DNA of 61,293 bases from Salinivenus iranica (GTDB lineage: Bacteria > Bacteroidota > Rhodothermia > Rhodothermales > Salinibacteraceae). A program made the translations under genes and the position numbers. Below the pieces are notes generated by a model, which worked only from the letters and a program-made list of their open reading frames with translations, did no database searches and was not told where the DNA came from. Positions 1 to 61,293 of the stretch are shown here, in pieces; the stretch's first letter is position 1, and each line of letters starts with the position of its first letter. Location: the NCBI GenBank assembly GCA_002894665.1, contig NCRB01000011.1, positions 1 through 61,293 of the forward strand, given 5' to 3'.

Positions 1-104
1 TCGCCAGGAAGATGTCTCGACCGTGCTCGACATGACGTGCTGGATGTTCGGGATTTTGAGTTCGATTCGGCCCCCAAAGAATTAACTTGACGAAGTACTG
101 AGTT
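1..104. other. Left-edge noncoding/partial region with possible Rrf2-type site
   Basis: The first 82 bases keep frame 2 open to a stop at 83-85, so they could be the 3' end of a gene cut by the window edge, but the peptide is too short to identify. Just before the ATG of the Rrf2 gene lies an interrupted inverted repeat with arms TAACT (83-87) and AGTTA (101-105). Rrf2 regulators of the IscR type often bind ~25-bp sites with this general shape and repress themselves; autoregulation here is an inference from one weak repeat. Confidence 0.3.
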
Positions 105-569
105 ATGCTGCTCTCTAAACGTTGCGAGTACGGGCTTCGGGCCATGTTGTACCTGGCGACCCTCGACGCGAAGGAGGAGGGGGCTTCCCCGACCCGCGAG
201 TACGTGTCGATTCAGACCGTGAGTGACGACCTGGACATTGGGTTTTCATTTCTCACGAAGGTGCTTCAGCGGCTGAACGACATCGGCCTGCTTACCTCGA
301 AGCGAGGGCGGGGGGGCGGGGTGGCGTTGACGCGGGCACCGGATGCCATCCGGCTCCACGAGATTGTCGTGGCCATCGACGGAGACGACCTCTTCGAGGA
401 GTGTGTGCTGGGCCTGCCGGGCTGTGGGGAGGCCGAACCGTGTCCGCTGCACGAGCACTGGACGGACGAGCGGGAGCGCATCGAAGAGATGTTTCGGGAC
501 ACGACGCTGGCGGACGTTCCGGACGTCCGCCTGGCGCCCTTTATTGAGAAGGAGACGGGACGTGCGTAG
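105..569 (+). CDS. Rrf2 family transcriptional regulator with Fe-S type cysteines
   Basis: A 154-residue protein of the usual Rrf2 length. The N-terminal winged helix-turn-helix begins MLLSKRCEYGLRAML and carries the family motif around residues 60-75 (GLLTSKRGRGGGV). Three cysteines at residues 100, 107 and 113 (C-x6-C-x5-C) match the spacing that binds an Fe-S cluster in IscR, NsrR and RsrR, so it is probably an Fe-S, NO or redox sensor rather than a CymR-like member. It is convergent with the response regulator gene that ends at 579. The target genes cannot be told from the window. Family assignment is firm; cluster binding is inferred from the cysteines. Confidence 0.9.
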   Translation: MLLSKRCEYGLRAMLYLATLDAKEEGASPTREYVSIQTVSDDLDIGFSFLTKVLQRLNDIGLLTSKRGRGGGVALTRAPDAIRLHEIVVAIDGDDLFEECVLGLPGCGEAEPCPLHEHWTDERERIEEMFRDTTLADVPDVRLAPFIEKETGRA

Positions 570-578
570 AAAGGACCG

Positions 579-1325
579 TCAGACCAGGCGGTCACGGATG
601 TCGGGGGCGTAGGAGCGACTGACGCGCACCCTTGTGCCGTCGTCCAGGACGGCGTGGTAGCCGCCGGAGCCGTCGCTGCGCAGGTGGTCGACGGCCGCAA
701 AGGAAATGGCGTGCGACCGGTGGATCCGCGCAAACTGCTTTGGGCCGAGCCGGTCGACCAGCTCACCGAGGCCGGCCGACGAAAGATACGTGTTCTCGGC
801 GGTATGGAGCTTGGCGTAGTCGCCGGCCGCCTCGATCCAGCGAATGTCCTCGGGGGCGACTGGGATGATTTTGTCGCCGTGGCGCACGTAGATCCGATCC
901 GGCGTCTCGTCCTCAGAGGCCCGGGCCTTTTGCAGAAGGGTGGTCAGCCGGTCGACGTACGCGTCGTCCGTTCGGTCGTGGCGGTCCAGGGCACGCGCTA
1001 CGGCTTTCTGGAAGCGGGCCCGGCTGTAGGGTTTGAGCAGATAGTCGACCGCTCCGGCGTCGAAGGCTTCGAGGGCGTACTCGTCGTAGGCGGTGGAGAA
1101 GATGATGGTGGGCAGCGTCTCGATCCGTTCCAGTACGTCGAAGCCGTCGAGGCCCGGCATCTGCACGTCGAGGAAGACGAGCTCGGGGGCCTGTTCGTTG
1201 ATGGCTTCGATCGCCTCCCGGCCGGTGCCGCACTCGCCGATGATCTCGATCGCATCGACGGCGTCGAGGTACTCGCGGAGCAGGTCGCGGGCGGGCGGTT
1301 CGTCGTCGACGATGAGGGCGCGCAT
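579..1325 (-). CDS. LytTR-family response regulator
   Basis: A 248-residue two-component response regulator. The receiver domain covers about residues 1-120, with the acidic pocket at D7-D8, the phosphoacceptor at D53 in VFLDVQMPG, and the conserved K in LLKPYSRARF. A LytTR DNA-binding domain covers about 140-245 (DRIYVRHGDKIIPV, then the HRSHAI region). The start codon is 67 bases after the end of the histidine kinase gene, on the same strand, so the pair is a LytS/LytR-like (YehU/YehT-like) system. It is the last gene of a five-gene minus-strand run that begins with a TonB receptor, so it may sense the substrate or consequence of that uptake system. Confidence 0.93.
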   Translation of the reverse strand: MRALIVDDEPPARDLLREYLDAVDAIEIIGECGTGREAIEAINEQAPELVFLDVQMPGLDGFDVLERIETLPTIIFSTAYDEYALEAFDAGAVDYLLKPYSRARFQKAVARALDRHDRTDDAYVDRLTTLLQKARASEDETPDRIYVRHGDKIIPVAPEDIRWIEAAGDYAKLHTAENTYLSSAGLGELVDRLGPKQFARIHRSHAISFAAVDHLRSDGSGGYHAVLDDGTRVRVSRSYAPDIRDRLV

Positions 1326-1391
1326 CGTGGGAGGGCGTGTGGGCCGAGAGGAGAAACGCAGGGAGAGGACGAGGCGTCCCGGCAGGGGGCG

Positions 1392-2510
1392 TTACGGAGC
1401 GGCATCGTGAGGGATGGAGAACCAGACGCGGAGGCCCGACGGATCGTTCGGGGCGGTTTGCAGGGCGGCCTCGGGGCCGTAGGTGTGTTTCAGTCGAACG
1501 TTGGTGTTGGGAAGGCCCGTCCCGTCGTCCGATGTGGCAAGCGGATCGTCGTCGCACCCCGCGCCGGTGTCGGTCACGCCCACGTGCACGCGATCGCCGG
1601 CCATCGAGACGGTCACCGCGACCGTGCCGCCGTCTTCGCTCGGGGCAATGCCGTGCCGAAGGGCGTTTTCGACGAGGGGCTGTAGGATCATGGGCGGCAC
1701 GGGCGTGTCGAGTGCATCGTTGGGAGCCGACACCTCGACCTCCGTGTTCAGCCGGTCTGAAAACCGGTGGGCTTCCAGGGTCAGATAGCGCCGGGCAAAG
1801 TTGACCTCCTCGCGGAGCGGCACGGCCGTGCGGTCGGTGCCGTCGAGGGCATAGCGCAGGAGGTCGGACAGCTTGGCGATCATCTCGCGGGCCTGGTCGG
1901 GGGCCCGCCTCAGCGTGGCACTGATGGAGTTGAGCGTGTTGAAGAGGAAATGCGGATTGATCTGCGCCTTGAGGGCGGCCAGCTCTTGCTCTCGGGCGCG
2001 GGCCCACAGCTCGGTGGCCTGCTGTTCTTTTTGCCGGAGCCGCTGCACGTATCGCACCAGGTGGTACACGGCAAACTGGACGACGTAGACCGTCACGTTG
2101 GAGAGAAAAATCCACTGGTAGCGGTCGGCGAGGGCGTTGCGGAGGTCAATCCCGAGGCCCTGGTTGTAGAACAGGAGATGGCTTTCGAGCCCGATCCAGG
2201 CGTAGAGGGGGGCCAGGACGACGTGGACGGCGAGCACCCAGCCCCAGTGCGTGCGATCCATCCGGCGGACCGTAAGCCACCAGATCGGCACGCTGTAGAG
2301 CGCCAGCAGGCCGTTCGAAATGATCTGGCTGGGGACGGCCCACGCCAGCGGCACGCCTTCGCCGCGGGCGATGAGGAGGGCGTAGAGCACGGTGTAGAGT
2401 CCCCAAAAGAGGGCCGCGAGGGCCACGCCCCGTGCCGTGATGGTGGGTTTGGGCAGGTGCGGGGTTGAAGAGGGCGGGTGGATACTGGACGGCGGTGGGC
2501 GCGAAGGCAT
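1392..2510 (-). CDS. LytS/YehU-type sensor histidine kinase
   Basis: A 372-residue membrane kinase. The N-terminal half (about residues 25-155) holds four hydrophobic segments and no large periplasmic domain. The His_kinase domain follows, with phosphoacceptor H187 in AQINPHFLFNTLNSI. The C-terminal HATPase domain has the N-box VENALRHGI and glycine-rich motifs DTGAG and GTGLPN. This His-kinase class pairs with LytTR regulators, and the next gene downstream is one. The start is 27 bases after the TPR lipoprotein gene, suggesting co-transcription. The signal could be membrane state or a contact with the neighbouring receptor; nothing in the sequence decides this. Confidence 0.92.
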   Translation of the reverse strand: MPSRPPPSSIHPPSSTPHLPKPTITARGVALAALFWGLYTVLYALLIARGEGVPLAWAVPSQIISNGLLALYSVPIWWLTVRRMDRTHWGWVLAVHVVLAPLYAWIGLESHLLFYNQGLGIDLRNALADRYQWIFLSNVTVYVVQFAVYHLVRYVQRLRQKEQQATELWARAREQELAALKAQINPHFLFNTLNSISATLRRAPDQAREMIAKLSDLLRYALDGTDRTAVPLREEVNFARRYLTLEAHRFSDRLNTEVEVSAPNDALDTPVPPMILQPLVENALRHGIAPSEDGGTVAVTVSMAGDRVHVGVTDTGAGCDDDPLATSDDGTGLPNTNVRLKHTYGPEAALQTAPNDPSGLRVWFSIPHDAAP

Positions 2511-2537
2511 GAGGGCGTGGACGGGATTGGGATGGGA

Positions 2538-3353
2538 TTAGCCGGCCTGTTCGTTGAGCCGGGGCAGCAGGACCTCCTGCACCCAACCGAAGTCGGAGTC
2601 GAGGTCGAGGGCCGTCTGGAAGGCGGACCGGGCGTCGTCGTACCGCTCGGCCTCCATGTGGGCGAGGCCAATCCAGGCGTAGGCCTCGGCGTGGCCCCAG
2701 CTGGGCGCAAGCGGATCCTCAATGGGTTCCTGTTCCGCCAGCCGGGCGGCTTTTTCAAACTTCTTGAGTGCACGTTCCTTGTCGCCGCCAAACATGGAGG
2801 GCGTAAAGAAATCCGACGTGCCGTCGATGATCCAGACGCGTGGGTTGTTGGGAGCCAGCTCTTTGGCGCGGGCCCGGGCCTCGTCGGCGTCGGAGCTCAG
2901 GGTCATGCCCTGCATGGGGTTCATGCCCATCATCTGTCCGTAGCTGCCGGCCAGCAGGGCCCAGGCGTCGGCCATCGTGGAGTCCACATCGATTGCGCGT
3001 TTCAGGTGACTGATGGCGTCTTCGACGTGTGTCTCCCGACGCTCCTCGGCGTCTTCGGGCAACTGGTTGGCGATGCGGTAGCCGGCCAAGGCAGTGTAGT
3101 AATGGGCGAGGGCTTGCCGATCGGCATGGCCGGTGGCCTGCACGGCAAGGGTGCGGGCGTGTTTGAGCGAGTCCAACGCGCCGTGGTCCGTGCCCTCCTC
3201 GATGAGGGCTTTTGCTCGCTGAAGGAGCGAGTCCGCCGGGGGCGTGTCGGAGGGAGAGGCCGAGGCGGCGGGGGCGACGGGGGAACTGGAGCTGCACGCG
3301 AGGAGGGCGAGGGCGACGGCAAGGACGGTGGCGAAGCGAGACATACGATCCAT
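2538..3353 (-). CDS. TPR-repeat lipoprotein
   Basis: I place the start at 3353 (MDRMSRFATV); a longer open frame upstream lacks protein character. An alternative start lies at 3344. The signal peptide ends in a lipobox, LALLAC, with C20 as the lipidated residue, then a Ser/Pro/Ala-rich linker. The rest (about 270 residues) is helical with several tetratricopeptide-like units, for example around the HYYTALAGYRIA and AEAYAWIGLAHMEAERYDDA segments. It is likely periplasmic and membrane anchored. It sits between an amidohydrolase and the histidine kinase in the same run, so it may be a binding or scaffolding partner of the TonB receptor operon. Function otherwise unknown. Confidence 0.82.
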   Translation of the reverse strand: MDRMSRFATVLAVALALLACSSSSPVAPAASASPSDTPPADSLLQRAKALIEEGTDHGALDSLKHARTLAVQATGHADRQALAHYYTALAGYRIANQLPEDAEERRETHVEDAISHLKRAIDVDSTMADAWALLAGSYGQMMGMNPMQGMTLSSDADEARARAKELAPNNPRVWIIDGTSDFFTPSMFGGDKERALKKFEKAARLAEQEPIEDPLAPSWGHAEAYAWIGLAHMEAERYDDARSAFQTALDLDSDFGWVQEVLLPRLNEQAG

Positions 3354-3391
3354 GGAATCGGGGGATTGGTGAGCAGGGGGCGCTGATGAGG

Positions 3392-4753
3392 TTATGGGGT
3401 GGGCACGTCGGGGACTGCGGACGTGATCTCGTCTTGCACGGCGGACCGATCCACGACGCGGCCGCGGGAGATCACGCGGTGGATGTGCTGCGTGTGGCGA
3501 ATGTCTGTGAGGGGGGAGGCATTGAGCACGAGCAGGTGGGCGCGGTCGCCGGGGCGGAGGCCAATGGGGGCGTCGAGGAAGCGGCCGGGCCGAGTCGTAG
3601 CTGCGGCGAGGGCCTCCCATTCCGACAGGCCGGCCTGCGTCAGCCGCACGAGTTCGCGGTGGAGCGAGTAGCCCTGAAAGAGTCCCGGGTTGCCAGCGTC
3701 GGTGCCGGCTAGGAGGGGAAGGCCGGCCGCGGCGGCCGACCCGACCGCGTCGAGGCGCTGGGGGCGGTGTTCAGATTGCCGTTCCATCCACTCCCGGATG
3801 GACGACGGCACGGTGGACGTGTCGCGGTAGGCGGCAAGGAGGGACGAGTCCGCGACGGCGCGGAGCAGATCGTTTTGGAGGCGGTCGGGGTGTTCGAGCA
3901 GGTGAGAAAGCTCCGTGTGGACGGCGAGCGTGGGGATCCAGGCGGTGCCGCGCGCCTGCATCGCCGAGAGGGTGGAGTCGGGGAGAGGCGCCGGCGGCGT
4001 GTGCGTGATGGCGTCTACGCCCGCTGCGATCGTTTCGTGGGTCCCTTTCCAGCTCTCCACGTGCACAACCGTCTTGAGATCATGACGGTGCGCCGCGTCG
4101 ACAATTGCCCTCATCGTGGGCCGGTCCATGGAGGGGAAGCGCTCGGTGCGGTACGGGTGGTAGACGAGCTTCACCACGTCGGGGGCGCGGGCAGCGAGCG
4201 AATCGACCGTCTGGCGGGCATCGTCGGGGGAGGTCACGGTTCGGGTGGGCACGCCGTACTCGGTGCCGTGGCCGTCGGGGCACGTGAGGACGGGACCGGC
4301 GGCGTAGATGTCGGCCGCCCGGAGGCCGTTGCGTCGCTGCGTATTACGGAGCTCGAAGATGTAGTCTTCCGGAGAGAAGAGATCGAGGAAGGCCGTGACG
4401 CCGGCGTAGAGCATGGCGCGCGCCGTGCCGTCGGTCTGCAGCAGCTGGCGTTCCTGGAAGGCCGGACCGGCGTTGCCCCACGAGTGGACGTGGGCGTCGA
4501 CCAGGCCGGGGAGAACCCACTTGCCGTCGAGGTCGAGGGTGCGGCCGTCGAAGTCGGCGGGCGCCTCCTCCAGCACAGCAGCGATGCGTTCGCCCTCGAC
4601 GTAGAGCGCTCCCCGTTTCACCGTTTTCGTCTCCGGATTGACCAGGCGCGCGTTCGTCAGGAGCAGGCGATGCGTTGAGTCGGGCGTAGGCTGGGCACTG
4701 CTGCCGGACGGGAGCAGAAGCAGGACGGCGAGGAGCAGGGCGAACGGAGTCAT
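3392..4753 (-). CDS. Exported amidohydrolase (imidazolonepropionase/prolidase-like)
   Basis: A metal-dependent amidohydrolase with a signal peptide (MTPFALLLAVLLLLPSGSSA). Metal ligands are visible: HxH in PGLVDAHVH, a lysine in DVVKLVYHP as the likely carbamylated bridge, VVHVESW, and the aspartate in GTDAGNPG. The C-terminal small beta domain returns with RPGDRAHLLVLNASPL. Relatives cleave cyclic amides or Xaa-Pro-type dipeptides; the substrate is not shown. The open frame runs to 4783, but the extra 10 residues (MTHTLMTHPL) are translated from a short tandem repeat, so I prefer the start at 4753. It lies 80 bases after the TonB receptor gene, suggesting that it processes an imported peptide or related compound. 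Confidence 0.87.
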   Translation of the reverse strand: MTPFALLLAVLLLLPSGSSAQPTPDSTHRLLLTNARLVNPETKTVKRGALYVEGERIAAVLEEAPADFDGRTLDLDGKWVLPGLVDAHVHSWGNAGPAFQERQLLQTDGTARAMLYAGVTAFLDLFSPEDYIFELRNTQRRNGLRAADIYAAGPVLTCPDGHGTEYGVPTRTVTSPDDARQTVDSLAARAPDVVKLVYHPYRTERFPSMDRPTMRAIVDAAHRHDLKTVVHVESWKGTHETIAAGVDAITHTPPAPLPDSTLSAMQARGTAWIPTLAVHTELSHLLEHPDRLQNDLLRAVADSSLLAAYRDTSTVPSSIREWMERQSEHRPQRLDAVGSAAAAGLPLLAGTDAGNPGLFQGYSLHRELVRLTQAGLSEWEALAAATTRPGRFLDAPIGLRPGDRAHLLVLNASPLTDIRHTQHIHRVISRGRVVDRSAVQDEITSAVPDVPTP

Positions 4754-4791
4754 GAGTGGGTGAGTCATGAGTGTATGAGTCATGAGTCACG
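4738..4791. repeat. Short tandem repeat, TCATGAGT units
   Basis: Four imperfect copies of a GAGTCATGAGT-like unit overlap the start of the amidohydrolase gene and reach into the gap before it. A related remnant (TCATGAGTTAACGAGTTATG) lies at 7239-7256 upstream of the TonB receptor gene. It looks like slippage-generated sequence that creates several in-frame ATG codons. Confidence 0.6.
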
Positions 4792-4832
4792 AGTTTTGGA
4801 GGTATGAGGTGGTCCTCGGCTGGCAGTGGAGA

Positions 4833-7058
4833 TCAAAGGGTGAGCGTGAGGCCGACGTAGATGGATCGCCGGAAGTTGGTCGTGCGGTATTGCCGTTCGG
4901 TGTAGTCCGGTGAGTAGGTCACGTCGATGGCGTTTGCGCGGTCGAGGACGTTGTTGACGGCGGCGTAGAGGACGACATTTTGCTGCCGGTTGAAGGCCCA
5001 GTAATAGCTCACCTGGAGGTCGAGGCGGTGGTAGGCCGGGAGGCGCCGGCTGCCCACCGGCCCGTCCACGGGCAAGAGCGCGCCGGCCCCCATCGGCTCA
5101 GTGCCCACGACGGGCGTGTAGGGGCGCCCCGTCACGTAGTCGTAGCTGCCGCCGAGGCGGACCTGGTCGACCACGCGCACCTTCCCGACCGCCGTGAACT
5201 GGTGCGTCAGGTCGTAGGGAGCCGGGCCGTTTTCCAGCTCCACGTTCGTCCCCCGGTCCCGGGGCTGGGTGCGGTGGGAGCGGAGGAGGCTGTAGGAGGC
5301 CCATCCGTTGAAGCGTGTGCCGAGGAACGATCCGTACTTGGCGAACAGGTCCATGCCTCGCGCAAAGCCCATTCCGTCGTTGGCGTAGCGCGAGGATCCG
5401 GTGCGGACAACTAGGTCCTGGTAGGGCTTGTGATAGGCCTCCGCGCGGAGCAACAGGTGTTCCCGCTCGTGGCGCAGGCCCACCACCACGTGTTGCGCGC
5501 TCTGGGCACCGAGGGTGTTTTCGCCGACGTGCTCGCTGTAGGTGCTAAGCTCGGGGAACTGGTGGTAGAGTCCCCAGGCGGCCCGTAGCTGCGTCTTCGG
5601 CGCAAACGACCACGAGAGCCCAACCCGCGGATCGACGACTGGACGGCCGGCCCGGCTGTGGACGTCGGTGCGCAGCCCGGCCCGCGCGACGACCGACGAG
5701 AGCAGGCTCGATTCGACCTCGACGTACCCGCCGGCCCGCGTGGCCCGCACGGATTCGTCGACCGAGCGGGTGGGCGCATCGGGCGCCACCACGTCTGGCT
5801 GAGTGGGAAACGTGCCGTCGAACTGGTAGCGCCGCCGCTCGACGGTGCCGCCGGTGCGAAGGGTCCAGTCCTCGGTGGTGCGCGTGGCGTCGACGCGAAG
5901 CTTCCCTGCCCGGTCGGTCGGGGACAGGTCGAGGGCGCCGAGCGTCTTTTCCGACGTATAGGCGTTCCAGGAGGCACTCGACTCCACCGTCCACCCGCTC
6001 GCCTGGGCCGTCCACTGCAGGTTGTAAAGCCGGTTCGTCGTCTGGCCCCGGTAGACGCCGGAGTAGGTGCCTTCGGTCGTCTCCACGCCGATGCGGTTGT
6101 GGCGGGCAAAGGCGAAGAGCTTCAGCTGCCCGGCAGGGCCGTAGTCCCAGGTCAGGCCCAGGTTTCCGTCCAGGCCCTGGGGCACGGTAGCGTAGTCCCC
6201 GCGCTGACCGTTGACGCGGAAGAGCACCCCGGTAAACGACCGGTTGCCGGAGAGCCGGAGGCCGAGTTCGTCCTCCGCGAGGGGCTGGTCGAGGGAGACG
6301 GACGCGGCGGCGAGCCCCAGGTTCAGGTACCGGCTCGATTCCTCGGGGCGGTCCTTCGATTCCATTGCGAGGACGCCCGAGAGCGCGTCGCCGTACTGGG
6401 CCGAGAAGCCGCCCGTGGCAAACGTGGTGCCGCCGACGAGGAAGGGGCGCACGGCGCCGAACGACCCGCCCGCCGGCGACTCGTAACGGTAGGGGGTGTA
6501 GACCGTCGCCTGGTCGAGCAGGGTCTTCGTCTCAGTCACGTCGCCGCCGCGCACGAACAGGCCGGCGCCGTCGCCCGGCGCGGCCACGCCGGGAAACGAT
6601 TGCAGGGCGCGGAAAAGATCTCCGGCGGCGCCCGGCGTCGTCACGGCCTCCGTCGAGCTGAGGGTCGCCTCCGAGGGGGAGCCGGTCGAGAAGGTCTCGC
6701 CCGTCACGACGGCCTCGTCGAGTTCAACGCTCTCAGCCCGGAGCGCGAGCCGAACGGTGGTCGTGTCCCCGGCCTGGAGGCGAATGGACCGCTTCACCGG
6801 GTCGTAGCCGACGGCCGAGGCCTGCAGGACGACCGATCCGAGGCGGGTCGTCTCGAAGCGGAATCGACCGTCCTCTCCCGCAGCGGCACCGATGGCCGTG
6901 CCTTCGATCTGCACGTTCGCGTGGGGTACGCCGACGCCCTCTTCGGCGTCGCGTACCTGGCCCTCCACGACGGCGGGCTGGGCGAGCCCCGGCGCTGCGG
7001 CAAGTGCGAGGAGCCCCACCAAGCTGACGCCGAAACAGGAGACGACGCGGGCAAACAT
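4833..7058 (-). CDS. TonB-dependent outer-membrane receptor with carboxypeptidase-like N-terminal domain
   Basis: A 741-residue outer-membrane receptor. After a signal peptide ending GLAQPA comes a carboxypeptidase-regulatory-like beta domain (about residues 30-115), then the plug domain (about 120-235, with GAGLFVRGGDVTETKTLLDQ-type plug features) and a beta barrel ending in the typical aromatic strand IYVGLTLTL. The domain order is that of Bacteroidota receptors, but there is no SusD partner, which argues against a polysaccharide system and for a small peptide, metal chelate or cofactor. It is the first gene of the run that includes an amidohydrolase, a TPR lipoprotein and a two-component system. 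TonB and ExbBD are not in the window. Confidence 0.92.
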   Translation of the reverse strand: MFARVVSCFGVSLVGLLALAAAPGLAQPAVVEGQVRDAEEGVGVPHANVQIEGTAIGAAAGEDGRFRFETTRLGSVVLQASAVGYDPVKRSIRLQAGDTTTVRLALRAESVELDEAVVTGETFSTGSPSEATLSSTEAVTTPGAAGDLFRALQSFPGVAAPGDGAGLFVRGGDVTETKTLLDQATVYTPYRYESPAGGSFGAVRPFLVGGTTFATGGFSAQYGDALSGVLAMESKDRPEESSRYLNLGLAAASVSLDQPLAEDELGLRLSGNRSFTGVLFRVNGQRGDYATVPQGLDGNLGLTWDYGPAGQLKLFAFARHNRIGVETTEGTYSGVYRGQTTNRLYNLQWTAQASGWTVESSASWNAYTSEKTLGALDLSPTDRAGKLRVDATRTTEDWTLRTGGTVERRRYQFDGTFPTQPDVVAPDAPTRSVDESVRATRAGGYVEVESSLLSSVVARAGLRTDVHSRAGRPVVDPRVGLSWSFAPKTQLRAAWGLYHQFPELSTYSEHVGENTLGAQSAQHVVVGLRHEREHLLLRAEAYHKPYQDLVVRTGSSRYANDGMGFARGMDLFAKYGSFLGTRFNGWASYSLLRSHRTQPRDRGTNVELENGPAPYDLTHQFTAVGKVRVVDQVRLGGSYDYVTGRPYTPVVGTEPMGAGALLPVDGPVGSRRLPAYHRLDLQVSYYWAFNRQQNVVLYAAVNNVLDRANAIDVTYSPDYTERQYRTTNFRRSIYVGLTLTL

Positions 7059-7321
7059 GGCGAGGAGTGTGTTGGACGAGAGTGTGCGTCGTGTTGTCGT
7101 CCTCGCCTATTCGCACAGCCGGCCCGCGTTCGAGGGGAATCGACGGGTCGTGTGTGGGATCGACGGAGCGGAATGAGAAGCGATGAATCCGTTTCGCAAA
7201 GTCGGACCGGTCTCCTCGGCGTCGGTCGGATTCGGTCATGAGTTAACGAGTTATGCGTTTGGAGAGTCACAGATCGGGAGAGGCCCCGTGTGCCTGAACA
7301 GCATCTGCGGCTGAGACATAC
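7059..7321. other. Intergenic region upstream of TonB receptor
   Basis: No convincing gene is seen. It should hold the promoter of the five-gene minus-strand run. It contains the ATGAGTTAACGAGTTATG repeat remnant at 7239-7256, and it ends at the terminator of the next gene. Confidence 0.5.
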
Positions 7322-7355
7322 AAAAAAGGCCGACCCGCCGGATGGCGAATCGGCC
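7322..7355 (-). terminator. Rho-independent terminator of the 69-residue Cys protein gene
   Basis: On the minus strand a stem GGCCGA/TCGGCC (7350-7355 with 7328-7333) encloses a second stem CGCC/GGCG around GGAT, and is followed by six T (the A-run at 7322-7327). It lies 27 bases past the stop of the minus-strand gene at 7382. Confidence 0.85.
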
Positions 7356-7381
7356 CGAAAGGCGCAGTATGGAGAACGAAC

Positions 7382-7591
7382 TCAGGCGACGACTTCGGCC
7401 TGCTCCTCAGGGACCGGCATGGCTTCGAAGCGCACGCCCTGGTCGCCCGGATACGGCTCGTGGTGGTCGTGTTGATTGCGCCAGATCTCCTCCGGAATGC
7501 CCTCGGGGAAGGCCTCGCAGACGGCCTCCTCGTCCCGATTCCGGTCGAGATGCTGGCAGGACTTGCACATCGGCTCGATGTCGTGGGCCAT
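7382..7591 (-). CDS. Small Cys-rich conserved protein
   Basis: A 69-residue soluble protein with C-x2-C near the N terminus (MCKSCQHL), a third cysteine at AVCEAFP, and the pattern [10 protein letters not shown] followed by a His-rich DHHEP and PGDQGVRFE. This arrangement recurs in small bacterial and phage proteins of unknown function; three Cys and clustered His suggest metal or Fe-S binding. It has its own terminator and is preceded by a palindrome at 7679-7697 that matches a second one in front of the divergent gene at 7836. That pairing suggests iron or metal control, which is an inference. Confidence 0.8.
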
Positions 7592-7678
7592 GGTGTGGAG
7601 GCTGGGTTGTGTACAGGGAGAGGAGTCAGGGGAAAGATCCGAACAGAGCGGGCAGGCCGGAGATCCGCCGCGGCCAAT

Positions 7679-7697
7679 ATTTAGAGGCAGTCTAAAT
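7679..7697. promoter_or_regulatory. Palindromic operator A (Irr/Fur-like)
   Basis: ATTTAGAG-GCA-GTCTAAAT, a 19-bp inverted repeat with a single mismatch and a 3-base spacer, 82 bases upstream of the Cys-protein start at 7591. The geometry resembles the rhizobial iron control element bound by Irr (TTTAGAA-N3-TTCTAAA), but the inner bases differ. Confidence 0.7.
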
Positions 7698-7788
7698 CCG
7701 TGAGAAGATCTGCCCTGCGCGCCGATTTTCGGGGAGATCGGCCGGGATTTCGTAGGAGTGAGTTGCGCGAATCCACTGACGTGGTTTA

Positions 7789-7805
7789 TTTAGACTCTGT
7801 CTAAA
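7789..7805. promoter_or_regulatory. Palindromic operator B (Irr/Fur-like)
   Basis: TTTAGAC-TCT-GTCTAAA, a perfect 7-3-7 inverted repeat 30 bases upstream of the plus-strand start at 7836. It matches operator A in 13 of 14 arm bases, so both probably bind the same dimeric regulator. Confidence 0.75.
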
Positions 7806-7835
7806 CTTACAATTCCAAGTCTTCCCTCGCCGTCC

Positions 7836-8117
7836 ATGTGTCTGGCCGAATTCAAGAAAGAGGCGCCCGTCGACTTTGAAGTACGGGAGCGTCCGGGACA
7901 GCACGACTACAAGTACTGTCTCTGTGGCAAGGGGTGCACGCTGGGGGTGCTGTTTGAAACGTCGACCCGCGTGTGCTTCGAGTGGCTCACGGAGAACGGT
8001 CGCGCGGTGGAGTACCGGCCGGAGCTCCGGTACAAGGCGTGGGCGAAGCGGGAGGTGGCGCGTCTTGTGGCGGAGGGGTGGTGGACCCCGGTAGACGCAG
8101 ACGGAATTGCGGCGTAG
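7836..8117 (+). CDS. Small hypothetical protein with CxCxxxC motif
   Basis: A 93-residue protein that I do not recognise. It has an N-terminal Cys (MCLAEF), a CLCGKGC cluster around residues 28-34 and one further Cys (RVCFEW); the second half is helical and charged. Four of the five Cys lie in the first third, which fits metal or redox binding. It is divergent from the 69-residue Cys protein, with two matching palindromes between them, and convergent with the FAD oxidoreductase (gap of 10 bases). The operator directly upstream supports that it is a real gene. Confidence 0.65.
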   Translation: MCLAEFKKEAPVDFEVRERPGQHDYKYCLCGKGCTLGVLFETSTRVCFEWLTENGRAVEYRPELRYKAWAKREVARLVAEGWWTPVDADGIAA

Positions 8118-8127
8118 GCGGGAGCCA

Positions 8128-9348
8128 TCAGGCCCCGGTTTCGATTGCAGCTTCCGCGCCAAACTGCTCGCGCCAGGACGTCGTGCCCCACCGGTCCGGG
8201 GCATACGGCCGCATCCAGCGGCGGTCGACCCCGTGCTTCAGCCGAAGGAGCCATGGATGGGCGGCCCACATCGATCCGGCCGTCCAGAGCCCGTCCGCTG
8301 TGCCGGTCGACAGGATGAGGGGCGTGAGGGGGTACGGGCGAAACGTCTGCAGGTCGGTAGGGGACGGCACACCGGCCCCTGCGCCGAGGGCCTGGAGCGT
8401 GTGATGGAGGTTGGCGCGGAGGGTGGGGCCCTGCTTCACGGCGTGTACGCCCACCCGGGCGAGGTCGAGGTCCTCAATCGAGGCGCAGTCGCCCGCGGCG
8501 AAGAGGCGGGGATGCGCGCGGACCTGCAGCGAGCGGGTCGTTCGGACGAATCCGCGATCGTTGGTTGGGAGGGGACTGTCGTGCAGGAGGGGCGGGCCGA
8601 CCGTGCCGGTGGCCCAGAGCACAGCATCCGCCGCAAGAGGAGAGGCGGTGTCGGTGTAGACGGCGGCGGGGGCGTCGTCCGTGCCCTCGACGTTTGTGAC
8701 GGTGGTGCCGGTAGAGACGGTGGCGCCGCGCCGGCGGAGCCGGTTGGTCGCATCGGTGCGCAGGCCGGCGGGAAAGCCGGGCAGGAGCCGATCGGCCTGT
8801 TCGACGATTGTCAGCTCCAGGTCCTCGAGCCGGTCGGCCCCGGCAAAGCGCCCCGTCACGTTCAGCGCCACCTCGGTGCCGGCGGCGCCGCCCCCCACCA
8901 CGACGAGGCGGAGCCGGGCAGTTGCCTCGGCGAGCGTCTGTTCAATGCGCGAGGCCAGGGGGCGAATGTGGGCAATGGGCTTGGTGGGGATGGCGTCCGC
9001 GGGCACCGCCGGGTTGGCACTCCCCACGTTGATTGCCAGCACGTCGAACGGAAGGGCGTCCCCGGCTTGCGTCTCGACCACGCGGGCGTCCGGATCGATC
9101 GCCGCGGCGGCCTCTTGCACGAACGATGCCCCGTTTGCGCGGGCCTGGGCCGCCAGATCAATCCGCACGTCTGCTTCGTCGTACACACCGCCCAGGTACT
9201 CGGGGACCATGCCGGAGTAGTAGAGGTGGCGCTGAGGGTCGACCAGGGTCACGTCAATGCCCCTTTGCGTCCACGTGTCGGCGTGGACGAGGCTGGGAAG
9301 CATGGCGTGTCCGCCTCCGAGCAAGACGAGACGAAGAGAACGATCCAT
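8128..9348 (-). CDS. NAD(P)/FAD-dependent oxidoreductase (NDH-2-like)
   Basis: A 406-residue two-dinucleotide-binding flavoprotein. The FAD Rossmann motif is at the N terminus (LVLLGGGHAML), a second Rossmann motif for NAD(P)H lies near the middle (LVVVGGGAAGTEVALN), and the late FAD motif is LFAAGDCASIEDL. It resembles type II NADH dehydrogenases and the flavoprotein part of SelD-fused oxidoreductases (for example in HYYSGMVPEYL-like sequence near residue 45) more than sulfide:quinone oxidoreductases, since no paired catalytic cysteines are visible. Its start faces the YeeE gene across a 144-base gap with a palindrome, so the two may share control. Electron acceptor is probably quinone, by family. 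Confidence 0.8.
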   Translation of the reverse strand: MDRSLRLVLLGGGHAMLPSLVHADTWTQRGIDVTLVDPQRHLYYSGMVPEYLGGVYDEADVRIDLAAQARANGASFVQEAAAAIDPDARVVETQAGDALPFDVLAINVGSANPAVPADAIPTKPIAHIRPLASRIEQTLAEATARLRLVVVGGGAAGTEVALNVTGRFAGADRLEDLELTIVEQADRLLPGFPAGLRTDATNRLRRRGATVSTGTTVTNVEGTDDAPAAVYTDTASPLAADAVLWATGTVGPPLLHDSPLPTNDRGFVRTTRSLQVRAHPRLFAAGDCASIEDLDLARVGVHAVKQGPTLRANLHHTLQALGAGAGVPSPTDLQTFRPYPLTPLILSTGTADGLWTAGSMWAAHPWLLRLKHGVDRRWMRPYAPDRWGTTSWREQFGAEAAIETGA

Positions 9349-9463
9349 AAGAGAGGGCAGGGCAAGAAGCGAATCCCGAAAATACGGACGGGCACTGCAG
9401 CCCGGACGAGCACGCCCGGGAACCTTCCGTCAAAAGGGGAATATCCTGGGGTGGCTCCACGCT

Positions 9464-9473
9464 TGTTATAACA
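9464..9473. promoter_or_regulatory. TGTTATAACA palindrome (site 1)
   Basis: A perfect 10-bp palindrome, extended to CTTGTTATAACATG at 9462-9475, ending 19 bases before the YeeE start codon. The same core with the same left flank (CTTGTTATAACA) occurs at 38291-38300, also just upstream of a start. Likely operator of an unidentified dimeric regulator. Confidence 0.65.
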
Positions 9474-9492
9474 TGAAACATCAAGTGTTCGA

Positions 9493-10053
9493 ATGGGTGA
9501 TCTTCTGCTCTCGTCCTGGCCGTGGTACATTGCCGGTCCTCTCATTGGACTCTTCGTGCCCCTGCTTTTGCTGCTGACCGGCAAGGCCTTCGGGGTATCG
9601 TCGAGCCTGAAGCACGCTTGTGCGGCCACGGTGCCGGGACGGGCCGAGTACTTTCGGTACGACTGGAAAGCGTCCGGGTTGTGGAACCTGTTGTTTGTCA
9701 TCGGCATCCTCCTCGGCGGCGTGGTGGCGGTGCAGCTGTTGGGCGGGGGCGGGCCCACGGGCATTTCCTCCGCCACGAAGGCCGACCTGCAGGCACTGGG
9801 CTTGACGGAGTTTTCGGGGCTGGTGCCTCCAGAGCTGTTTAGCTGGTCGAGCCTCACGACGGGGCCCGGCTTTGTGGCCATCGTGCTCGGGGGCTTTCTG
9901 GTTGGGTTTGGGGCACGCTACGCGGGGGGCTGTACCTCGGGGCACGCCATTACGGGCCTCGCAACGCTCCAGTGGCCGTCCCTGCTGGCGGTCGTCGGCT
10001 TCTTCATCGGCGGACTGCTCACGACCTACGGGCTGCTTCCGCTGCTGCTGTAG
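9493..10053 (+). CDS. YeeE/YedE family sulfur/thiosulfate transporter, first half
   Basis: A 186-residue membrane protein with about four or five transmembrane segments. The signature [13 protein letters not shown] near residue 140 carries the Cys that lines the thiosulfate path in YeeE-type transporters. Length corresponds to half of a full YeeE; the second half is the next gene. Role by family: uptake of thiosulfate or movement of sulfane sulfur across the membrane. It is first in a plus-strand run with persulfide dioxygenase and TauE, and has an operator-like palindrome just upstream. Confidence 0.9.
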
Positions 10054-10107
10054 TTGTCTTCCCCGGGCCGCTCACGCATCACGAATCGAACCTCCGTCTT
10101 GAGTCCC

Positions 10108-10581
10108 ATGGCTTCTCCCCGTACGTCCACCCATTCCTCCGAAACGCGCCCGGGCCTCCGCCTGGCCGATGCCCTGATCTATCTGGGCATGGGGACGATC
10201 TTCGGCATCCTCCTCGTCAAGAGCGAGGTGGTGTCGTGGTTTCGGATTCAGGAGATGTTTCGATTCCAGGCGTTTCACATGAACGGCATCATCGGCAGCG
10301 CCGTGGTGGTGGCGGGCGCCTCCATTGCGCTCCTGCGGCGCATACAGGCCACCACGATTCGGGGCGAGCCGATCTCGATCTCGGATAAGCCCTTTGAGCG
10401 CGGCGTCAACCAGATCGTTGGAGGCATTGCCTTCGGTCTGGGCTGGGGCCTGCTCGGGGCGTGCCCGGGGCCCATCTACGCCCTCATCGGTGCGGGCGTG
10501 ACGCCGGTGGCGGTCGCGCTCCTCAGTGCCATGCTGGGGGCCTGGACGTACGGACACCTAAAGCCGTATTTGCCACACTGA
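10108..10581 (+). CDS. YeeE/YedE family sulfur/thiosulfate transporter, second half (DUF6691)
   Basis: I place the start at ATG 10108; a longer frame opens at a TTG at 10054 with unlikely sequence. The 157-residue product has about four transmembrane segments and the signature GLLGACPGPIYALIGAG, the second conserved Cys motif of the YeeE fold. Together with the gene 54 bases upstream it would form the two halves of one transporter. Such split pairs are commonly found beside persulfide dioxygenase genes, as here. Confidence 0.9.
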   Translation: MASPRTSTHSSETRPGLRLADALIYLGMGTIFGILLVKSEVVSWFRIQEMFRFQAFHMNGIIGSAVVVAGASIALLRRIQATTIRGEPISISDKPFERGVNQIVGGIAFGLGWGLLGACPGPIYALIGAGVTPVAVALLSAMLGAWTYGHLKPYLPH

Positions 10582-10726
10582 CTGATGCGTGAGAAGTGAT
10601 CTGTGCGGGTGCGTTCAATCAAGACGCTCGTGCATCACTCTTCACAGACTGAAATTCGCTCCCGCGCACCGCACGCTGTTTCCTTCCCCTCATTCCCTGG
10701 CCTCTTACCAAAAAACTCTTTCCCCT

Positions 10727-12184
10727 ATGCTCTTCCGACAGATCTTCGACGAGAAGCTTGCCCAGTATGCCTACCTCGTAGGCTGTCAACAGACGGGCGA
10801 GGCCCTGCTCGTCGACCCCGAACGTGACATCGACCAGTATCTCGAGTTTGCCGAGGACGAAGGAGTGGAGATTACGGCGGTCGCCGAAACCCACATCCAC
10901 GCCGATTTCTTGTCCGGTGCCCGCGAATTTGCCGAGCGCTTCGACACGTCGCTGTACCTCTCGGACGAGGGGGGGGAGAACTGGAAGTACGAGTGGGCCC
11001 GCGAACCGAAACAAAGCGGGGGCGACTACGACGTGACCTGGCTCCGGGACGGCGACACGTTTGCGATTGGCAACATCAAGATTACGGCGCTCCACACGCC
11101 CGGCCACACGCCGGAGCACCTGTCCTTTCTCGTGACGGATATGGGCGGCGGGGCCAACGAGCCGATGGGCCTCCTCACGGGCGACTTCGTGTTCGTGGGC
11201 GACCTCGGCCGGCCCGACCTCCTGGAGTCCGCCGCCCAGGTGGAGGGGGCGATGGAGCCCTCGGCCCGTGCGCTTTACCAGTCCGTCCAGCGCTTCCTGG
11301 AGATGCCGGATCACCTGCAGGTGTGGCCGGGGCACGGGGCCGGCTCATCCTGCGGCAAAGCCCTCGGGGCGGTGCCGCAGACGACGGTCGGCTACGAGAA
11401 ACAGTTCAACCCGATGATTCAGGCGGCGCGTGAGGGCGAGGACGCGTTCGTGGACGCCATCGTGGCCGGGCAGCCGGAGCCGCAGATGTACTTTGCCCGC
11501 ATGAAGCGAGACAACAAGGGCGGGCCGCCGGTGCTGGGCGATCTGCCATCGCCGCGGGAGCTTACGACCCACGAGCTCCGGGAGGTCGCCGCGGATGAGG
11601 AGACGCTCCTGATTGACACGCGCCTGGACCGCTCGGCCTTTATGGCGCACCACATTCCGGGCAGCCTCTACGCGCCGATGAACAAGACCTTCAATACGGT
11701 GGTGGGCTCCCTCGTCGAGGAGGAGACGACGCCGATCGTGCTCCTGGTCGACGAGGCGGACGTGGAGACGGCTGTTCGCGACCTCGTGCGCATCGGATAC
11801 GACCACGTGGTCGGCATTGCGACCTCCGACACGCTGCAGCGCTACTTTCTGAATGACGGGCCGAGCGCATCGATCGATGAGATCGCGTTCAATGAGGTGG
11901 AGGCCCTGCGGCAGGAGCCGAACACGACGGTCGTCGACGTGCGCTACCGGTCGGAGTACGAGGAGGACGGACACGTGGAGGGGGCGCTGAATGCGTCCTA
12001 CACGCGGCTTCCAGAGTACGAGGCCGACCTCCCGAAAGATCAGACCCTGTTGGTGCACTGCGCGAGTGGGGCGCGGGCGGCGGCGGCCTCGGCGTTTCTG
12101 GCCCGCACCGGTCGTACGGTTAAGTACGTGAACGACGCCTTTGGGAACTACGACGTGGCGACGGATGAAGCCGTCGCGGCGTAG
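10727..12184 (+). CDS. Persulfide dioxygenase-rhodanese fusion (MBL fold plus two rhodanese domains)
   Basis: Start at ATG 10727; the open frame reaches upstream but without protein character. The 485-residue protein begins with a metallo-beta-lactamase domain of the ETHE1 type (about residues 1-250): THIHADFLSG gives the HxHxD iron site, then HTPGHTPEHLS and GDFVFVGDLGRPDL. Two rhodanese domains follow. The first (about 270-360) has no catalytic Cys: the loop reads IVLLVDEADVE. The second (about 370-480) has C445 in LVHCASGARA and should be active. Reaction by family: glutathione or other persulfide plus oxygen gives sulfite; the rhodanese transfers sulfane sulfur. It lies between the YeeE pair and a sulfite exporter. 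Confidence 0.92.
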   Translation: MLFRQIFDEKLAQYAYLVGCQQTGEALLVDPERDIDQYLEFAEDEGVEITAVAETHIHADFLSGAREFAERFDTSLYLSDEGGENWKYEWAREPKQSGGDYDVTWLRDGDTFAIGNIKITALHTPGHTPEHLSFLVTDMGGGANEPMGLLTGDFVFVGDLGRPDLLESAAQVEGAMEPSARALYQSVQRFLEMPDHLQVWPGHGAGSSCGKALGAVPQTTVGYEKQFNPMIQAAREGEDAFVDAIVAGQPEPQMYFARMKRDNKGGPPVLGDLPSPRELTTHELREVAADEETLLIDTRLDRSAFMAHHIPGSLYAPMNKTFNTVVGSLVEEETTPIVLLVDEADVETAVRDLVRIGYDHVVGIATSDTLQRYFLNDGPSASIDEIAFNEVEALRQEPNTTVVDVRYRSEYEEDGHVEGALNASYTRLPEYEADLPKDQTLLVHCASGARAAAASAFLARTGRTVKYVNDAFGNYDVATDEAVAA

Positions 12185-12249
12185 CCGGTGCAATTGCGTC
12201 TCGCCGAGCCCCAGCCTTCTCTCCTCGCTCGTCCAACGCCCCCCGCTCC

Positions 12250-13014
12250 ATGTACGCTGCCTGGCTTGGTGCCCTGCTTGTCGGGCTCGTCCTCGGCCTT
12301 CTCGGGTCCGGCGGCTCCATTCTAACGGTGCCGGTGCTGGTGTACCTGGTGGGGGAGCCCAGCAAGCTCGCCATCGCCGAGTCGCTCGGCATCGTGGCCC
12401 TCATCAGTCTGGTGGGGGCCGTGCCGTTTGCGGTGCAGGGACAGGTGAGCTGGCGGAGCGTGGGCTGGTTTGGCGGGCCGGGGATTGTGGGGGCGTACCT
12501 GGGGGCCTATCTGTCGCAGTTCATGCCGGGGGCGCTCCAGCTCACCATCTTTGCAGGGGTGATGCTGCTGGCGGCCGTCATGATGTTTCGCCGCAGCTCC
12601 CCGACGGCGACCGGCGGCCCCGACCGCGTCTTCTGGAAAGTGATGATGGATGGGTTTGGCGTAGGGGTGCTGACCGGCATCGTGGGGGTCGGCGGGGGCT
12701 TTCTAATTGTCCCCGCGCTCGTGTTGCTTTGCGGCCTGTCGATGCACCTGGCCATTGGGACGAGCCTCCTGATCATTGCCGTGAAGAGCATTGCCGGCTT
12801 TGTGAAGTACATTGACGTGATGGAGGCCGCGGGCCTCTCCATTCACTGGGACCTGGTTCTGATTTTCTCCGCCATCGGCATTGTCGGGAGCGTGATTGGG
12901 GGGCGGGTGGGAGCCTACGTCCCGCAGGCACGTCTGAAGCGCGGCTTTGCCGTCTTCCTGGTGCTGATGGGGATTGTCATTCTCGTACAAAACGTCGTCG
13001 AGATCGCGGGATAG
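12250..13014 (+). CDS. TauE/SafE family sulfite exporter-like permease
   Basis: A 254-residue membrane protein with about eight hydrophobic segments. The duplicated TauE/SafE motif is seen as [17 protein letters not shown] near the N terminus and [18 protein letters not shown] near residue 145. By family it exports sulfite, sulfoacetate or similar anions. Directly after a persulfide dioxygenase gene (65-base gap), the likely cargo is the sulfite that enzyme makes; this is inferred from context. Confidence 0.9.
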
Positions 13015-13107
13015 CAGCGGCGAGGACCGGGAAAGCAGGTCCGGATGCAGGCGTCTCTGTAAAGCGTGAATGAAGGAGAAACCCCACGGCCCGCCGGTGG
13101 TCAAACA

Positions 13108-13131
13108 TTGTGAGTGAGCGTTCACTCACAA
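13108..13131. promoter_or_regulatory. Perfect 24-bp TetR-type operator
   Basis: Arms TTGTGAGTGA and TCACTCACAA flank a 4-base centre GCGT, 66 bases upstream of the TetR-family start. The TGAGTGA core is typical of AcrR-like TetR operators. Autoregulation, and control of the efflux genes downstream, is likely. Confidence 0.85.
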
Positions 13132-13197
13132 CGAGGTGGCCGCCCACTTTCGCCGTCAAGTGCCTCTGCGACGTTTTCTTCCTCAGATCCCCGACGG

Positions 13198-13761
13198 ATG
13201 ACCAAGCGAGACGCCATCTGCGACGCCGCGCTCGATCTGTTTGCCGAGCAAGGCATCGAAAATACAACCATTCGCGAAATTGCGGCGCGGGCCGACGCGT
13301 CTGAAGGGGCGCTCTACCGGCATTTTGACGGCAAGGCCGACCTGGCGTCCTGGCTCCACGATCGATGTGCGACCGAGCTGCGGGAGCGGCTGGCGACGGC
13401 CACCGAGGATGCTCCCTCGCCGGCGGCGCACCTGGAGGCGCTGGTGCGGGGGCTGTTTGCCTTCTATGCCTCGCGCCCCGCGTCGTGCACGTACCTGCTG
13501 TCGGCAAACGAAGGTGGGAACGATGCCGACCCGTCCGCTCCGGTCCAGTACTTTGCGGAGGCCCTGCGGGCGGCCCCGAGCGGGGACGGCGGGCCCTCCG
13601 CTACGCTCCGGGCCGGGTGGATTCTGGCCATGGTGCAGCGCACGGTCCGCTTCTTGAAGGCCGGCACGCTGGACGTGGTGGACCGGACGGCCATCGACCA
13701 GACGGTGGCGGCGGCCCTGCGCCTTGCCGGCCTGGAGGGGACGACGAGCGTCACGCCCTGA
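13198..13761 (+). CDS. TetR/AcrR family transcriptional regulator
   Basis: Start at ATG 13198 (MTKRDAICDAALDLFAEQG), because an upstream extension would run through the operator. The 187-residue protein has a TetR N-terminal helix-turn-helix (about residues 5-60; TTIREIAARADASEGALYRHF) and a variable ligand-binding C-terminal domain. The perfect palindrome at 13108-13131 lies before it, and TolC, MFP and RND genes follow on the same strand, so it is probably the local repressor of that tripartite pump. The ligand is unknown. Confidence 0.93.
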   Translation: MTKRDAICDAALDLFAEQGIENTTIREIAARADASEGALYRHFDGKADLASWLHDRCATELRERLATATEDAPSPAAHLEALVRGLFAFYASRPASCTYLLSANEGGNDADPSAPVQYFAEALRAAPSGDGGPSATLRAGWILAMVQRTVRFLKAGTLDVVDRTAIDQTVAAALRLAGLEGTTSVTP

Positions 13762-13817
13762 CGCGGCTGTGATGCGCCCCGCACGGCGCCCTCATGCACC
13801 CAACATCCTGTATCCTC

Positions 13818-14078
13818 ATGCCTGATTCGGCTTCTCCCTTTTCCGGCTCGGTCCGTGTCCTGCGCCGGTTCTTTGCCCAGCGCCTGCGGGCGGAGCCCAC
13901 GCCTCCGTCGATCTCGCGCGGACGCGCCCAGGTCATTCGTCACCTGAGCGAACAGGCCCTGGCCCGCGCCGCGCTTCGCTCCGCAGAGTCGGGGCCGAGA
14001 GGCACGCCACCGTCCGCGGACGACTGGAAAGCGTTCCTCCTGGTGGCTGCCCTCACCGAGCTGCGCGCCCATGGGTAG
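13818..14078 (+). CDS. Small hypothetical protein in efflux operon
   Basis: An 86-residue protein (from ATG 13818; 94 residues if the ATG at 13794 is used) that I do not recognise. It is basic in the middle (VRVLRRFFAQRLRAEP), ends in a helical segment (DDWKAFLLVAALTELRAHG) and has no signal peptide or membrane segment. It sits between the TetR gene and the TolC gene on the same strand with gaps of 56 and 43 bases, so it is probably co-transcribed. Confidence 0.55.
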   Translation: MPDSASPFSGSVRVLRRFFAQRLRAEPTPPSISRGRAQVIRHLSEQALARAALRSAESGPRGTPPSADDWKAFLLVAALTELRAHG

Positions 14079-14121
14079 CTCCGTTTCCGCCGTCTCCTCG
14101 ATCTGATTTTGCTGTTTGCCC

Positions 14122-15543
14122 ATGCTGTGTTCATCGATTGTGTCCGTTTCGTCGTCTGCCCTCCCGTCCGAGCGGTGTCGCTCCGTCGGCCGGCTGGTCG
14201 TGGGGCTGGTTCTGCTGGTTGGGGTCTGGGGCGCCGCCACGTCGGGCAGGGCCCAGTCCGTGCGTTCGGACTCCGCAACCGTCCGTGCGCTGTCGGTGGA
14301 AGAGGCCGTAGAGGAGGCCCGGGCCCACAGCTTTCCCACGCGGCGGGCCGACGCCGAGCAGCGGGCGGCCACCGCCCGCAAGCGGCAATCCCTGGGCGTT
14401 TTCCTGCCCCGCATCACGGCGTCCGAGCAAGGCCTCGCCACGACCGATCCCGTCAACGCCTTCGGGTCGAAGCTGCGGCAGGAGCGCTTCACGCAGCAGG
14501 ATCTTCAGTTGGGCGCCCTCAACACCCCGGACCGGGTCGATCACTTTGCCACCCAGATTGAGGTGGAGCAGCCCCTCCTGAACCTCGACGGCCTGTTCGA
14601 GCGCCGCGCCGCGGGTGATGCCGCGCGGGCCGCGGAGCAGCAGGCCGAGCGCGCCGAGGCCGTCGTCACGTTCCGGGTCAAAAAGGGCTACTACGGCCTG
14701 CTGCTCGCCGAGCGGCGGGTGGCGGTGATCGACTCGGCCCTCGCCACGGCCCGCGCCACTCGGGCCCAGACGCAGGCCCTGTACGAGGAGGGCATTGTGG
14801 ACCAGGCCGATCGGCTCGCCGCGGAGGTGCGGGTCTCAGAACTGGAGAGCCAGCGTACCGAGGTGCGGGCGGAGCGCGACAATGCGGCGGACCGGCTCCG
14901 GATGCTCCTGGGCATCGATCGGCCGGTGAAGATTCAACCGACCGATTCGCTTCGCCGGGAACCGGCCGCCCTGGGAGACATCGCCCTGCCGTCGGTAAAC
15001 CGGAACCGCTCCGACATGCGGGCGCTCCGGGCCCGCGCCGACGCCGCCCGTGAGAAAAAGCGATCGCGCTGGCTCGCCTTCATCCCGACCCTCAACGCCC
15101 GCGGCACCACGGGCTGGTACGACGACACCCCCTTCGGCACCGCCGGGCAGAGCTGGACGGTGGGGGCGTCCCTCACGTGGAGCCTGTTCGACGGGTACCA
15201 GCAAATTGGGGCGGCGCAGGAGGCGGCGGCGTCTCTCCAGCAGGCCGAGATTGCGCTGGAGCAACAGGCCCTCGAAAACGAGGTCGAGATTGCCGCCGCG
15301 CGCCGCACCCTGGCGTCGGCCCGCGAGCGCATCGAGCAGGCCCGCCAGGCCGTTGAGCAGGCGGAAGAGAGCCTGCGCATCCGATCGGACCGCCACGAGG
15401 CAGGCCTCGCCCGCACGACCGACCTTCTGCAGGCCGAAACCACGCTCGCCGAGCGACGCCTGGCACACCTGCGGGCCCTCTACCAGCACAACCTTGCCCT
15501 GTACCGCCTCGAACTGCTTACGGAGCGCACCCTGACCGAGTAG
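14122..15543 (+). CDS. TolC-family outer-membrane efflux protein
   Basis: Start at ATG 14122 (MLCSSIVSVSSS). The signal peptide ends near SGRAQS. The 473-residue protein is of TolC length, with the family's two long coiled-coil regions: ARATRAQTQALYEEGIVDQAD and later IEQARQAVEQAEESLRIR, the latter followed by the typical HEAGLARTTDLLQAETTLAE. Role: outer-membrane duct of the tripartite pump made with the MFP and RND proteins encoded next. Gap to the MFP gene is 48 bases. Confidence 0.93.
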   Translation: MLCSSIVSVSSSALPSERCRSVGRLVVGLVLLVGVWGAATSGRAQSVRSDSATVRALSVEEAVEEARAHSFPTRRADAEQRAATARKRQSLGVFLPRITASEQGLATTDPVNAFGSKLRQERFTQQDLQLGALNTPDRVDHFATQIEVEQPLLNLDGLFERRAAGDAARAAEQQAERAEAVVTFRVKKGYYGLLLAERRVAVIDSALATARATRAQTQALYEEGIVDQADRLAAEVRVSELESQRTEVRAERDNAADRLRMLLGIDRPVKIQPTDSLRREPAALGDIALPSVNRNRSDMRALRARADAAREKKRSRWLAFIPTLNARGTTGWYDDTPFGTAGQSWTVGASLTWSLFDGYQQIGAAQEAAASLQQAEIALEQQALENEVEIAAARRTLASARERIEQARQAVEQAEESLRIRSDRHEAGLARTTDLLQAETTLAERRLAHLRALYQHNLALYRLELLTERTLTE

Positions 15544-15591
15544 CCGCGCCCTTCGCCTCTTCCCCCTGCTTTCTCACGATCCCTGATTGCC

Positions 15592-16668
15592 ATGACCCTG
15601 CGCCTTCTTTTCGTCCCTCTTGTCGTGATGTCCCTAACACTCGCCGGCTGTGGTGACGACCCGTCGCCGGAGGCGAGCGCCCCGGCGCCCGTGACGGTGG
15701 ATACGGCCACGGCGGCCCTCGCGACCAGCGCCGAGGTGGGGCGCTATCGGGGCACGCTCCAGGGCCAGCGGCGCGTGCCGCTCTCCACCAAAATGATGGG
15801 CACCATTACCACGCTGACGGTGGAGGAGGGCGACCGTGTGCGGGAGGGCCAGACGCTCGCCCGCATCCAAAGCCAGAACGTAGAGGCCCAGCGCGAGCAG
15901 GTGCGTGCCCGCCTCCGCGAGGCCCGTGCCGCCCGCGACAACGCCCAGCGGCAGTTTGAGCGCATCCAGTCGCTCCGCGAAAAGGACAGCGCCACCGAGC
16001 AGGAGTACGACAATGCACAGACGGCCTACGAGCGGGCGCAGGCCCAGGTGGAGGCCCTCGAAGGAAAACTGGAAGAGACGGACGACATGCTCAGCTACGC
16101 CACCATTGAGGCGCCAATGGCCGGCTCCGTGGTCGAGAAGCGGGCCGAGGCGGGCGGCCTCGCCGCACCCGGCCAGCCCCTCCTCGTCGTCGAGACGACC
16201 GACGCCCTGAAGGCGGTGGTGCAGGTCCCGGCCCAGGAAATCAACCGCTTTGCCACCGGCGACAGCGTGACGGTGCGCATTGGCGCGGCCGGCAACCGGG
16301 TCCAGACGGGCGTCGTGACACAGGTGAACCCGTCGGGCCACTACGCCAGCCGCCAGTTTGAGGTGCAGGTGCGCCTGCCGGATCCGCCCGCCGACGGGGG
16401 CGCCCTTAAGTCCGGCATGTACGCCGAGGTAGAGCACCGCACCGGCACAGCGTCCACGCTCACTGTGCCGGCCCAGGCCCTCGTGGAGCGCGGCCAGCTC
16501 ACCGGGCTGTACGCCGTCAGCGACGGGCGGGCCCTCCTGCGCTGGGTCCGCACCGGGACCCGCGAGGGGGAGCGCGTCGAGGTGCTCTCGGGCCTACGCC
16601 CGGGAGAGGCCTACGTGACTGACGCCACGCCCCGCATTGCGGACGGGCAGCCCATCCGCACCGAGTAG
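15592..16668 (+). CDS. RND efflux periplasmic adaptor (MFP), lipoprotein
   Basis: A 358-residue membrane-fusion protein. Lipobox LAGC with C20. It has the split biotinyl-lipoyl domain (TLTVEEGDRVREGQTLARI near residue 80, TIEAPMAGSVVEKRAEAGGLA near 170), an alpha hairpin between them (about 95-160), then the beta-barrel and membrane-proximal domains. It connects the TolC protein encoded just upstream with the RND permease just downstream. Confidence 0.93.
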   Translation: MTLRLLFVPLVVMSLTLAGCGDDPSPEASAPAPVTVDTATAALATSAEVGRYRGTLQGQRRVPLSTKMMGTITTLTVEEGDRVREGQTLARIQSQNVEAQREQVRARLREARAARDNAQRQFERIQSLREKDSATEQEYDNAQTAYERAQAQVEALEGKLEETDDMLSYATIEAPMAGSVVEKRAEAGGLAAPGQPLLVVETTDALKAVVQVPAQEINRFATGDSVTVRIGAAGNRVQTGVVTQVNPSGHYASRQFEVQVRLPDPPADGGALKSGMYAEVEHRTGTASTLTVPAQALVERGQLTGLYAVSDGRALLRWVRTGTREGERVEVLSGLRPGEAYVTDATPRIADGQPIRTE

Positions 16669-16715
16669 CACCCTCTTGCTTTTCCGCCATTCCACGCACA
16701 GGCTTTACTCGTCCC

Positions 16716-19700
16716 ATGGCGACCACATCCGGCATCGCGGGCCGCATTGCCCGCGGGTTCATCAATAGCAAGCTCACCCCGCTTCTGATGGCGGCCTTTC
16801 TCGGCATCGGGCTCTACAGTGCCTGGGTGACGCCGAAGGAGGAGGATCCTCAGATCGACGTTCCCATGGTGGACATTTCGGTCCGGTATCCGGGCGCCAC
16901 CCCGGACGAGGTAAAGAGCCGCGTCGCCGAACCGATTGAGCGGCTGGCGTCCAATATCGAAGGGGTCGAGTACGTCTACTCCACGGCCATGCCCGGCCGG
17001 GCCCTGGTGTCGGTGCGGTATTACGTGGGGGAGAACCCGGAGTCCAGCACCGTCAAGCTGTACGAGGAGCTCCTGAAGAACATGGACCAGATGCCGCCGG
17101 AGGCGAGCCAGCCCCTTATTCAGAGCCGGGCGGTGGACGACGTGCCCATCCTCAGCCTTACGCTTCACAGTGAGCAGGCGAGCGACTATGAGTTGCGCCG
17201 CGTGGGGGAGGAGATGGCCGCCGACCTGAAGACGACCGACGGGGTGGCTGAGGTGAACGTGCACGGGGGGCGGCCGCGGCAGGTGCGGGTGGCGCTGAAC
17301 CCGACCCAGGTGGCCGCACACGGGCTGGACCCGCCCGCGATTGCCGAACAGCTCCGGGCCGCCAACCAGCAGGCCGACGCCGGCGCCTTCAACCGGAACG
17401 ACGAATCATTCCTGGTAGAGACCGGCGGTTTTCTGACCTCCGTAGAAGCGGTGCGCTCCCTCGTGGTGGGCATGCACCAGGGCCGCCCGGTATACTTGCG
17501 GCAGGTGGCCACGGTGACGGACGGCCCCGCCGAGCCCGAACAGTACGTGTCGTTTGCCTACGGGGCCGGAAGCACACAGCCCGACAGCCTCACGACCGGC
17601 GGAACGCGATCGGCCGTGACGGTGGCCGTCGCCAAGCGCAGCGGCCGCGACGCCATGACCATCGCCGAGCGCTCGCTTGACAAGCTGGAGACGCTGGAGA
17701 AGACGCTGGTGCCGGACGGCGTGACTGTGAGCACGACGCGCAATTACGGGGAGACCGCCTCCGAGAAGACCAACGAACTCATGCTGCACCTGCTCGCGGC
17801 CATCCTCGCCGTGACCTTCGTGGTGAGTCTGGCCATGGGCTGGCGCGGCGGCCTCGTGGTCTTTCTGTCTGTGCCCATCAGTTTTGCGCTCACCCTCTTC
17901 GTCTACTACTTCTTCGGCTACACCCTGAACCGCATTACCCTCTTCGCCCTCATCTTTGTGACGGGGATTGTGGTCGACGACTCGATTATCGTGGCCGAAA
18001 ACATCGAGCGCCACTTTAAGATGGGGCGCCTGCCGAAGCTACAGTCGGCCCTCGCCGCGGTCGACGAGGTGGGCAACCCCACCATCCTCGCCACGCTTAC
18101 CGTGATCGCGGCCGTCCTGCCGATGGCGTTCGTGTCCGGCCTCATGGGGCCGTATATGAGCCCGATGCCGATTGGCGCCTCGGTGGCCATGACGTTCTCC
18201 CTCGTCGTGGCCCTCGTGATTGCGCCGTACCTGGCCTATCGGCTGATCCCGTCGCACGAGGATCGGGAGGGGGGAGACGAGGAAGGGGGCGAGTACAAGC
18301 TGGAGGACACAACGGTGTACCGCATGTACGCCGCCACCATCGAGCCCCTCCTCGACAGCGCCTGGAAACGCTGGGCCTTCATCGGGGGCACGACCCTGCT
18401 GCTCCTCGGGTCGGTGTCGCTCTTCTACTTCCGGGCCGTGACGGTGAAGATGCTGCCCTTCGACGACAAGGATGAGTTTCAGGTCGTGGTGGATATGCCG
18501 GAGGGCACCCCCCTGGAGCGCACGAACGCGGTGCTGCGCGAGATGGCCGCCGACCTCACCGACCGTCCCGTGGTGACCGACGTGCAGACGTACGCCGGCG
18601 ACGCCGCCCCGGTCAACCTGAACGGGCTCGTGCGACACTACGATTTCCGCTCGGCGCCCCACCAGGGCGACCTGCAGGTGAACCTGCGCGCGGCCCACCA
18701 CCGCGACCGCCAGAGCCACGCCATCGCGAAGGACCTGCGCGGCCCGCTCCAGGCGATTGGGGAAAAACACAATGCCGCCGTCAAGATCGCCGAGGTGCCG
18801 CCCGGCCCGCCCGTGCGCGCCACGCTGGTGGCCGAGATCTACGGCCCCGACGTGGAGACGCAGCGCGCCCTGGCCGACAGTGTAAAGCAGGCCTTCGAGG
18901 CCACCGAGGGCGTGGTGGACGTGGACTGGCGCGTGGAGGCCGACCAGACGAAGTACACCTTCACGGTCGACAAGGAAAAGGCCATGCGGGCCGGCGTGCC
19001 GACCGCCCGCGTCACCCAGACCATGCAGATGGCCCTCAACGGCCAGAACGTGACCACGCTCCACGACCCCGACGAGCGCGATCCGGTGGGGGTGCAGCTG
19101 CGCCTCGGCGAGGAGCGCCGGACCAGCCTGGCGGACCTGAAAAACGTGCCGGTGCAGTCGCCGTCCGGGGCGACGGTTCCGGTGGGGCCCCTCGTGACCG
19201 TCGAGGAAACGATTCGCGACAAGCACATCGATCGCAAAAATCAGCAGCGCGTCATCTATGTGACGGCCGACGTGGCAGGGGCGATCGAGAGCCCGGTCTA
19301 CGCCATGATCGACATGCAGGAGCGGCTGGACGCGATCGACGCGCCGCCGGGCTACTCCTTCAACCAGCTGTATACCGACCAGCCTGAGGCCCGCAGCAAC
19401 TACGCGCTGAAGTGGGACGGGGAGTGGCGCATTACCTACAAGGTGTTCCGGGATCTCGGCATTGCCTTCGCCATCGTGCTGCTGCTGATCTATATCCTTA
19501 TCGTGGGGTGGTTTCAGGACCTGACGGTGCCGCTGGTCATGATGATCGCCATTCCGCTGTCCCTCATCGGCATTGTGCTGGGGCACTGGCTGCTGGGGGC
19601 GTTCTTCACGGCCACCTCCATGATCGGCTTCATTGCCCTGGCCGGCATCATGGTGCGCAACGGGGTCTTACTGATTGACTTCGTGAACATCAGCCTCGAT

Positions 19701-19955
19701 CAAGGCGCCTCGCTTCGGCAGGCCGTGATCGAGGCCGGGGCCGTGCGGACGCGTCCCATTCTGCTGACGGCCGGCACGGTCGTCATCGGGGCGACGGTGA
19801 TCTTGTTTGATCCGATCTTTCAGGGCCTGGCCATCTCGCTCATCGGGGGCGCCATCGCCTCCACGGCGCTCACGCTCCTGATCGTCCCGCTCGTCTACTA
19901 CATGATCGAGCGCCGTCTGGTCGATGAGGAGCACGCGCAGGGCGACGCCGCGTAG
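16716..19955 (+). CDS. RND family efflux permease
   Basis: A 1079-residue inner-membrane proton-driven pump with the AcrB fold: N-terminal helix, two large periplasmic loops and two sets of transmembrane helices. TM4 holds the paired acidic residues of the proton relay (FVTGIVVDDSIIVAEN), and the repeat in the second half is GFIALAGIMVRNGVLLIDF. The N terminus (TPKEEDPQIDVPMVDI) places it in the group of RND pumps with poorly defined cargo rather than the classical drug-pump AcrB group. TetR, TolC and MFP genes upstream and PII-like and DUF2892 genes downstream form one plus-strand unit. Confidence 0.94.
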   Translation: MATTSGIAGRIARGFINSKLTPLLMAAFLGIGLYSAWVTPKEEDPQIDVPMVDISVRYPGATPDEVKSRVAEPIERLASNIEGVEYVYSTAMPGRALVSVRYYVGENPESSTVKLYEELLKNMDQMPPEASQPLIQSRAVDDVPILSLTLHSEQASDYELRRVGEEMAADLKTTDGVAEVNVHGGRPRQVRVALNPTQVAAHGLDPPAIAEQLRAANQQADAGAFNRNDESFLVETGGFLTSVEAVRSLVVGMHQGRPVYLRQVATVTDGPAEPEQYVSFAYGAGSTQPDSLTTGGTRSAVTVAVAKRSGRDAMTIAERSLDKLETLEKTLVPDGVTVSTTRNYGETASEKTNELMLHLLAAILAVTFVVSLAMGWRGGLVVFLSVPISFALTLFVYYFFGYTLNRITLFALIFVTGIVVDDSIIVAENIERHFKMGRLPKLQSALAAVDEVGNPTILATLTVIAAVLPMAFVSGLMGPYMSPMPIGASVAMTFSLVVALVIAPYLAYRLIPSHEDREGGDEEGGEYKLEDTTVYRMYAATIEPLLDSAWKRWAFIGGTTLLLLGSVSLFYFRAVTVKMLPFDDKDEFQVVVDMPEGTPLERTNAVLREMAADLTDRPVVTDVQTYAGDAAPVNLNGLVRHYDFRSAPHQGDLQVNLRAAHHRDRQSHAIAKDLRGPLQAIGEKHNAAVKIAEVPPGPPVRATLVAEIYGPDVETQRALADSVKQAFEATEGVVDVDWRVEADQTKYTFTVDKEKAMRAGVPTARVTQTMQMALNGQNVTTLHDPDERDPVGVQLRLGEERRTSLADLKNVPVQSPSGATVPVGPLVTVEETIRDKHIDRKNQQRVIYVTADVAGAIESPVYAMIDMQERLDAIDAPPGYSFNQLYTDQPEARSNYALKWDGEWRITYKVFRDLGIAFAIVLLLIYILIVGWFQDLTVPLVMMIAIPLSLIGIVLGHWLLGAFFTATSMIGFIALAGIMVRNGVLLIDFVNISLDQGASLRQAVIEAGAVRTRPILLTAGTVVIGATVILFDPIFQGLAISLIGGAIASTALTLLIVPLVYYMIERRLVDEEHAQGDAA

Positions 19956-19998
19956 GCCCGGGCCTCCCTCCGTTCTTTGAACCGATTCCCTCCCCCCC

Positions 19999-20304
19999 AT
20001 GAAACTCATCGCCATCATGAGCCTCGATGCCTATCGGGACGATGTGCACGGCCTGCTCCGGGACCGAGAGATTGAGGTGTTCAGCGAGCTCGACATCGAG
20101 GGCTATCATCAGTCGTCGGAGGCGGGGGCGGCCCCTGCGTGGTTTGGGCGCGGCACGCCGCCTACCGACTCAACCCTCACGTGGGCCTTTCTCGAAGACG
20201 CACAGGCGAGTGCGCTTCTGGACGCCGTGGCCGCCTTCAACGAGCGCCGCAGCCTCGACCGGCCGGTGCGCGCGTTCGAAATGAACGTGGAGCGGGCGGT
20301 GTGA
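19999..20304 (+). CDS. PII-like small protein linked to RND pump
   Basis: A 101-residue protein with the ferredoxin-like pattern of PII-like proteins (MKLIAIMSLDAYRDDVHGLL, then VFSELDIEGYHQ, and VRAFEMNVERAV as the last strand). The PII T-loop uridylylation site is absent. PII-like proteins beside transporters usually bind nucleotides or metals and modulate the transporter; here the candidate partner is the RND pump encoded 43 bases upstream. Family call is by pattern only. Confidence 0.65.
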   Translation: MKLIAIMSLDAYRDDVHGLLRDREIEVFSELDIEGYHQSSEAGAAPAWFGRGTPPTDSTLTWAFLEDAQASALLDAVAAFNERRSLDRPVRAFEMNVERAV

Positions 20305-20350
20305 CGGTCCGCGTGCCTTCTCGATTCTCACACCAATCCCTCCAGCCGAC

Positions 20351-20602
20351 ATGCCGACAACTGCCTCTTCCTCCGCCGATGCCCCCGATTCTTCTGCCAC
20401 CGGCGTATGCCGGGTGCCGCCCCCCCAGGAAAAACTCGTCCGCGTGCTGGCGGGGACGGTGTCGCTCGCCGGCCTGGGGATCGGCTTCTTCGTGAGTCCG
20501 TGGGGATACTTGCTCACGGTGTTTGCGGGCCTTAACGTCATCCAGAGCGCCTTCACCGGGTTCTGTCCGCCCGAGATCATCTACCGGTGGCTGAAGAAAT
20601 AG
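20351..20602 (+). CDS. DUF2892 (YgaP-type) membrane protein
   Basis: An 83-residue protein with two transmembrane helices after a disordered N terminus. The pattern EKLVRVLAGTVSLAGL, then GYLLTVFAGLNVIQSAFTGFCPPEIIY is that of the YgaP_TM/DUF2892 family. This domain often occurs next to, or fused with, rhodaneses and sulfur carriers. A second copy is at 29275-29481. It lies between the PII-like gene and SulP. Confidence 0.85.
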   Translation: MPTTASSSADAPDSSATGVCRVPPPQEKLVRVLAGTVSLAGLGIGFFVSPWGYLLTVFAGLNVIQSAFTGFCPPEIIYRWLKK

Positions 20603-20642
20603 CGGGCCGATGGGCCGGCCCCCCTCCACTCTTCCCAGACTC

Positions 20643-22364
20643 ATGGCGTTTCTCCGTCGGTTCCTTCCGCTCGTTCGGCAGCTGGCCGCGTACGACCGCA
20701 CGCAGCTGCGCGGCGACCTGTCCGCCGGCCTCACGGTGGGGGTCATGCTCATCCCCCAGGGGATGGCGTACGCCCTCATCGCCGGCCTGCCGCCCATCTA
20801 TGGGCTGTACGCGTCGCTCGCCCCCCTGGTCGTCTACGCCGTCTTCGGGAGCTCGCGCCAGCTGGCCGTGGGGCCGGTGGCCATGGTGTCGCTCCTGGTG
20901 GCCGCGGCCGTGGGGCCGATCGCGCAGGGGCAGCCGGAGCTGTATGTGGGGGTGGCCGTGCTGCTGTCCCTGATGGTGGGGGCCCTTCAGTTTGGGCTGG
21001 GGGTTGCCCGGTTCGGGTTCCTGGTCAATTTCCTCTCGCACCCGGTTCTGAGCGGCTTCACGTCCGCCGCGGCCTTCATCATTGGGTTCAGCCAGCTCAA
21101 ACACCTCCTGGGCATCGACCTGCCGCGCTCAAACTACGTGCACGAAATCCTGTGGGCGGCGGCCGGACGGCTCGGAGCGGCGGATCCGCTGACGGTGGGG
21201 CTGGGCGTGGGGAGCATTCTCCTGCTGGTGGGGCTCCGGCGCCTGAATCGGTCCATTCCGGGGGCGCTGATGGCCGTCGGGGCGGCGACCGGGCTCGTGT
21301 GGGCGTTCGGGTTGCACGAACACGGCGTCGCCATCGTGGGGAGCGTGCCGGGCGGCCTGCCCCCGCCCACCGTCCCGCCGCTGGACTGGGGCCTCGTTCA
21401 GCGGCTCGCGCCGAGTGCCCTCGCCATTGGCCTCGTCGGCTTCATGGAGTCGATTGCCGTGGCCCAGGCCTACGCCCGCCGGCACCGGTACGAGGTGGAT
21501 GCCAATCAGGAGCTCGTGGGGCTCGGCCTCGCCAACCTCGCCGGGGCGTTTTTTAGTGCCTATCCCACCACCGGGGGCCTTTCGCGGACGGCGGTCAACG
21601 ACGAGGCGGGGGCGCAAACCAACCTTGCCGGGCTCGTAAGTGCCGGCGTCATTGCGCTTACGCTGCTCGTGCTGACGCCCCTGTTCTACTACCTGCCGAA
21701 CGCGGTGCTGGCGGCCATCATCATGGTGGCGGTGACGGGGCTGGTGGAGTGGGAGGAGGCCGTGCGCCTCTGGCGAGTGGACCGGCGCGACTTTGGGCTG
21801 ATGGCGCTCACGTTCGTCGCCACGCTCGGCCTCGGCATCGAGCAGGGCATCTTGATCGGCGTCGTCGTCTCGCTCATCGTCGTCATCTACCAGAGCTCGA
21901 CGCCCCACACGGCCATTATGGGCCGACTGCCGGGCACCCAGACGTACCGGAATCTGAAGCGGAACCCGGAGGCCCTCACCCGAAGCGAAACGGTGGTGGT
22001 GCGGATGGACGCGAATCTGTATTTTGCCACCGTCTCGCCCTTCCGCGACCTGCTAACGACGGTGGATACGCAGGGGGAGGCGCTCCGGGCCATCGTGGTG
22101 GACATGTACCCGGTCAACCAGATCGACTCGACGGGCGTCGACGCCCTGGAGGAGGTCATTGCGTCGTGCCGCCGCCAGGGGATTGCCCTGTACTTTGCCG
22201 GTGTGAAGGGGCCGGTGAAGGACGTCCTGGAAGCCGCCGGGGTGACGGACGAGGTGGGGCAGGACCGGTTCGTCCATGAGGTGCACACCGCCGTGGAACG
22301 GGCCGAGGCGCACGGCGCGGACGCCGCAGAGGCGCCGGCATCCCGACCCGACGACGCCTCCTGA
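20643..22364 (+). CDS. SulP family anion (sulfate) permease with STAS domain
   Basis: Start at ATG 20643 (MAFLRRFLP). The 573-residue protein has the SulP transport core (about residues 15-420; IPQGMAYALIAGLPPIYGLY and NQELVGLGLANLAGAFF, the SulP signature) and a C-terminal STAS domain (about 440-555; DSTGVDALEEVIASC). By family it imports sulfate or bicarbonate. The surrounding sulfur genes favour sulfate, but this is context only. The gene is convergent with the methyltransferase gene (7-base gap). Confidence 0.92.
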   Translation: MAFLRRFLPLVRQLAAYDRTQLRGDLSAGLTVGVMLIPQGMAYALIAGLPPIYGLYASLAPLVVYAVFGSSRQLAVGPVAMVSLLVAAAVGPIAQGQPELYVGVAVLLSLMVGALQFGLGVARFGFLVNFLSHPVLSGFTSAAAFIIGFSQLKHLLGIDLPRSNYVHEILWAAAGRLGAADPLTVGLGVGSILLLVGLRRLNRSIPGALMAVGAATGLVWAFGLHEHGVAIVGSVPGGLPPPTVPPLDWGLVQRLAPSALAIGLVGFMESIAVAQAYARRHRYEVDANQELVGLGLANLAGAFFSAYPTTGGLSRTAVNDEAGAQTNLAGLVSAGVIALTLLVLTPLFYYLPNAVLAAIIMVAVTGLVEWEEAVRLWRVDRRDFGLMALTFVATLGLGIEQGILIGVVVSLIVVIYQSSTPHTAIMGRLPGTQTYRNLKRNPEALTRSETVVVRMDANLYFATVSPFRDLLTTVDTQGEALRAIVVDMYPVNQIDSTGVDALEEVIASCRRQGIALYFAGVKGPVKDVLEAAGVTDEVGQDRFVHEVHTAVERAEAHGADAAEAPASRPDDAS

Positions 22365-22371
22365 GGCCGAG

Positions 22372-22986
22372 CTACTCCGGCCGGCGCCAGACGAACTGGA
22401 CGGTGGCGCCGGGGCCCTGGTGCATGCCCTCGTTCAGCGTGGGTTCGGCGACATCCAGCTGCTCGATGCCCTCGCCGGAAAAGTGCTCCCGGAGTTCGTC
22501 GGGCGTCACCATCATGTCGGCATCGGGCGGGCCGCCGCTCGTGTATCCCTCGGTCCGCTGTTCGGGCCGAAACCATTCCGCCACGAGGTGCCCGCCGGGG
22601 CGCAGGCACCGGCGAATGAGGGTGTACAGCCCGGGCCGGTCGGCGGGGGGAAGATGCAAGAACGTCGTTACGACGGCGTTCCAGGTGCGGTCCGGCGTCC
22701 ACTCGCGCACGTCGGCCTCGAGCGTCGTCACGTCGACGTCCGCCGCGCCTGCCAGGCGAATCGTTTTGCGGAGCCCCTCGGCCGAGTAGTCGACGGCGGT
22801 TACGGTGTGGCCCTGTTGCGCCAGGAAGACGGCATTGCGGCCCTCGCCCGCGCCCAGGACGAGGATGTCCTGTTCGCCGGGGCACCAGGTGTTGGCGGCG
22901 GCGCGGACGAAGGCGTTTGGGGCTTCCCCGTAGATGTACTCTTCTGCGGCGAAGCGGTCGTTCCAGAAGTCAGCGGGCTTAGGCAT
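22372..22986 (-). CDS. Class I SAM-dependent methyltransferase (TehB-like)
   Basis: A 204-residue protein. It opens with a W/F-rich segment typical of TehB-like enzymes (FWNDRFAAEEYIYGEAPN), then SAM motif I is ILVLGAGEGRNAVFLA near residue 40, motif II VTAVDYSAEGL, motif III near WNAVVTTFLHLPP and motif IV HLVAEWF. Members of this group methylate small thiols, thiopurines or tellurite/selenite; the substrate is not evident. Confidence 0.85.
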   Translation of the reverse strand: MPKPADFWNDRFAAEEYIYGEAPNAFVRAAANTWCPGEQDILVLGAGEGRNAVFLAQQGHTVTAVDYSAEGLRKTIRLAGAADVDVTTLEADVREWTPDRTWNAVVTTFLHLPPADRPGLYTLIRRCLRPGGHLVAEWFRPEQRTEGYTSGGPPDADMMVTPDELREHFSGEGIEQLDVAEPTLNEGMHQGPGATVQFVWRRPE

Positions 22987-23028
22987 AGCAGAGAACGGAA
23001 AGAGAGAGAAGGACGTGACGGTAAGAGG

Positions 23029-23835
23029 CTACTGGCCGAGTGAGACCGTCTCCGCGCCGAAGTTCACCCGGTCGGCGTCGGCGGCCGTGACGCGAACGTC
23101 GGTGGCGCCGCCCTCCGGCACGGTCAGGGTGCCGTCGTATTCGTTGGTCGTGCCCGCAAACGAGAGCGGGGCTTCGGCGACGACGGTTCCGTTTCGGAGC
23201 AGCTGGGCCTGGATGGTGTAGCGATCCGAGTCCCAAAGGCCGCCCGGCTCGGTGGGGCAGCCGCACATCATGCGGACGCGGGCCCGCACGGGCAGGGCCT
23301 CGCCCGGCGCCGCGTCGGTGTTCGTGGGGGACAGAACCTCTACGATGAAGCCGTGCAGGGTAAGCGTGATGCCGTCGCCCGTCACGTCCTCCCCCGGCAT
23401 CAACATCGTCGTCTTCGAGGCGGTCTGCATCGCCTGTGGGTAATCGAGCGGCCCCTCGGCCGTGATGCGCACGCGGGTCGGCTCGGTCAGGGCGAGCGTC
23501 GTGTCGTACTTGGCGGCGCCGGGCGCCTCGTAGATCGTGGCGCCGCGCTCGTGGGCCTGGCGCATGATTTTCTCGGTGCTGCCAGAATCCCCGGTCTGTT
23601 GCCCCTCGGCCAGGACCGCACCGGTGTCAGCGTTCTCAATCGTAATGCGGGCCCCGCCCACCGGGTCCTGGATCAGCTTCGCGTCGTTGGAGATGGCGCG
23701 CACGGTCACCTGCGTGGGCACCGCCTCCTGGGCCGCAACGGGCTGCAGGGGGGCGGCGGATAGGAAAAGAAGTCCTGCAATCCATAGACTGAAGACAGAA
23801 AGAGAAAGGCGATTGCTCTGGGCAAAATTGTTCAT
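23029..23835 (-). CDS. Periplasmic protein with CGCP motif, unknown function
   Basis: Start taken at 23835 (MNNFAQSNRLSLSVF); 23844 is possible. A signal peptide ends near VAAQEA. The 268-residue product is beta-rich, with Ig-like sections and repeated acidic patches. A tight Cys pair, MMCGCPTEP, near residue 190 is the only Cys region and could bind copper or another metal. I do not recognise the family. It is divergent from the haem lipoprotein at 23860, the start codons being about 24 bases apart, so their promoters must overlap the neighbouring reading frames. Confidence 0.75.
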   Translation of the reverse strand: MNNFAQSNRLSLSVFSLWIAGLLFLSAAPLQPVAAQEAVPTQVTVRAISNDAKLIQDPVGGARITIENADTGAVLAEGQQTGDSGSTEKIMRQAHERGATIYEAPGAAKYDTTLALTEPTRVRITAEGPLDYPQAMQTASKTTMLMPGEDVTGDGITLTLHGFIVEVLSPTNTDAAPGEALPVRARVRMMCGCPTEPGGLWDSDRYTIQAQLLRNGTVVAEAPLSFAGTTNEYDGTLTVPEGGATDVRVTAADADRVNFGAETVSLGQ

Positions 23836-23859
23836 AGTCTGCAATGTGAGGTGTACGAG

Positions 23860-24471
23860 ATGATTCGATCAGTGTGTATGGGTCTTCTTCTTAGCGGAGG
23901 GCTGCTCCTCGTCGGGTGCGGGAGCCCGGACTCCGGTGATGCGGAGGGGGGAGAGACGACGGCGTCTGCGTCCCAGGTCCCTCCCGATTCAATTCGACAG
24001 CGGGTCGAGCGTGAGATTGCTGCGCTGAATGACATGCGGGAGTCGCTCGCCAAGACCATTGAGACGCCGGTTGACACGTCCACGTTTCAGCGAGTGTGTG
24101 CGCCGGTCGGCATGCGCGCCCAGGAAATCGGGGCGGCAAACGGATGGACCGTGCAGCAGCTCGCGGAAAAGTATCGCAACCCGGCGCACGAGCCTGACGC
24201 TGAGGCGCAACGGCTCCATGACCAATTGGCTGAAGATCCCGAGCAGACGGAGGTGTGGATCCGCACGGTTCGGGAGAACACCAAAGGCTGGCGCTATGCC
24301 CGCCGGATTCCCGTTCAGCCGTCCTGTACGGCCTGCCACGGTGCGAAGGAGGAGCGCCCCGACTTTGTGAAGGAGCGCTACCCGGACGATCGGGCCTACG
24401 GCTTTGAGCCGGGCGACCTGCGGGGGATCTACGCGGTCTTTGTGCCCGACCCTTCGGAGCCGGAATCGTAG
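23860..24471 (+). CDS. Tll0287-like (DUF3365) c-type haem lipoprotein
   Basis: Start taken at ATG 23860; an in-frame GTG at 23851 and ATG at 23878 are alternatives. Lipobox LLVGC with C20. The DUF3365/Tll0287 core follows, with RNPAHEPD near residue 107 and one c-type haem site, SCTACH, with C156, C159 and H160. Proteins of this type are periplasmic haem-based redox or gas sensors or small electron carriers; here lipid anchoring would hold it at a membrane. Its place between sulfur genes suggests a redox role. Confidence 0.87.
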   Translation: MIRSVCMGLLLSGGLLLVGCGSPDSGDAEGGETTASASQVPPDSIRQRVEREIAALNDMRESLAKTIETPVDTSTFQRVCAPVGMRAQEIGAANGWTVQQLAEKYRNPAHEPDAEAQRLHDQLAEDPEQTEVWIRTVRENTKGWRYARRIPVQPSCTACHGAKEERPDFVKERYPDDRAYGFEPGDLRGIYAVFVPDPSEPES

Positions 24472-24487
24472 CCGGGCCGGCCCCAGC

Positions 24488-24973
24488 CTACAGCTGCAGG
24501 GTGACGTAGCCGTTCTCCTGGAGGCGAAACAGCTCGTGAAAGCCGTTCGGGGCCGTGTCGACGCCGTTGAGCAGGTCGTCCGTAGCCACCCCGACCTTCT
24601 CCATGGCGAGTTCGCAGGCCACGACCCGCACCCCCGCGTCCAGGCCCTGCCGGAGGGCGTCGGCGTGCTCGCTACCGGTGGCAAGGGCCTCCACGGCCGG
24701 CCCCACGACCACGACATCCGCGGCCGCCGCGGTGAAGCTGTCGCTTGCCGCGGGGCGGGTCAGGGAGGTGCGGGCGCTCATAAGGGCCACCGGAAGGGCC
24801 TCGGCACTGCGCACGAGGTAGGCCGTTTCGGGGGCATCAGAATCCGCGGAGGTGGTGGGTTGGGCGTGCCCCGTCGAGGGCAGGGCCAGGAGGGCGGTTG
24901 CGAGTAGGAGAAAGGCCCCCATCCCAAGGCCGGAGGGCAGTCGTCGGAGGGCGAGAGGAACGGTCGAAATCAT
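24488..24973 (-). CDS. Exported DsrE-family protein
   Basis: A 161-residue protein with an N-terminal signal (LLLATALLALPSTGHA) followed by a DsrE fold: VVVVGPAVEAL near residue 90, and ACELAMEKVGVATDDLL, whose Cys is in the position used by DsrE/TusD proteins for sulfur relay. DsrE proteins move persulfide sulfur between carriers; an exported one may act in the periplasm. It lies on the same strand as the RND gene upstream, at a distance of 130 bases. Confidence 0.82.
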   Translation of the reverse strand: MISTVPLALRRLPSGLGMGAFLLLATALLALPSTGHAQPTTSADSDAPETAYLVRSAEALPVALMSARTSLTRPAASDSFTAAAADVVVVGPAVEALATGSEHADALRQGLDAGVRVVACELAMEKVGVATDDLLNGVDTAPNGFHELFRLQENGYVTLQL

Positions 24974-25103
24974 GAGAGCAAAAATCTGTGTTCAAAGTAC
25001 AATGCGATTCGTCGTCTTCAGGGGCCGGAAGGGGCCCGGCCCGGTCATTCGTCCTTCTGCGCGGACCTGCGAGCAGGGGAGTCAAGGTGAAAGCGAATGC
25101 GGA

Positions 25104-28100
25104 TCATGAGGCGGGCGGGGCGGGGGAGGAATCAGTGGGAGCGCCGGAGGAGCCGGCGAAGGTGCGTTGGAGCCAGGCAGTAGCGTCGCGCTGCACCATG
25201 GCCAGGGCTGGCACGATCAGCATGAGCACGGCCGTGCCCACCAGGATGCCCCCGCCCAGGCTGATGGCCATGGGCACCAGGAACTGCGCCTCCACGCTCC
25301 GTTCCAGGATGAAGGGCGCGAGGCCGAAGAAGGTGGTGAGCGAGGTCAGCAGGATGGGACGGAAGCGCACCTGCCCGGCGCGGACGAGGGCCGCGCGCCA
25401 CGAGGCTCCCTCGTCCCGCTCCTCGTTCGCAAAGTCGAGCATCACGAGCGCGTCGTTCACGATGACGCCACTGAGTCCGATGATGCCGAAGATGCTGGGC
25501 AGAATCAGGTTGTAGCCGAGCAGAAAATGGCCGAACAGGGCGCCGATCCAGGCGAAGGGGATCGTGCTCATGATGATGAGCGGCTGTACGTAGGAGCGGA
25601 AGGGGATGGCTAGAAGGCCGTAGATGGCGAACAGGGCCAGCAAGAAGCCAATCTGGAGCGAGCCCTGTGCCTTCCGCTGCTCACGCTGCTGACCGCCGAA
25701 CTGATAGGACAGGGTCGGAACCTGCGCCTGCAGGGCCGGGAGCGTCGCCTGTTCGAGGCGGGCCGTGGCCGCCCCGCCCGTCGTGACGGCGGGGTTAACG
25801 TCGGCGCTCACCGTGACGACGCGGCGCCCGTCCTGCCGGTCGATCTGGGTGGGGCTGGTGCCGAGCGAGACCGTCGCCACCTCCTCCAGGGGGACCTCGG
25901 CGCCGCCGGACGTGCGGATGTGGTAGTCGGACAGGTCCTCGACCGTGTTCCGCTCGTCGGCGGGCAGACGGACGTAGACCCGCACCTCGTCCTGGCCCCG
26001 CTGCAGGCGGAACGATTCCGTACCGAAGAAGGCCGCCCGCACCTGCTGGGCGATGTCGCTCAGGGTGAGCCCGAGGGACCGGGCCGCCGGCTTCATCGCG
26101 AGGGACAACTCGCGCTTCTCCTCCCAGTCCACCGTCACGTCCTGGACGCCGGCGTACCGCTGAAGCGTGTCCTGCACGACGTCCGCGGCACGCGTCATGG
26201 CGTCGGTCGTCGGGGCAAACAACTGCACAGAGACCGGGTCGCCGCCCGGCCCGCCCGCGGTGCTGGTGAACGCGAGGGACTGCACCCCGGCGGGCGTTCC
26301 GACGGTGTCGCGCCACTGCTCTTCGAGAACCGGGGAGGGGACGCTGCGCGCCTCCGCGTCCACCATCTCAATGCTCACCTCCGCTACGTTGGGGCGCGGG
26401 GCCGTGAAGCCGGCCTGCGTGCGCCCGCCCGAGGCCACCGGCTGGCGGCTCACCGTCGTGTACGTGTTCTCAAGCAGGCGCTCGCCCGACTGCTCCTCCA
26501 GGTCACGGAGGACCTGCAAGCCCTGCGCCCGGAGCCGCTCGGCCCGGCGGGCGGTCTCGTCGGCATTGGTGCCCGGCGGCATCTCCAGCTGGGCCGTCAC
26601 CACGTTGCCGGGGATGCTGGGGAAGAATTCGTTCTTGACGTACCCGTTCGCCACGAGACTGAACGTGACGACGAGGAGCGAGAGGCCGCCGACCAGCGTC
26701 ACCCCGTAGCGGCGCGTGGCAAACTGAAGGAGACTCGTCAGGGGCCCGTGGACGAACGCCACGAGGCGGTCGTGGACCCCGGCACGGATCCCGTCGAGCC
26801 ACTGGCCCACGGCGGTGGACGGGCCGTCGTCGCCGGTGCCGTGGGACAGGTGGGCCGGCAGCACGAAGAGCACCTCCACCACCGACACGATCAGCACGAA
26901 GATGACGACCGTGGGAATGTCGCCGAGGAATTTCCCGATCGTGCCCCCCACAAAGAGGAGCGGCGCGAACGCGGCGATGGTGGTGAGCACGGCAAACACC
27001 ACGGGCGTCGCCACGCGCTGGGTGCCCTCAACGGCCGCCGTCAGCGGGTCGTCGGTGCGATCCTGCTCGGCGTAGACGTTCTCCACCACCACGATGGCGT
27101 CGTCCACCGCAATGCCCATCGCGATGATGAAGCCGAACACCGACAGCATGTTGATCGACACGCCCAACTGCTGCATGAAGATCAGCGCGCCGACGAACGA
27201 GAGAAGGATGCCCGAGGCGGTCCAGAACGCCTTCCGGGGGGCAAGAAAGAGCGTGAGCACCACCAGGACGAGAACCAGCCCCAGGACCCCGTTCTCGACC
27301 ATGATGGTGAGGCGCGTCCGCAGGCTCTCGGCGCTGTTTCGCCAGACGGTGGCCTCGATGCCCCGCGGCAGGGTCGGACGAAGCGTCTCCTTGAGGTAGG
27401 TCTTGACCGCCTCCTCCACGCTCAGCGCCTGCTCGTCGCCCGTCCGGAAGACGTTGAGCAGGACGGCGGGATCGCCGCCAAATCGCGTGCGGAGGTCCGA
27501 GTTCTGCTCGAACCCGTCCACGACGGTCGCCACCTCCCCAAGCCGCACGTTGGTGCCGTCACTCCGGCTCAGCAGGACGATGTCTTCGAAGTCCGACTTC
27601 GTGTAGTTCTGTCCCTCGGTCCGAATGGTGATGTCCGAGTCCTCCGTCTCGATGCTGCCGCCGGGGAGGTCGAGGCTCCCCTCGCGCACGATCCGCGACA
27701 CCTGTCCCAGCGTGAGCCCGTGCGCCCGCAGAGCATCGCGGGACACTTCGATGGAAATCTCCTCGTCGGGCACGCCACTGACCTCCGCATACGAGACCTG
27801 CGGGGTGCGCGTGAGGTCCCCCTCGGCGCGTTGGGCGGCGTTTTTGAGGGCGCGCAGGGACGCCTCTCCGTGGAGGGCTACCTGGAGCACCTGCTCGCGG
27901 TTGGTCACCTCTGTCACGACCGGCTCCTCCGCGGTTTCGGGAAACGACGTGACCCGATCGACCTCCGACTTGATGTCGGTGCGGGCGCGGTCCAGGTTGG
28001 TGCCGCGCTTCAGCTCCGCGGTCACCACCCCAATGTTGTCCGCCGCGGTGCCCAGCAGCCGGTCGATGCCCTCGACGCCTTCGATGCGGTCCTCCACGCG

Positions 28101-28298
28101 CCGAATGATGTCGTCCTCGACGTCCTCGGGCGAGGCGCCGGGATAGCGCACGCGCACCTCCACGGCGTCGAGGCTGAACTCGGGAAAGTTCTCCTGCACC
28201 ACGAGGCCCCCGGCCACGACCCCGCCGACCAGGAGGAGCATCATCAGCAGGTTGGCCGCCACGCCGTGACGCGCAAACCAGGCAATGGCGCGGTTCAT
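25104..28298 (-). CDS. RND family efflux permease (HAE1/AcrB-like), solitary
   Basis: A 1064-residue pump with the full RND architecture. The proton-relay helix is IIAMGIAVDDAIVVVENV near residue 405 and the second-half counterpart is FGIIGLSGVIVNDALVMLDF. It is distinct from the pump at 16716 in N terminus (QENFPEFSLDAVEVRVRYPG). No adaptor or TolC gene is adjacent, so it either borrows the adaptor at 15592 or works alone, as some RND proteins of this group do in membrane lipid or sterol export. The neighbours are a DsrE protein and Dps. Confidence 0.93.
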   Translation of the reverse strand: MNRAIAWFARHGVAANLLMMLLLVGGVVAGGLVVQENFPEFSLDAVEVRVRYPGASPEDVEDDIIRRVEDRIEGVEGIDRLLGTAADNIGVVTAELKRGTNLDRARTDIKSEVDRVTSFPETAEEPVVTEVTNREQVLQVALHGEASLRALKNAAQRAEGDLTRTPQVSYAEVSGVPDEEISIEVSRDALRAHGLTLGQVSRIVREGSLDLPGGSIETEDSDITIRTEGQNYTKSDFEDIVLLSRSDGTNVRLGEVATVVDGFEQNSDLRTRFGGDPAVLLNVFRTGDEQALSVEEAVKTYLKETLRPTLPRGIEATVWRNSAESLRTRLTIMVENGVLGLVLVLVVLTLFLAPRKAFWTASGILLSFVGALIFMQQLGVSINMLSVFGFIIAMGIAVDDAIVVVENVYAEQDRTDDPLTAAVEGTQRVATPVVFAVLTTIAAFAPLLFVGGTIGKFLGDIPTVVIFVLIVSVVEVLFVLPAHLSHGTGDDGPSTAVGQWLDGIRAGVHDRLVAFVHGPLTSLLQFATRRYGVTLVGGLSLLVVTFSLVANGYVKNEFFPSIPGNVVTAQLEMPPGTNADETARRAERLRAQGLQVLRDLEEQSGERLLENTYTTVSRQPVASGGRTQAGFTAPRPNVAEVSIEMVDAEARSVPSPVLEEQWRDTVGTPAGVQSLAFTSTAGGPGGDPVSVQLFAPTTDAMTRAADVVQDTLQRYAGVQDVTVDWEEKRELSLAMKPAARSLGLTLSDIAQQVRAAFFGTESFRLQRGQDEVRVYVRLPADERNTVEDLSDYHIRTSGGAEVPLEEVATVSLGTSPTQIDRQDGRRVVTVSADVNPAVTTGGAATARLEQATLPALQAQVPTLSYQFGGQQREQRKAQGSLQIGFLLALFAIYGLLAIPFRSYVQPLIIMSTIPFAWIGALFGHFLLGYNLILPSIFGIIGLSGVIVNDALVMLDFANEERDEGASWRAALVRAGQVRFRPILLTSLTTFFGLAPFILERSVEAQFLVPMAISLGGGILVGTAVLMLIVPALAMVQRDATAWLQRTFAGSSGAPTDSSPAPPAS

Positions 28299-28392
28299 GG
28301 GACACTAGAGGGGAAAGCGGAGCGAGGCAATGCCCTCCCGGCGATTCGTCGACGTGGGGGAAGGCGCTGCGACGAGAAGCGGCTGCACACAG

Positions 28393-28426
28393 AAAAAGCC
28401 CCCGCTCCCAGCCCGGAAACGGGGGC
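28393..28426 (-). terminator. Rho-independent terminator of dps
   Basis: On the minus strand the stem GCCCCCG/CGGGGGC (28420-28426 with 28398-28404) has a 15-base loop and is followed by five T (28393-28397). It lies 24 bases past the Dps stop codon and separates that gene from the RND gene. Confidence 0.88.
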
Positions 28427-28449
28427 CAAGTCTGCACGTCCCGGCGGGA

Positions 28450-28959
28450 CTACAGGTCGTTGAGCCAGGCCCGCAGCATCCAGCGGTCCTCTCGGATCTG
28501 CTCACTGAGGTCCTCGAGCACGGGGACCGCCCCGGCGTCGTCGGCCTCCTCGGCCCGCTCGGCGAGATTCTGGACCTGTGCGTCGAGGGCCGCGAGGTCC
28601 GCGATGACCACCTCGACCATCTCGTCCGCCGCCGGGGTGCTCGGGTCTTCCTCCAGGGAGGCGAGATCCAGAACGTCGGCGAGGGTGTGCACGGGCCGGT
28701 CGCCCCGGCTGCGCACCTGCTCGGCGATCGCGTCGATGGCATCGTTCCAGACGCCGTAGAGCTCCTCGAACTTGTCGTGGAGCGTGAAGAAGTGGGGACC
28801 CGTCACATTCCAGTGGTAGTGCCGCACCTTCTGGTAGAACACCGCGGCGTTGGCCAGAAGGACATTCAGGCCCGGGGTGAGCTCGGCGTCTACGTTTCCG
28901 GAGGCCGGGGCCGGGTCGGGATCAGAAGCAGCCACTGCGCGGGAGGGAGAATCAGACAT
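28450..28959 (-). CDS. dps: Dps-family ferritin-like DNA-protection protein
   Basis: Start at 28959 (MSDSPSRAVAAS); the frame extends to 29004 but the added residues look untranslated. The 169-residue protein has the four-helix Dps fold. The intersubunit ferroxidase site is visible as YHWNVTGPHFFTLHDKFEELY split over the end of helix A and helix B (His of HWN, His of LHDKF, the Asp and Glu after it). It stores iron and consumes peroxide, protecting DNA. It has a disordered acidic N-terminal tail (PDPAPASGNVDAEL) and its own terminator. Confidence 0.93.
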   Translation of the reverse strand: MSDSPSRAVAASDPDPAPASGNVDAELTPGLNVLLANAAVFYQKVRHYHWNVTGPHFFTLHDKFEELYGVWNDAIDAIAEQVRSRGDRPVHTLADVLDLASLEEDPSTPAADEMVEVVIADLAALDAQVQNLAERAEEADDAGAVPVLEDLSEQIREDRWMLRAWLNDL

Positions 28960-29274
28960 CAATCGAGTAACCGTTGCTTGTGGAGAGGAAATGCAAGGGA
29001 GCAAGCCCCTCTCTCGGGATCGGCTCCGTAGCAGGGATTAGACATACCAACATGTATTCACACGTGTTTCTGTGCGGGGCATGAGATCCCGACCCGGCCG
29101 TGGACAGGCCGGGCGCACGACACCGAGCAGACAGGAACCCACCAAAGATCTCCGTACTGCATAGGGCAGCGCCGTCACGTGCCAACACTCGATGAGCCGG
29201 GTGGCGCGGAGCACCTTCGGCGGGGCGGCCCTGCCTCCCCTGATGGGCGGGGAGAACGCGCGAATGGAGGCGGG
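28960..29274. other. Intergenic region upstream of dps
   Basis: 315 bases without a convincing gene. It should hold the dps promoter. An ACACGTGT palindrome lies near 29063-29070. G+C-rich inverted segments near 29217-29250 (CCTCCCC and GGGGAG) may end the DUF2892 transcript, without a T-run. Confidence 0.4.
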
Positions 29275-29481
29275 TCAGTCCGTCGTTCTACGCGTGGAAA
29301 GGCCGAACGGAGTGTACAACGGACACGTGCCCACAGAACTGGTGAGCACAAATGCCAGGGCAACCGCGCCCAGAATGATCGCTGTGGTGCCGCCAAGAGT
29401 GCCGGTCAGGTAGAGAATTCCCACCACAAGCGCGGCAAGGGTACGAAGGATGCGGTCGAGGGAACCCATATTGGTTGTCAT
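29275..29481 (-). CDS. DUF2892 (YgaP-type) membrane protein
   Basis: Start at 29481 (MTTNMGSLDRILRTLAALVVG). The 68-residue protein is two transmembrane helices with the DUF2892 pattern, ending SSVGTCPLYTPFGLST; the TCPLY Cys is the counterpart of FCPPE in the copy at 20351. The family is tied to rhodanese and sulfur transport. It is divergent from the DUF1641-SQR pair, suggesting shared control of sulfide metabolism. Confidence 0.87.
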   Translation of the reverse strand: MTTNMGSLDRILRTLAALVVGILYLTGTLGGTTAIILGAVALAFVLTSSVGTCPLYTPFGLSTRRTTD

Positions 29482-29590
29482 GACGGTATCGGGGCGGGAC
29501 GGTACGGAAAATAATGCGCACAAGTTGATCTGGAGGAGCGGAGTACGGGAGAGGGAACCGCTCAGTGCCTTCGTCTCCACCAAAAGTAAC

Positions 29591-29619
29591 TTGACATTCT
29601 CTTCTCTTTATTCTTACCT
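29591..29619 (+). promoter_or_regulatory. Possible sigma-70-like promoter of DUF1641-SQR genes
   Basis: TTGACA at 29591-29596 and TTACCT at 29614-29619 have a 17-base spacing, in an A+T-rich patch unusual for this genome. The -10 box is weak, so this is only a candidate. A direct repeat GTAAATGCAA/GTAAACATAA follows it. Confidence 0.4.
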
Positions 29620-29688
29620 GTAAATGCAAGTAAACATAACTACGTGAAAGGTTCTCTTTTCGGGGATTCTTGTCGACAAACTTCCGAG

Positions 29689-30609
29689 ATGCCCATGGAA
29701 CGGACCGAGCCCAACGGGGCCGACGCCCTAAAAAAGCGCTTACAAGACCCAGACACCCGACGCGTGCTGGTGCGTCTCCTCGACCGGCTCGATACGATTG
29801 AGGAGGCAATGGACACGCTCGAGCAGATGCCCGACGTGCTCCGCACCACCACGGACATGGTGGATGACGAGCTGACGCGGGCCGCCGATCGGGACGTGGT
29901 CCTCGATGAGCGGGCGCGTGAGGCCCTTACGCTCGCCGAAAAGCTGACGGAGCCGGCGACCGTCGAAATTCTGTCCGGGCTGATTGATCGGCTGGATCGG
30001 CTGGAACAGGTGGCCGCACTGGCCGACGACCTCCCGGACGCCACGATGGTGGCCGCCGAGACGATCGACGACGCCCTTACGCGGGCGGCCGACCGGGGCG
30101 TGGTGGTAGACGAACGGGCCCGTGAAGGCCTGAGTCTGCTGGAAAAGATGACGGAGCCGGACACCGCGGCGGCCCTCGCGGCGGTGCTGGACCGGTCCGA
30201 GCAGCTGGAGCGCCTCGCCGAATTGGCGGACACCGCCCCGGAGGCCATTGCGACGGTCGTGGACATTCTGGATGCCGAGTATGCGCGCATTGCCGCCCAG
30301 GGGGCCGATCCGGAGCAGGTGCTACGGCAAACTGTGGGCGCTCTGGGTCGGCTCGGTGGGCTGTTTCGCACCGATGAGTTTGAGGCCCTTCTGGATTCGG
30401 GGGTGCTCAATCCGGAAGCGCTTCAGGCCGTGGGTAGTCTCGGGACGGCGCTGGCGGAAAGCCAACAGAAGGCCCAGCGCGGCGAGATTTCCGGCCGAGG
30501 CTTCTTTGGGCTCCTCGGGGCCCTTCGCGACCCCGATGTGCAGCGAGCCGTCGGGTTTATTACGACGTTTGCAAAGCTGTTTGGCCAAAAGCTCGACGAA
30601 TCAGCGTAA
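29689..30609 (+). CDS. DUF1641 family protein with internal repeats
   Basis: Start taken at ATG 29689; a GTG at 29644 is possible. The 306-residue protein is helical, acidic and carries an internal duplication: residues about 34-105 and 101-173 share DELTRAADR-VVLDERARE-LTLAEKLTEP-type sequence, and a third, weaker copy begins near 175 (ERLAELADTAPEAIATVVD). The C-terminal DUF1641 region ends FFGLLGALRDPDVQRAVGFITTFAKLF. DUF1641 proteins are regularly next to sulfide:quinone oxidoreductase, as here (54 bases downstream), and are thought to assist it; the mechanism is not known. Confidence 0.85.
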   Translation: MPMERTEPNGADALKKRLQDPDTRRVLVRLLDRLDTIEEAMDTLEQMPDVLRTTTDMVDDELTRAADRDVVLDERAREALTLAEKLTEPATVEILSGLIDRLDRLEQVAALADDLPDATMVAAETIDDALTRAADRGVVVDERAREGLSLLEKMTEPDTAAALAAVLDRSEQLERLAELADTAPEAIATVVDILDAEYARIAAQGADPEQVLRQTVGALGRLGGLFRTDEFEALLDSGVLNPEALQAVGSLGTALAESQQKAQRGEISGRGFFGLLGALRDPDVQRAVGFITTFAKLFGQKLDESA

Positions 30610-30663
30610 CGTGCGGGGTATCTCCGCTTCGTGCCATTCCCCCATACAAACCCACACACTCCC

Positions 30664-31863
30664 ATGAATGACACGCATCAGGTCCTCATTGTCGGCGGTG
30701 GCACCGCTGGCCTTACTGTGGCGTCGCAGCTTCTCCGGCGAGACGACGCTCCGGAGGTGACGGTGATTGAGCCGGCCGACACGCACTACTATCAGCCCCT
30801 CTGGACCCTCGTTGGCGCCGGCGTTTTTCCGAAGGAGGAGTCCGCCCGGCCGATGGCGGAGGTGATGCCGAAGGGCGCCACCTGGATTCAGGATGCCGCG
30901 ACGGCGGTCGATCCGGACGCGCAGACGGTGACGACGCGCGACGGGGAGACGTACGGCTACGACTATCTCGTCATGGCCGCGGGCATTCAGATTGACTGGG
31001 ACGACATCCCCGGCCTCGCCCACGCGGTGGGGCAGCCGGACACCGGGGTAGTAAGCAACTACTCGTACGACACCTGCGAGACCACGTGGGACGCCATCCA
31101 GTCCATTCCAAAGGGCGGAACGGCCCTGTTCACGGAGCCCACGACGGGGGTTAAGTGCGGCGGGGCCCCGCAGAAGATCATGTACCTGACGGACGATGCG
31201 CTCCGGCGCCGCGGCGTGCGGGAGGGGAGCCGCATTGCGTTCATGAAGGCGAAAGGAGCTCTTTTCTCGTCGAAGCCCTACGAGGAGACGCTCTACGACG
31301 TGGTGGAGCGCAAGGGCCTGGAAATCAATCTGATGACGGAGCTCACTGAGATCCGGCCGGGCGACAAAGAGGCCGTCTTCCGCAACCTGGAGACGGAGGA
31401 GGAGTCGACCATTGGGTATGACATGCTGCACGTCGTGCCGCCCATGTCCGCGCCCGACTTCATTGCCGAGAGCCCCATCTCCGACGAGGAGGGATGGGTG
31501 GACGTGGACCCCGGCACGCTCCAGCACACGCGGTACGAAAACGTGTTTGCCCTGGGCGACAACTCGAACCTGCCGACCTCCAAGACCGGCGCGGCCGTTC
31601 GTAAGCAGGCGCCCGTGCTGGTAGACCACCTCATGGCCACGATCAGCGACACGACGTCGGTGAACGGGACCTACAACGGATACACCTCCTGTCCCCTGGT
31701 GACGGGCTACGGCAAGCTCGTGCTTGCGGAGTTCGACTACGATAAGGAGCCGGACGAGAGCTTCCCCTTCGACCAGACGCAGGAGCGCTACAGCATGTAC
31801 GCGCTAAAGGCGTATGGCCTGCCCCGCATGTACTGGAACGGCATGCTGAAGGGGCGGATGTAG
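30664..31863 (+). CDS. sqr: Sulfide:quinone oxidoreductase
   Basis: Start at ATG 30664 (MNDTHQVLIVGGG). A 399-residue flavoprotein with the N-terminal FAD Rossmann motif and the three cysteines used by this family: C138, C165 in GVKCGGAPQK and C343 in TSCPLVTGYGKLVLAEFDY. The last motif is the SQR signature. It oxidises sulfide to sulfane sulfur and passes electrons to quinone at the membrane surface; its C-terminal region (MYALKAYGLPRMYWNGML) provides the amphipathic membrane helix. It is paired with DUF1641 and lies 15 bases from the convergent copper ATPase gene. Confidence 0.93.
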   Translation: MNDTHQVLIVGGGTAGLTVASQLLRRDDAPEVTVIEPADTHYYQPLWTLVGAGVFPKEESARPMAEVMPKGATWIQDAATAVDPDAQTVTTRDGETYGYDYLVMAAGIQIDWDDIPGLAHAVGQPDTGVVSNYSYDTCETTWDAIQSIPKGGTALFTEPTTGVKCGGAPQKIMYLTDDALRRRGVREGSRIAFMKAKGALFSSKPYEETLYDVVERKGLEINLMTELTEIRPGDKEAVFRNLETEEESTIGYDMLHVVPPMSAPDFIAESPISDEEGWVDVDPGTLQHTRYENVFALGDNSNLPTSKTGAAVRKQAPVLVDHLMATISDTTSVNGTYNGYTSCPLVTGYGKLVLAEFDYDKEPDESFPFDQTQERYSMYALKAYGLPRMYWNGMLKGRM

Positions 31864-31877
31864 TGCGAAGGGGCGGT

Positions 31878-34022
31878 CTACGGAGACGCCGGGGCGGTCG
31901 GCGTGCCGCTGGACGACGCCGTATTCTTCAGCCTGTAGGCGTTGCCGGTCACGAGCAGGCTGCTGCCGGTCATGACGACGACGGCGGCGATGGGGTGCAG
32001 CAGGCCTGCGACGGCGAGGCCGAGGCCAATGGCGTTGTAGCCGAAGGTCCATCCCAGATTCTGACGGATCACGCGGTCGGTGCGGTGGGCAAGACGGTGC
32101 AGCCAGGGGACGAGGCGGAGGTCCGACGGGTACAGGGTGACGTCGGCCGCCTCCATCGAGACGGAGGCGCCGGAGGAAAGGGCAATGCCCACGTCGGCCT
32201 CCGCGAGGGCCGCGGCGTCGTTGATCCCGTCGCCCACCATTGCCACCGGGCCATGTTCCTCACGAAGAGCCTGAAGACGGTCGATTTTGTCGGACGGGGA
32301 GAGGGCGGCCTCGGTGGGGGCATTCAGGGCACTCGCAAGACGGTCGGCGGCGGCCCGGCGGTCGCCCGTCAGGACCGATACGTCAATTCCTGCTTCCTGC
32401 AGTTGGTCGACGACCGAGGAGGCGTGAGGGACGAGCTGTTCCTCGATCGTCAGTAGGGCCACCACGTGGTCGTTCTCGACTACGTAGAGCGGCGTACGCC
32501 CGGCACGGGTCTCGGCCTCGTACCGATCGCGCCAGGCGGGCGGACAGGCAGCATCCATCGTCCACACGAGCTGTTCGTTGCCCACGCCCACCCGACGGGG
32601 TACGCCGTCGACGACCACCGACCCGACGACGCCCGCGCCGGGATGCGTCGTAACCGTCTGCACGTCCGGCAGCGCGAGTCCTTGCGCCTCTGCCGCGTCG
32701 ACGAGGGCCGTGGCAAGCGCATGATTCGTGCCCTGCTCCACGGCGGCGGCCCGTTGCAGGATGGCCTCGTCGGAGAGAGGGGCGACGGAGCCGGCGGGCA
32801 CGGCGTCGGACCGAACCACGCGCACGGAGGCCGTGGTGAGGGTGCTCAGCGTGCCGGTTTTATCGAACGCCACGGCCTCGATCTGCGCGAGGTCCAGCAA
32901 CGAGCGACCGGAGCGCAGCAGGATGCCCTCGCGTCCCGCCTGCTGGAGGGCCACCGTGAGGGACAGCGGAATCGCGATGCCGAGCGCGCAGGGGCAGGTG
33001 ATGAGCACTACGCTGAGGGACACGTAGAGCGCTTTCGAAAACCCGGCCGCGGCCCACCAGGCGCCAAAGGTGCCCAGTGCCAGGACCACGACGCCCGGAA
33101 TGAGCCAGCGAAGAATCTGATCAGTGATCTGTGCGATGCGGGGCGGGCGCTCGAGGGCACGCCGCATCATCGCTTCCACCCGGGCGAGGCGCCGATCCTC
33201 CGCCACGGCCGTCACGTCGATCGTAAGGGTCCCGTCCAGGGCCGATGTCCCGGCGTACACGGCGTCATCCGTCTCCTTCACGACGGGCTGGGCCTCGCCC
33301 GTCAGGCTGCTTTCGTCAACATAGCTACGTCCCTCCACCACGCGCCCGTCCACCGGAATCACGTCGCCGGCCCGGACGCGCACCCGGTCGCCGACGGTGA
33401 GGGCGTCGGGCGGCACGTCGGCCGGGGCCGGATCGAGCCGCCGATAGGTGGTGTCGGGCGTCTCGACGAGGCGGCGGAGCACCTGCGTGGCGGTGCCTTT
33501 GGCCCGGGCCGTGAGGTAGCGCCCCAGGGTGTAGAGCGCCAGGAGCATGACGGCGGTTTCCAGGTAGATGGGGCCGGTGCCCCGCACGTAGCTCACGGCG
33601 CTCACCACCACGGCGCTGGTCGTGCCCAGGGTAAACAGCACGTTGAGCGTCAGGCGGCGCTCGCGGAGGTCGGCCCACGCCGAGCGGAGGAGGGGGAGGC
33701 CGAGAAGCAGAAGGGCGGGCACGGTCGGGAGGAGGAGCACCCAGTGGGCCGTGCTCACGTCGTGCTCCAGCTGCCGCAGGGCCTCGAATCCGTACCCGGA
33801 GCTAATGGCCAGGCTGAACGCCATCACGAACCCGGCCATGAGCACCCCGCCGAAGAGGCGGAAGAGAAGCATCTGGTGCTCGCCCCCCAGAGAGTCGTCC
33901 TCGGGGGCCTCGAGGGTGTCGGCCACCATGCGGCAGCCGTGGCAGCAGTAGTGCGCGGCCCCGTCCTCGCCGGTGATGTCGGCGCCGGACAACGGGAGCC
34001 CGCAGTGGTCGCAGTGGTCCAT
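31878..34022 (-). CDS. ccoI: Copper-type P1B ATPase of the CcoI/FixI class
   Basis: A 714-residue transporter. The N-terminal metal-binding region is CDHCGLPL...YCCHGCR, the Cys pattern found in CcoI proteins. The metal site in the membrane is TCPCALG, the catalytic Asp lies in DKTGTLS, the actuator motif is LTGEAQPV, and the hinge is GDGINDAA. About eight transmembrane helices. By family and position (after ccoP) it supplies copper for assembly of the cbb3 oxidase. Confidence 0.92.
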   Translation of the reverse strand: MDHCDHCGLPLSGADITGEDGAAHYCCHGCRMVADTLEAPEDDSLGGEHQMLLFRLFGGVLMAGFVMAFSLAISSGYGFEALRQLEHDVSTAHWVLLLPTVPALLLLGLPLLRSAWADLRERRLTLNVLFTLGTTSAVVVSAVSYVRGTGPIYLETAVMLLALYTLGRYLTARAKGTATQVLRRLVETPDTTYRRLDPAPADVPPDALTVGDRVRVRAGDVIPVDGRVVEGRSYVDESSLTGEAQPVVKETDDAVYAGTSALDGTLTIDVTAVAEDRRLARVEAMMRRALERPPRIAQITDQILRWLIPGVVVLALGTFGAWWAAAGFSKALYVSLSVVLITCPCALGIAIPLSLTVALQQAGREGILLRSGRSLLDLAQIEAVAFDKTGTLSTLTTASVRVVRSDAVPAGSVAPLSDEAILQRAAAVEQGTNHALATALVDAAEAQGLALPDVQTVTTHPGAGVVGSVVVDGVPRRVGVGNEQLVWTMDAACPPAWRDRYEAETRAGRTPLYVVENDHVVALLTIEEQLVPHASSVVDQLQEAGIDVSVLTGDRRAAADRLASALNAPTEAALSPSDKIDRLQALREEHGPVAMVGDGINDAAALAEADVGIALSSGASVSMEAADVTLYPSDLRLVPWLHRLAHRTDRVIRQNLGWTFGYNAIGLGLAVAGLLHPIAAVVVMTGSSLLVTGNAYRLKNTASSSGTPTAPASP

Positions 34023-34060
34023 GAACGAAGAGAGCCGGTCCGGAAAAAGGGGGCGCCGTC

Positions 34061-34807
34061 CTACGGCGTGGCAGAGCGAGCGGCCACAATCTGGTCGTAG
34101 AGCCGCTGCCCCGTCGTGCGTCCGTTTGCCGTGGCGTCGTCGCCGGTCGGGACGGTCTGATTGGCGTCCTGCTGGAGCTCTTCGGCCTCCCAGGGAGCGC
34201 TGCGCCCCTCCGTGGACGATCGGACGGCCTCGACCTCGTCGGCCGTCACCTCGCCATAGTCATTGTCCCAGGACTGCCGGACGTGTGTAATGACGGCGGC
34301 AATCTCCTCGTCGCTCAGGGTAGTGCCCCACGCCGGCATGTTGCCGTTGTAGGTTTCGCCCTGCACCGTCACCTCGCCCTGCATGCCGTGGAGCAGTATG
34401 CGGATGACCTGGCCCTTATTCTCCACCCAACTCGTGCCAACGAGTGTGGGAAAGTTTCCAGAGACGCCCTGGCCGTCGGCCTGGTGACAAGAGGCGCAGC
34501 GGCTGCTGTAGACCTGTTCCCCGCTCACGGCCTCCTCGACAGGAGGCCCGGCCTGTGCGGTGGGCTCCGGCGACTGCAACCAGGGGTCCGAACTGAAATC
34601 GCCGACGTAAAGCCCGAGGTAAAACACGCAGAAGAGCAGGACCCCGAAAATGAGCATCCAGAGCCACAGCTGAGGAGGTTCCCCCCCTTCCGGCGGAAGC
34701 GGCTCCTCGCGGAAGAGGGGCCGCAGCATGTCGATGGGTTCGGGCGTTGACTCCGGATCCGAGGACGTGCGTTCCGGCTCGGAGGCGGAAGAAGAATCGT
34801 CGGCCAT
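34061..34807 (-). CDS. ccoP: cbb3 oxidase subunit III (CcoP-like), single haem
   Basis: A 248-residue protein with one transmembrane helix at about 47-68 and a single c-type haem site, CASCH (C104, C107, H108). The usual CcoP has two haems; here the rest of the length is an acidic N-terminal extension and a Ser/Gly/Thr-rich tail. Downstream Met ligand is likely in the NMPAWGTTL motif. It follows ccoO by 46 bases. It is still most simply the electron-entry subunit. Confidence 0.87.
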   Translation of the reverse strand: MADDSSSASEPERTSSDPESTPEPIDMLRPLFREEPLPPEGGEPPQLWLWMLIFGVLLFCVFYLGLYVGDFSSDPWLQSPEPTAQAGPPVEEAVSGEQVYSSRCASCHQADGQGVSGNFPTLVGTSWVENKGQVIRILLHGMQGEVTVQGETYNGNMPAWGTTLSDEEIAAVITHVRQSWDNDYGEVTADEVEAVRSSTEGRSAPWEAEELQQDANQTVPTGDDATANGRTTGQRLYDQIVAARSATP

Positions 34808-34853
34808 AGTGCAGGGCGAAAGTGTGGAGGGTCAGACGCAGCGGGAGGGCCGT

Positions 34854-35450
34854 TCAGCCGTTTTGGTCCGAGTCGAGCGGCTCGAGCTTCAGGGTCATCA
34901 GGTAGTCGTAGAGCGCCAGGGCCTCCTGGGTGGCGACCACGACGCTGTCGCCGGGGGGAGCGTACTTTGAGCTAATCGGGACCGTCACTTCGGAGGGACG
35001 AACGTTTGCTTTCCGTTTTACCTCGAACAGGTACGGGTAGGCGGGCATCACGGAGCCGGGGCTCACGGAGCGAGGCTGATAGAGGTGGGCCAGCTGCCAG
35101 TCGCGGCTTGGCTGCCGGTTGCCAATGTCGTGGAGGTCGGGGCCGGTACGCATGGTGCCCAGCTGGTGGGGGTCGTCGTACACGTAGTCGCCGGGACGCG
35201 ACCCCCGATCCCCCCAGCCGCGGGCCTGGTCGGCCCCGAAGCCGTCGGGCCGAACCTGCTGGCTGTGGCAGTACATGCACCCCTCCCGGATGTACACCTG
35301 GCGGCCCAGCTGTTCGTCGTAGGTGTACTCGTTCGTGCCGGGGGTGGGCTCAATCGTGGAGAGCTGAAGGCTGGGCAGGAGTGAGAGCGCCGTGAAGCTC
35401 ATGGCCACAGCCGCGAATGCTCCCAAAAAAATCAGCGCAGTACGAGTCAT
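34854..35450 (-). CDS. ccoO: cbb3 oxidase subunit II (CcoO)
   Basis: A 198-residue membrane-anchored cytochrome c. An N-terminal helix (IFLGAFAAVAMSFTAL) anchors it, and the haem site is CMYCH with C58, C61 and H62, followed by the CcoO motif SQQVRP. The Met ligand region is probably SPGSVMPAYPYLF. It passes electrons from CcoP to CcoN and lies 36 bases after the ccoN gene. Confidence 0.93.
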   Translation of the reverse strand: MTRTALIFLGAFAAVAMSFTALSLLPSLQLSTIEPTPGTNEYTYDEQLGRQVYIREGCMYCHSQQVRPDGFGADQARGWGDRGSRPGDYVYDDPHQLGTMRTGPDLHDIGNRQPSRDWQLAHLYQPRSVSPGSVMPAYPYLFEVKRKANVRPSEVTVPISSKYAPPGDSVVVATQEALALYDYLMTLKLEPLDSDQNG

Positions 35451-35486
35451 GGGACGGAGAAGGGAATGGAACGGAGGGACAGAGCG

Positions 35487-36995
35487 TCAGTCGGTCTCCG
35501 GCGTAGCGGGAGCGCGAGAGGTTCCGTCGCCCCCGGCGACCTGGAAGGTGCCCTCGGGGACGGGGTGAAAGTACGTGGGCCCGTCGGGGCGGGCGCCGCT
35601 CTTCAGGATGATGCGGGCGAGGAGGTAGGCAAACACGATATGTCCGACGGTCATCAGGGTGCCGGACACCGACCGCACGATGAGCCAGGGCTGCGTGTCC
35701 TCGACGATTTTGAGGAAGGCCACGTCCGGGTCCAGCAGTTGGAATCCCTGGATTACGCCGCCAATCGTGAGTGCCGTAAAGTAGGCCCCGACGCCGAGGC
35801 CCGTGGTCCAGAAGTGGAGGCTGATGAGGCGGGGGCTGCCCCACTCCCAGTCCATCACTCGGGGCATGATGTAGTAGATGGATCCGAACGCAATCATTGT
35901 GGCGAAGGCGTAGACGCCCAAGTGCGAGTGGGCAATGGTGTAGTGCGTGAAGTGCGTCACCTCCTGCCAGTACCGGAACGACTGCAGCGAGCCCTGCAGG
36001 CTGACGGCCGTGTAGCTCATGGCGCCGAAGACCACGAAGCGGAGCGTGGGGCTGTACTTCAGTTTTTCGAAGTGCCCGACCACCGTCATGTGATGGTTGA
36101 CGGCCACGACGATGACGGGCACCATCATCATCGCGCTAAATGCGATGGACACGGTCACCACCCACTGGGGCGCGGGTCCGCCCACGAGGTGGTGCACGCC
36201 CGCCCAGTTGTAGAAGAGGGCCAGCGTCCAGAATCCGAGGTAGGACAGGTGGTAGCTGTAGACCGGTCGCCCAATCACCTTCGGAATGAAGTAGTACGCG
36301 GCGGCGAGCCCTGGTGGGGTGATCCATAGCCCCAGAATGTTGTGGGCGTACCACCAGTTGGCGGTTCCCTGAGGTACGCCGCTGAAGATGGGCAGCAGGA
36401 TCGCGATGATGAGGAAGGGGCCCCACAGGATGGCGGCCCCCAGGTACCACACCGAGATGTAGAGGTGCTGGGCGTTTCGTTCGCGTAGCGTGAGGAGGAA
36501 AGACGCCACGACCAGCAGCAGGGCCGGGACGATGAACGCAAAGGCCACGTACGGCATCTCTAACCACTCGATGGCGCGGGAGTAGCCCGCCAGAATGCCG
36601 ATGGTGCCGACCACCATCCCGACGTTCCAGAGTCCGATGCTGGTCCACAGAAGCCCCTGGCCCCGGAGCGGAGTCTTGAGGAGACGTGCCCACAGCCACG
36701 TGCCAATCCCCACCCCGGCCATCGAGATCCAGCCGTAGATCATCGTGTTGAGGTGGGCGGGGCGGACGCGCCCAAACGTGAGCCAGGCCTGCTCCGTCCA
36801 CCAGTCGGGAAACTGAAACTTGAAGCTGGCGATGAGGGCCAGCAGCGAGCCGATGAGGAGCCAGGCCGTGGCGCTCGCGATGAACGCGGCGACGGGGCCG
36901 CGGGTCGACCGGTCGACGACGCGGCGCCACGCCGGCGGGGCGCTCCCCGGGTCGGTCGTCGAGACGGAGAGGGAGGAGGGAGTTGGGTCAGACAT
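35487..36995 (-). CDS. ccoN: cbb3-type cytochrome c oxidase subunit I (CcoN)
   Basis: A 502-residue, ~12-helix haem-copper oxidase subunit. The CuB ligands appear as the His in WWYAHNILGLW and the pair in AGVHHLVGGP; the active-site Tyr typical of cbb3 enzymes is in VYSYHLSYLGF on the neighbouring helix. Low-spin haem ligands include HLNTMIYGW near residue 79. It reduces oxygen to water with high affinity and pumps protons. It lies between ccoS (upstream) and ccoO. Confidence 0.94.
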   Translation of the reverse strand: MSDPTPSSLSVSTTDPGSAPPAWRRVVDRSTRGPVAAFIASATAWLLIGSLLALIASFKFQFPDWWTEQAWLTFGRVRPAHLNTMIYGWISMAGVGIGTWLWARLLKTPLRGQGLLWTSIGLWNVGMVVGTIGILAGYSRAIEWLEMPYVAFAFIVPALLLVVASFLLTLRERNAQHLYISVWYLGAAILWGPFLIIAILLPIFSGVPQGTANWWYAHNILGLWITPPGLAAAYYFIPKVIGRPVYSYHLSYLGFWTLALFYNWAGVHHLVGGPAPQWVVTVSIAFSAMMMVPVIVVAVNHHMTVVGHFEKLKYSPTLRFVVFGAMSYTAVSLQGSLQSFRYWQEVTHFTHYTIAHSHLGVYAFATMIAFGSIYYIMPRVMDWEWGSPRLISLHFWTTGLGVGAYFTALTIGGVIQGFQLLDPDVAFLKIVEDTQPWLIVRSVSGTLMTVGHIVFAYLLARIILKSGARPDGPTYFHPVPEGTFQVAGGDGTSRAPATPETD

Positions 36996-37040
36996 GAGGG
37001 AAAAGGGACAAAAGCAGGGAGCCGGATTGAGAACGGCACT

Positions 37041-37274
37041 CTACGACTCGCCATCCGAGGCAGGGGGCGCCTTGGAGGGCGGACGATCGTCCGACGGGTG
37101 CAACACCTGATCTTGCGGTGTGCCGAGCGGTTCGTCCTCGTCGAAGATCATGTACGCTTCGGCCTCAAGGTTGCGGAAGTACCCCTTTTGGCTGGCGTAG
37201 AAGAGGACGGTGAGTGTGGCGGCGGCGCCAATCACCAGCACCGCCAGGAGGAGTCCGAGGGGGGCGTAGCTCAT
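37041..37274 (-). CDS. ccoS: CcoS-like cbb3 oxidase assembly protein
   Basis: A 77-residue protein with one N-terminal membrane helix, then the CcoS core KGYFRNLEAEAYMIFDEDEPL and a Pro/Ser-rich tail. CcoS is needed for haem and copper insertion in cbb3 oxidase. Its ATG overlaps the stop of the 67-residue gene upstream by 4 bases, so they are translationally coupled. Confidence 0.88.
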   Translation of the reverse strand: MSYAPLGLLLAVLVIGAAATLTVLFYASQKGYFRNLEAEAYMIFDEDEPLGTPQDQVLHPSDDRPPSKAPPASDGES

Positions 37275-37474
37275 AAGATCGAAGGCGGAGGAGAGGAGGC
37301 GACCCGGACGGTCGACGAGGCGGTGGTTGTCGTATCCGCGGCCTGCGAACGACGATCGTTGAGGTCCCGCATGACGAAAAAGAGCAGGCCGGCCAGGAGC
37401 AGCGCGGAGGCGACGAAGAGCGCCATCACGAGGCCTGCGGTGGCCCGCTCGACGTCAAACTGGGCGTTGGGCAT
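37271..37474 (-). CDS. Small single-helix membrane protein in cbb3 operon
   Basis: A 67-residue protein with one transmembrane helix (VMALFVASALLLAGLLFFVM) between a short cytoplasmic segment and a Ser/Thr-rich tail. No family recognised. It is the first gene of the cbb3 operon and overlaps ccoS by the ATGA, so it is probably an accessory subunit or assembly factor of the oxidase, comparable in role only to CcoQ-like or CcoH-like small proteins. Confidence 0.72.
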   Translation of the reverse strand: MPNAQFDVERATAGLVMALFVASALLLAGLLFFVMRDLNDRRSQAADTTTTASSTVRVASSPPPSIL

Positions 37475-37651
37475 GGCGGCGTGGTCTCAATGTGGGTCTA
37501 TCGAGAGTCAACAATTCATCTCCGGCAGGGGGGCTGGAGGCGTGAGTTGAGTTGTATCTTTTCACGCACTCGTCAAACTTGAGAGATTGGAAATCGTTGC
37601 TGCTGGACGGGAAATAACGCATGCAGTACGCGCGACTACCAGTACGCGCGG

Positions 37652-38257
37652 CTACTCGTGCGGCTGCTGGCCCCGCACCAGGTGCCAGTGATGGCGCTGG
37701 TGGTGTTGCCCGTAGGCGAGTAGGCCCATGTAGCCGAGCGCACGAATTTTCTCAACGTCCGCCTCGTCCTTCGTGGTTGTGTGCAGGACGTAGGCGCCGC
37801 TGTCCTCTTCCACGTCCATGGTCCAGCCGGCCTCTTGCTTTAGCATGTGCGGGTGGGCATCGAGAACCCGCTCCAGTGAAAGGCGTGCCGACTTGGTTTC
37901 GGGGCGCACCCGTAACCGTATCCCGTTCTCAATCGACTCCTGGGTCTCCACGGTCACATCGAGGGCCACCCGCTGCATGTCTTTGAGATGCCGGTGCAGG
38001 GCCGCGACGTCGACCTCGGACCAGTCCGTCGTGGAATCGGCCTCCAGCGTGCGAATGGCCTCCTGCACGGTGCCGAAGATCGACTGCCCCGGCGCCTGGA
38101 GGGGCAGATCCCCCGAATGAGCGGAGCTGTCGGCCGCGACATGCATGTCGTGCGGAGCCTGGGCGCGGGCATCGAGTGGAGCGCCCACTAGGCCAGTGGC
38201 GAGGAGCAAGAGGGCAACTGTGGCGGGCAAGAAGAAAGGACGCTGAGGCGATTGCAC
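37652..38257 (-). CDS. Exported helical protein of unknown function near cbb3 operon
   Basis: I place the start at GTG 38257, which yields a good signal peptide (MQSPQRPFFLPATVALLLLATG, cleaved after DARA). The longer frame to 38395 would translate the operator-like palindrome. The mature protein (about 170 residues) is acidic and His-rich: HDMH near its start, and HHQRHHWHLVRGQQPHE at the C terminus, suggesting copper or haem binding. A TGTTATAACA site lies 33 bases upstream, identical to that in front of YeeE. Confidence 0.7.
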   Translation of the reverse strand: MQSPQRPFFLPATVALLLLATGLVGAPLDARAQAPHDMHVAADSSAHSGDLPLQAPGQSIFGTVQEAIRTLEADSTTDWSEVDVAALHRHLKDMQRVALDVTVETQESIENGIRLRVRPETKSARLSLERVLDAHPHMLKQEAGWTMDVEEDSGAYVLHTTTKDEADVEKIRALGYMGLLAYGQHHQRHHWHLVRGQQPHE

Positions 38258-38290
38258 GGGCGAGGACGGGCTGGTTGAATTAGAACGACC

Positions 38291-38300
38291 TGTTATAACA
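38291..38300. promoter_or_regulatory. TGTTATAACA palindrome (site 2)
   Basis: Perfect 10-bp palindrome. Read in the direction of the gene it is ACTTGTTATAACAGG, sharing CTTGTTATAACA with the site at 9462-9473. It lies 33 bases before the GTG start. Confidence 0.65.
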
Positions 38301-38404
38301 AGTGGGGTCATTGCAGTCTTGCTGGCCGTATGAGATCCGTTGAGCGGCCGGGGAGACACTGATTTGACATGGGGTTCACGCCGCCGGGGGGACATCCGGC
38401 GCAG

Positions 38405-38935
38405 CTACGGAGCGGAGCCGGCTGGCGACCTGCGATGGAGGGAGTCGTTGAGGAGCGTGCCCCAGGTGCGGTCGTACGGATGCACGGCGTCTACAGGCGT
38501 GCCGTTGCGCACCACGGGCCGTCCCTCGTTGGCCCATCGGAAGATGGAGCCTTCCAGGTTGCGGACGTGGGTAAAGCCCTGGTGGTGCAACTGGGCCGTG
38601 ACGCGCGCCGAGCGGTAGCCCACGCTGCAGTACACGACGACGGGACGGTCGCGCGAGAGCGTATCGAGTGCGGGAAACGAGTCGGCCTCGGGGTCGATCC
38701 GGCGGGCGTCAGGGAGGTGGCTCACGGCGTACTCCTCGGGGCTTCGGGCGTCGAGGAGAAGAGGACGGGGGGCCGTTGAGTCGGCGAGGCGGGCGGCGAG
38801 CGAGTCCGTCGTGAGGGTGGGCACGTCGGGGAAGTCGGCCGCGATCATGCGGTTTACGGCCGACCACTTCAGGTCCTGCGAGCAGCCGGTCTGAAGGGCG
38901 AGCAGGCACAGAGCCGAGGTGAGGAGGGTACGCAT
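38405..38935 (-). CDS. Rhodanese-like lipoprotein
   Basis: A 176-residue protein with a lipobox at residues 15-18 (LQTGC, C18) and one rhodanese domain (about 40-140). Catalytic C103 is in VYCSVGYRSA, and DARSPEEYAVSHLPDAR is the family's substrate-binding strand-loop. It is expected at the outer face of a membrane, where it would move sulfane sulfur or cyanide/thiosulfate sulfur. It sits near the cbb3 and sulfur genes. Confidence 0.9.
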   Translation of the reverse strand: MRTLLTSALCLLALQTGCSQDLKWSAVNRMIAADFPDVPTLTTDSLAARLADSTAPRPLLLDARSPEEYAVSHLPDARRIDPEADSFPALDTLSRDRPVVVYCSVGYRSARVTAQLHHQGFTHVRNLEGSIFRWANEGRPVVRNGTPVDAVHPYDRTWGTLLNDSLHRRSPAGSAP

Positions 38936-38941
38936 GCGGCG

Positions 38942-39742
38942 TTAGGAGTCCGGGAACGAATCAAAAACCGGTTCGAAGTCGCGGAGGGGCATGCCCTGCG
39001 TGGGGGGGCGGGCATTGGTATCGCGGGCCAGTTCCAGTTCGTAGGCCACCCGGTCGTTGCGGTAATAGCGGCGCTGGAAGTAGACGGGCTTGTCGCCCTG
39101 CGTGAGCGAGAGCCGTTCGATCAGGAGCACCGCCCGGCCCGCGTCTACGCCGAGGGCCTCCGCGATCTCTTCGTCGGCGTTCGCGGCGGTGAGGCGGTAA
39201 CGACCACGGAGGACGGGAATTTCGTAGTCCTGCTCGAGGATGCCATAGATTGTTTCCTGGGACAGGTCGTGGTCCTCCAGGAGTTGGGCGTAAAACATCG
39301 GGAGCCACGTGCGGTCGAACGCGACGGGGCGGCCGTCGCCCAGGCGGAGCCGGTCGAGCCGCATTACCGTCGTCTCGTCGCCGAGGCCCAGCTGTGTCGC
39401 CACCGCGGGGGGCGGCGATTCGGAGGCGTGGTGGAGCACCTCCGACGACGCCTCCAGGCCGGCCTGGGCCATGTCCTGGGCAAAGTCCGTGAGGCGAACG
39501 AGCCCCTGCGCGGCCTGACGGTCCTGGACGAATGAGCCGAGGCCCTGCCGGCGGTAAATGTAGCCCTCGTGCTCCAGGGTCTGAAGCGCCCGCCGCACGG
39601 TCACCCGGCTGACATCGAACAGGTCGCCGAGCTCTTTTTCTGACGGCAACTTTTCGTCGGTCGCGTACGCGTCACTCTCGATCTGCTCGCGGAGGTAGTC
39701 GCTAATTTGCTCGTGGCGGGGACGGCCCGGTTCGAGGTCCAT
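38942..39742 (-). CDS. GntR/HutC family transcriptional regulator
   Basis: A 266-residue regulator. The N-terminal GntR winged helix (about residues 8-75; LPSEKELGDLFDVSRVTVRRAL) is followed by a UTRA effector domain (about 95-240; RLRLGDGRPVAFDRTWLP). HutC-type members respond to sugars, amino-sugars or histidine intermediates. No catabolic genes are next to it, so its target is not shown. It lies 7 bases from the stop of the next gene region downstream. Confidence 0.9.
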   Translation of the reverse strand: MDLEPGRPRHEQISDYLREQIESDAYATDEKLPSEKELGDLFDVSRVTVRRALQTLEHEGYIYRRQGLGSFVQDRQAAQGLVRLTDFAQDMAQAGLEASSEVLHHASESPPPAVATQLGLGDETTVMRLDRLRLGDGRPVAFDRTWLPMFYAQLLEDHDLSQETIYGILEQDYEIPVLRGRYRLTAANADEEIAEALGVDAGRAVLLIERLSLTQGDKPVYFQRRYYRNDRVAYELELARDTNARPPTQGMPLRDFEPVFDSFPDS

Positions 39743-39871
39743 GGCAGGGGGGCGAGGGAATGGTGGGAGGCCTCCGAGAGCGCGAACACATTATGACAGG
39801 TAAACACAGACGGAAAGTTCCCGGTCCTCCGGTGGGGCGGGTCCGTCCGGAGTGAGCACCCGCAGGGGGCG

Positions 39872-40165
39872 CTACAGGGAGATCACCCCGTCGATGCTCG
39901 ACGCTTCCTCGTAGATGGCCACCACCTCTTCGCTCGATGACATGCGGAGGTGAGCCGTCACGCTTTTGTAGTTTCCCTTGCTCGACTCCCGAACGCGGAC
40001 CGTATGGTCGCCAAAGACGGATTTTAAGTCGTCGAGCCGACCGGCGGGGGCGATAAACTTAAACGTGTAGCGGGTGGGCCAGTCGTTCTGGTCGTCGAGA
40101 AGCTCCTTGAACCGGTCCCACCATTCCTCATCGTCCGCGGCCTCAGGTTGATTAATGAACTGCAT
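39872..40165 (-). CDS. DUF493 (YbeD-like) protein
   Basis: Start at 40165 (MQFINQPEAADDEEWWDRFK); the frame continues to 40396 with no protein-like sequence. The 97-residue protein matches the DUF493 pattern: RYTFKFIAPAGRLDDLKSVF, then SVTAHLRMSSSEEVVAIYEEAS and a terminal GVISL. This ACT-like small family, also called YbeD, is linked to lipoate/regulatory functions of unclear mechanism. It has an acidic N-terminal extension. Confidence 0.85.
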   Translation of the reverse strand: MQFINQPEAADDEEWWDRFKELLDDQNDWPTRYTFKFIAPAGRLDDLKSVFGDHTVRVRESSKGNYKSVTAHLRMSSSEEVVAIYEEASSIDGVISL

Positions 40166-40371
40166 AAGCTGGGGAAAGCTACTACAACAAGCGGAATTCG
40201 TACAACGCAGGGAACGCGAAATTCGTTCGGGCGACCGGCAGAAGCGCGACCCGTAACAGTTTCGTAAGTGTGCCCGTTTTGCTGGCCGGGATCCAAGTTG
40301 CGGTCCGTTCCGTAAAGAATTTTGTTCCTCTCTTGTCGCTCGCGCGTATTGTTCCAAATTCTTTGTGTCCC
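40166..40371. promoter_or_regulatory. Divergent promoter region of DUF493 and M16 genes
   Basis: 206 bases between two divergent genes; it should hold both promoters. It is somewhat richer in A+T than the flanking genes. No strong inverted repeat was seen. Confidence 0.4.
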
Positions 40372-41919
40372 ATGCCGTTCGCCCCATCTGGTTCACTCTG
40401 GGGATCGGTGCGCCGTCCCCTGTGCACCGCGCTCCTGCTTCTCGCCTGTGTCGTCCCCGCTGCGGAGGGGCAGGACCTGCTCGGACAGTTCGAGGAGAAG
40501 GTGACCACCTTTACGCTCGACAACGGGCTCGACGTTGTGGTGGTGGAACGCCCTGATGCGCCCGTCGCCTCCTTTGCCACGTACGCCGACGTCGGCTCGG
40601 TGGACGAGCCGGAGGGCAAAACGGGGGTGGCCCACATGTTCGAGCACATGGCCTTTAAGGGCACGACCACAATCGGGACCCAGGACATCCAGAAGGAACG
40701 GGCGGCCCTGCAGCAGCAGGAAGAGGTGTACCTCGCGCTCCGCCGGGAACGCATGAAAGGCCCACAGGCCGACTCCGCCCGAATTGCGGAGTTGGAGCAG
40801 CAGTTTCAGGAGGCGCAGGAGGAAGCCCAGTCCTACATCGAGGACGGCGCGTTCGAGAACCTCCTTGAACGAGAAGGGGCGACGAATATTAACGCCACCA
40901 CCTCGCCCGACGCGACGATCTACCGGTACAGCCTGCCGGCGAACAAGGCCGAGCTTTTCTTTGCCCTGGAGTCGGATCGCTTTGCGAATCCGGTGCTGCG
41001 GGAGTTTTACACCGAGCGCGACGTGGTGATGGAGGAACGCCGGCAGCGGACGGAGTCGAGTCCGACGGGACGCCTCTTTGAGGAGTTCTTGACGACGGCG
41101 TTCAAGGCGCACCCTTACGGCAACCCCACGATCGGACACATGTCGGATCTCCAGCGCCTCTCGCGGACCGACGCCCGAGAGTTCTTTGAGACGCACTACG
41201 GGACCGAGAACCTGACGGTCGGCATCTCGGGCGACGTGGACCCGGAGCGGATGCGGGCGCTGGCGGAGGAGTACTTCGGCCGCCTGGAAGCCGGGGAGGC
41301 GCCGCTGCCTGTGCGGTCCGACGAACCGGAGCAGTTGGGGGAGCGTCGCGTGGTCATTCGGGAGCAGACCCAGCCGTTTGTGGTGATGGGTTACCACCGC
41401 GGAAGCATGCAGAGTGCGAACGCCCCCGTGTACGACGTGCTTGCCGACGTGCTAACCGGGGGGCGCACGAGTCGGCTGTACCAGCGCCTGGTCGAGCAGG
41501 AAAAGGCCTTGCAGGTCCAGGCCATTCCCGCCTTCCCCGGAAGCAAGTACCCGACGCTGTTCGGCATCATCGGCGTGCCGAGTCGCGGCGTCTCGCCCGA
41601 CAGTGTGGAGCAGGACATCTACGCTGAACTCGACAGCATCAAGACGAACGGCATCACGCAGGCTGAGCTGGAACGGGCCAAGACGCGCTCCCGCAGCCAG
41701 CTCATCGGGCAACTCGACTCCAACATGGGACTGGCCATTCAGTTTGCGGAAACCGAAACCCTCACGGGCGACTGGCGGACGGTCTTCCGTCGGCTTGAGG
41801 ACATCCAGGCCGTAACGGTCGAGGACGTACAGCGCGTGGCCCAGGACGTGCTCACGCGCAGCAACCGCACCGTGGCCATGATTAAAACGAGCGATGAGGA
41901 GTCCGGGGACGGCAACTGA
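40372..41919 (+). CDS. M16 family zinc peptidase (catalytic subunit)
   Basis: Start at ATG 40372, giving a signal peptide (ALLLLACVVPAAEG). The 515-residue protein has the inverted zinc motif HMFEH at residues 88-92 and an extended glutamate-rich insert (about 115-175). The second M16 half lacks the Arg/Tyr substrate pair (VEQEKALQVQAIPAF in its place). This matches the active partner of two-subunit M16B peptidases. The inactive partner follows 57 bases downstream. Probably periplasmic, degrading peptides. Confidence 0.92.
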   Translation: MPFAPSGSLWGSVRRPLCTALLLLACVVPAAEGQDLLGQFEEKVTTFTLDNGLDVVVVERPDAPVASFATYADVGSVDEPEGKTGVAHMFEHMAFKGTTTIGTQDIQKERAALQQQEEVYLALRRERMKGPQADSARIAELEQQFQEAQEEAQSYIEDGAFENLLEREGATNINATTSPDATIYRYSLPANKAELFFALESDRFANPVLREFYTERDVVMEERRQRTESSPTGRLFEEFLTTAFKAHPYGNPTIGHMSDLQRLSRTDAREFFETHYGTENLTVGISGDVDPERMRALAEEYFGRLEAGEAPLPVRSDEPEQLGERRVVIREQTQPFVVMGYHRGSMQSANAPVYDVLADVLTGGRTSRLYQRLVEQEKALQVQAIPAFPGSKYPTLFGIIGVPSRGVSPDSVEQDIYAELDSIKTNGITQAELERAKTRSRSQLIGQLDSNMGLAIQFAETETLTGDWRTVFRRLEDIQAVTVEDVQRVAQDVLTRSNRTVAMIKTSDEESGDGN

Positions 41920-41976
41920 AAGCCGGCTACGCTCCTCATCCCCTCCGCGCCTCTCGCCTTCAGATCCACTCTATCC

Positions 41977-44172
41977 GTGATGACCCGTCTCTATTCCTTC
42001 CTCTCCGTTTCCCTTGCCATATTGCTTGCCGTTGGGGCGGTCGGTCCGGCCGCGGCCCAGCAGGCCGACGACATTCGCACGGCCGACTACGACGTCGCGG
42101 AGCTTACCTATCCCGACCTCCGCGACTTCGAGCCGCCGCAGCCCGAGCGTGTTGAGCTCGACAACGGCCTGACGGTGTTTTTGCTTGAAGACCCCGAGCT
42201 GCCCCAGGTGAACGCCGTGGCCCGCATCGGGGCCGGCTCCGTCTACGAACCCGCCGAGAAGCGGGGGCTCGCCTCCGTGACCGGCACCGTGATGCGCACC
42301 GGCGGCACGGCGTCGATGTCGCCCGACAGCGTCAACGTGGTGCTCGAGAACCGGGGCGCCACCGTGGAGACCAGCTTTGGGGAGACGTCGGGCTCCGCCT
42401 TCATGTCCACGCTCTCCGACAACGTGGATGCGGTGCTTCCGGTGTTCGCCGAGGTGCTTCAGACCCCTGCGTTCGACAAAGCCAAGCTCCAGCAGGCCAA
42501 GAGCCAGCAGAAATCGATCATCTCGCGCCGCAACGACAACGCCCGCCAGATTGCCTCGCGCGAGTTCGACAAGATCCTTTACGGCGAGGACAGCCCCTAC
42601 GCCCGAACGACCGAGTACTACACCATCGACCGCATTACGCGCGAGGACCTGGTCGACTTCCACGAGCAGTACGTCCAGCCCAACAATCTCATTCTGAGCG
42701 TGTGGGGCGACTTCGAGGCGGACGCGATGGAAGAAAAGATTCGGGAGCAGTTTGGCGACTGGACGGTGGACGACGGGTTTGAGCCGCCGACCCCGCCGGC
42801 CCCCGAGGCCAACCGCGACTACTCGGTCAATGTCATCCAGAAGAGCGACGTCAACCAGAGCACCATCTACATGGGACACCCGGGGGAGATTACGCGCCGC
42901 AGCGATGACTACGCCTCGGTGACCCTTATGAATGAGGTGCTGAGTGGGGGCTTCTCCGGACGGCTTTTTCAGCAGGTACGCAAAGAGAAAGGCCTCGCGT
43001 ACGCCGTCTTTGGCAACTACTCGGCGGGCTATCAGCAGCCGGGGCGCTTCTTCGCGGGGGTTTTCTCCAAAAGCCCCACCACGGTGGAGGCAACCAATGC
43101 GGTCATGAGCGAGGTCGAGCGGATGCGTCAGGAGGCGCCCACGGAAGAGGAGTTGAGCCTGGCCAAGGACAGCTACCTGAACTCCTTCGTGTTCAACTTC
43201 GACTCGGAGCGCGAAATCCTGAGTCGGCGCATGACGTACGAGTACCACGACTATCCCGCCGACTTCTTGCGGCAGACGCGGAATGAGATTGAGCAGACGA
43301 CGGCGGACGACGTGCTTTCGGTGGCGCAGCAGTACCTGCACCCCGACGAGTCGCACATTCTGGTGGTGGGCAATCGCGAGGCGTTCAGCGACTCGCTGTC
43401 GACGCTCACCCGAGACGGGGCCGTCAACGAGATCGACATCTCCATTCCCCAAACCCCGCCCGAGAGCGACTCCGAGCCGACCGGTGCCGACAAGGAGGCG
43501 ATAGCGGCTGGGCAGAAGCTGATGGCGAGTGCGAAAGAAGCGCTCGGCGGTTCGGCCTTCGACCCGATTGAGAACATGCGCGTCGTGACGAACCAGGAGG
43601 GGAACGAGAGCACCCTCGTGGTGCAGCTGCCCGATCAGATCCGCACCGAGCTGACGACGCCGATGGGCAGCATCACCGTCGTGGACGACGGGGAGACGAT
43701 GCGGATGAAGACGCCGCAGGGCACCCGCACGGCGCCCCCCTCGGCCCGCGGGCAGGTGAAGGGCCAGCTCTGGCGCAGCCTGCCCTACCTGATGGCGAAT
43801 CTCGACGACGAGGGCCTCTCGTTCCGAGCGCAGGGCGACACCACGATCGCCGACACCACGTACCGGGCCGTGCAGGTGCAGCCGCCCGCCGGCACGGCGT
43901 ACACGCTCCACCTCAACGCCGAGACGATGCGGCCGGAGCGCCTCTCGCTGGAGACCACAAATCCGCGGAGTGGGGCCACGGTGAGCGTAGAGCAGTCCTT
44001 TCGGGACTTCCGCGAGGTGAGTGGCGTCCGGCTGCCCTACACGACCCACACCGTGCGGTCGACCGCGCAGGGCGAGCAGGAAATCACGGCCACCATCGAG
44101 CGCATCGACATCAACGCTGAGCTGGAAGACGGGCTCTTTACGCTGGAGGCGTCATCGGGCGAGGGGTCGTAG
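41977..44172 (+). CDS. M16 family peptidase-like partner lacking zinc motif, with C-terminal extension
   Basis: A 731-residue exported protein (signal peptide ending near PAAAQQ). In the position of HxxEH it has GLASVTGTVM (about residues 98-106), so zinc binding is lost. The second half keeps the Arg/Tyr pair in RKEKGLAYAVFGNY. The last ~230 residues (from about FDPIENMRV) form a beta-rich LolA-like domain (GSITVVDDGETMRM). It is the expected regulatory/substrate-binding partner of the peptidase encoded upstream. Confidence 0.9.
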   Translation: MMTRLYSFLSVSLAILLAVGAVGPAAAQQADDIRTADYDVAELTYPDLRDFEPPQPERVELDNGLTVFLLEDPELPQVNAVARIGAGSVYEPAEKRGLASVTGTVMRTGGTASMSPDSVNVVLENRGATVETSFGETSGSAFMSTLSDNVDAVLPVFAEVLQTPAFDKAKLQQAKSQQKSIISRRNDNARQIASREFDKILYGEDSPYARTTEYYTIDRITREDLVDFHEQYVQPNNLILSVWGDFEADAMEEKIREQFGDWTVDDGFEPPTPPAPEANRDYSVNVIQKSDVNQSTIYMGHPGEITRRSDDYASVTLMNEVLSGGFSGRLFQQVRKEKGLAYAVFGNYSAGYQQPGRFFAGVFSKSPTTVEATNAVMSEVERMRQEAPTEEELSLAKDSYLNSFVFNFDSEREILSRRMTYEYHDYPADFLRQTRNEIEQTTADDVLSVAQQYLHPDESHILVVGNREAFSDSLSTLTRDGAVNEIDISIPQTPPESDSEPTGADKEAIAAGQKLMASAKEALGGSAFDPIENMRVVTNQEGNESTLVVQLPDQIRTELTTPMGSITVVDDGETMRMKTPQGTRTAPPSARGQVKGQLWRSLPYLMANLDDEGLSFRAQGDTTIADTTYRAVQVQPPAGTAYTLHLNAETMRPERLSLETTNPRSGATVSVEQSFRDFREVSGVRLPYTTHTVRSTAQGEQEITATIERIDINAELEDGLFTLEASSGEGS

Positions 44173-44262
44173 GCGGATCCCGTCCCGGTCGGGCGGAGAA
44201 CGTGCCGCGGTCGTCCGCCGTTCAGGGGACGCTCACGACACAAAGACGTCTCTGATTGTCCC

Positions 44263-45183
44263 ATGTCCCTTCCGGATCAGGTTTCGCTGTGCGACGTCGG
44301 CCCGCGCGACGGCTTTCAGTTCGAGGAGCAGTTCATTCCCACCGAGCGGAAGGTGTCCACGATCACGGCCCTGGCCGACGCCGGGGTGCCGCGCATCCAG
44401 GTAGCGTCGTTCGTGCATCCGAAGTGGGTGCCGCAGATGCGAGACGCGGAGGACGTGTGCGCGCAGTTGCCCGCGCGCGACGACGTGACGTACGCGGGGC
44501 TTGCCCTCAACCAGAAGGGGCTGGAGCGAGCGCACGCAGCGGACCTGTCGCACGTCGACCTCTCCATCGCAACCCACGACGCGCACAGCCAGGACAACGC
44601 CAACATGACGGTGGACGAGGCCGTGGCGCAGGCCGAAGACATGGTCCGCTTTGCCCATGCGCACGACCTGGCCCCGCAGATGGGCTTCCAGACGGTGTTT
44701 GGCTACCAGACGCCCGGCGATACGCCGCTCGATCAGGTCGTGGAGATGAGCCAACACTTTGCGGAGCAGGGCGTCGAGTCGATCTCGCTGGCCGACTCCA
44801 CCGGCATGGCGAACCCGCGTATGATCACCGACCGGGTGACGGCGGTGCAGGAGGCCATTGGCGACACGCCCTTGGTGCTGCACCTGCACGACACGCGCGG
44901 CCTTGGCCTCGCTAACGTGTACGCGGCCCTGGAATGCGGCGTGACGCGGTTCGACACGTCGCTGGCCGGGATGGGCGGCTGCCCGTTCATTGAAGGGGCT
45001 ACCGGCAACATTGCCACCGAGGATACGGCCTACCTCCTGGATGGACTGGGCGTGGAGACGGGCATTGACGTAGCGGCGGTGGCCGAGGCCTCCCGGGCCC
45101 TCGAGGCGCTGCTCGGCAAGGAGTTTCCGGGCAAGATGCACCGCCTGCTCGCCCGCGAGGGCACCACCGCGCCCACCCCCTGA
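44263..45183 (+). CDS. Hydroxymethylglutaryl-CoA lyase
   Basis: A 306-residue TIM-barrel enzyme of the HMGL-like family. It begins VSLCDVGPRDGFQ with the metal-binding Asp and Arg, carries LHLHDTRGLGLAN (metal-binding HxH) near residue 205 and the active-site Cys motif AGMGGCPFIEGATGNIATED near 235-255. It cleaves HMG-CoA to acetoacetate and acetyl-CoA in leucine breakdown. No other leucine genes are adjacent. Confidence 0.92.
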   Translation: MSLPDQVSLCDVGPRDGFQFEEQFIPTERKVSTITALADAGVPRIQVASFVHPKWVPQMRDAEDVCAQLPARDDVTYAGLALNQKGLERAHAADLSHVDLSIATHDAHSQDNANMTVDEAVAQAEDMVRFAHAHDLAPQMGFQTVFGYQTPGDTPLDQVVEMSQHFAEQGVESISLADSTGMANPRMITDRVTAVQEAIGDTPLVLHLHDTRGLGLANVYAALECGVTRFDTSLAGMGGCPFIEGATGNIATEDTAYLLDGLGVETGIDVAAVAEASRALEALLGKEFPGKMHRLLAREGTTAPTP

Positions 45184-45285
45184 GCCCGGCCCGCGACGCT
45201 CGGCGGGTCACGAGCCGGTTCCCTTTTTGTCGCGCGGGCCGTACGTTTGGGGCCCGTGCCCTCGCGCCTCTTCACGCTTGTCTCT

Positions 45286-46419
45286 ATGGCGGACGCCGTT
45301 TCCCTTCCCGACTGGAACCGCCTTGTCCTCAAGGTGGGGAGCGCCCTCGTGGCGCCCGACGAGCGGGGTTGCAGCACCACCCACCTGCTGCCCATCGCCC
45401 GCTTCATCACGGAGAGCCGACGGCGGGGGAAAGAGGTCATCCTGGTGTCGTCGGGGGCCGTGGCGGCGGGGCTCGCGACGCAGGAGGTCGAGAATCCCGG
45501 GGCCGGGCTGTCGATTCCGGAGAAGCAGGCGCTCGCGGCCATCGGGCAGCCGCTCCTCATGGCGCATTGGCGCCGCCTGTTCGACGTGCCCTGTGCCCAG
45601 GTGCTTCTCACCTACGACGACCTGCGGCGGCGCGCCCGCTTCGTCAACGCCCAGAACACGATTACCGAACTGCTCGACCGCGGCACGCTGCCCATCGTCA
45701 ACGAAAACGACACGGTGGCGACGGAGGAGCTGCAGGTGGGCGACAACGACAATCTCGCCGCCTTCGTCGCCGTCCTCGCCGAGGCCGACCTCCTCGCCAT
45801 TTGCTCCGACGTGGACGGCCTCTACGACGCCGACCCGCACGAGGACCCCACGGCGACACACCGGCCCGTGGTGGACGCGATCACCGACGAGGTGTACGGC
45901 TGGGTGGGGGGCGCGCACCGGGCCACCGCCACCGGCGGGATGCGGACGAAGGTGGAGGCGGCGGAGAAAGCCACGGATCGCGGCATCGACACCGTGATCG
46001 TGAACGGCACGACGGGCGATCACCTCGACGCGCTGGGGCGGGGCGAGATGCCGGGCACCCTCTTCCGGCGAGCCGAGGAGCCTCTCTCCGCCCGCCGCCA
46101 CTGGATGCTGCACGCCCTTCCCACGGCCGGCCGACTCGTGGTGGACGCCGGGGCGGCCGAGGCGCTGCGCCACCGGGGCGCCTCGCTTCTGCCCGCCGGC
46201 ATCGTGGCGAGCGAGGGGCCCTTTGCCCGGGGCGACGCCGTGGAGGTGGTCGTCCATTCCGACGGGGCCGAGCGCCGTGTCGCAAAGGGCATCACCCAGT
46301 ACGGAGCCGGCGACCTCGCCCGCATCCAGGGGCGCCAGAGCCAGAGCCTTCCCGACGTGCTCGACGACGTGCCCAGCGACTACGTCATCCACCGCGACGA
46401 CCTGGTGCTGACGGGCTGA
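45286..46419 (+). CDS. proB: Glutamate 5-kinase
   Basis: Start at ATG 45286 (MADAVSLPDWNRLVLKVGSALV). The 377-residue protein has an amino-acid kinase domain (about 1-260; LVLKVGSALV, VSSGAVAAGLA, NENDTVATEEL, GGMRTKVEAAEKA) and a C-terminal PUA domain (about 285-370). It phosphorylates glutamate for proline synthesis; in a halophile proline may also matter in osmotic response. proA follows after a repeat-containing spacer. Confidence 0.95.
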   Translation: MADAVSLPDWNRLVLKVGSALVAPDERGCSTTHLLPIARFITESRRRGKEVILVSSGAVAAGLATQEVENPGAGLSIPEKQALAAIGQPLLMAHWRRLFDVPCAQVLLTYDDLRRRARFVNAQNTITELLDRGTLPIVNENDTVATEELQVGDNDNLAAFVAVLAEADLLAICSDVDGLYDADPHEDPTATHRPVVDAITDEVYGWVGGAHRATATGGMRTKVEAAEKATDRGIDTVIVNGTTGDHLDALGRGEMPGTLFRRAEEPLSARRHWMLHALPTAGRLVVDAGAAEALRHRGASLLPAGIVASEGPFARGDAVEVVVHSDGAERRVAKGITQYGAGDLARIQGRQSQSLPDVLDDVPSDYVIHRDDLVLTG

Positions 46420-46423
46420 TGCG

Positions 46424-46507
46424 TATTGCTGTAGTGCGTAGTGCGTATTGCGTCGTGCGTCGTGCGTATTGCGTCGTGCGTTCGCCCCGCTCCTTTGACG
46501 CAATACG
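46424..46507. repeat. Tandem GCGTATTGCGTCGTGCG repeats and hairpin between proB and proA
   Basis: The spacer holds at least four copies of a GCGTATTGC or GCGTCGTGC-type unit. CGTATTGCGTC occurs at 46444-46454 and 46465-46475, and its exact reverse complement GACGCAATACG at 46497-46507, so an 11-bp hairpin can form in the transcript ahead of proA (start 46597). Confidence 0.75.
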
Positions 46508-46596
46508 AAACGCGCAATCTTCGTGGGAGCACCGTCCTCGGCTTCGTGTATAGCACATCCTCATTAGCACGGGATCTCCTAGATTCAGCCGTCACC

Positions 46597-47877
46597 ATGC
46601 CTGAACCAGCCACCGCAACGCCGACCGTCGAATCGCTCGCCGCCGACTGCGCCGCGGCGGCCCGCGAGCTCAGCACCCTGTCGACCGACACGAAGAACCG
46701 CGTGCTGCGCCGCATGGCCGACGAGCTGGAGGGCTCGACGGACGCCATCCTGGACGCCAACGAGACGGATATGCAGGCCGGGCGCGATGAGGGCCTGTCC
46801 GACGCGCTCCTCGACCGCCTGCTCCTCACCCCGGAGCGGATCGAGAAGATGGCCGACGCCCTGCGCGACGTGGCCTCTTTTTCCGACCCGGTGGGCGAGA
46901 TGAGCGGCACCCGCAAGCGCCCCAGCGGCATCGAGGTGGCGAAGATGCGCATCCCGCTCGGCGTCATTGGCATGATCTACGAGGCGCGGCCCAACGTGAC
47001 GGCCGACGCGGCCGGGCTGTGCTTTAAGGCCGGCAACGCGGTGCTGCTGCGCGGCGGCTCGAACGCCTTCCACTCGAACCAGGCCATCGCCGCGGCCCTG
47101 CACCGGGCGCTGGAGGCCGAGGGCGTGCCCCCGGCCGCGGTGACGCTCGTGCCCACCACCGACCGCGCGGCGGTACAGGAGATGCTGACGCTCAACGAGC
47201 ACCTCGACCTCATCATTCCGCGGGGCGGGGAGGGGCTCATCCGCTTCGTCGACGAGACGAGCCAGATCCCCGTCATCAAGCACTACAAGGGCGTGTGCCA
47301 CCTGTATGTGGACCGGGACGCCGACCTGGACATCGCCGACGACCTGCTGGTTGACGGCAAGGTGTCGCGCCCGAGCGTCTGCAACGCGCTGGAGACGCTG
47401 CTCGTGCACGAGGCCGTGGCCGAGGAGTTCTTGCCCCGCGCCCAGAGGCTGCTCGACGAGGCCGGCGTGGAGCTCCGCGGGGACGAGCGAACCCAGCAAC
47501 TTCTCCCGGGCGTGGGACCCGCCACGGAGAAAGACTACGCCGCGGAGTACCTCGACCTCACCCTGGCGGTGCGTGTGGTGGGGAGCGACGACGCGGCGAT
47601 GGACCATATCACCGAATACGGCTCCAACCACACGGAGGTCATCGTCACCGACACCCTGCCCACGGCCCGGCGCTTCGTGCGGTCGGTGGACGCGTCCGTG
47701 GTGCTCGTGAACGCCTCGTCCCGCTTCTCGGACGGGGGCGAGCTGGGCCTGGGCGCCGAAATCGGCATCTCCACCACCAAGCTGCACGCCTACGGCCCGA
47801 TGGGGCTGGAGGCCCTCACGACCGAAAAATTTGTGGTGTACGGCGACGGCGAGACGCGCCACCCCGTCGACCGCTGA
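46597..47877 (+). CDS. proA: Glutamate-5-semialdehyde dehydrogenase (gamma-glutamyl phosphate reductase)
   Basis: Start at ATG 46597; the frame continues upstream through the repeat but is not protein-like. The 426-residue enzyme shows ProA features: MRIPLGVIGMIYEARPNVTADA, the GKVSRPSVCNALETLLVH region with the catalytic Cys (in SVCNALE), and the C-terminal NASSRFSDGGELGLGAEIGIST. It reduces gamma-glutamyl phosphate with NADPH in proline synthesis, following proB. Confidence 0.95.
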   Translation: MPEPATATPTVESLAADCAAAARELSTLSTDTKNRVLRRMADELEGSTDAILDANETDMQAGRDEGLSDALLDRLLLTPERIEKMADALRDVASFSDPVGEMSGTRKRPSGIEVAKMRIPLGVIGMIYEARPNVTADAAGLCFKAGNAVLLRGGSNAFHSNQAIAAALHRALEAEGVPPAAVTLVPTTDRAAVQEMLTLNEHLDLIIPRGGEGLIRFVDETSQIPVIKHYKGVCHLYVDRDADLDIADDLLVDGKVSRPSVCNALETLLVHEAVAEEFLPRAQRLLDEAGVELRGDERTQQLLPGVGPATEKDYAAEYLDLTLAVRVVGSDDAAMDHITEYGSNHTEVIVTDTLPTARRFVRSVDASVVLVNASSRFSDGGELGLGAEIGISTTKLHAYGPMGLEALTTEKFVVYGDGETRHPVDR

Positions 47878-47939
47878 TGCCACCCGGCCCGCGGCCACCT
47901 ATTGTATTCTGTTCTTCCGAATCCATTCCAACGTCACCC

Positions 47940-48440
47940 GTGGACCCCGAAGAGATCACCGTCACGATTCCCCGTGAAGAAGAGGCGGCCGACGAGCCCG
48001 AACGCATCGAGGTATGGCCGCTCGTCGCCTCGGCCCTCGATAAGATCGACGCCGACCCCTCCACCCGCGACGCGGCGGAGGCGGCCATCGAGCACGGCGA
48101 CGGGAGCGTCGTCCTGGCCAACTTCCTCAACAGCGAAGCCAAGCGCGTCCACGAAATGGACTACCGCTTCAAGGTGCCGCTCGTGGTGTGGGCCGCCGAG
48201 CGGGCGCGCGCGGACGACACCGCCACGTCCATCTACGACCCCGACGAGGGCTGCGTCTACTTCGAGACCGACGTCAGCCAGTTCTCCTTTCACGTCTACA
48301 AGGACTGGACGGTCGACTGGCCCGCGGTGGCCGACGAGGTAGAGGCCGGGTACGAGTGGAGCGGCGAGGACAACCAGACCTGGGCCCTCGACTGGCTCAT
48401 GGACTTCCTTGACGTGCCCATGGACGACTACATGGTGTGA
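47940..48440 (+). CDS. Hypothetical acidic protein
   Basis: A 166-residue protein from GTG 47940 (DPEEITVTIPREEE); an ATG at 47877 overlapping the proA stop would add 21 residues of unlikely sequence. It is strongly acidic, with many Trp near the C terminus (KDWTVDWPAVADEVEAG, NQTWALDWLMDFL), no membrane segment and no recognised family. Codon use fits a real gene. Confidence 0.7.
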   Translation: MDPEEITVTIPREEEAADEPERIEVWPLVASALDKIDADPSTRDAAEAAIEHGDGSVVLANFLNSEAKRVHEMDYRFKVPLVVWAAERARADDTATSIYDPDEGCVYFETDVSQFSFHVYKDWTVDWPAVADEVEAGYEWSGEDNQTWALDWLMDFLDVPMDDYMV

Positions 48441-48476
48441 GCGCGGGACGGGCGCGGGAGGGACCGGGGCAGGACA

Positions 48477-49400
48477 CTATTCAGGCGAAAGGGTGTCGAG
48501 CGGGCTCGTGATGCCCTGGCCGCTCTGCTCCAGGACGTGGACGTACTGCATGGTGGTGTGCAGTTGCTTGTGACCCAAGAGCTTCTGGATGGTGCGCACG
48601 TCGGTCCCGTCCTGCAGCAGATGCGTCGCAAACGAATGCCGAAGGGTGTGGCAGGTGGCATGCTTCTCGATGTCCGCCGCGTCGGCGGCCTGTTTAACGG
48701 CACGTTGCACCGCTGAGTCGGACCGGTGGTGGCGCCGGACGGCCCCGCTCTGCGGGTCCTCTGAGAGCTGTGTAGAGGGAAACACGTACTGCCACCGCCA
48801 CTCGGTCGCTGCATTCGGGTACTTTTCCGCCAGGGCGTCGGGGAGGTAGACGCCGCCCACCCCGTCGGCGCAGTCGTCTTCGTGCTGGGCCTTCACCTTT
48901 TTTGGATGGCGCCGGAGCGGGGCCTGGAGGCGCTCCGGGAGGACCGTCGTCCGGTCCGTGCCGCCCTTCCCGTCCCGCACGTGTATGCGGCTGTTGGCAA
49001 AGTCGAGTTCCTTGACTCGGAGGCGCAGGGCTTCGGACAGGCGGAGGCCGCTGCCATAGAGAAGATGTGCGATCAGGCGATTCGGGCCTGGGGACATGGC
49101 ATCGAACAGGCGCCGCACCTCACTGCGGGAGCACACCGTGGGGAGGCGTTTGGCCGGTCGGCGCGGTTGACAGGCCCGATATCTTCAAGCTCTACGCCCA
49201 GCACCTGTTCGTAAAGAAAGATCAGCGCATTGAGGGCCTGGTTCTGCGTGGACGCGGCCACGTTGCGCTCCGACGCGAGGTGGGTCAAAAAGGCGCCGCA
49301 CAGGAGGGCAAGCATCCGGGGCAGGGTGAATCCTTCGTTCCGGGGCTGGTGTCGGGTCATAAGGCAGTTGAGGTGGGGGCGATCCTTGCATGCCGGCACC
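48477..49400 (-). pseudogene. Integron-type tyrosine recombinase (IntI-like), frameshifted
   Basis: The C-terminal two-thirds (48477-49136) has the catalytic set of tyrosine recombinases: the Arg in YGSGLRLSEALRLRV, HTLRHSFATHLL, LLGHKQLHTTMQYVHV. It also has the extra segment NAATEWRWQYVFPS that separates integron integrases from other recombinases. The N-terminal part lies in another frame, starting about [20 protein letters not shown] and [13 protein letters not shown] (about 49150-49290). A single missing base near 49148-49152 would join RPNASP with [12 protein letters not shown]. The first ~60 residues of the core-binding domain are no longer recognisable. No intact start remains. Confidence 0.85.
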
Positions 49401-49605
49401 ATGGAGTGCACGGGGCGATTGGGCTCCGGATACGAGACGGAACGCGTTCCGTCGGCACGACGGAGCGGCCGTTCGGACGCGTTGGGAGGCCCACGCCCCC
49501 TCCAGTTACTGTAGCGGCAGTTACCGTAGCGGACAGGACTCCCTCTCCTCGAACGACTCGATGGCAGGGAGCAGAACGGAAGGCGGGCCTCGCCGGGGAC
49601 GGACA
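49401..49605. other. Decayed region upstream of integrase remnant
   Basis: No gene supported. In this position an integron would carry attI. A tandem direct repeat AGTTACTGTAGCGGC/AGTTACCGTAGCGG lies at 49504-49532. No GTTRRRY core site was recognised beside it. Confidence 0.4.
49504..49532. repeat. 15-bp tandem direct repeat
   Basis: AGTTACTGTAGCGGC at 49504-49518 and AGTTACCGTAGCGG at 49519-49532, one mismatch, about 110 bases from the degraded 5' end of the integrase. Confidence 0.7.
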
Positions 49606-50418
49606 TCAATCAAGTTCGTCGAGATGCTTCCGCGCCTCGACCTTATCTTTCAGGGCAAACGGGCCAACCGGCGGCACATCCAGGGTGCTCTGGAACTGCT
49701 CGCGCGCAGCCTCGGGGGTTCCCATCAGCATGTAGGTCCGCCCCAGTTCAAGGTGGTGGTGCGTTTGCGGGCGCTTCTCAATCGCCTGCTTGAGGTCTGC
49801 GACGGCCTGCTCAAAGGACGCCTCCGGGAGCCCGCCGTGGGCCCTCACGGCAATCCCCTGGAACAGGCCCAGATCCGCCACTTCCTTGTTCCAGACGCCC
49901 CGAATGTAGTAGGCCGACGCGATCGTCGAGTCCAGTTCAATCGCCCGATCGGCATGCTTCTTTGTGGCTCGGGTAAGCTGGATGCTTTCCTTGTTGCTCC
50001 CGACCAGAGGGGCGGCCCGGCCAGCCGCCGCAGCCTTGCAAAAATGGGCCCACGCGCTTGTCGAATCCGCCTTGAGGGCCCGGTCCGCCATGCTGAGCGC
50101 GTTTCGATACGCCGCCAGGGCGAGGTCGTCACTGGGTTCGGCCCTGCCGTAGTCCGACCAGACAATCGCGGTACGCCACATCACATTCACCGACTGCAGA
50201 TGCTCCTGCGAAACGGAGGAGAGCCGGATGAAGGCAGCTTGGAACTCCCCGGCCATGCGGAGGCTGTCGACGGTCGACAACACACGTTGGAGCGTCGAAT
50301 CTGCAGACGGGACATCCAGGCTCTGCGCAGTGCCCATCCGGGCCCCTCCCCCCAGAAGAAGTCCGGTCACGAGGAGCGAATAGAAAAAACACGAAGGCAG
50401 CTTCCAGAGATCGGTCAT
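49606..50418 (-). CDS. Exported TPR-repeat protein
   Basis: A 270-residue protein with a signal peptide ([21 protein letters not shown], cleaved near GTAQS) and TPR-like helical repeats: [46 protein letters not shown], and [25 protein letters not shown]. It ends [13 protein letters not shown]. It is similar in plan to the TPR lipoprotein at 2538-3353 but lacks a lipobox. Role unknown; probably protein-protein contacts in the periplasm. Confidence 0.82.
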
Positions 50419-50846
50419 ATCAAGAGAACATCGAGACCTAGAAAATCGCGTTGCTTCCGCGTCCTTTTCCCCGAGAAACAGGCGGGCGTCTCCCGCCTCA
50501 TGTCATGGAGCAAGGCAACCGGGTTTCCTCACAGTCCTTATTTTTGTAATGTAACAGTCACACGGATGGACGGGGGCACTCTTCAGCTAAGACCAGCCAA
50601 TGCTTTTGGAGAATCTTATGGGTAGCGCCTTCACTGGGGCCTTCTGGATGCGATCGGCATTTCCATCTCACTAAGCTGCTCTGTCCCCAATCGTCCCTCC
50701 GTTCTGGAAAGTGGTTTGAGTACAGCCTATTGTCCCTCGGCAGGGGTGAGGTCTGACTTCCGGATGAGACGGGAGAGCCGCAGAATCGATAGGATTCTGT
50801 AGGGTCCCGATCCTTCGGGTTGTGTCTTCGGGCGTCCTGCGTCACC
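50419..50846. other. Intergenic region with tandem hairpins before SLC13 transporter
   Basis: 428 bases, no gene recognised. A+T-rich patch near 50540-50560. Just before the transporter start are two clean hairpins: AGAATC/GATTCT (50782-50798, loop of 5) and CCCGA/TCGGG (50806-50819, loop of 4). They could be a structured leader or attenuator; no riboswitch class was matched. Confidence 0.45.
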
Positions 50847-52736
50847 ATGTGTTATACCGTCCCGCGCTTGCATCCGCTTTCGCCTCGACCCCGGTCCCTT
50901 CCTGTGTTTGCTCTTCTGTTCGCTCAGTCAGCCCCCGTCTTTACCGTCGACATGCTCGTGGTGCTGGGGCTGATCGCCGTGGTGCTCGTGCTTTTCATCT
51001 GGGAAATCATCCCGATGGACATCACCGCCCTCGGGGTCATCGTGGCGGTGATCCTGCTGGAGCCGTGGACGGGCGTAGGGGCGACGGATGGCATTGCCGG
51101 GTTTGCCAGTCCGGCCACCATCACGGTCCTCGCCATGTTTATCCTCAGTGAGGGCATCCGCCGCACAGGGGTGCTCCGCCAGGTGGGCAACTGGATTGTG
51201 GAGTGGGCACAGGGGAGTTTTTACAAGCAATACGGCGCCCTCATCGGGCTCTCGGGGGGCACGGCCGGGATCATCAACAACACCCCCGTCGTGGCGATGA
51301 TGATTCCAATGACGATGAACATCGCCCGCCAGACAAAGACCTCCCCCTCGAAGCTGCTAATGCCCATCTCGTTTGCCTCGATGCTGGGCGGGATGCTCAC
51401 GCTCATTGGCACGTCCACCTCCATTCTGGCGAGCGACGTGAGTGCGCGCCTGCTCGACCGCCCCTTCTCGATGTTCGAGTTTACGGCACTGGGGGCGATT
51501 GTGCTGGGCACGGGCCTCGTCTACCTGATGGCGGTGGGCCATCGCCTCCTCCCCGAGCGCATCAAGCCGGAGGAGGACCTGACCGACGGCTTCAAAATGA
51601 GCGGCTACCTGGCGGAGGTGGTGATCCCCGAGGACTCCCCCCTTGTGGACACCAAGGTGCAGGAGGCGCTGGCCCAGCTGGACCTGGACCTGGACCTCGT
51701 GCAGATGCGCCGGGGCGGGGATGCGTTTGGCGCCCCGCTGGGGGGGAGGCAGTTTCGCTCGGGCGACGTGCTGTTGCTGCGCATGAGCCGAGACGCACTG
51801 GAGGAACTGATGGACGCGCAAAAGCTGGAGCCGGTGGCGCGAAGGAAAATCACGGAAGCGGACTTCGAGGTCGAGCAGGGGAAAAAAGCGCTCGTCGAGG
51901 TCGTGCTGCTGTCCGACAATCCCCTCATTGGGGAGACGCTGCGCTCGGTGACCTTTGCTCAGCGCTACGACGCCCTGGTGCTGGCCCTCCGGCGCCATGG
52001 CGAGCTGCTCTACGATGAGATCGATGCGGTGCCGCTTCAGGGAGGCGACACCCTGCTCGTACAGGCGTCGGCCCAGGCCATCATGCAATTCGAGCAGGAC
52101 CGCACCTTTGTGGTGACGCAGGAGGAAGACAAGACGACCTTCCGGAGCGAAAAGCTTCCGCTGGCCCTGGGCATTATTGGGCTCGTGGTGACGCTGGCGG
52201 CGCTGGAGATCGTGCCGATCCTGGTGTCGGCCCTGGGCGGGGTGGTGGCCATGGTCGCCACCGGCTGCGTGCGGCCCAACGAGGTGTACCAGGCGGTGGA
52301 CTGGACCGTAATCATGCTCTTGGCCGGGCTCATTCCCCTTGGCATGGCGATGGAGCGGTCCGGCACGGCCGCGTACCTGGCCTACGGCGTGACCGAAATG
52401 GCGTCGGGCCTGCCTGCCTTTGGTTTGCTGCTCGTCTTTTACGTCTTCACGAGCCTGGTTACCCAGCTTGTCAGCAACAATGCCAGCGTCATTTTGATGA
52501 TACCGATGGCCGTGGAGGCGGCCCAGCTCACCGGCGCCGACCCCTTCTCGTTCGTTCTGGTCGTCACGTTTGCGGCGAGTGGGGCCCTGCTCACCCCCAT
52601 CGGCTACCAGACCAACCTCATGGTCTACGGCCCCGGGGGCTACCGCTTCACGGATTTCCTGCGGATGGGTGCGCCCCTGCAGGTGCTCCTCGCCCTGGTC
52701 ACCTGCGGCGGAATTTGGCTGCTCTGGGGCGTGTAG
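50847..52736 (+). CDS. SLC13/DASS family anion transporter with TrkA-C domains
   Basis: Start taken at ATG 50847; ATG 50952 (MLVVLGLIAVVLVLF) is an alternative that removes a hydrophilic leader. The ~629-residue protein has an N-terminal membrane domain with the SLC13 motif SGGTAGIINNTPVVAMMIPM, two central RCK/TrkA-C-type domains (about 225-310 and 330-415, each with a beta pattern ending in GDVLLL or GDTLLV), and a second membrane domain with TQLVSNNASVILMIPMA. It is likely a sodium-coupled sulfate or carboxylate importer; sulfate is favoured by nothing more than the genome's other sulfur genes. Confidence 0.9.
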   Translation: MCYTVPRLHPLSPRPRSLPVFALLFAQSAPVFTVDMLVVLGLIAVVLVLFIWEIIPMDITALGVIVAVILLEPWTGVGATDGIAGFASPATITVLAMFILSEGIRRTGVLRQVGNWIVEWAQGSFYKQYGALIGLSGGTAGIINNTPVVAMMIPMTMNIARQTKTSPSKLLMPISFASMLGGMLTLIGTSTSILASDVSARLLDRPFSMFEFTALGAIVLGTGLVYLMAVGHRLLPERIKPEEDLTDGFKMSGYLAEVVIPEDSPLVDTKVQEALAQLDLDLDLVQMRRGGDAFGAPLGGRQFRSGDVLLLRMSRDALEELMDAQKLEPVARRKITEADFEVEQGKKALVEVVLLSDNPLIGETLRSVTFAQRYDALVLALRRHGELLYDEIDAVPLQGGDTLLVQASAQAIMQFEQDRTFVVTQEEDKTTFRSEKLPLALGIIGLVVTLAALEIVPILVSALGGVVAMVATGCVRPNEVYQAVDWTVIMLLAGLIPLGMAMERSGTAAYLAYGVTEMASGLPAFGLLLVFYVFTSLVTQLVSNNASVILMIPMAVEAAQLTGADPFSFVLVVTFAASGALLTPIGYQTNLMVYGPGGYRFTDFLRMGAPLQVLLALVTCGGIWLLWGV

Positions 52737-52862
52737 CGCTGGGCCCTGGGGACGTTGGGCGTTGGGGACGATAGGCCCTGGGCACGATAGGCCCTGGGCA
52801 CGATAGGCCCTGGGCACGATGGGGGTTGGGCACGATGGGGGTTGGGCACCTTCGGCCTTGGG
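52735..52862. repeat. 16-bp tandem repeat array (8 units)
   Basis: The array begins at the transporter stop codon and runs for eight 16-base units. Units 3-5 (52767-52814) read CACGATAGGCCCTGGG (first base G in unit 3), units 6 and 7 (52815-52846) read CACGATGGGGGTTGGG, and the outer units are diverged copies ending TTGGG or CTGGG. It looks like a VNTR. Confidence 0.88.
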
Positions 52863-52890
52863 AAAAAGACCCGTGGGGCAGAGGCCAGGA

Positions 52891-52933
52891 CGCCGGGAGC
52901 CGAGGCGCCGGGAGCCGAGGCGCCGGGAGCCGG
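52891..52933. repeat. 15-bp tandem repeat array (3 units)
   Basis: CGCCGGGAGCCGAGG is repeated at 52891, 52906 and 52921 (the last copy ends CCGG). It follows the 16-bp array after 28 bases and precedes the MscS stop codon at 53003. Confidence 0.85.
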
Positions 52934-53002
52934 CGAAAGACAGCGCCACGCCCCCTGCGATGTGTGCCGATTCGGGGGGCATGGCTGAGCGGGGCAAGCC
53001 CG

Positions 53003-53884
53003 CTAGTTCTGCAGCACGTCCTCGATCGAGGCCCCGTCGGGCCTCCACAGGTCGATCGTTCGGATCGGGTACGGAATCTCGAGGCCGGCCGCGTCGAACT
53101 CGGCCTTGATCGCCTCCACGGCGTCGCTTCGCGCCTGGAAAAACGCCCCCTGGTCGGAGGCGTCAATCCAGAAGCGCACGACGAAGTTGATGGAGCTCCC
53201 CCCAAACTCCTCGTAGAAGAAGTCCACCCCCCGATCCGACACGAGGCCGTCGACCGTCTTGACGGCCTCGAGCGCCGTCTCCTTCGTGGCCTGGAGGTCA
53301 TCATTGAAAGAGACGCCGCACTGCACGTCCACCCGGCGGGTGTCCTGGTCGGAGTAGTTGGTAAGCGGATTCTCGAAGACCTCCTTGTTCGGAATCACCA
53401 CCTTCTGGCCGCTCGGCGTCCGCAAAATCGTCGTGAGAAGGGTGAGCTCCTCCACCGTCCCGGTGTGGCCGTTCGTCTCCACGCGATCGCCCTCCATGAA
53501 CGGGTGCCGCACCGAGAGGACCACGCTGGCGATGAAGTTCGTGGCCAGGCCCTGGAACGCGAAGCTCAGGGCCAGCCCGATGATGCCGACGCCAGCGAGC
53601 AGGGTCGCGACGAAGCCGGAGAGGTCCAGGATGGAGAGCGCGATGAACCCCCCGGTTGCCCAGACCACCAGGGAGGAGAGCGTACCGACCAGCCGATTCA
53701 CGGCCACGTATTCGGAGGTTTCGTCCATGGCCATTCGAACGAGCCGTCGGACGACCCGGGCCAGGTACACGAACGCGGCCAGAACGAGCAGGCTGACCAC
53801 CAAGTTGGGCAGATGGGAGAGGAAGGTCTCCAGCCACTGGCTAAGCGTGCCGAGAATCAGGTCCGAGATGTTGGAGAGGTTCAT
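53003..53884 (-). CDS. MscS-family mechanosensitive channel
   Basis: A 293-residue small-conductance mechanosensitive channel protein. It has three transmembrane helices, with the pore-lining TM3 in LLAGVGIIGLALSFAFQGLATNFIAS, then the beta domain (EGDRVETNGHTGTVEELTLLTT) and a C-terminal alpha/beta domain ending SIEDVLQN. Role: release of solutes on osmotic downshock. This is likely important in a hypersaline habitat, by inference. Confidence 0.92.
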   Translation of the reverse strand: MNLSNISDLILGTLSQWLETFLSHLPNLVVSLLVLAAFVYLARVVRRLVRMAMDETSEYVAVNRLVGTLSSLVVWATGGFIALSILDLSGFVATLLAGVGIIGLALSFAFQGLATNFIASVVLSVRHPFMEGDRVETNGHTGTVEELTLLTTILRTPSGQKVVIPNKEVFENPLTNYSDQDTRRVDVQCGVSFNDDLQATKETALEAVKTVDGLVSDRGVDFFYEEFGGSSINFVVRFWIDASDQGAFFQARSDAVEAIKAEFDAAGLEIPYPIRTIDLWRPDGASIEDVLQN

Positions 53885-53936
53885 GGGGGCGGGCGGTGGT
53901 CAGGAGAGAAGACTGGCCGTTGTAGACGGTCGAACG

Positions 53937-55250
53937 TCAGGGCGCCTGTAGCGCGTCTCGTGCCTCGTCGTACCGGTCCTCTACGGCATTCAGATCCCTG
54001 CCCTCAGGAAACTCCGTGCGCGCCTTTCGGACAATCATCGTGGCCTGCTCCCGTAGGGCGTCGCGGTCGCCCGGCCGCTCGACGGACGCTGCGATTACGG
54101 AGATCATCTCCAACAGGCGAACCAAAACTGCAATGCTCGATCCGGCATGCCGGCGGATCTTATCGAACGCCGCGTCGACAACGGAGGGAAACGTCACGCC
54201 GGGCGCGATGACGCGAAGCCGGTGGTCTTCGTCGTGGCGGTAGGGCGAGGGCATCTCCCGCTGGGCCAGCCGGCAGAGCGCCGAGCCCAGTTGGTCGATG
54301 CACCGAATAGCCGTAAAGGGGTCGTTCAGGCTTGGGGAGAGGGCCCGCACCGCAATCTCAACAAGCTGGTTGGCCGCAAACTCGAGGTCTTGCTCGGGGG
54401 TTCGCTGGATGCCCAGCACAAAGGCGCCGTTGACCCGTGCCGCGACCCGATCGGAGACCCGGCCGCCGGGGTGTGCACAAACGAGGGGCCGGCCGGCCAC
54501 GACGTACCGCCCAGGGCCCTGTTCGATTCGGAAAAGGAGGTCTTCCTCCGTGGCCACGTCCATCAACCCCTCCGGATCGATGGTTTGGACGTAGCCGTCC
54601 TTGGCTGCGGGGATCGGGCGTGCCTCTTGCTCAAAGGCCGTGGGTACGATCGGGACGTCGTCAGCCTCGCGTCCGAGGCGGCCGGGATACAGGTCGCCGA
54701 CCTCCTCGATGACCTCCTTGCCGATGCGCCCGACCAACACGTCCGCCTGGATGGAGCGAGAGATGTGGTGAATAAAGTAGATGAGCACCCCCACGCTCAC
54801 GAGGGCCAGGGCCACGCCGAGCGTGACCGAGAGGTGCGGGACGAACGCACCCTCGTCGGGGTAGCGGATCGTGCGAAGGACGAGCAGGCAGTACACGAAC
54901 GTGGCCACGAAGGTGCCAAGCACCATCTGATTGGCCCGGTCGGTCATGAAGGTGCGAAGGAGACGAGGACCCAACTGTGAGGTGGTCAACGAGAGGGCAA
55001 CCAGGGTCATCGAGAACACGACTCCGGCGATGGTAATCATGGACCCGGAAATGGTCCCCAGGACCGCGCTTGCTCCCGCGGCACCACCGGTGTACGCCCA
55101 ACTCAGAATTTGCATCCACTCATCGGGCTTCGCCCGGTCGAGCGCGACGGTCGCGAAGGCCATCCCCGCGGCCGCGCCCGTCATGAGCGACGGCACAAAC
55201 CAAAAGCTGGATCGGAACTGGTCCCAGTACTTGAGCAAAAACGGTCTCAT
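53937..55250 (-). CDS. DUF2254 membrane protein
   Basis: A 437-residue protein with an N-terminal membrane domain of four helices (about residues 15-155; GTISGSMITIAGVVFSMTLVAL is the DUF2254 signature), followed by a soluble domain (about 165-430). The soluble part includes QTIDPEGLMDVATEED and the SLNDPFTAIRCIDQLG motif. Function is unknown. It is next to the MscS channel on the same strand, 52 bases upstream of it, which hints at a shared osmotic or membrane role. Confidence 0.88.
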   Translation of the reverse strand: MRPFLLKYWDQFRSSFWFVPSLMTGAAAGMAFATVALDRAKPDEWMQILSWAYTGGAAGASAVLGTISGSMITIAGVVFSMTLVALSLTTSQLGPRLLRTFMTDRANQMVLGTFVATFVYCLLVLRTIRYPDEGAFVPHLSVTLGVALALVSVGVLIYFIHHISRSIQADVLVGRIGKEVIEEVGDLYPGRLGREADDVPIVPTAFEQEARPIPAAKDGYVQTIDPEGLMDVATEEDLLFRIEQGPGRYVVAGRPLVCAHPGGRVSDRVAARVNGAFVLGIQRTPEQDLEFAANQLVEIAVRALSPSLNDPFTAIRCIDQLGSALCRLAQREMPSPYRHDEDHRLRVIAPGVTFPSVVDAAFDKIRRHAGSSIAVLVRLLEMISVIAASVERPGDRDALREQATMIVRKARTEFPEGRDLNAVEDRYDEARDALQAP

Positions 55251-55739
55251 GAGGGCAGCACCTTCTCGATACTGGGAACGGCATTGAAATTTAGAAGTCC
55301 CTTCATAGAAAGATGTCTACAGCAGTCTTGCCCGGCGGGTTCACTCGCGCTTCGTTCCCTGCGGGTCCCAAAACGTCCTCTTGGGCGCGCGCCCAAGAGG
55401 GTTTCTGGACGCGTTTCCGTCCCTGCGTCGAGAGCAGGCGGAGGCGTTCTCAGACCTTCCAGAGACGGACCTCCTGTGTGAAGGCCGCTCGGCGCCGGCA
55501 TGAACGCCCCTCTCGACGAGAACAGTCCCCGCACGCTCCAATGGCAAATATCAGCAGAACATTCAGGCCTGTTCGATCGGGAGGCTGGCGATCGTGGCTT
55601 CCGCTTTGCGGATTGGGAATCGCAGGGCAAGCCGATGAAACTTTCGTGGCGCGAGGTTGACGTGGCGCATCGAATCCCATCCGACCCTTGCGTGCTCATT
55701 TTCGTTGAGCGTTGTCGTTATGCATCCTGCAAGAAGAAG
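55251..55739. other. Intergenic region with long palindrome
   Basis: 489 bases without a convincing gene. It holds a perfect 24-bp palindrome at 55377-55400 with extra AAAC/GTTT flanks, and a smaller stem CCTGC/GCAGG at 55422-55438. It may be a small mobile or REP-like element or a bidirectional terminator. Confidence 0.5.
55377..55400. repeat. Perfect 24-bp palindrome
   Basis: Half-site CCTCTTGGGCGC followed directly by its reverse complement GCGCCCAAGAGG, with no spacer. AAAC (55371-55374) and GTTT (55401-55404) extend the symmetry across a 2-base bulge. It lies in noncoding DNA between divergent genes. Confidence 0.85.
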
Positions 55740-56756
55740 ATGATGGCCCCCAAGACATTTCGGACATTTTTGTGGGCAGTGCTCGCCCTGGCATGCACAG
55801 TGGTCGGCTGCGGGGGCTCGTCGGGCATCGATCCGCTGCCGGAGAACAGTGATGAGCCCGGATGGCATGAAGGCACGCTCTCGCACAACGGAGAGGAACG
55901 GGTCTTCCGCTTTTACCTCCCGGACGACCTGCCGGAGAATGCGCCGACGGTCGTGTTGCTTCATGGCGGCACCCAAGGCATGGATGCGCTTTTTCGATCC
56001 CGCGCCGGGGGGACGAACGAATGGCCGGCGGTGGCGGACGAGGAAAAGTTTCTGCTGGTAGTCCCCAATGGCATAAACCCTGAGACCGAATCGCCCACCG
56101 GCGACGACCAGTTCTGGAACGACTGCCGGGCGCCCGGCTCTGTGGAGGGGCCGCACTCGACGGCGGATGACGTTGGATTTGTGATGGAACTGGAATCGTG
56201 GGCCGCGTCTCGGTTTTCGACCGATCCGGACCGGTTCTACGTGAGCGGCGTGTCCAACGGCGGAATGATGGCGTACCGGTTGGCGATCGAGCGACCGGAT
56301 CGGGTCGCAGGAATCGCTGCCTTCGTCGCCAACCTTCCGGTCGAGAGCGAGTGTGGCAGGCCGTCGTCCCCGGTGCCCGTCTTCATGGCCAACGGGACGG
56401 AGGATCCCATCATCCCGTTCGAAGGGGGAGAGGCGGACGGCCGCGGGCCGTTTCTTTCGGCCCCGGATACGCGCACCCGATGGGTCCGGGCCAACGAGGC
56501 CGATACGACGCAGCGCACAGAAACGGACCTCCCCGACCGCAATCCAAACGACGGAAGCGTGGTGGTCTGCGAAGACGATCCGGCCGGCGAGGACGGCGCG
56601 CCGGTGCGATTTTGTCGCGTTGAAGGAGGCGGTCACACCATGCCGTCCATCGAGCACGCGGTTCCGCGATGGGTCCGGCGCATGGTCGGCCCGCAAAATC
56701 GGGACGTAGAAGGGGCGCGCCTTGCCTGGGAGTTTCTTCGGTCCCAGCCCAAATAG
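55740..56756 (+). CDS. Secreted alpha/beta-hydrolase lipoprotein (PHB depolymerase/feruloyl esterase-like)
   Basis: Start at ATG 55740 (MMAPKTFRTFLWAV); the frame opens earlier but without good coding sequence. Lipobox VVGC with C24. The 338-residue protein has the LpqC/PHB-depolymerase pattern: VVLLHGGTQGMD for the oxyanion region, the nucleophile S172 in VSGVSNGGMMAY, a DPIIPFEGG region with the acid, and GGGHTMPS with the catalytic His. It should hydrolyse an ester outside the cell or in the periplasm, for example a polyhydroxyalkanoate or a plant-cell-wall ester; the cargo is not determined. Confidence 0.88.
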   Translation: MMAPKTFRTFLWAVLALACTVVGCGGSSGIDPLPENSDEPGWHEGTLSHNGEERVFRFYLPDDLPENAPTVVLLHGGTQGMDALFRSRAGGTNEWPAVADEEKFLLVVPNGINPETESPTGDDQFWNDCRAPGSVEGPHSTADDVGFVMELESWAASRFSTDPDRFYVSGVSNGGMMAYRLAIERPDRVAGIAAFVANLPVESECGRPSSPVPVFMANGTEDPIIPFEGGEADGRGPFLSAPDTRTRWVRANEADTTQRTETDLPDRNPNDGSVVVCEDDPAGEDGAPVRFCRVEGGGHTMPSIEHAVPRWVRRMVGPQNRDVEGARLAWEFLRSQPK

Positions 56757-56943
56757 CCGCTGTGCTGAGTGGGGCGTAACCCCCAGTGCCGCCGACGACG
56801 GGCCGTGGTTAATTCTCAGCGATGGCGTCTCGGCTGCTGCTTCGGTAACTTTTCGTTGCCTGTCGGCGGCAGAGCCCGCCCGGTTATGCAGCCTTTTTCG
56901 GCGGTGCCTTGACCTTTGTGGTGGTGCCGCACATCATACCACC

Positions 56944-57375
56944 ATGAATAATTCGCCGCAGGTGGTACTTGATACGAACGTGATCTATTCGGGGCTGCGC
57001 TCGCGGCGCGGGGCCTCGTTCAAGCTTCTTTCGCTCCTTGGATCTGGAAGATTCGAGATCCATCTTTCGGTTCCGCTTGTCCTGGAGTACGAAGAGGTGG
57101 TACAGGAGAAGAGACGGGACCTTGGACTGACTGAAGCAGACGTTGACGACGTTCTGGATTACCTATGCCGGGTCGCCGGACTGCACGAGATACATTTTCT
57201 GTGGCGCCCCCGCCTGAAGGATCCAGATGACGAGATGATACTGGAGCTTGCCGTGGGAGCGAGTTGCGACTACATCGTGACCCACAACAAACAAGACTTT
57301 CCGGGCGTAGAAAAATTCGGTGTTGAACTGGTCACAGCCAAGGAGCTACTTCAAAAGATCGGGACACTGTCATGA
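56944..57375 (+). CDS. PIN-domain toxin of a toxin-antitoxin pair
   Basis: Start at ATG 56944 (MNNSPQVVLDTNVIYSGLRS). A 143-residue PIN-domain protein with the conserved acids: D10 in VLDTNV, E47 in PLVLEYEE, D100 in DPDDEM and a late D. By family it is a Mg-dependent RNase. The stop overlaps the start of the RHH antitoxin gene by the ATGA, so the order is toxin first. G+C is visibly lower than in the neighbours, hinting at recent transfer. Confidence 0.88.
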   Translation: MNNSPQVVLDTNVIYSGLRSRRGASFKLLSLLGSGRFEIHLSVPLVLEYEEVVQEKRRDLGLTEADVDDVLDYLCRVAGLHEIHFLWRPRLKDPDDEMILELAVGASCDYIVTHNKQDFPGVEKFGVELVTAKELLQKIGTLS

Positions 57376-57611
57376 GTAAGGCGATGAGCGTTCGGCTTCC
57401 GAAGTATCTGCACCGCGAGATCAAGAAGCTTGCGGAGGAGGAGGGGATTTCGATGAGCCAGTTTATTGCCACCGCGGCTGCGGAGAAGGTTTCGTCGCTC
57501 AAGACGGTAGAGTATCTTGAGAAGCGAGCTGAGCGAGGGAGCAGAGAGAAGTTTGAACACGTGCTATCGAAGGTGTCCGATGTGGAGCCGGGGAAGCACG
57601 ACAAGTTGTAA
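57372..57611 (+). CDS. RHH antitoxin of PIN pair
   Basis: A 79-residue ribbon-helix-helix protein. The DNA-binding strand and first helix are in MSVRLPKYLHREIKKLAEEEGISMSQFIATAAAEKV; the C-terminal part (about 45-79) would wrap the toxin. Overlap of 4 bases with the PIN gene shows translational coupling. It would repress the pair's own promoter in the gap 56757-56943. Confidence 0.85.
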   Translation: MSKAMSVRLPKYLHREIKKLAEEEGISMSQFIATAAAEKVSSLKTVEYLEKRAERGSREKFEHVLSKVSDVEPGKHDKL

Positions 57612-57818
57612 AAGTTTGGGGGCCAATTGATTAGGATGTATAACAATCGCTACAGCCGACAAGGGGCGCGTGCTGGTTTCGGTCGAGGAGAGCCGAGCGG
57701 GTTCGTCTTCGCGGACCGGGACTGGCGACGCCAGCGGATGGATACTTCTGCGAGAGGAGTCGTTTCACGAGGAAGCATCTCTTTACAGAAAGAGCCCTCC
57801 TTCAACTGAGCTTGATCG

Positions 57819-59108
57819 TTACGAGCCGTCGTCGTAGGCGGGCGGCCAGTCGCCCCGTTCGTCGTAGCGGCGCAGGAGGCGCTTCTGTCGCGAGTCGTCG
57901 GGCATCTCCGTGCCGCCGATGAAGACGTGTTCGACGCTGGTGAGGGGCTCGAACGGGTCGTCCGACCACACGACGACGTTGGCCGTCTTGCCGGGCGCCA
58001 GCGAGCCGTGCGTGTCGGCCACGCCCAGTGCCTCGGCCGGGGCGAGCGTGACGGCCCGGAGGGCGGCGTCGCGGGCCAGCCCATAGCGCACGGCGTTGCC
58101 CGCCTCCAGGCGCAGGGTGCGGGCGTTGTGGGTGTCGAACGAGGAAATGGCCACCGGCACGCCCGCCGAGTCGAGTCGCGCGGCGTTGTCGAACCGGGTG
58201 CCGAGGCGGTCGAAGTCGGTCGGCAGGTTGTTGAGGGCCTTTACGATGACCGGCACGTTGGCCGCGGCCAGGCGGTCGGCGCGTTTCCAGGCCTCCTCGC
58301 CCCCCTCGATGCGCAGGTCGAGGTCAAATTCCTCCGCGATGCGCAATGCCGCGTCGATGTCGCTGGCCCGGGCGGCCCGCACCACGAGGGGCCGTTCGCC
58401 GTCGAGCGTCGAGGCCAGGGCCTCCAGGTCGAGGCGCGACAGGGAGAGGTCGCGTGTGGCGCCGCGCTGGTAGTCGTCCTGGTGCTCGGCGTAGAATTGG
58501 GCATCTTCGAAGGCCTCGCGCAGGCGCATCGCGAGCCCGCCGCGCGCCTCCCCGGTGGCCTCGGCCGCTCCGGGGGTGAACGCCGCGTAGAGGGCCGCCC
58601 GGTCGCGCACCAGCATCTCGTCGACCGTCTCGCCGTGCAGGTCGATCACCGCGCCCTGCCCCGCCACGGCGCCACCTGAAGGGGTAGAGGCCACCGTGGT
58701 GACGCCGCCGAGGCGGGTGACGGGAATCACGACGGAGTGGGGGTTGATGCCGTCGGTGACGCGGAAGGCCGCGCGGATGGCGTCGTCGGTGTCGAGGGCG
58801 TTGTCGCGGGTGCTCCCGACGGCACTCACCTCCACGAGGCCCGTGGCCGTGGAGGCGTCCATCAGGCCGGGGGTTACCACCTGGCCCGACGCGTCGATCC
58901 GGCGGGCGTCGGAGGGAATGGACACCTCCTCCCGAGGGCCGACCGCGGCGATCGTGTCGTCCTGCAGAAGCACGACGCCGTCCTTAATTTCGGGGCCGCT
59001 CACGGGGTGGACGGTGCCGCCGACGAGGGCGGTGGACTGGGCGGTGGCGGGCAGCACCGGAATCAGGAGCAGGAAGGTAGCGAGAAGGGAAAGGCGACGG
59101 AGGTGCAT
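57819..59108 (-). CDS. Exported amidohydrolase-like protein lacking the HxH motif
   Basis: Start at 59108 (MHLRRLSLLATFLLLIPVL), giving a signal peptide; the frame to 59225 has no protein character. The 429-residue protein has the amidohydrolase frame: N-terminal small beta domain (ALVGGTVHPVSGPEIKDGVV), then PGLMDASTATGLVEV where active enzymes have PGLxDxHxH, and LAPGKTANVVVWSDDP near the C terminus. It has lost both metal-binding His of the first site. It is encoded downstream of an intact amidohydrolase on the same strand, so it may be a non-catalytic partner. Confidence 0.86.
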   Translation of the reverse strand: MHLRRLSLLATFLLLIPVLPATAQSTALVGGTVHPVSGPEIKDGVVLLQDDTIAAVGPREEVSIPSDARRIDASGQVVTPGLMDASTATGLVEVSAVGSTRDNALDTDDAIRAAFRVTDGINPHSVVIPVTRLGGVTTVASTPSGGAVAGQGAVIDLHGETVDEMLVRDRAALYAAFTPGAAEATGEARGGLAMRLREAFEDAQFYAEHQDDYQRGATRDLSLSRLDLEALASTLDGERPLVVRAARASDIDAALRIAEEFDLDLRIEGGEEAWKRADRLAAANVPVIVKALNNLPTDFDRLGTRFDNAARLDSAGVPVAISSFDTHNARTLRLEAGNAVRYGLARDAALRAVTLAPAEALGVADTHGSLAPGKTANVVVWSDDPFEPLTSVEHVFIGGTEMPDDSRQKRLLRRYDERGDWPPAYDDGS

Positions 59109-59150
59109 GGCGGAAACAGTCAAGTCAAGGAATCGGCGGCACAGGGAAGG

Positions 59151-59183
59151 CTTCGGACGTCCGGCAACCCTGAACGTCCGAAG
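59151..59183 (-). promoter_or_regulatory. Hairpin upstream of HxH-less amidohydrolase
   Basis: Perfect 10-bp arms CTTCGGACGT (59151-59160) and ACGTCCGAAG (59174-59183), loop of 13. It sits 42 bases before the start codon and has no T-run. It could be an operator or a hairpin in the transcript. Confidence 0.6.
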
Positions 59184-59313
59184 GAGAATGCACCTTTGTC
59201 GCTCTGAACGTGATGTAGAGCCCATTTGAGAATCAGGGAGATCTCACTCTGGTGGTTGGATGGGCTCCAGGTCAAGTCTGGAGCGACGAGAGGAATTGTT
59301 TTGGGCACGGCCC

Positions 59314-60726
59314 TTAATTTTGGAGGGGCCCGCCGAGTTCAAAGTCGGAGCGGGGCTGGCGGTCGGGGTCGGTGCGGTCGTAGACGAGGGCGCCGTCCAT
59401 CCACACCCGATGGGCCTTCGTGTACATGCTGAAGGGGTCGCCCGTCCAGAGCACCACGTCGGCGTTCTTGCCGGGCTCCAGGGTGCCCACGCGGTCCTGG
59501 AGGCCGAGGGCCCAGGCGGGGTGGGCGGTGACCCAGCGGAGGGCCTCGTTGCGCGAGATGTCGAGCCCGGCCTCGCGCCCGGCCCGGAGGGCCTTGGCGG
59601 CCTCGTGGTGGAGGCGCTGGATTTCGAGGTCGTCGTCGGAGTGGACGATGGCGCGGGCGCCGGCCTCGTGGACCAGGGCCACATTTTGCGGAATGCCGTC
59701 GAACGCCTCCATCTTGAAGCCCCACCAGTTCGACCACATGGAGGCCGAGATGTCGCGCTCCGCGAGCAGGTCGCGGATTTTATAAGCCTCCACGGCGTGG
59801 TGGAATGAGCGAATGTCGATGTCGAATTCCTGCGCGATCTCCATGACGGTGGCCATGTCGTCGGCGCGGTAGCAGTGCACCTGCACGAGCATCTCGCCGC
59901 GCAGCACCTGGGCGAGCGTTTCCATCCCGAGGTCGCGCTCGGGCGGCTCGCCGGTCGGATCGTTGAGCCAGCTCTGCCACTGCTCGTGGTAGTCCTGCGC
60001 GTCGAGGAACGTGCTGCGGAGGCCCGCGGCGGTGCCCATGCGCGTCGTGGGGAAGCCGGGCCCGCCCTTCGGGTTTTCGCCACAGGCCATCTTGAGGGTG
60101 CCGGGCGCGTCGGGAAATTTCATGGCTTGCGGCGTGCGGGCGGGGAGGAGCTTGGCCGTAAAGCCGCGGCCCTCGATCAGGTCGCCGCTGCCGGGCAGGA
60201 GGAGGGCGGTGGTGGTGCCGCCGGCCAGCGCCCGGGCGAAGCCGGGCCCCTGCGGCCACACGCCGTGCTCCATCCACAGCTCGGGGGTGGCCATGCCCAC
60301 CTCGTTGTTGTCGTAGTGCGGGCCCACCTGCGGCGTGGCCGAGACGCCGAGGTGCGAGTGGCTGTCGATGAGGCCGGGCGTCACGTACATGCCGCTTCCG
60401 TCGACGACTTGAACATCCTCGGGCGCGCTCAGGTCGGTGCCCAACGTGTCGATCTCGCGTTCGCGCATCAGCAGGTCGCCGTTCTCGATGGTTTTGCCGG
60501 CGGCCGTCATGATGGTGGCGTCCCGAATGAGGGTCGGCGTGGCGGGCGGCGGGTCGTAGCTCGACTCGAAGGCGTCGTTGTAGGTGCCCTCGCGCATGTT
60601 TTCAATCGTGGCCGCGTCGTATTCGGCCCCGGTGTCGCTGGATGAGGTGGTTGTCGAATCGGTCCCGGCACAGCCAGTGAGCAGGACGACGGCGAGGAGA
60701 CAAGCGAAGTGAGAACGGACGTGCAT
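59314..60726 (-). CDS. Amidohydrolase lipoprotein
   Basis: A 470-residue protein with lipobox LLTGC (C19). The metal motif is intact: HSHLG in PGLIDSHSHLG, with later ligands in MLVQVHCYRAD, the IRSFHHAVEA His and the Asp in IVHSDDD. The C-terminal small domain (LEPGKNADVVLWTGDPF) matches its downstream neighbour. Likely an imidazolonepropionase/adenine-deaminase-type hydrolase acting outside the cytoplasm; the substrate is not shown. A 205-base gap separates it from the second gene. Confidence 0.9.
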   Translation of the reverse strand: MHVRSHFACLLAVVLLTGCAGTDSTTTSSSDTGAEYDAATIENMREGTYNDAFESSYDPPPATPTLIRDATIMTAAGKTIENGDLLMREREIDTLGTDLSAPEDVQVVDGSGMYVTPGLIDSHSHLGVSATPQVGPHYDNNEVGMATPELWMEHGVWPQGPGFARALAGGTTTALLLPGSGDLIEGRGFTAKLLPARTPQAMKFPDAPGTLKMACGENPKGGPGFPTTRMGTAAGLRSTFLDAQDYHEQWQSWLNDPTGEPPERDLGMETLAQVLRGEMLVQVHCYRADDMATVMEIAQEFDIDIRSFHHAVEAYKIRDLLAERDISASMWSNWWGFKMEAFDGIPQNVALVHEAGARAIVHSDDDLEIQRLHHEAAKALRAGREAGLDISRNEALRWVTAHPAWALGLQDRVGTLEPGKNADVVLWTGDPFSMYTKAHRVWMDGALVYDRTDPDRQPRSDFELGGPLQN

Positions 60727-60854
60727 GGGGCGGTCGGAGAATGGGCGACGGAGCGTCGATCGACAGTCAGGGAACGGGCCCGAACGCTCCTAACGTACCA
60801 CGGAGCACGCGCCGACGCAACAGCGCCCCGAGTCCTGCCAACCCCCCGCGTGTC

Positions 60855-61293
60855 ATGGAAGAATCGCCCGATCCACCCGCGAACGCCGATGGGCACGCGG
60901 CGGCCCGGCCCTTCGTGGGGATGGGCTTGCTGTTCGAGATCGGGCTCGGCGCGTGCGGGTGGGCGGTCGGGCTTTGGCGAGGCGTCGACTGGAGTGCGGT
61001 GCTCCAGTGGGCACCCGGGGCCGTCTTGTGGGGAGGAGCCGGTGGGGGCGGGCTCGTGGCCCTTCACCTGGTGCTGTTGCGCCCGGGCGGGGCCCGCAAT
61101 CCGCTCTACCGCACCATCTATCGTCCGCTCGTCCGTACGCTGCGGCCTCAGCTGCAGGGGGTGCGAACCTCAAGCCTTCTGTTGCTGGCGCTCGCGTCGG
61201 GGATGGGCGAGGAGGTGCTCTTTCGGGGCTGGCTGCAGGCCGAGGTGGGGCTTGTCGGGGCCAGTCTGCTGTTCGGGGCGGCTCACGTGTGGG
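60855..61293 (+). CDS. CPBP family intramembrane metalloprotease (partial)
   Basis: Start at ATG 60855 (MEESPDPPANADGH); the gene runs off the window end. The visible 146 residues include at least two or three membrane helices, and the CPBP (Abi/CAAX protease) motif EEVLFRG with the two catalytic Glu and Arg, followed by FGAAHVW with the His of motif 2. These are membrane-embedded proteases of type II CAAX kind. It is divergent from the amidohydrolase gene. Confidence 0.9.
   Translation, partial: MEESPDPPANADGHAAARPFVGMGLLFEIGLGACGWAVGLWRGVDWSAVLQWAPGAVLWGGAGGGGLVALHLVLLRPGGARNPLYRTIYRPLVRTLRPQLQGVRTSSLLLLALASGMGEEVLFRGWLQAEVGLVGASLLFGAAHVW

Follow-up and report, generated by a model that had tools for sequence, protein, structure and literature searches.

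Conserved palindromes between two divergent small-protein genes as candidate operators of an iron regulon in the Rhodothermales

The Irr box or ICE consensus of alphaproteobacteria has the half-site TTTAGA, followed by A or T at the next base. Fur regulons, in turn, often contain small proteins that are transcribed as single-gene operons. The E. coli Fur box has the consensus GATAATGATAATCATTATC, the canonical type being GATAAT, and the consensus of the DtxR operator is TTAGGTTAGCCTAACCTAA (PMC7762939). The one studied Bacteroidota Fur that was found is that of P. gingivalis, which does not bind to the E. coli Fur box (PMC6613475), and open-access searches returned no paper on an iron box for Salinibacter, Rhodothermus or Rhodothermales. 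As no order-specific box was found in the literature and P. gingivalis Fur ignores the E. coli box, the clean 17-bp operator and the list of targets described here make the iron response of the order directly testable.

The window analyzed, 61,293 nucleotides from Salinivenus iranica, contains a 244-base gap between a 69-codon ORF on the minus strand (P1) and a 93-codon ORF on the plus strand (P2), with one palindrome for each gene (Table 1). The boxes, their conservation and their sharing with iron genes were computed, as were the presence of a Fur gene and the conservation of the pair. We consider it probable, as judged from sequence comparisons, that the palindromes are operators of an iron regulon of the Salinibacter/Rhodothermus order which are most probably bound by Fur and act on P1 and P2 as proposed below.

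Table 1. Features of the divergent locus, positions in the window
Feature	Position	Strand	Remarks
Terminator-like hairpin, intrinsic type	7327..7356	-	13 pairs, 9 G-C, T tail; between P1 and downstream TonB receptor
P1, 69-aa protein	7382..7591	-	ORF; invariant C9, C12, C25, H43
GGATC element	7662..7666	-	13 nt after P1 box, fixed spacing; P1 promoters only
P1 box, iron (Fur-type), predicted	7680..7696	-	88 nt 5' of P1 ATG; TTTAGACTGCCTCTAAA read towards P1
P2 box, iron (Fur-type), predicted	7789..7805	+	30 nt 5' of P2 ATG; TTTAGACTCTGTCTAAA
P2, 93-aa protein	7836..8117	+	ORF; predicted SH3-like small beta-barrel; C34 in GKGC

The boxes and the genes that share them

An earlier note on this DNA had described two 7-3-7 palindromes, one per divergent gene, and both are indeed present, TTTAGAGGCAGTCTAAA at 7680-7696 and TTTAGACTCTGTCTAAA at 7789-7805. 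They were the sole matches when up to 3 of the 14 specified bases were allowed to mismatch in a scan of the window, whereas the shuffled window gave a mean of 0.23 matches and reached two matches in 3 of 100 shuffles. For the genome scans, IUPAC patterns with mismatches and a reversed control were used. The exact core TTTAGA-N5-TCTAAA occurs three times in the 3.4-Mb genome against 0.003 expected under a dinucleotide model, so the palindrome is not scattered at random, a possibility that the earlier note had raised. Two of these three exact cores lie inside the gap, the expectation there being about 2e-7 per 244 bp, and seven sites were found in the genome when one mismatch to the core was allowed, compared to two for the reversed control.

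Nor is the box limited to the source species, as the 27 genomes of the family contain 74 exact cores and no match to the reversed control. Homologs of P2 were found in 25 of 60 relatives and homologs of P1 in 26, one of them marginal; the 25 that remain without it are all of the order, and the concern that the small ORFs might not be conserved in close relatives can thus be dismissed. All 25 P2 loci carry a box 16-54 nt 5' of the start codon. If a match at 11 or more of the 14 bases is taken as clear, 22 of the 25 P1 loci have such a box on their P1 side, the others being borderline (G056), weak (G057) or without a box (G033). The divergent pair and the two boxes remain together while the neighbouring genes vary between genera, and the P2 protein of G001 is identical to that of the window. 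Among genomes of the Rhodothermus family searched for both proteins, G028, G042 and G052 contain P2 with its box and no P1. Within the genus of the source species, three genomes (G005, G006, G012) have neither protein, yet they carry boxes at other genes; the pair is therefore dispensable.

The other genes carrying the box point to iron. The box is located directly 5' of the gene for an FbpA-type ferric-binding protein in seven genomes (G000, G003, G016, G037, G013, G014, G019), and this protein is related to the solved iron-binding protein of an iron ABC transporter (3wae/4elo, E 3e-87). Genes for TonB-dependent receptors and for the PF10634 Fe2+ transport protein lie directly 3' of the box in several genera, and a box is also found 5' of the alpha subunit of a 2-oxoacid:ferredoxin oxidoreductase in G000, G003, G016 and G019 (L086:2833, L090:3193, L246:2069, L258:2109). 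Since the box is common to ferric-binding, TonB, Fe2+-transport and Fe-S oxidoreductase genes, the box-bearing gene set is, by its predicted functions, an iron regulon. Concerning the suggestion of a metal- or redox-responsive pair, the metal part holds for iron by way of the co-regulated genes, whereas no redox response was found. Iron regulation of the pair is well supported in silico.

Genes for small proteins of 108-135 aa also adjoin the box in several genera (L087:3087-3461, L091:3425-3787, L096:3577-3984, L247:1725-2051, L253:1589-1981). A Pfam scan of three of them (L087, L096, L247) gave no match, and they may be regarded as further candidate iron-starvation proteins. The 2-oxoacid:ferredoxin oxidoreductase, an Fe-S enzyme, is an unusual member of a Fur-type regulon.

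The inner bases of the box differ between the pair and the remaining genes. In iron-gene boxes outside the pair, TTTAGA is followed by A or T in about 80% of half-sites, by C in about 20% and by G in none of 92. In P1 boxes both inner positions are occupied by C or G, 13 of 16 having C at 7 and 11, a C/G pattern seen at none of 46 other sites, although the orthologous boxes in these counts are not independent samples; P2 boxes mostly have C...G. C/G inner bases had previously been taken as a general feature of the box, which has to be abandoned, as A/T predominates there at the other sites of these genomes. Such G/C inner bases at P1 and P2, compared to A/T elsewhere, possibly reflect a second factor or a different affinity.

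The GGATC element was found at its position after the P1 box, free of gaps, in 20 of 22 aligned P1 leaders, and a pattern search of 260 loci for this arrangement returned P1 loci only. A hairpin in the RNA leader was rejected as the reason for its conservation; RNAalifold found no consensus pair and Rfam nothing near threshold.

The two small proteins

In the alignment, the four invariant residues of P1 are kept in all members of the order. Relatives with the same C, C, C, H were found on plasmids of a desulfovibrio and of a methanogen, in a Brevibacillus phage and an Aeromonas record, and in a Bipolaricaulota MAG as well as in other Bacteroidota. Among phage families, phrog_33375 (function unassigned) is matched by P1 (E 6.7e-8), and C-x2-C, C-x-A-[FY]-P and IP with the following His are conserved between P1 and proteins of this type. 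As the four residues are kept in distant relatives, P1 likely carries a candidate C3H metal site of the zinc type. No iron box was present within 350 bp of the P1 relatives outside the order that were read in frame (all but L266 and L269). Pfam and NCBIfam hold no family for P1, a PDB sequence search gave no match, and its structure model is poor (pLDDT 61).

P2 was detected in 15 of the 395 genomes of a sample of the phylum, all of them of this order. C34 is its single invariant Cys, so that the Cys clusters formerly ascribed to both proteins stand for P1 and not for P2. The confident AlphaFold2 model of P2 (pLDDT 91.7, pTM 0.82) is a small barrel with weak similarity to SH3-like domains of the PDB by VIA-align, the best match being the N-terminal domain of TnsB (Z 5.9), with FeoA at Z 2.9. 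Foldseek returned no match for the model at E 0.001 or better, a PDB sequence search gave none, and there is no family for P2 in Pfam or NCBIfam. From the model, P2 is predicted to be a small SH3-like barrel. The ESSS match (E 0.087) that appeared in the scans of P1 and P2 for named families was discarded as noise.

Both genes look monocistronic, judged by their surroundings, because a terminator-like hairpin follows P1 and the gene 3' of P2 is convergent. This hairpin is well placed, 26 nt past the P1 stop, although one such hairpin compares to 0.9 expected in shuffles. We considered and rejected a joint transcript of P1 and the TonB receptor that follows it, as the hairpin lies between them and the receptor adjoins P1 in 5 of 22 loci only. 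Beside P2, positions 8128-13761 contain a sulfur-metabolism-like cluster with a TIGR03169-type oxidoreductase, a split YeeE/YedE transporter, an MBL-fold/rhodanese protein and a TauE permease; among the loci compared, it adjoins the pair in G000 and G001 only.

The regulator and the proposed mechanism

The genome encodes a single protein of the FUR family (PF01475), which scores 93 bits with the NCBIfam Fur model (below the cut-off of 146) and 36 bits with the Irr model (cut-off 170), and which matches Fur proteins of the PDB (E 7e-25). By these scores it is a classical Fur and not an Irr. In our reading of the alignment its recognition helix is ATVYNTL, compared to ATVYRVL in Fur of the E. 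coli type; we take ATVYNTL to be a form of Irr as well, which would suit an Irr-like box. FUR proteins were found in 43 of 43 high-quality relatives. Of the former description as an Irr/Fur-like box, the Fur-family part stands, while Irr is left with the resemblance of the box.

One DtxR-family protein is encoded as well, scoring 209 bits with the MntR model and 104 bits with that of the iron-dependent DtxR. DtxR was not detected in 4 of the 43 high-quality relatives, three of which have exact boxes: G005 (94% complete) with four and Fur present, G015 (98% complete) with Fur present, and G044 with two. Because FUR is universal in the high-quality relatives and the DtxR protein is MntR-like and escaped detection in some box-bearing genomes, the genome's only Fur is the likely reader of the boxes.

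How Fur binds, in which direction it regulates and what the two proteins do is inferred as follows. When iron is plentiful, Fe2+-loaded Fur would sit on each box near the gene start and block transcription of P1 and P2. When iron is scarce, Fur would leave and both proteins would be produced along with the ferric-iron ABC transporter, the TonB receptors and the other members. In iron-limited growth the two would most likely help as small proteins, P1 by binding metal (C3H, zinc-type) and P2 as an SH3-like protein of the adaptor type. The pair is conserved and probably represents a Fur-repressed iron-limitation module, and two uncharacterized families of small proteins gain a condition in which to seek their function. 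We would go further only tentatively, namely that the pair is an unrecognized iron-starvation module of the Rhodothermales made of a phage/plasmid-type C3H microprotein and an order-specific SH3-like partner, with an operator class of its own (G/C inner bases and GGATC) that Fur with a partner or a second regulator would read unlike that of the uptake genes.

Against Fur as the reader, the box is unlike the canonical Fur consensus. The Fe-S oxidoreductase, too, is not a usual holo-Fur-repressed gene. The DtxR/MntR-family protein might bind the box in its place, the regulon then being under Mn or Fe control through DtxR. TTAG/CTAA ends occur in DtxR operators also (PMC7762939), the one gene for such a protein is there, G019 has a box between its DtxR gene and a TonB receptor, and G015, in which DtxR was not detected, has degenerate boxes at the pair. 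However, DtxR escapes detection in all three box-bearing genomes named above, whereas FUR is in every high-quality genome; the protein is MntR-like, yet the regulon contains iron-uptake genes; and the box is spaced by N5, compared to N4 in the DtxR core. We regard this explanation as unlikely. The arrangement in G019 (L241:2379), where the MntR/DtxR-family gene and the receptor are divergent, also raises the possibility that the two metal regulators are linked.

It is quite unlikely, in our estimate, that two regulators share the work, with Fur at the uptake genes, whose boxes have A/T inner bases, and a different factor, or Fur with a partner that reads GGATC, at the pair, whose boxes have G/C inner bases. 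The inner-base pattern confined to P1 boxes, the C...G preference of P2 boxes and the exact spacing of GGATC in the P1 leaders would agree with such a division, but the 12 core bases and the spacing are the same in both classes of box, C also occurs in some half-sites of the other class, and the orthologous boxes, again, do not count as independent samples. That the palindromes arose by chance over two ORFs specific to the lineage and regulate nothing is scarcely credible and is contradicted by the conserved footprints: next to no copies are expected in the gap, the boxes are kept at fixed places in 25 relatives, and they are enriched 5' of iron genes. Fur repression is the reading that we prefer.

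Comparison with known systems

The locus resembles a Fur regulon in that one classical Fur is encoded and a box lies near the start of iron-uptake genes. Unlike the overlapping 7-1-7 arrangement of the GATAAT type, however, the sites here are TTTAGA-N5-TCTAAA and do not match the canonical box, and unlike the usual Fur regulon this one counts the Fe-S oxidoreductase and two small proteins outside any Pfam family among its members.

With the Irr box or ICE, the boxes share the half-site TTTAGA and the 5-base spacing to TCTAAA, as well as A/T at the next base in most half-sites outside the pair, whereas the boxes of the pair have C/G inner bases. The Irr system differs further, as this genome contains no Irr-type protein and the targets here are uptake genes. 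The TTAG...CTAA ends are shared with the operators of DtxR, IdeR and MntR, but the spacing of the box is different, and the DtxR-family protein is MntR-like and was not detected in some box-bearing genomes. Finally, in contrast to the phrog_33375 relatives outside the order that were checked, which are without a box, P1 has one, and it also has a partner, P2, that is restricted to the order.
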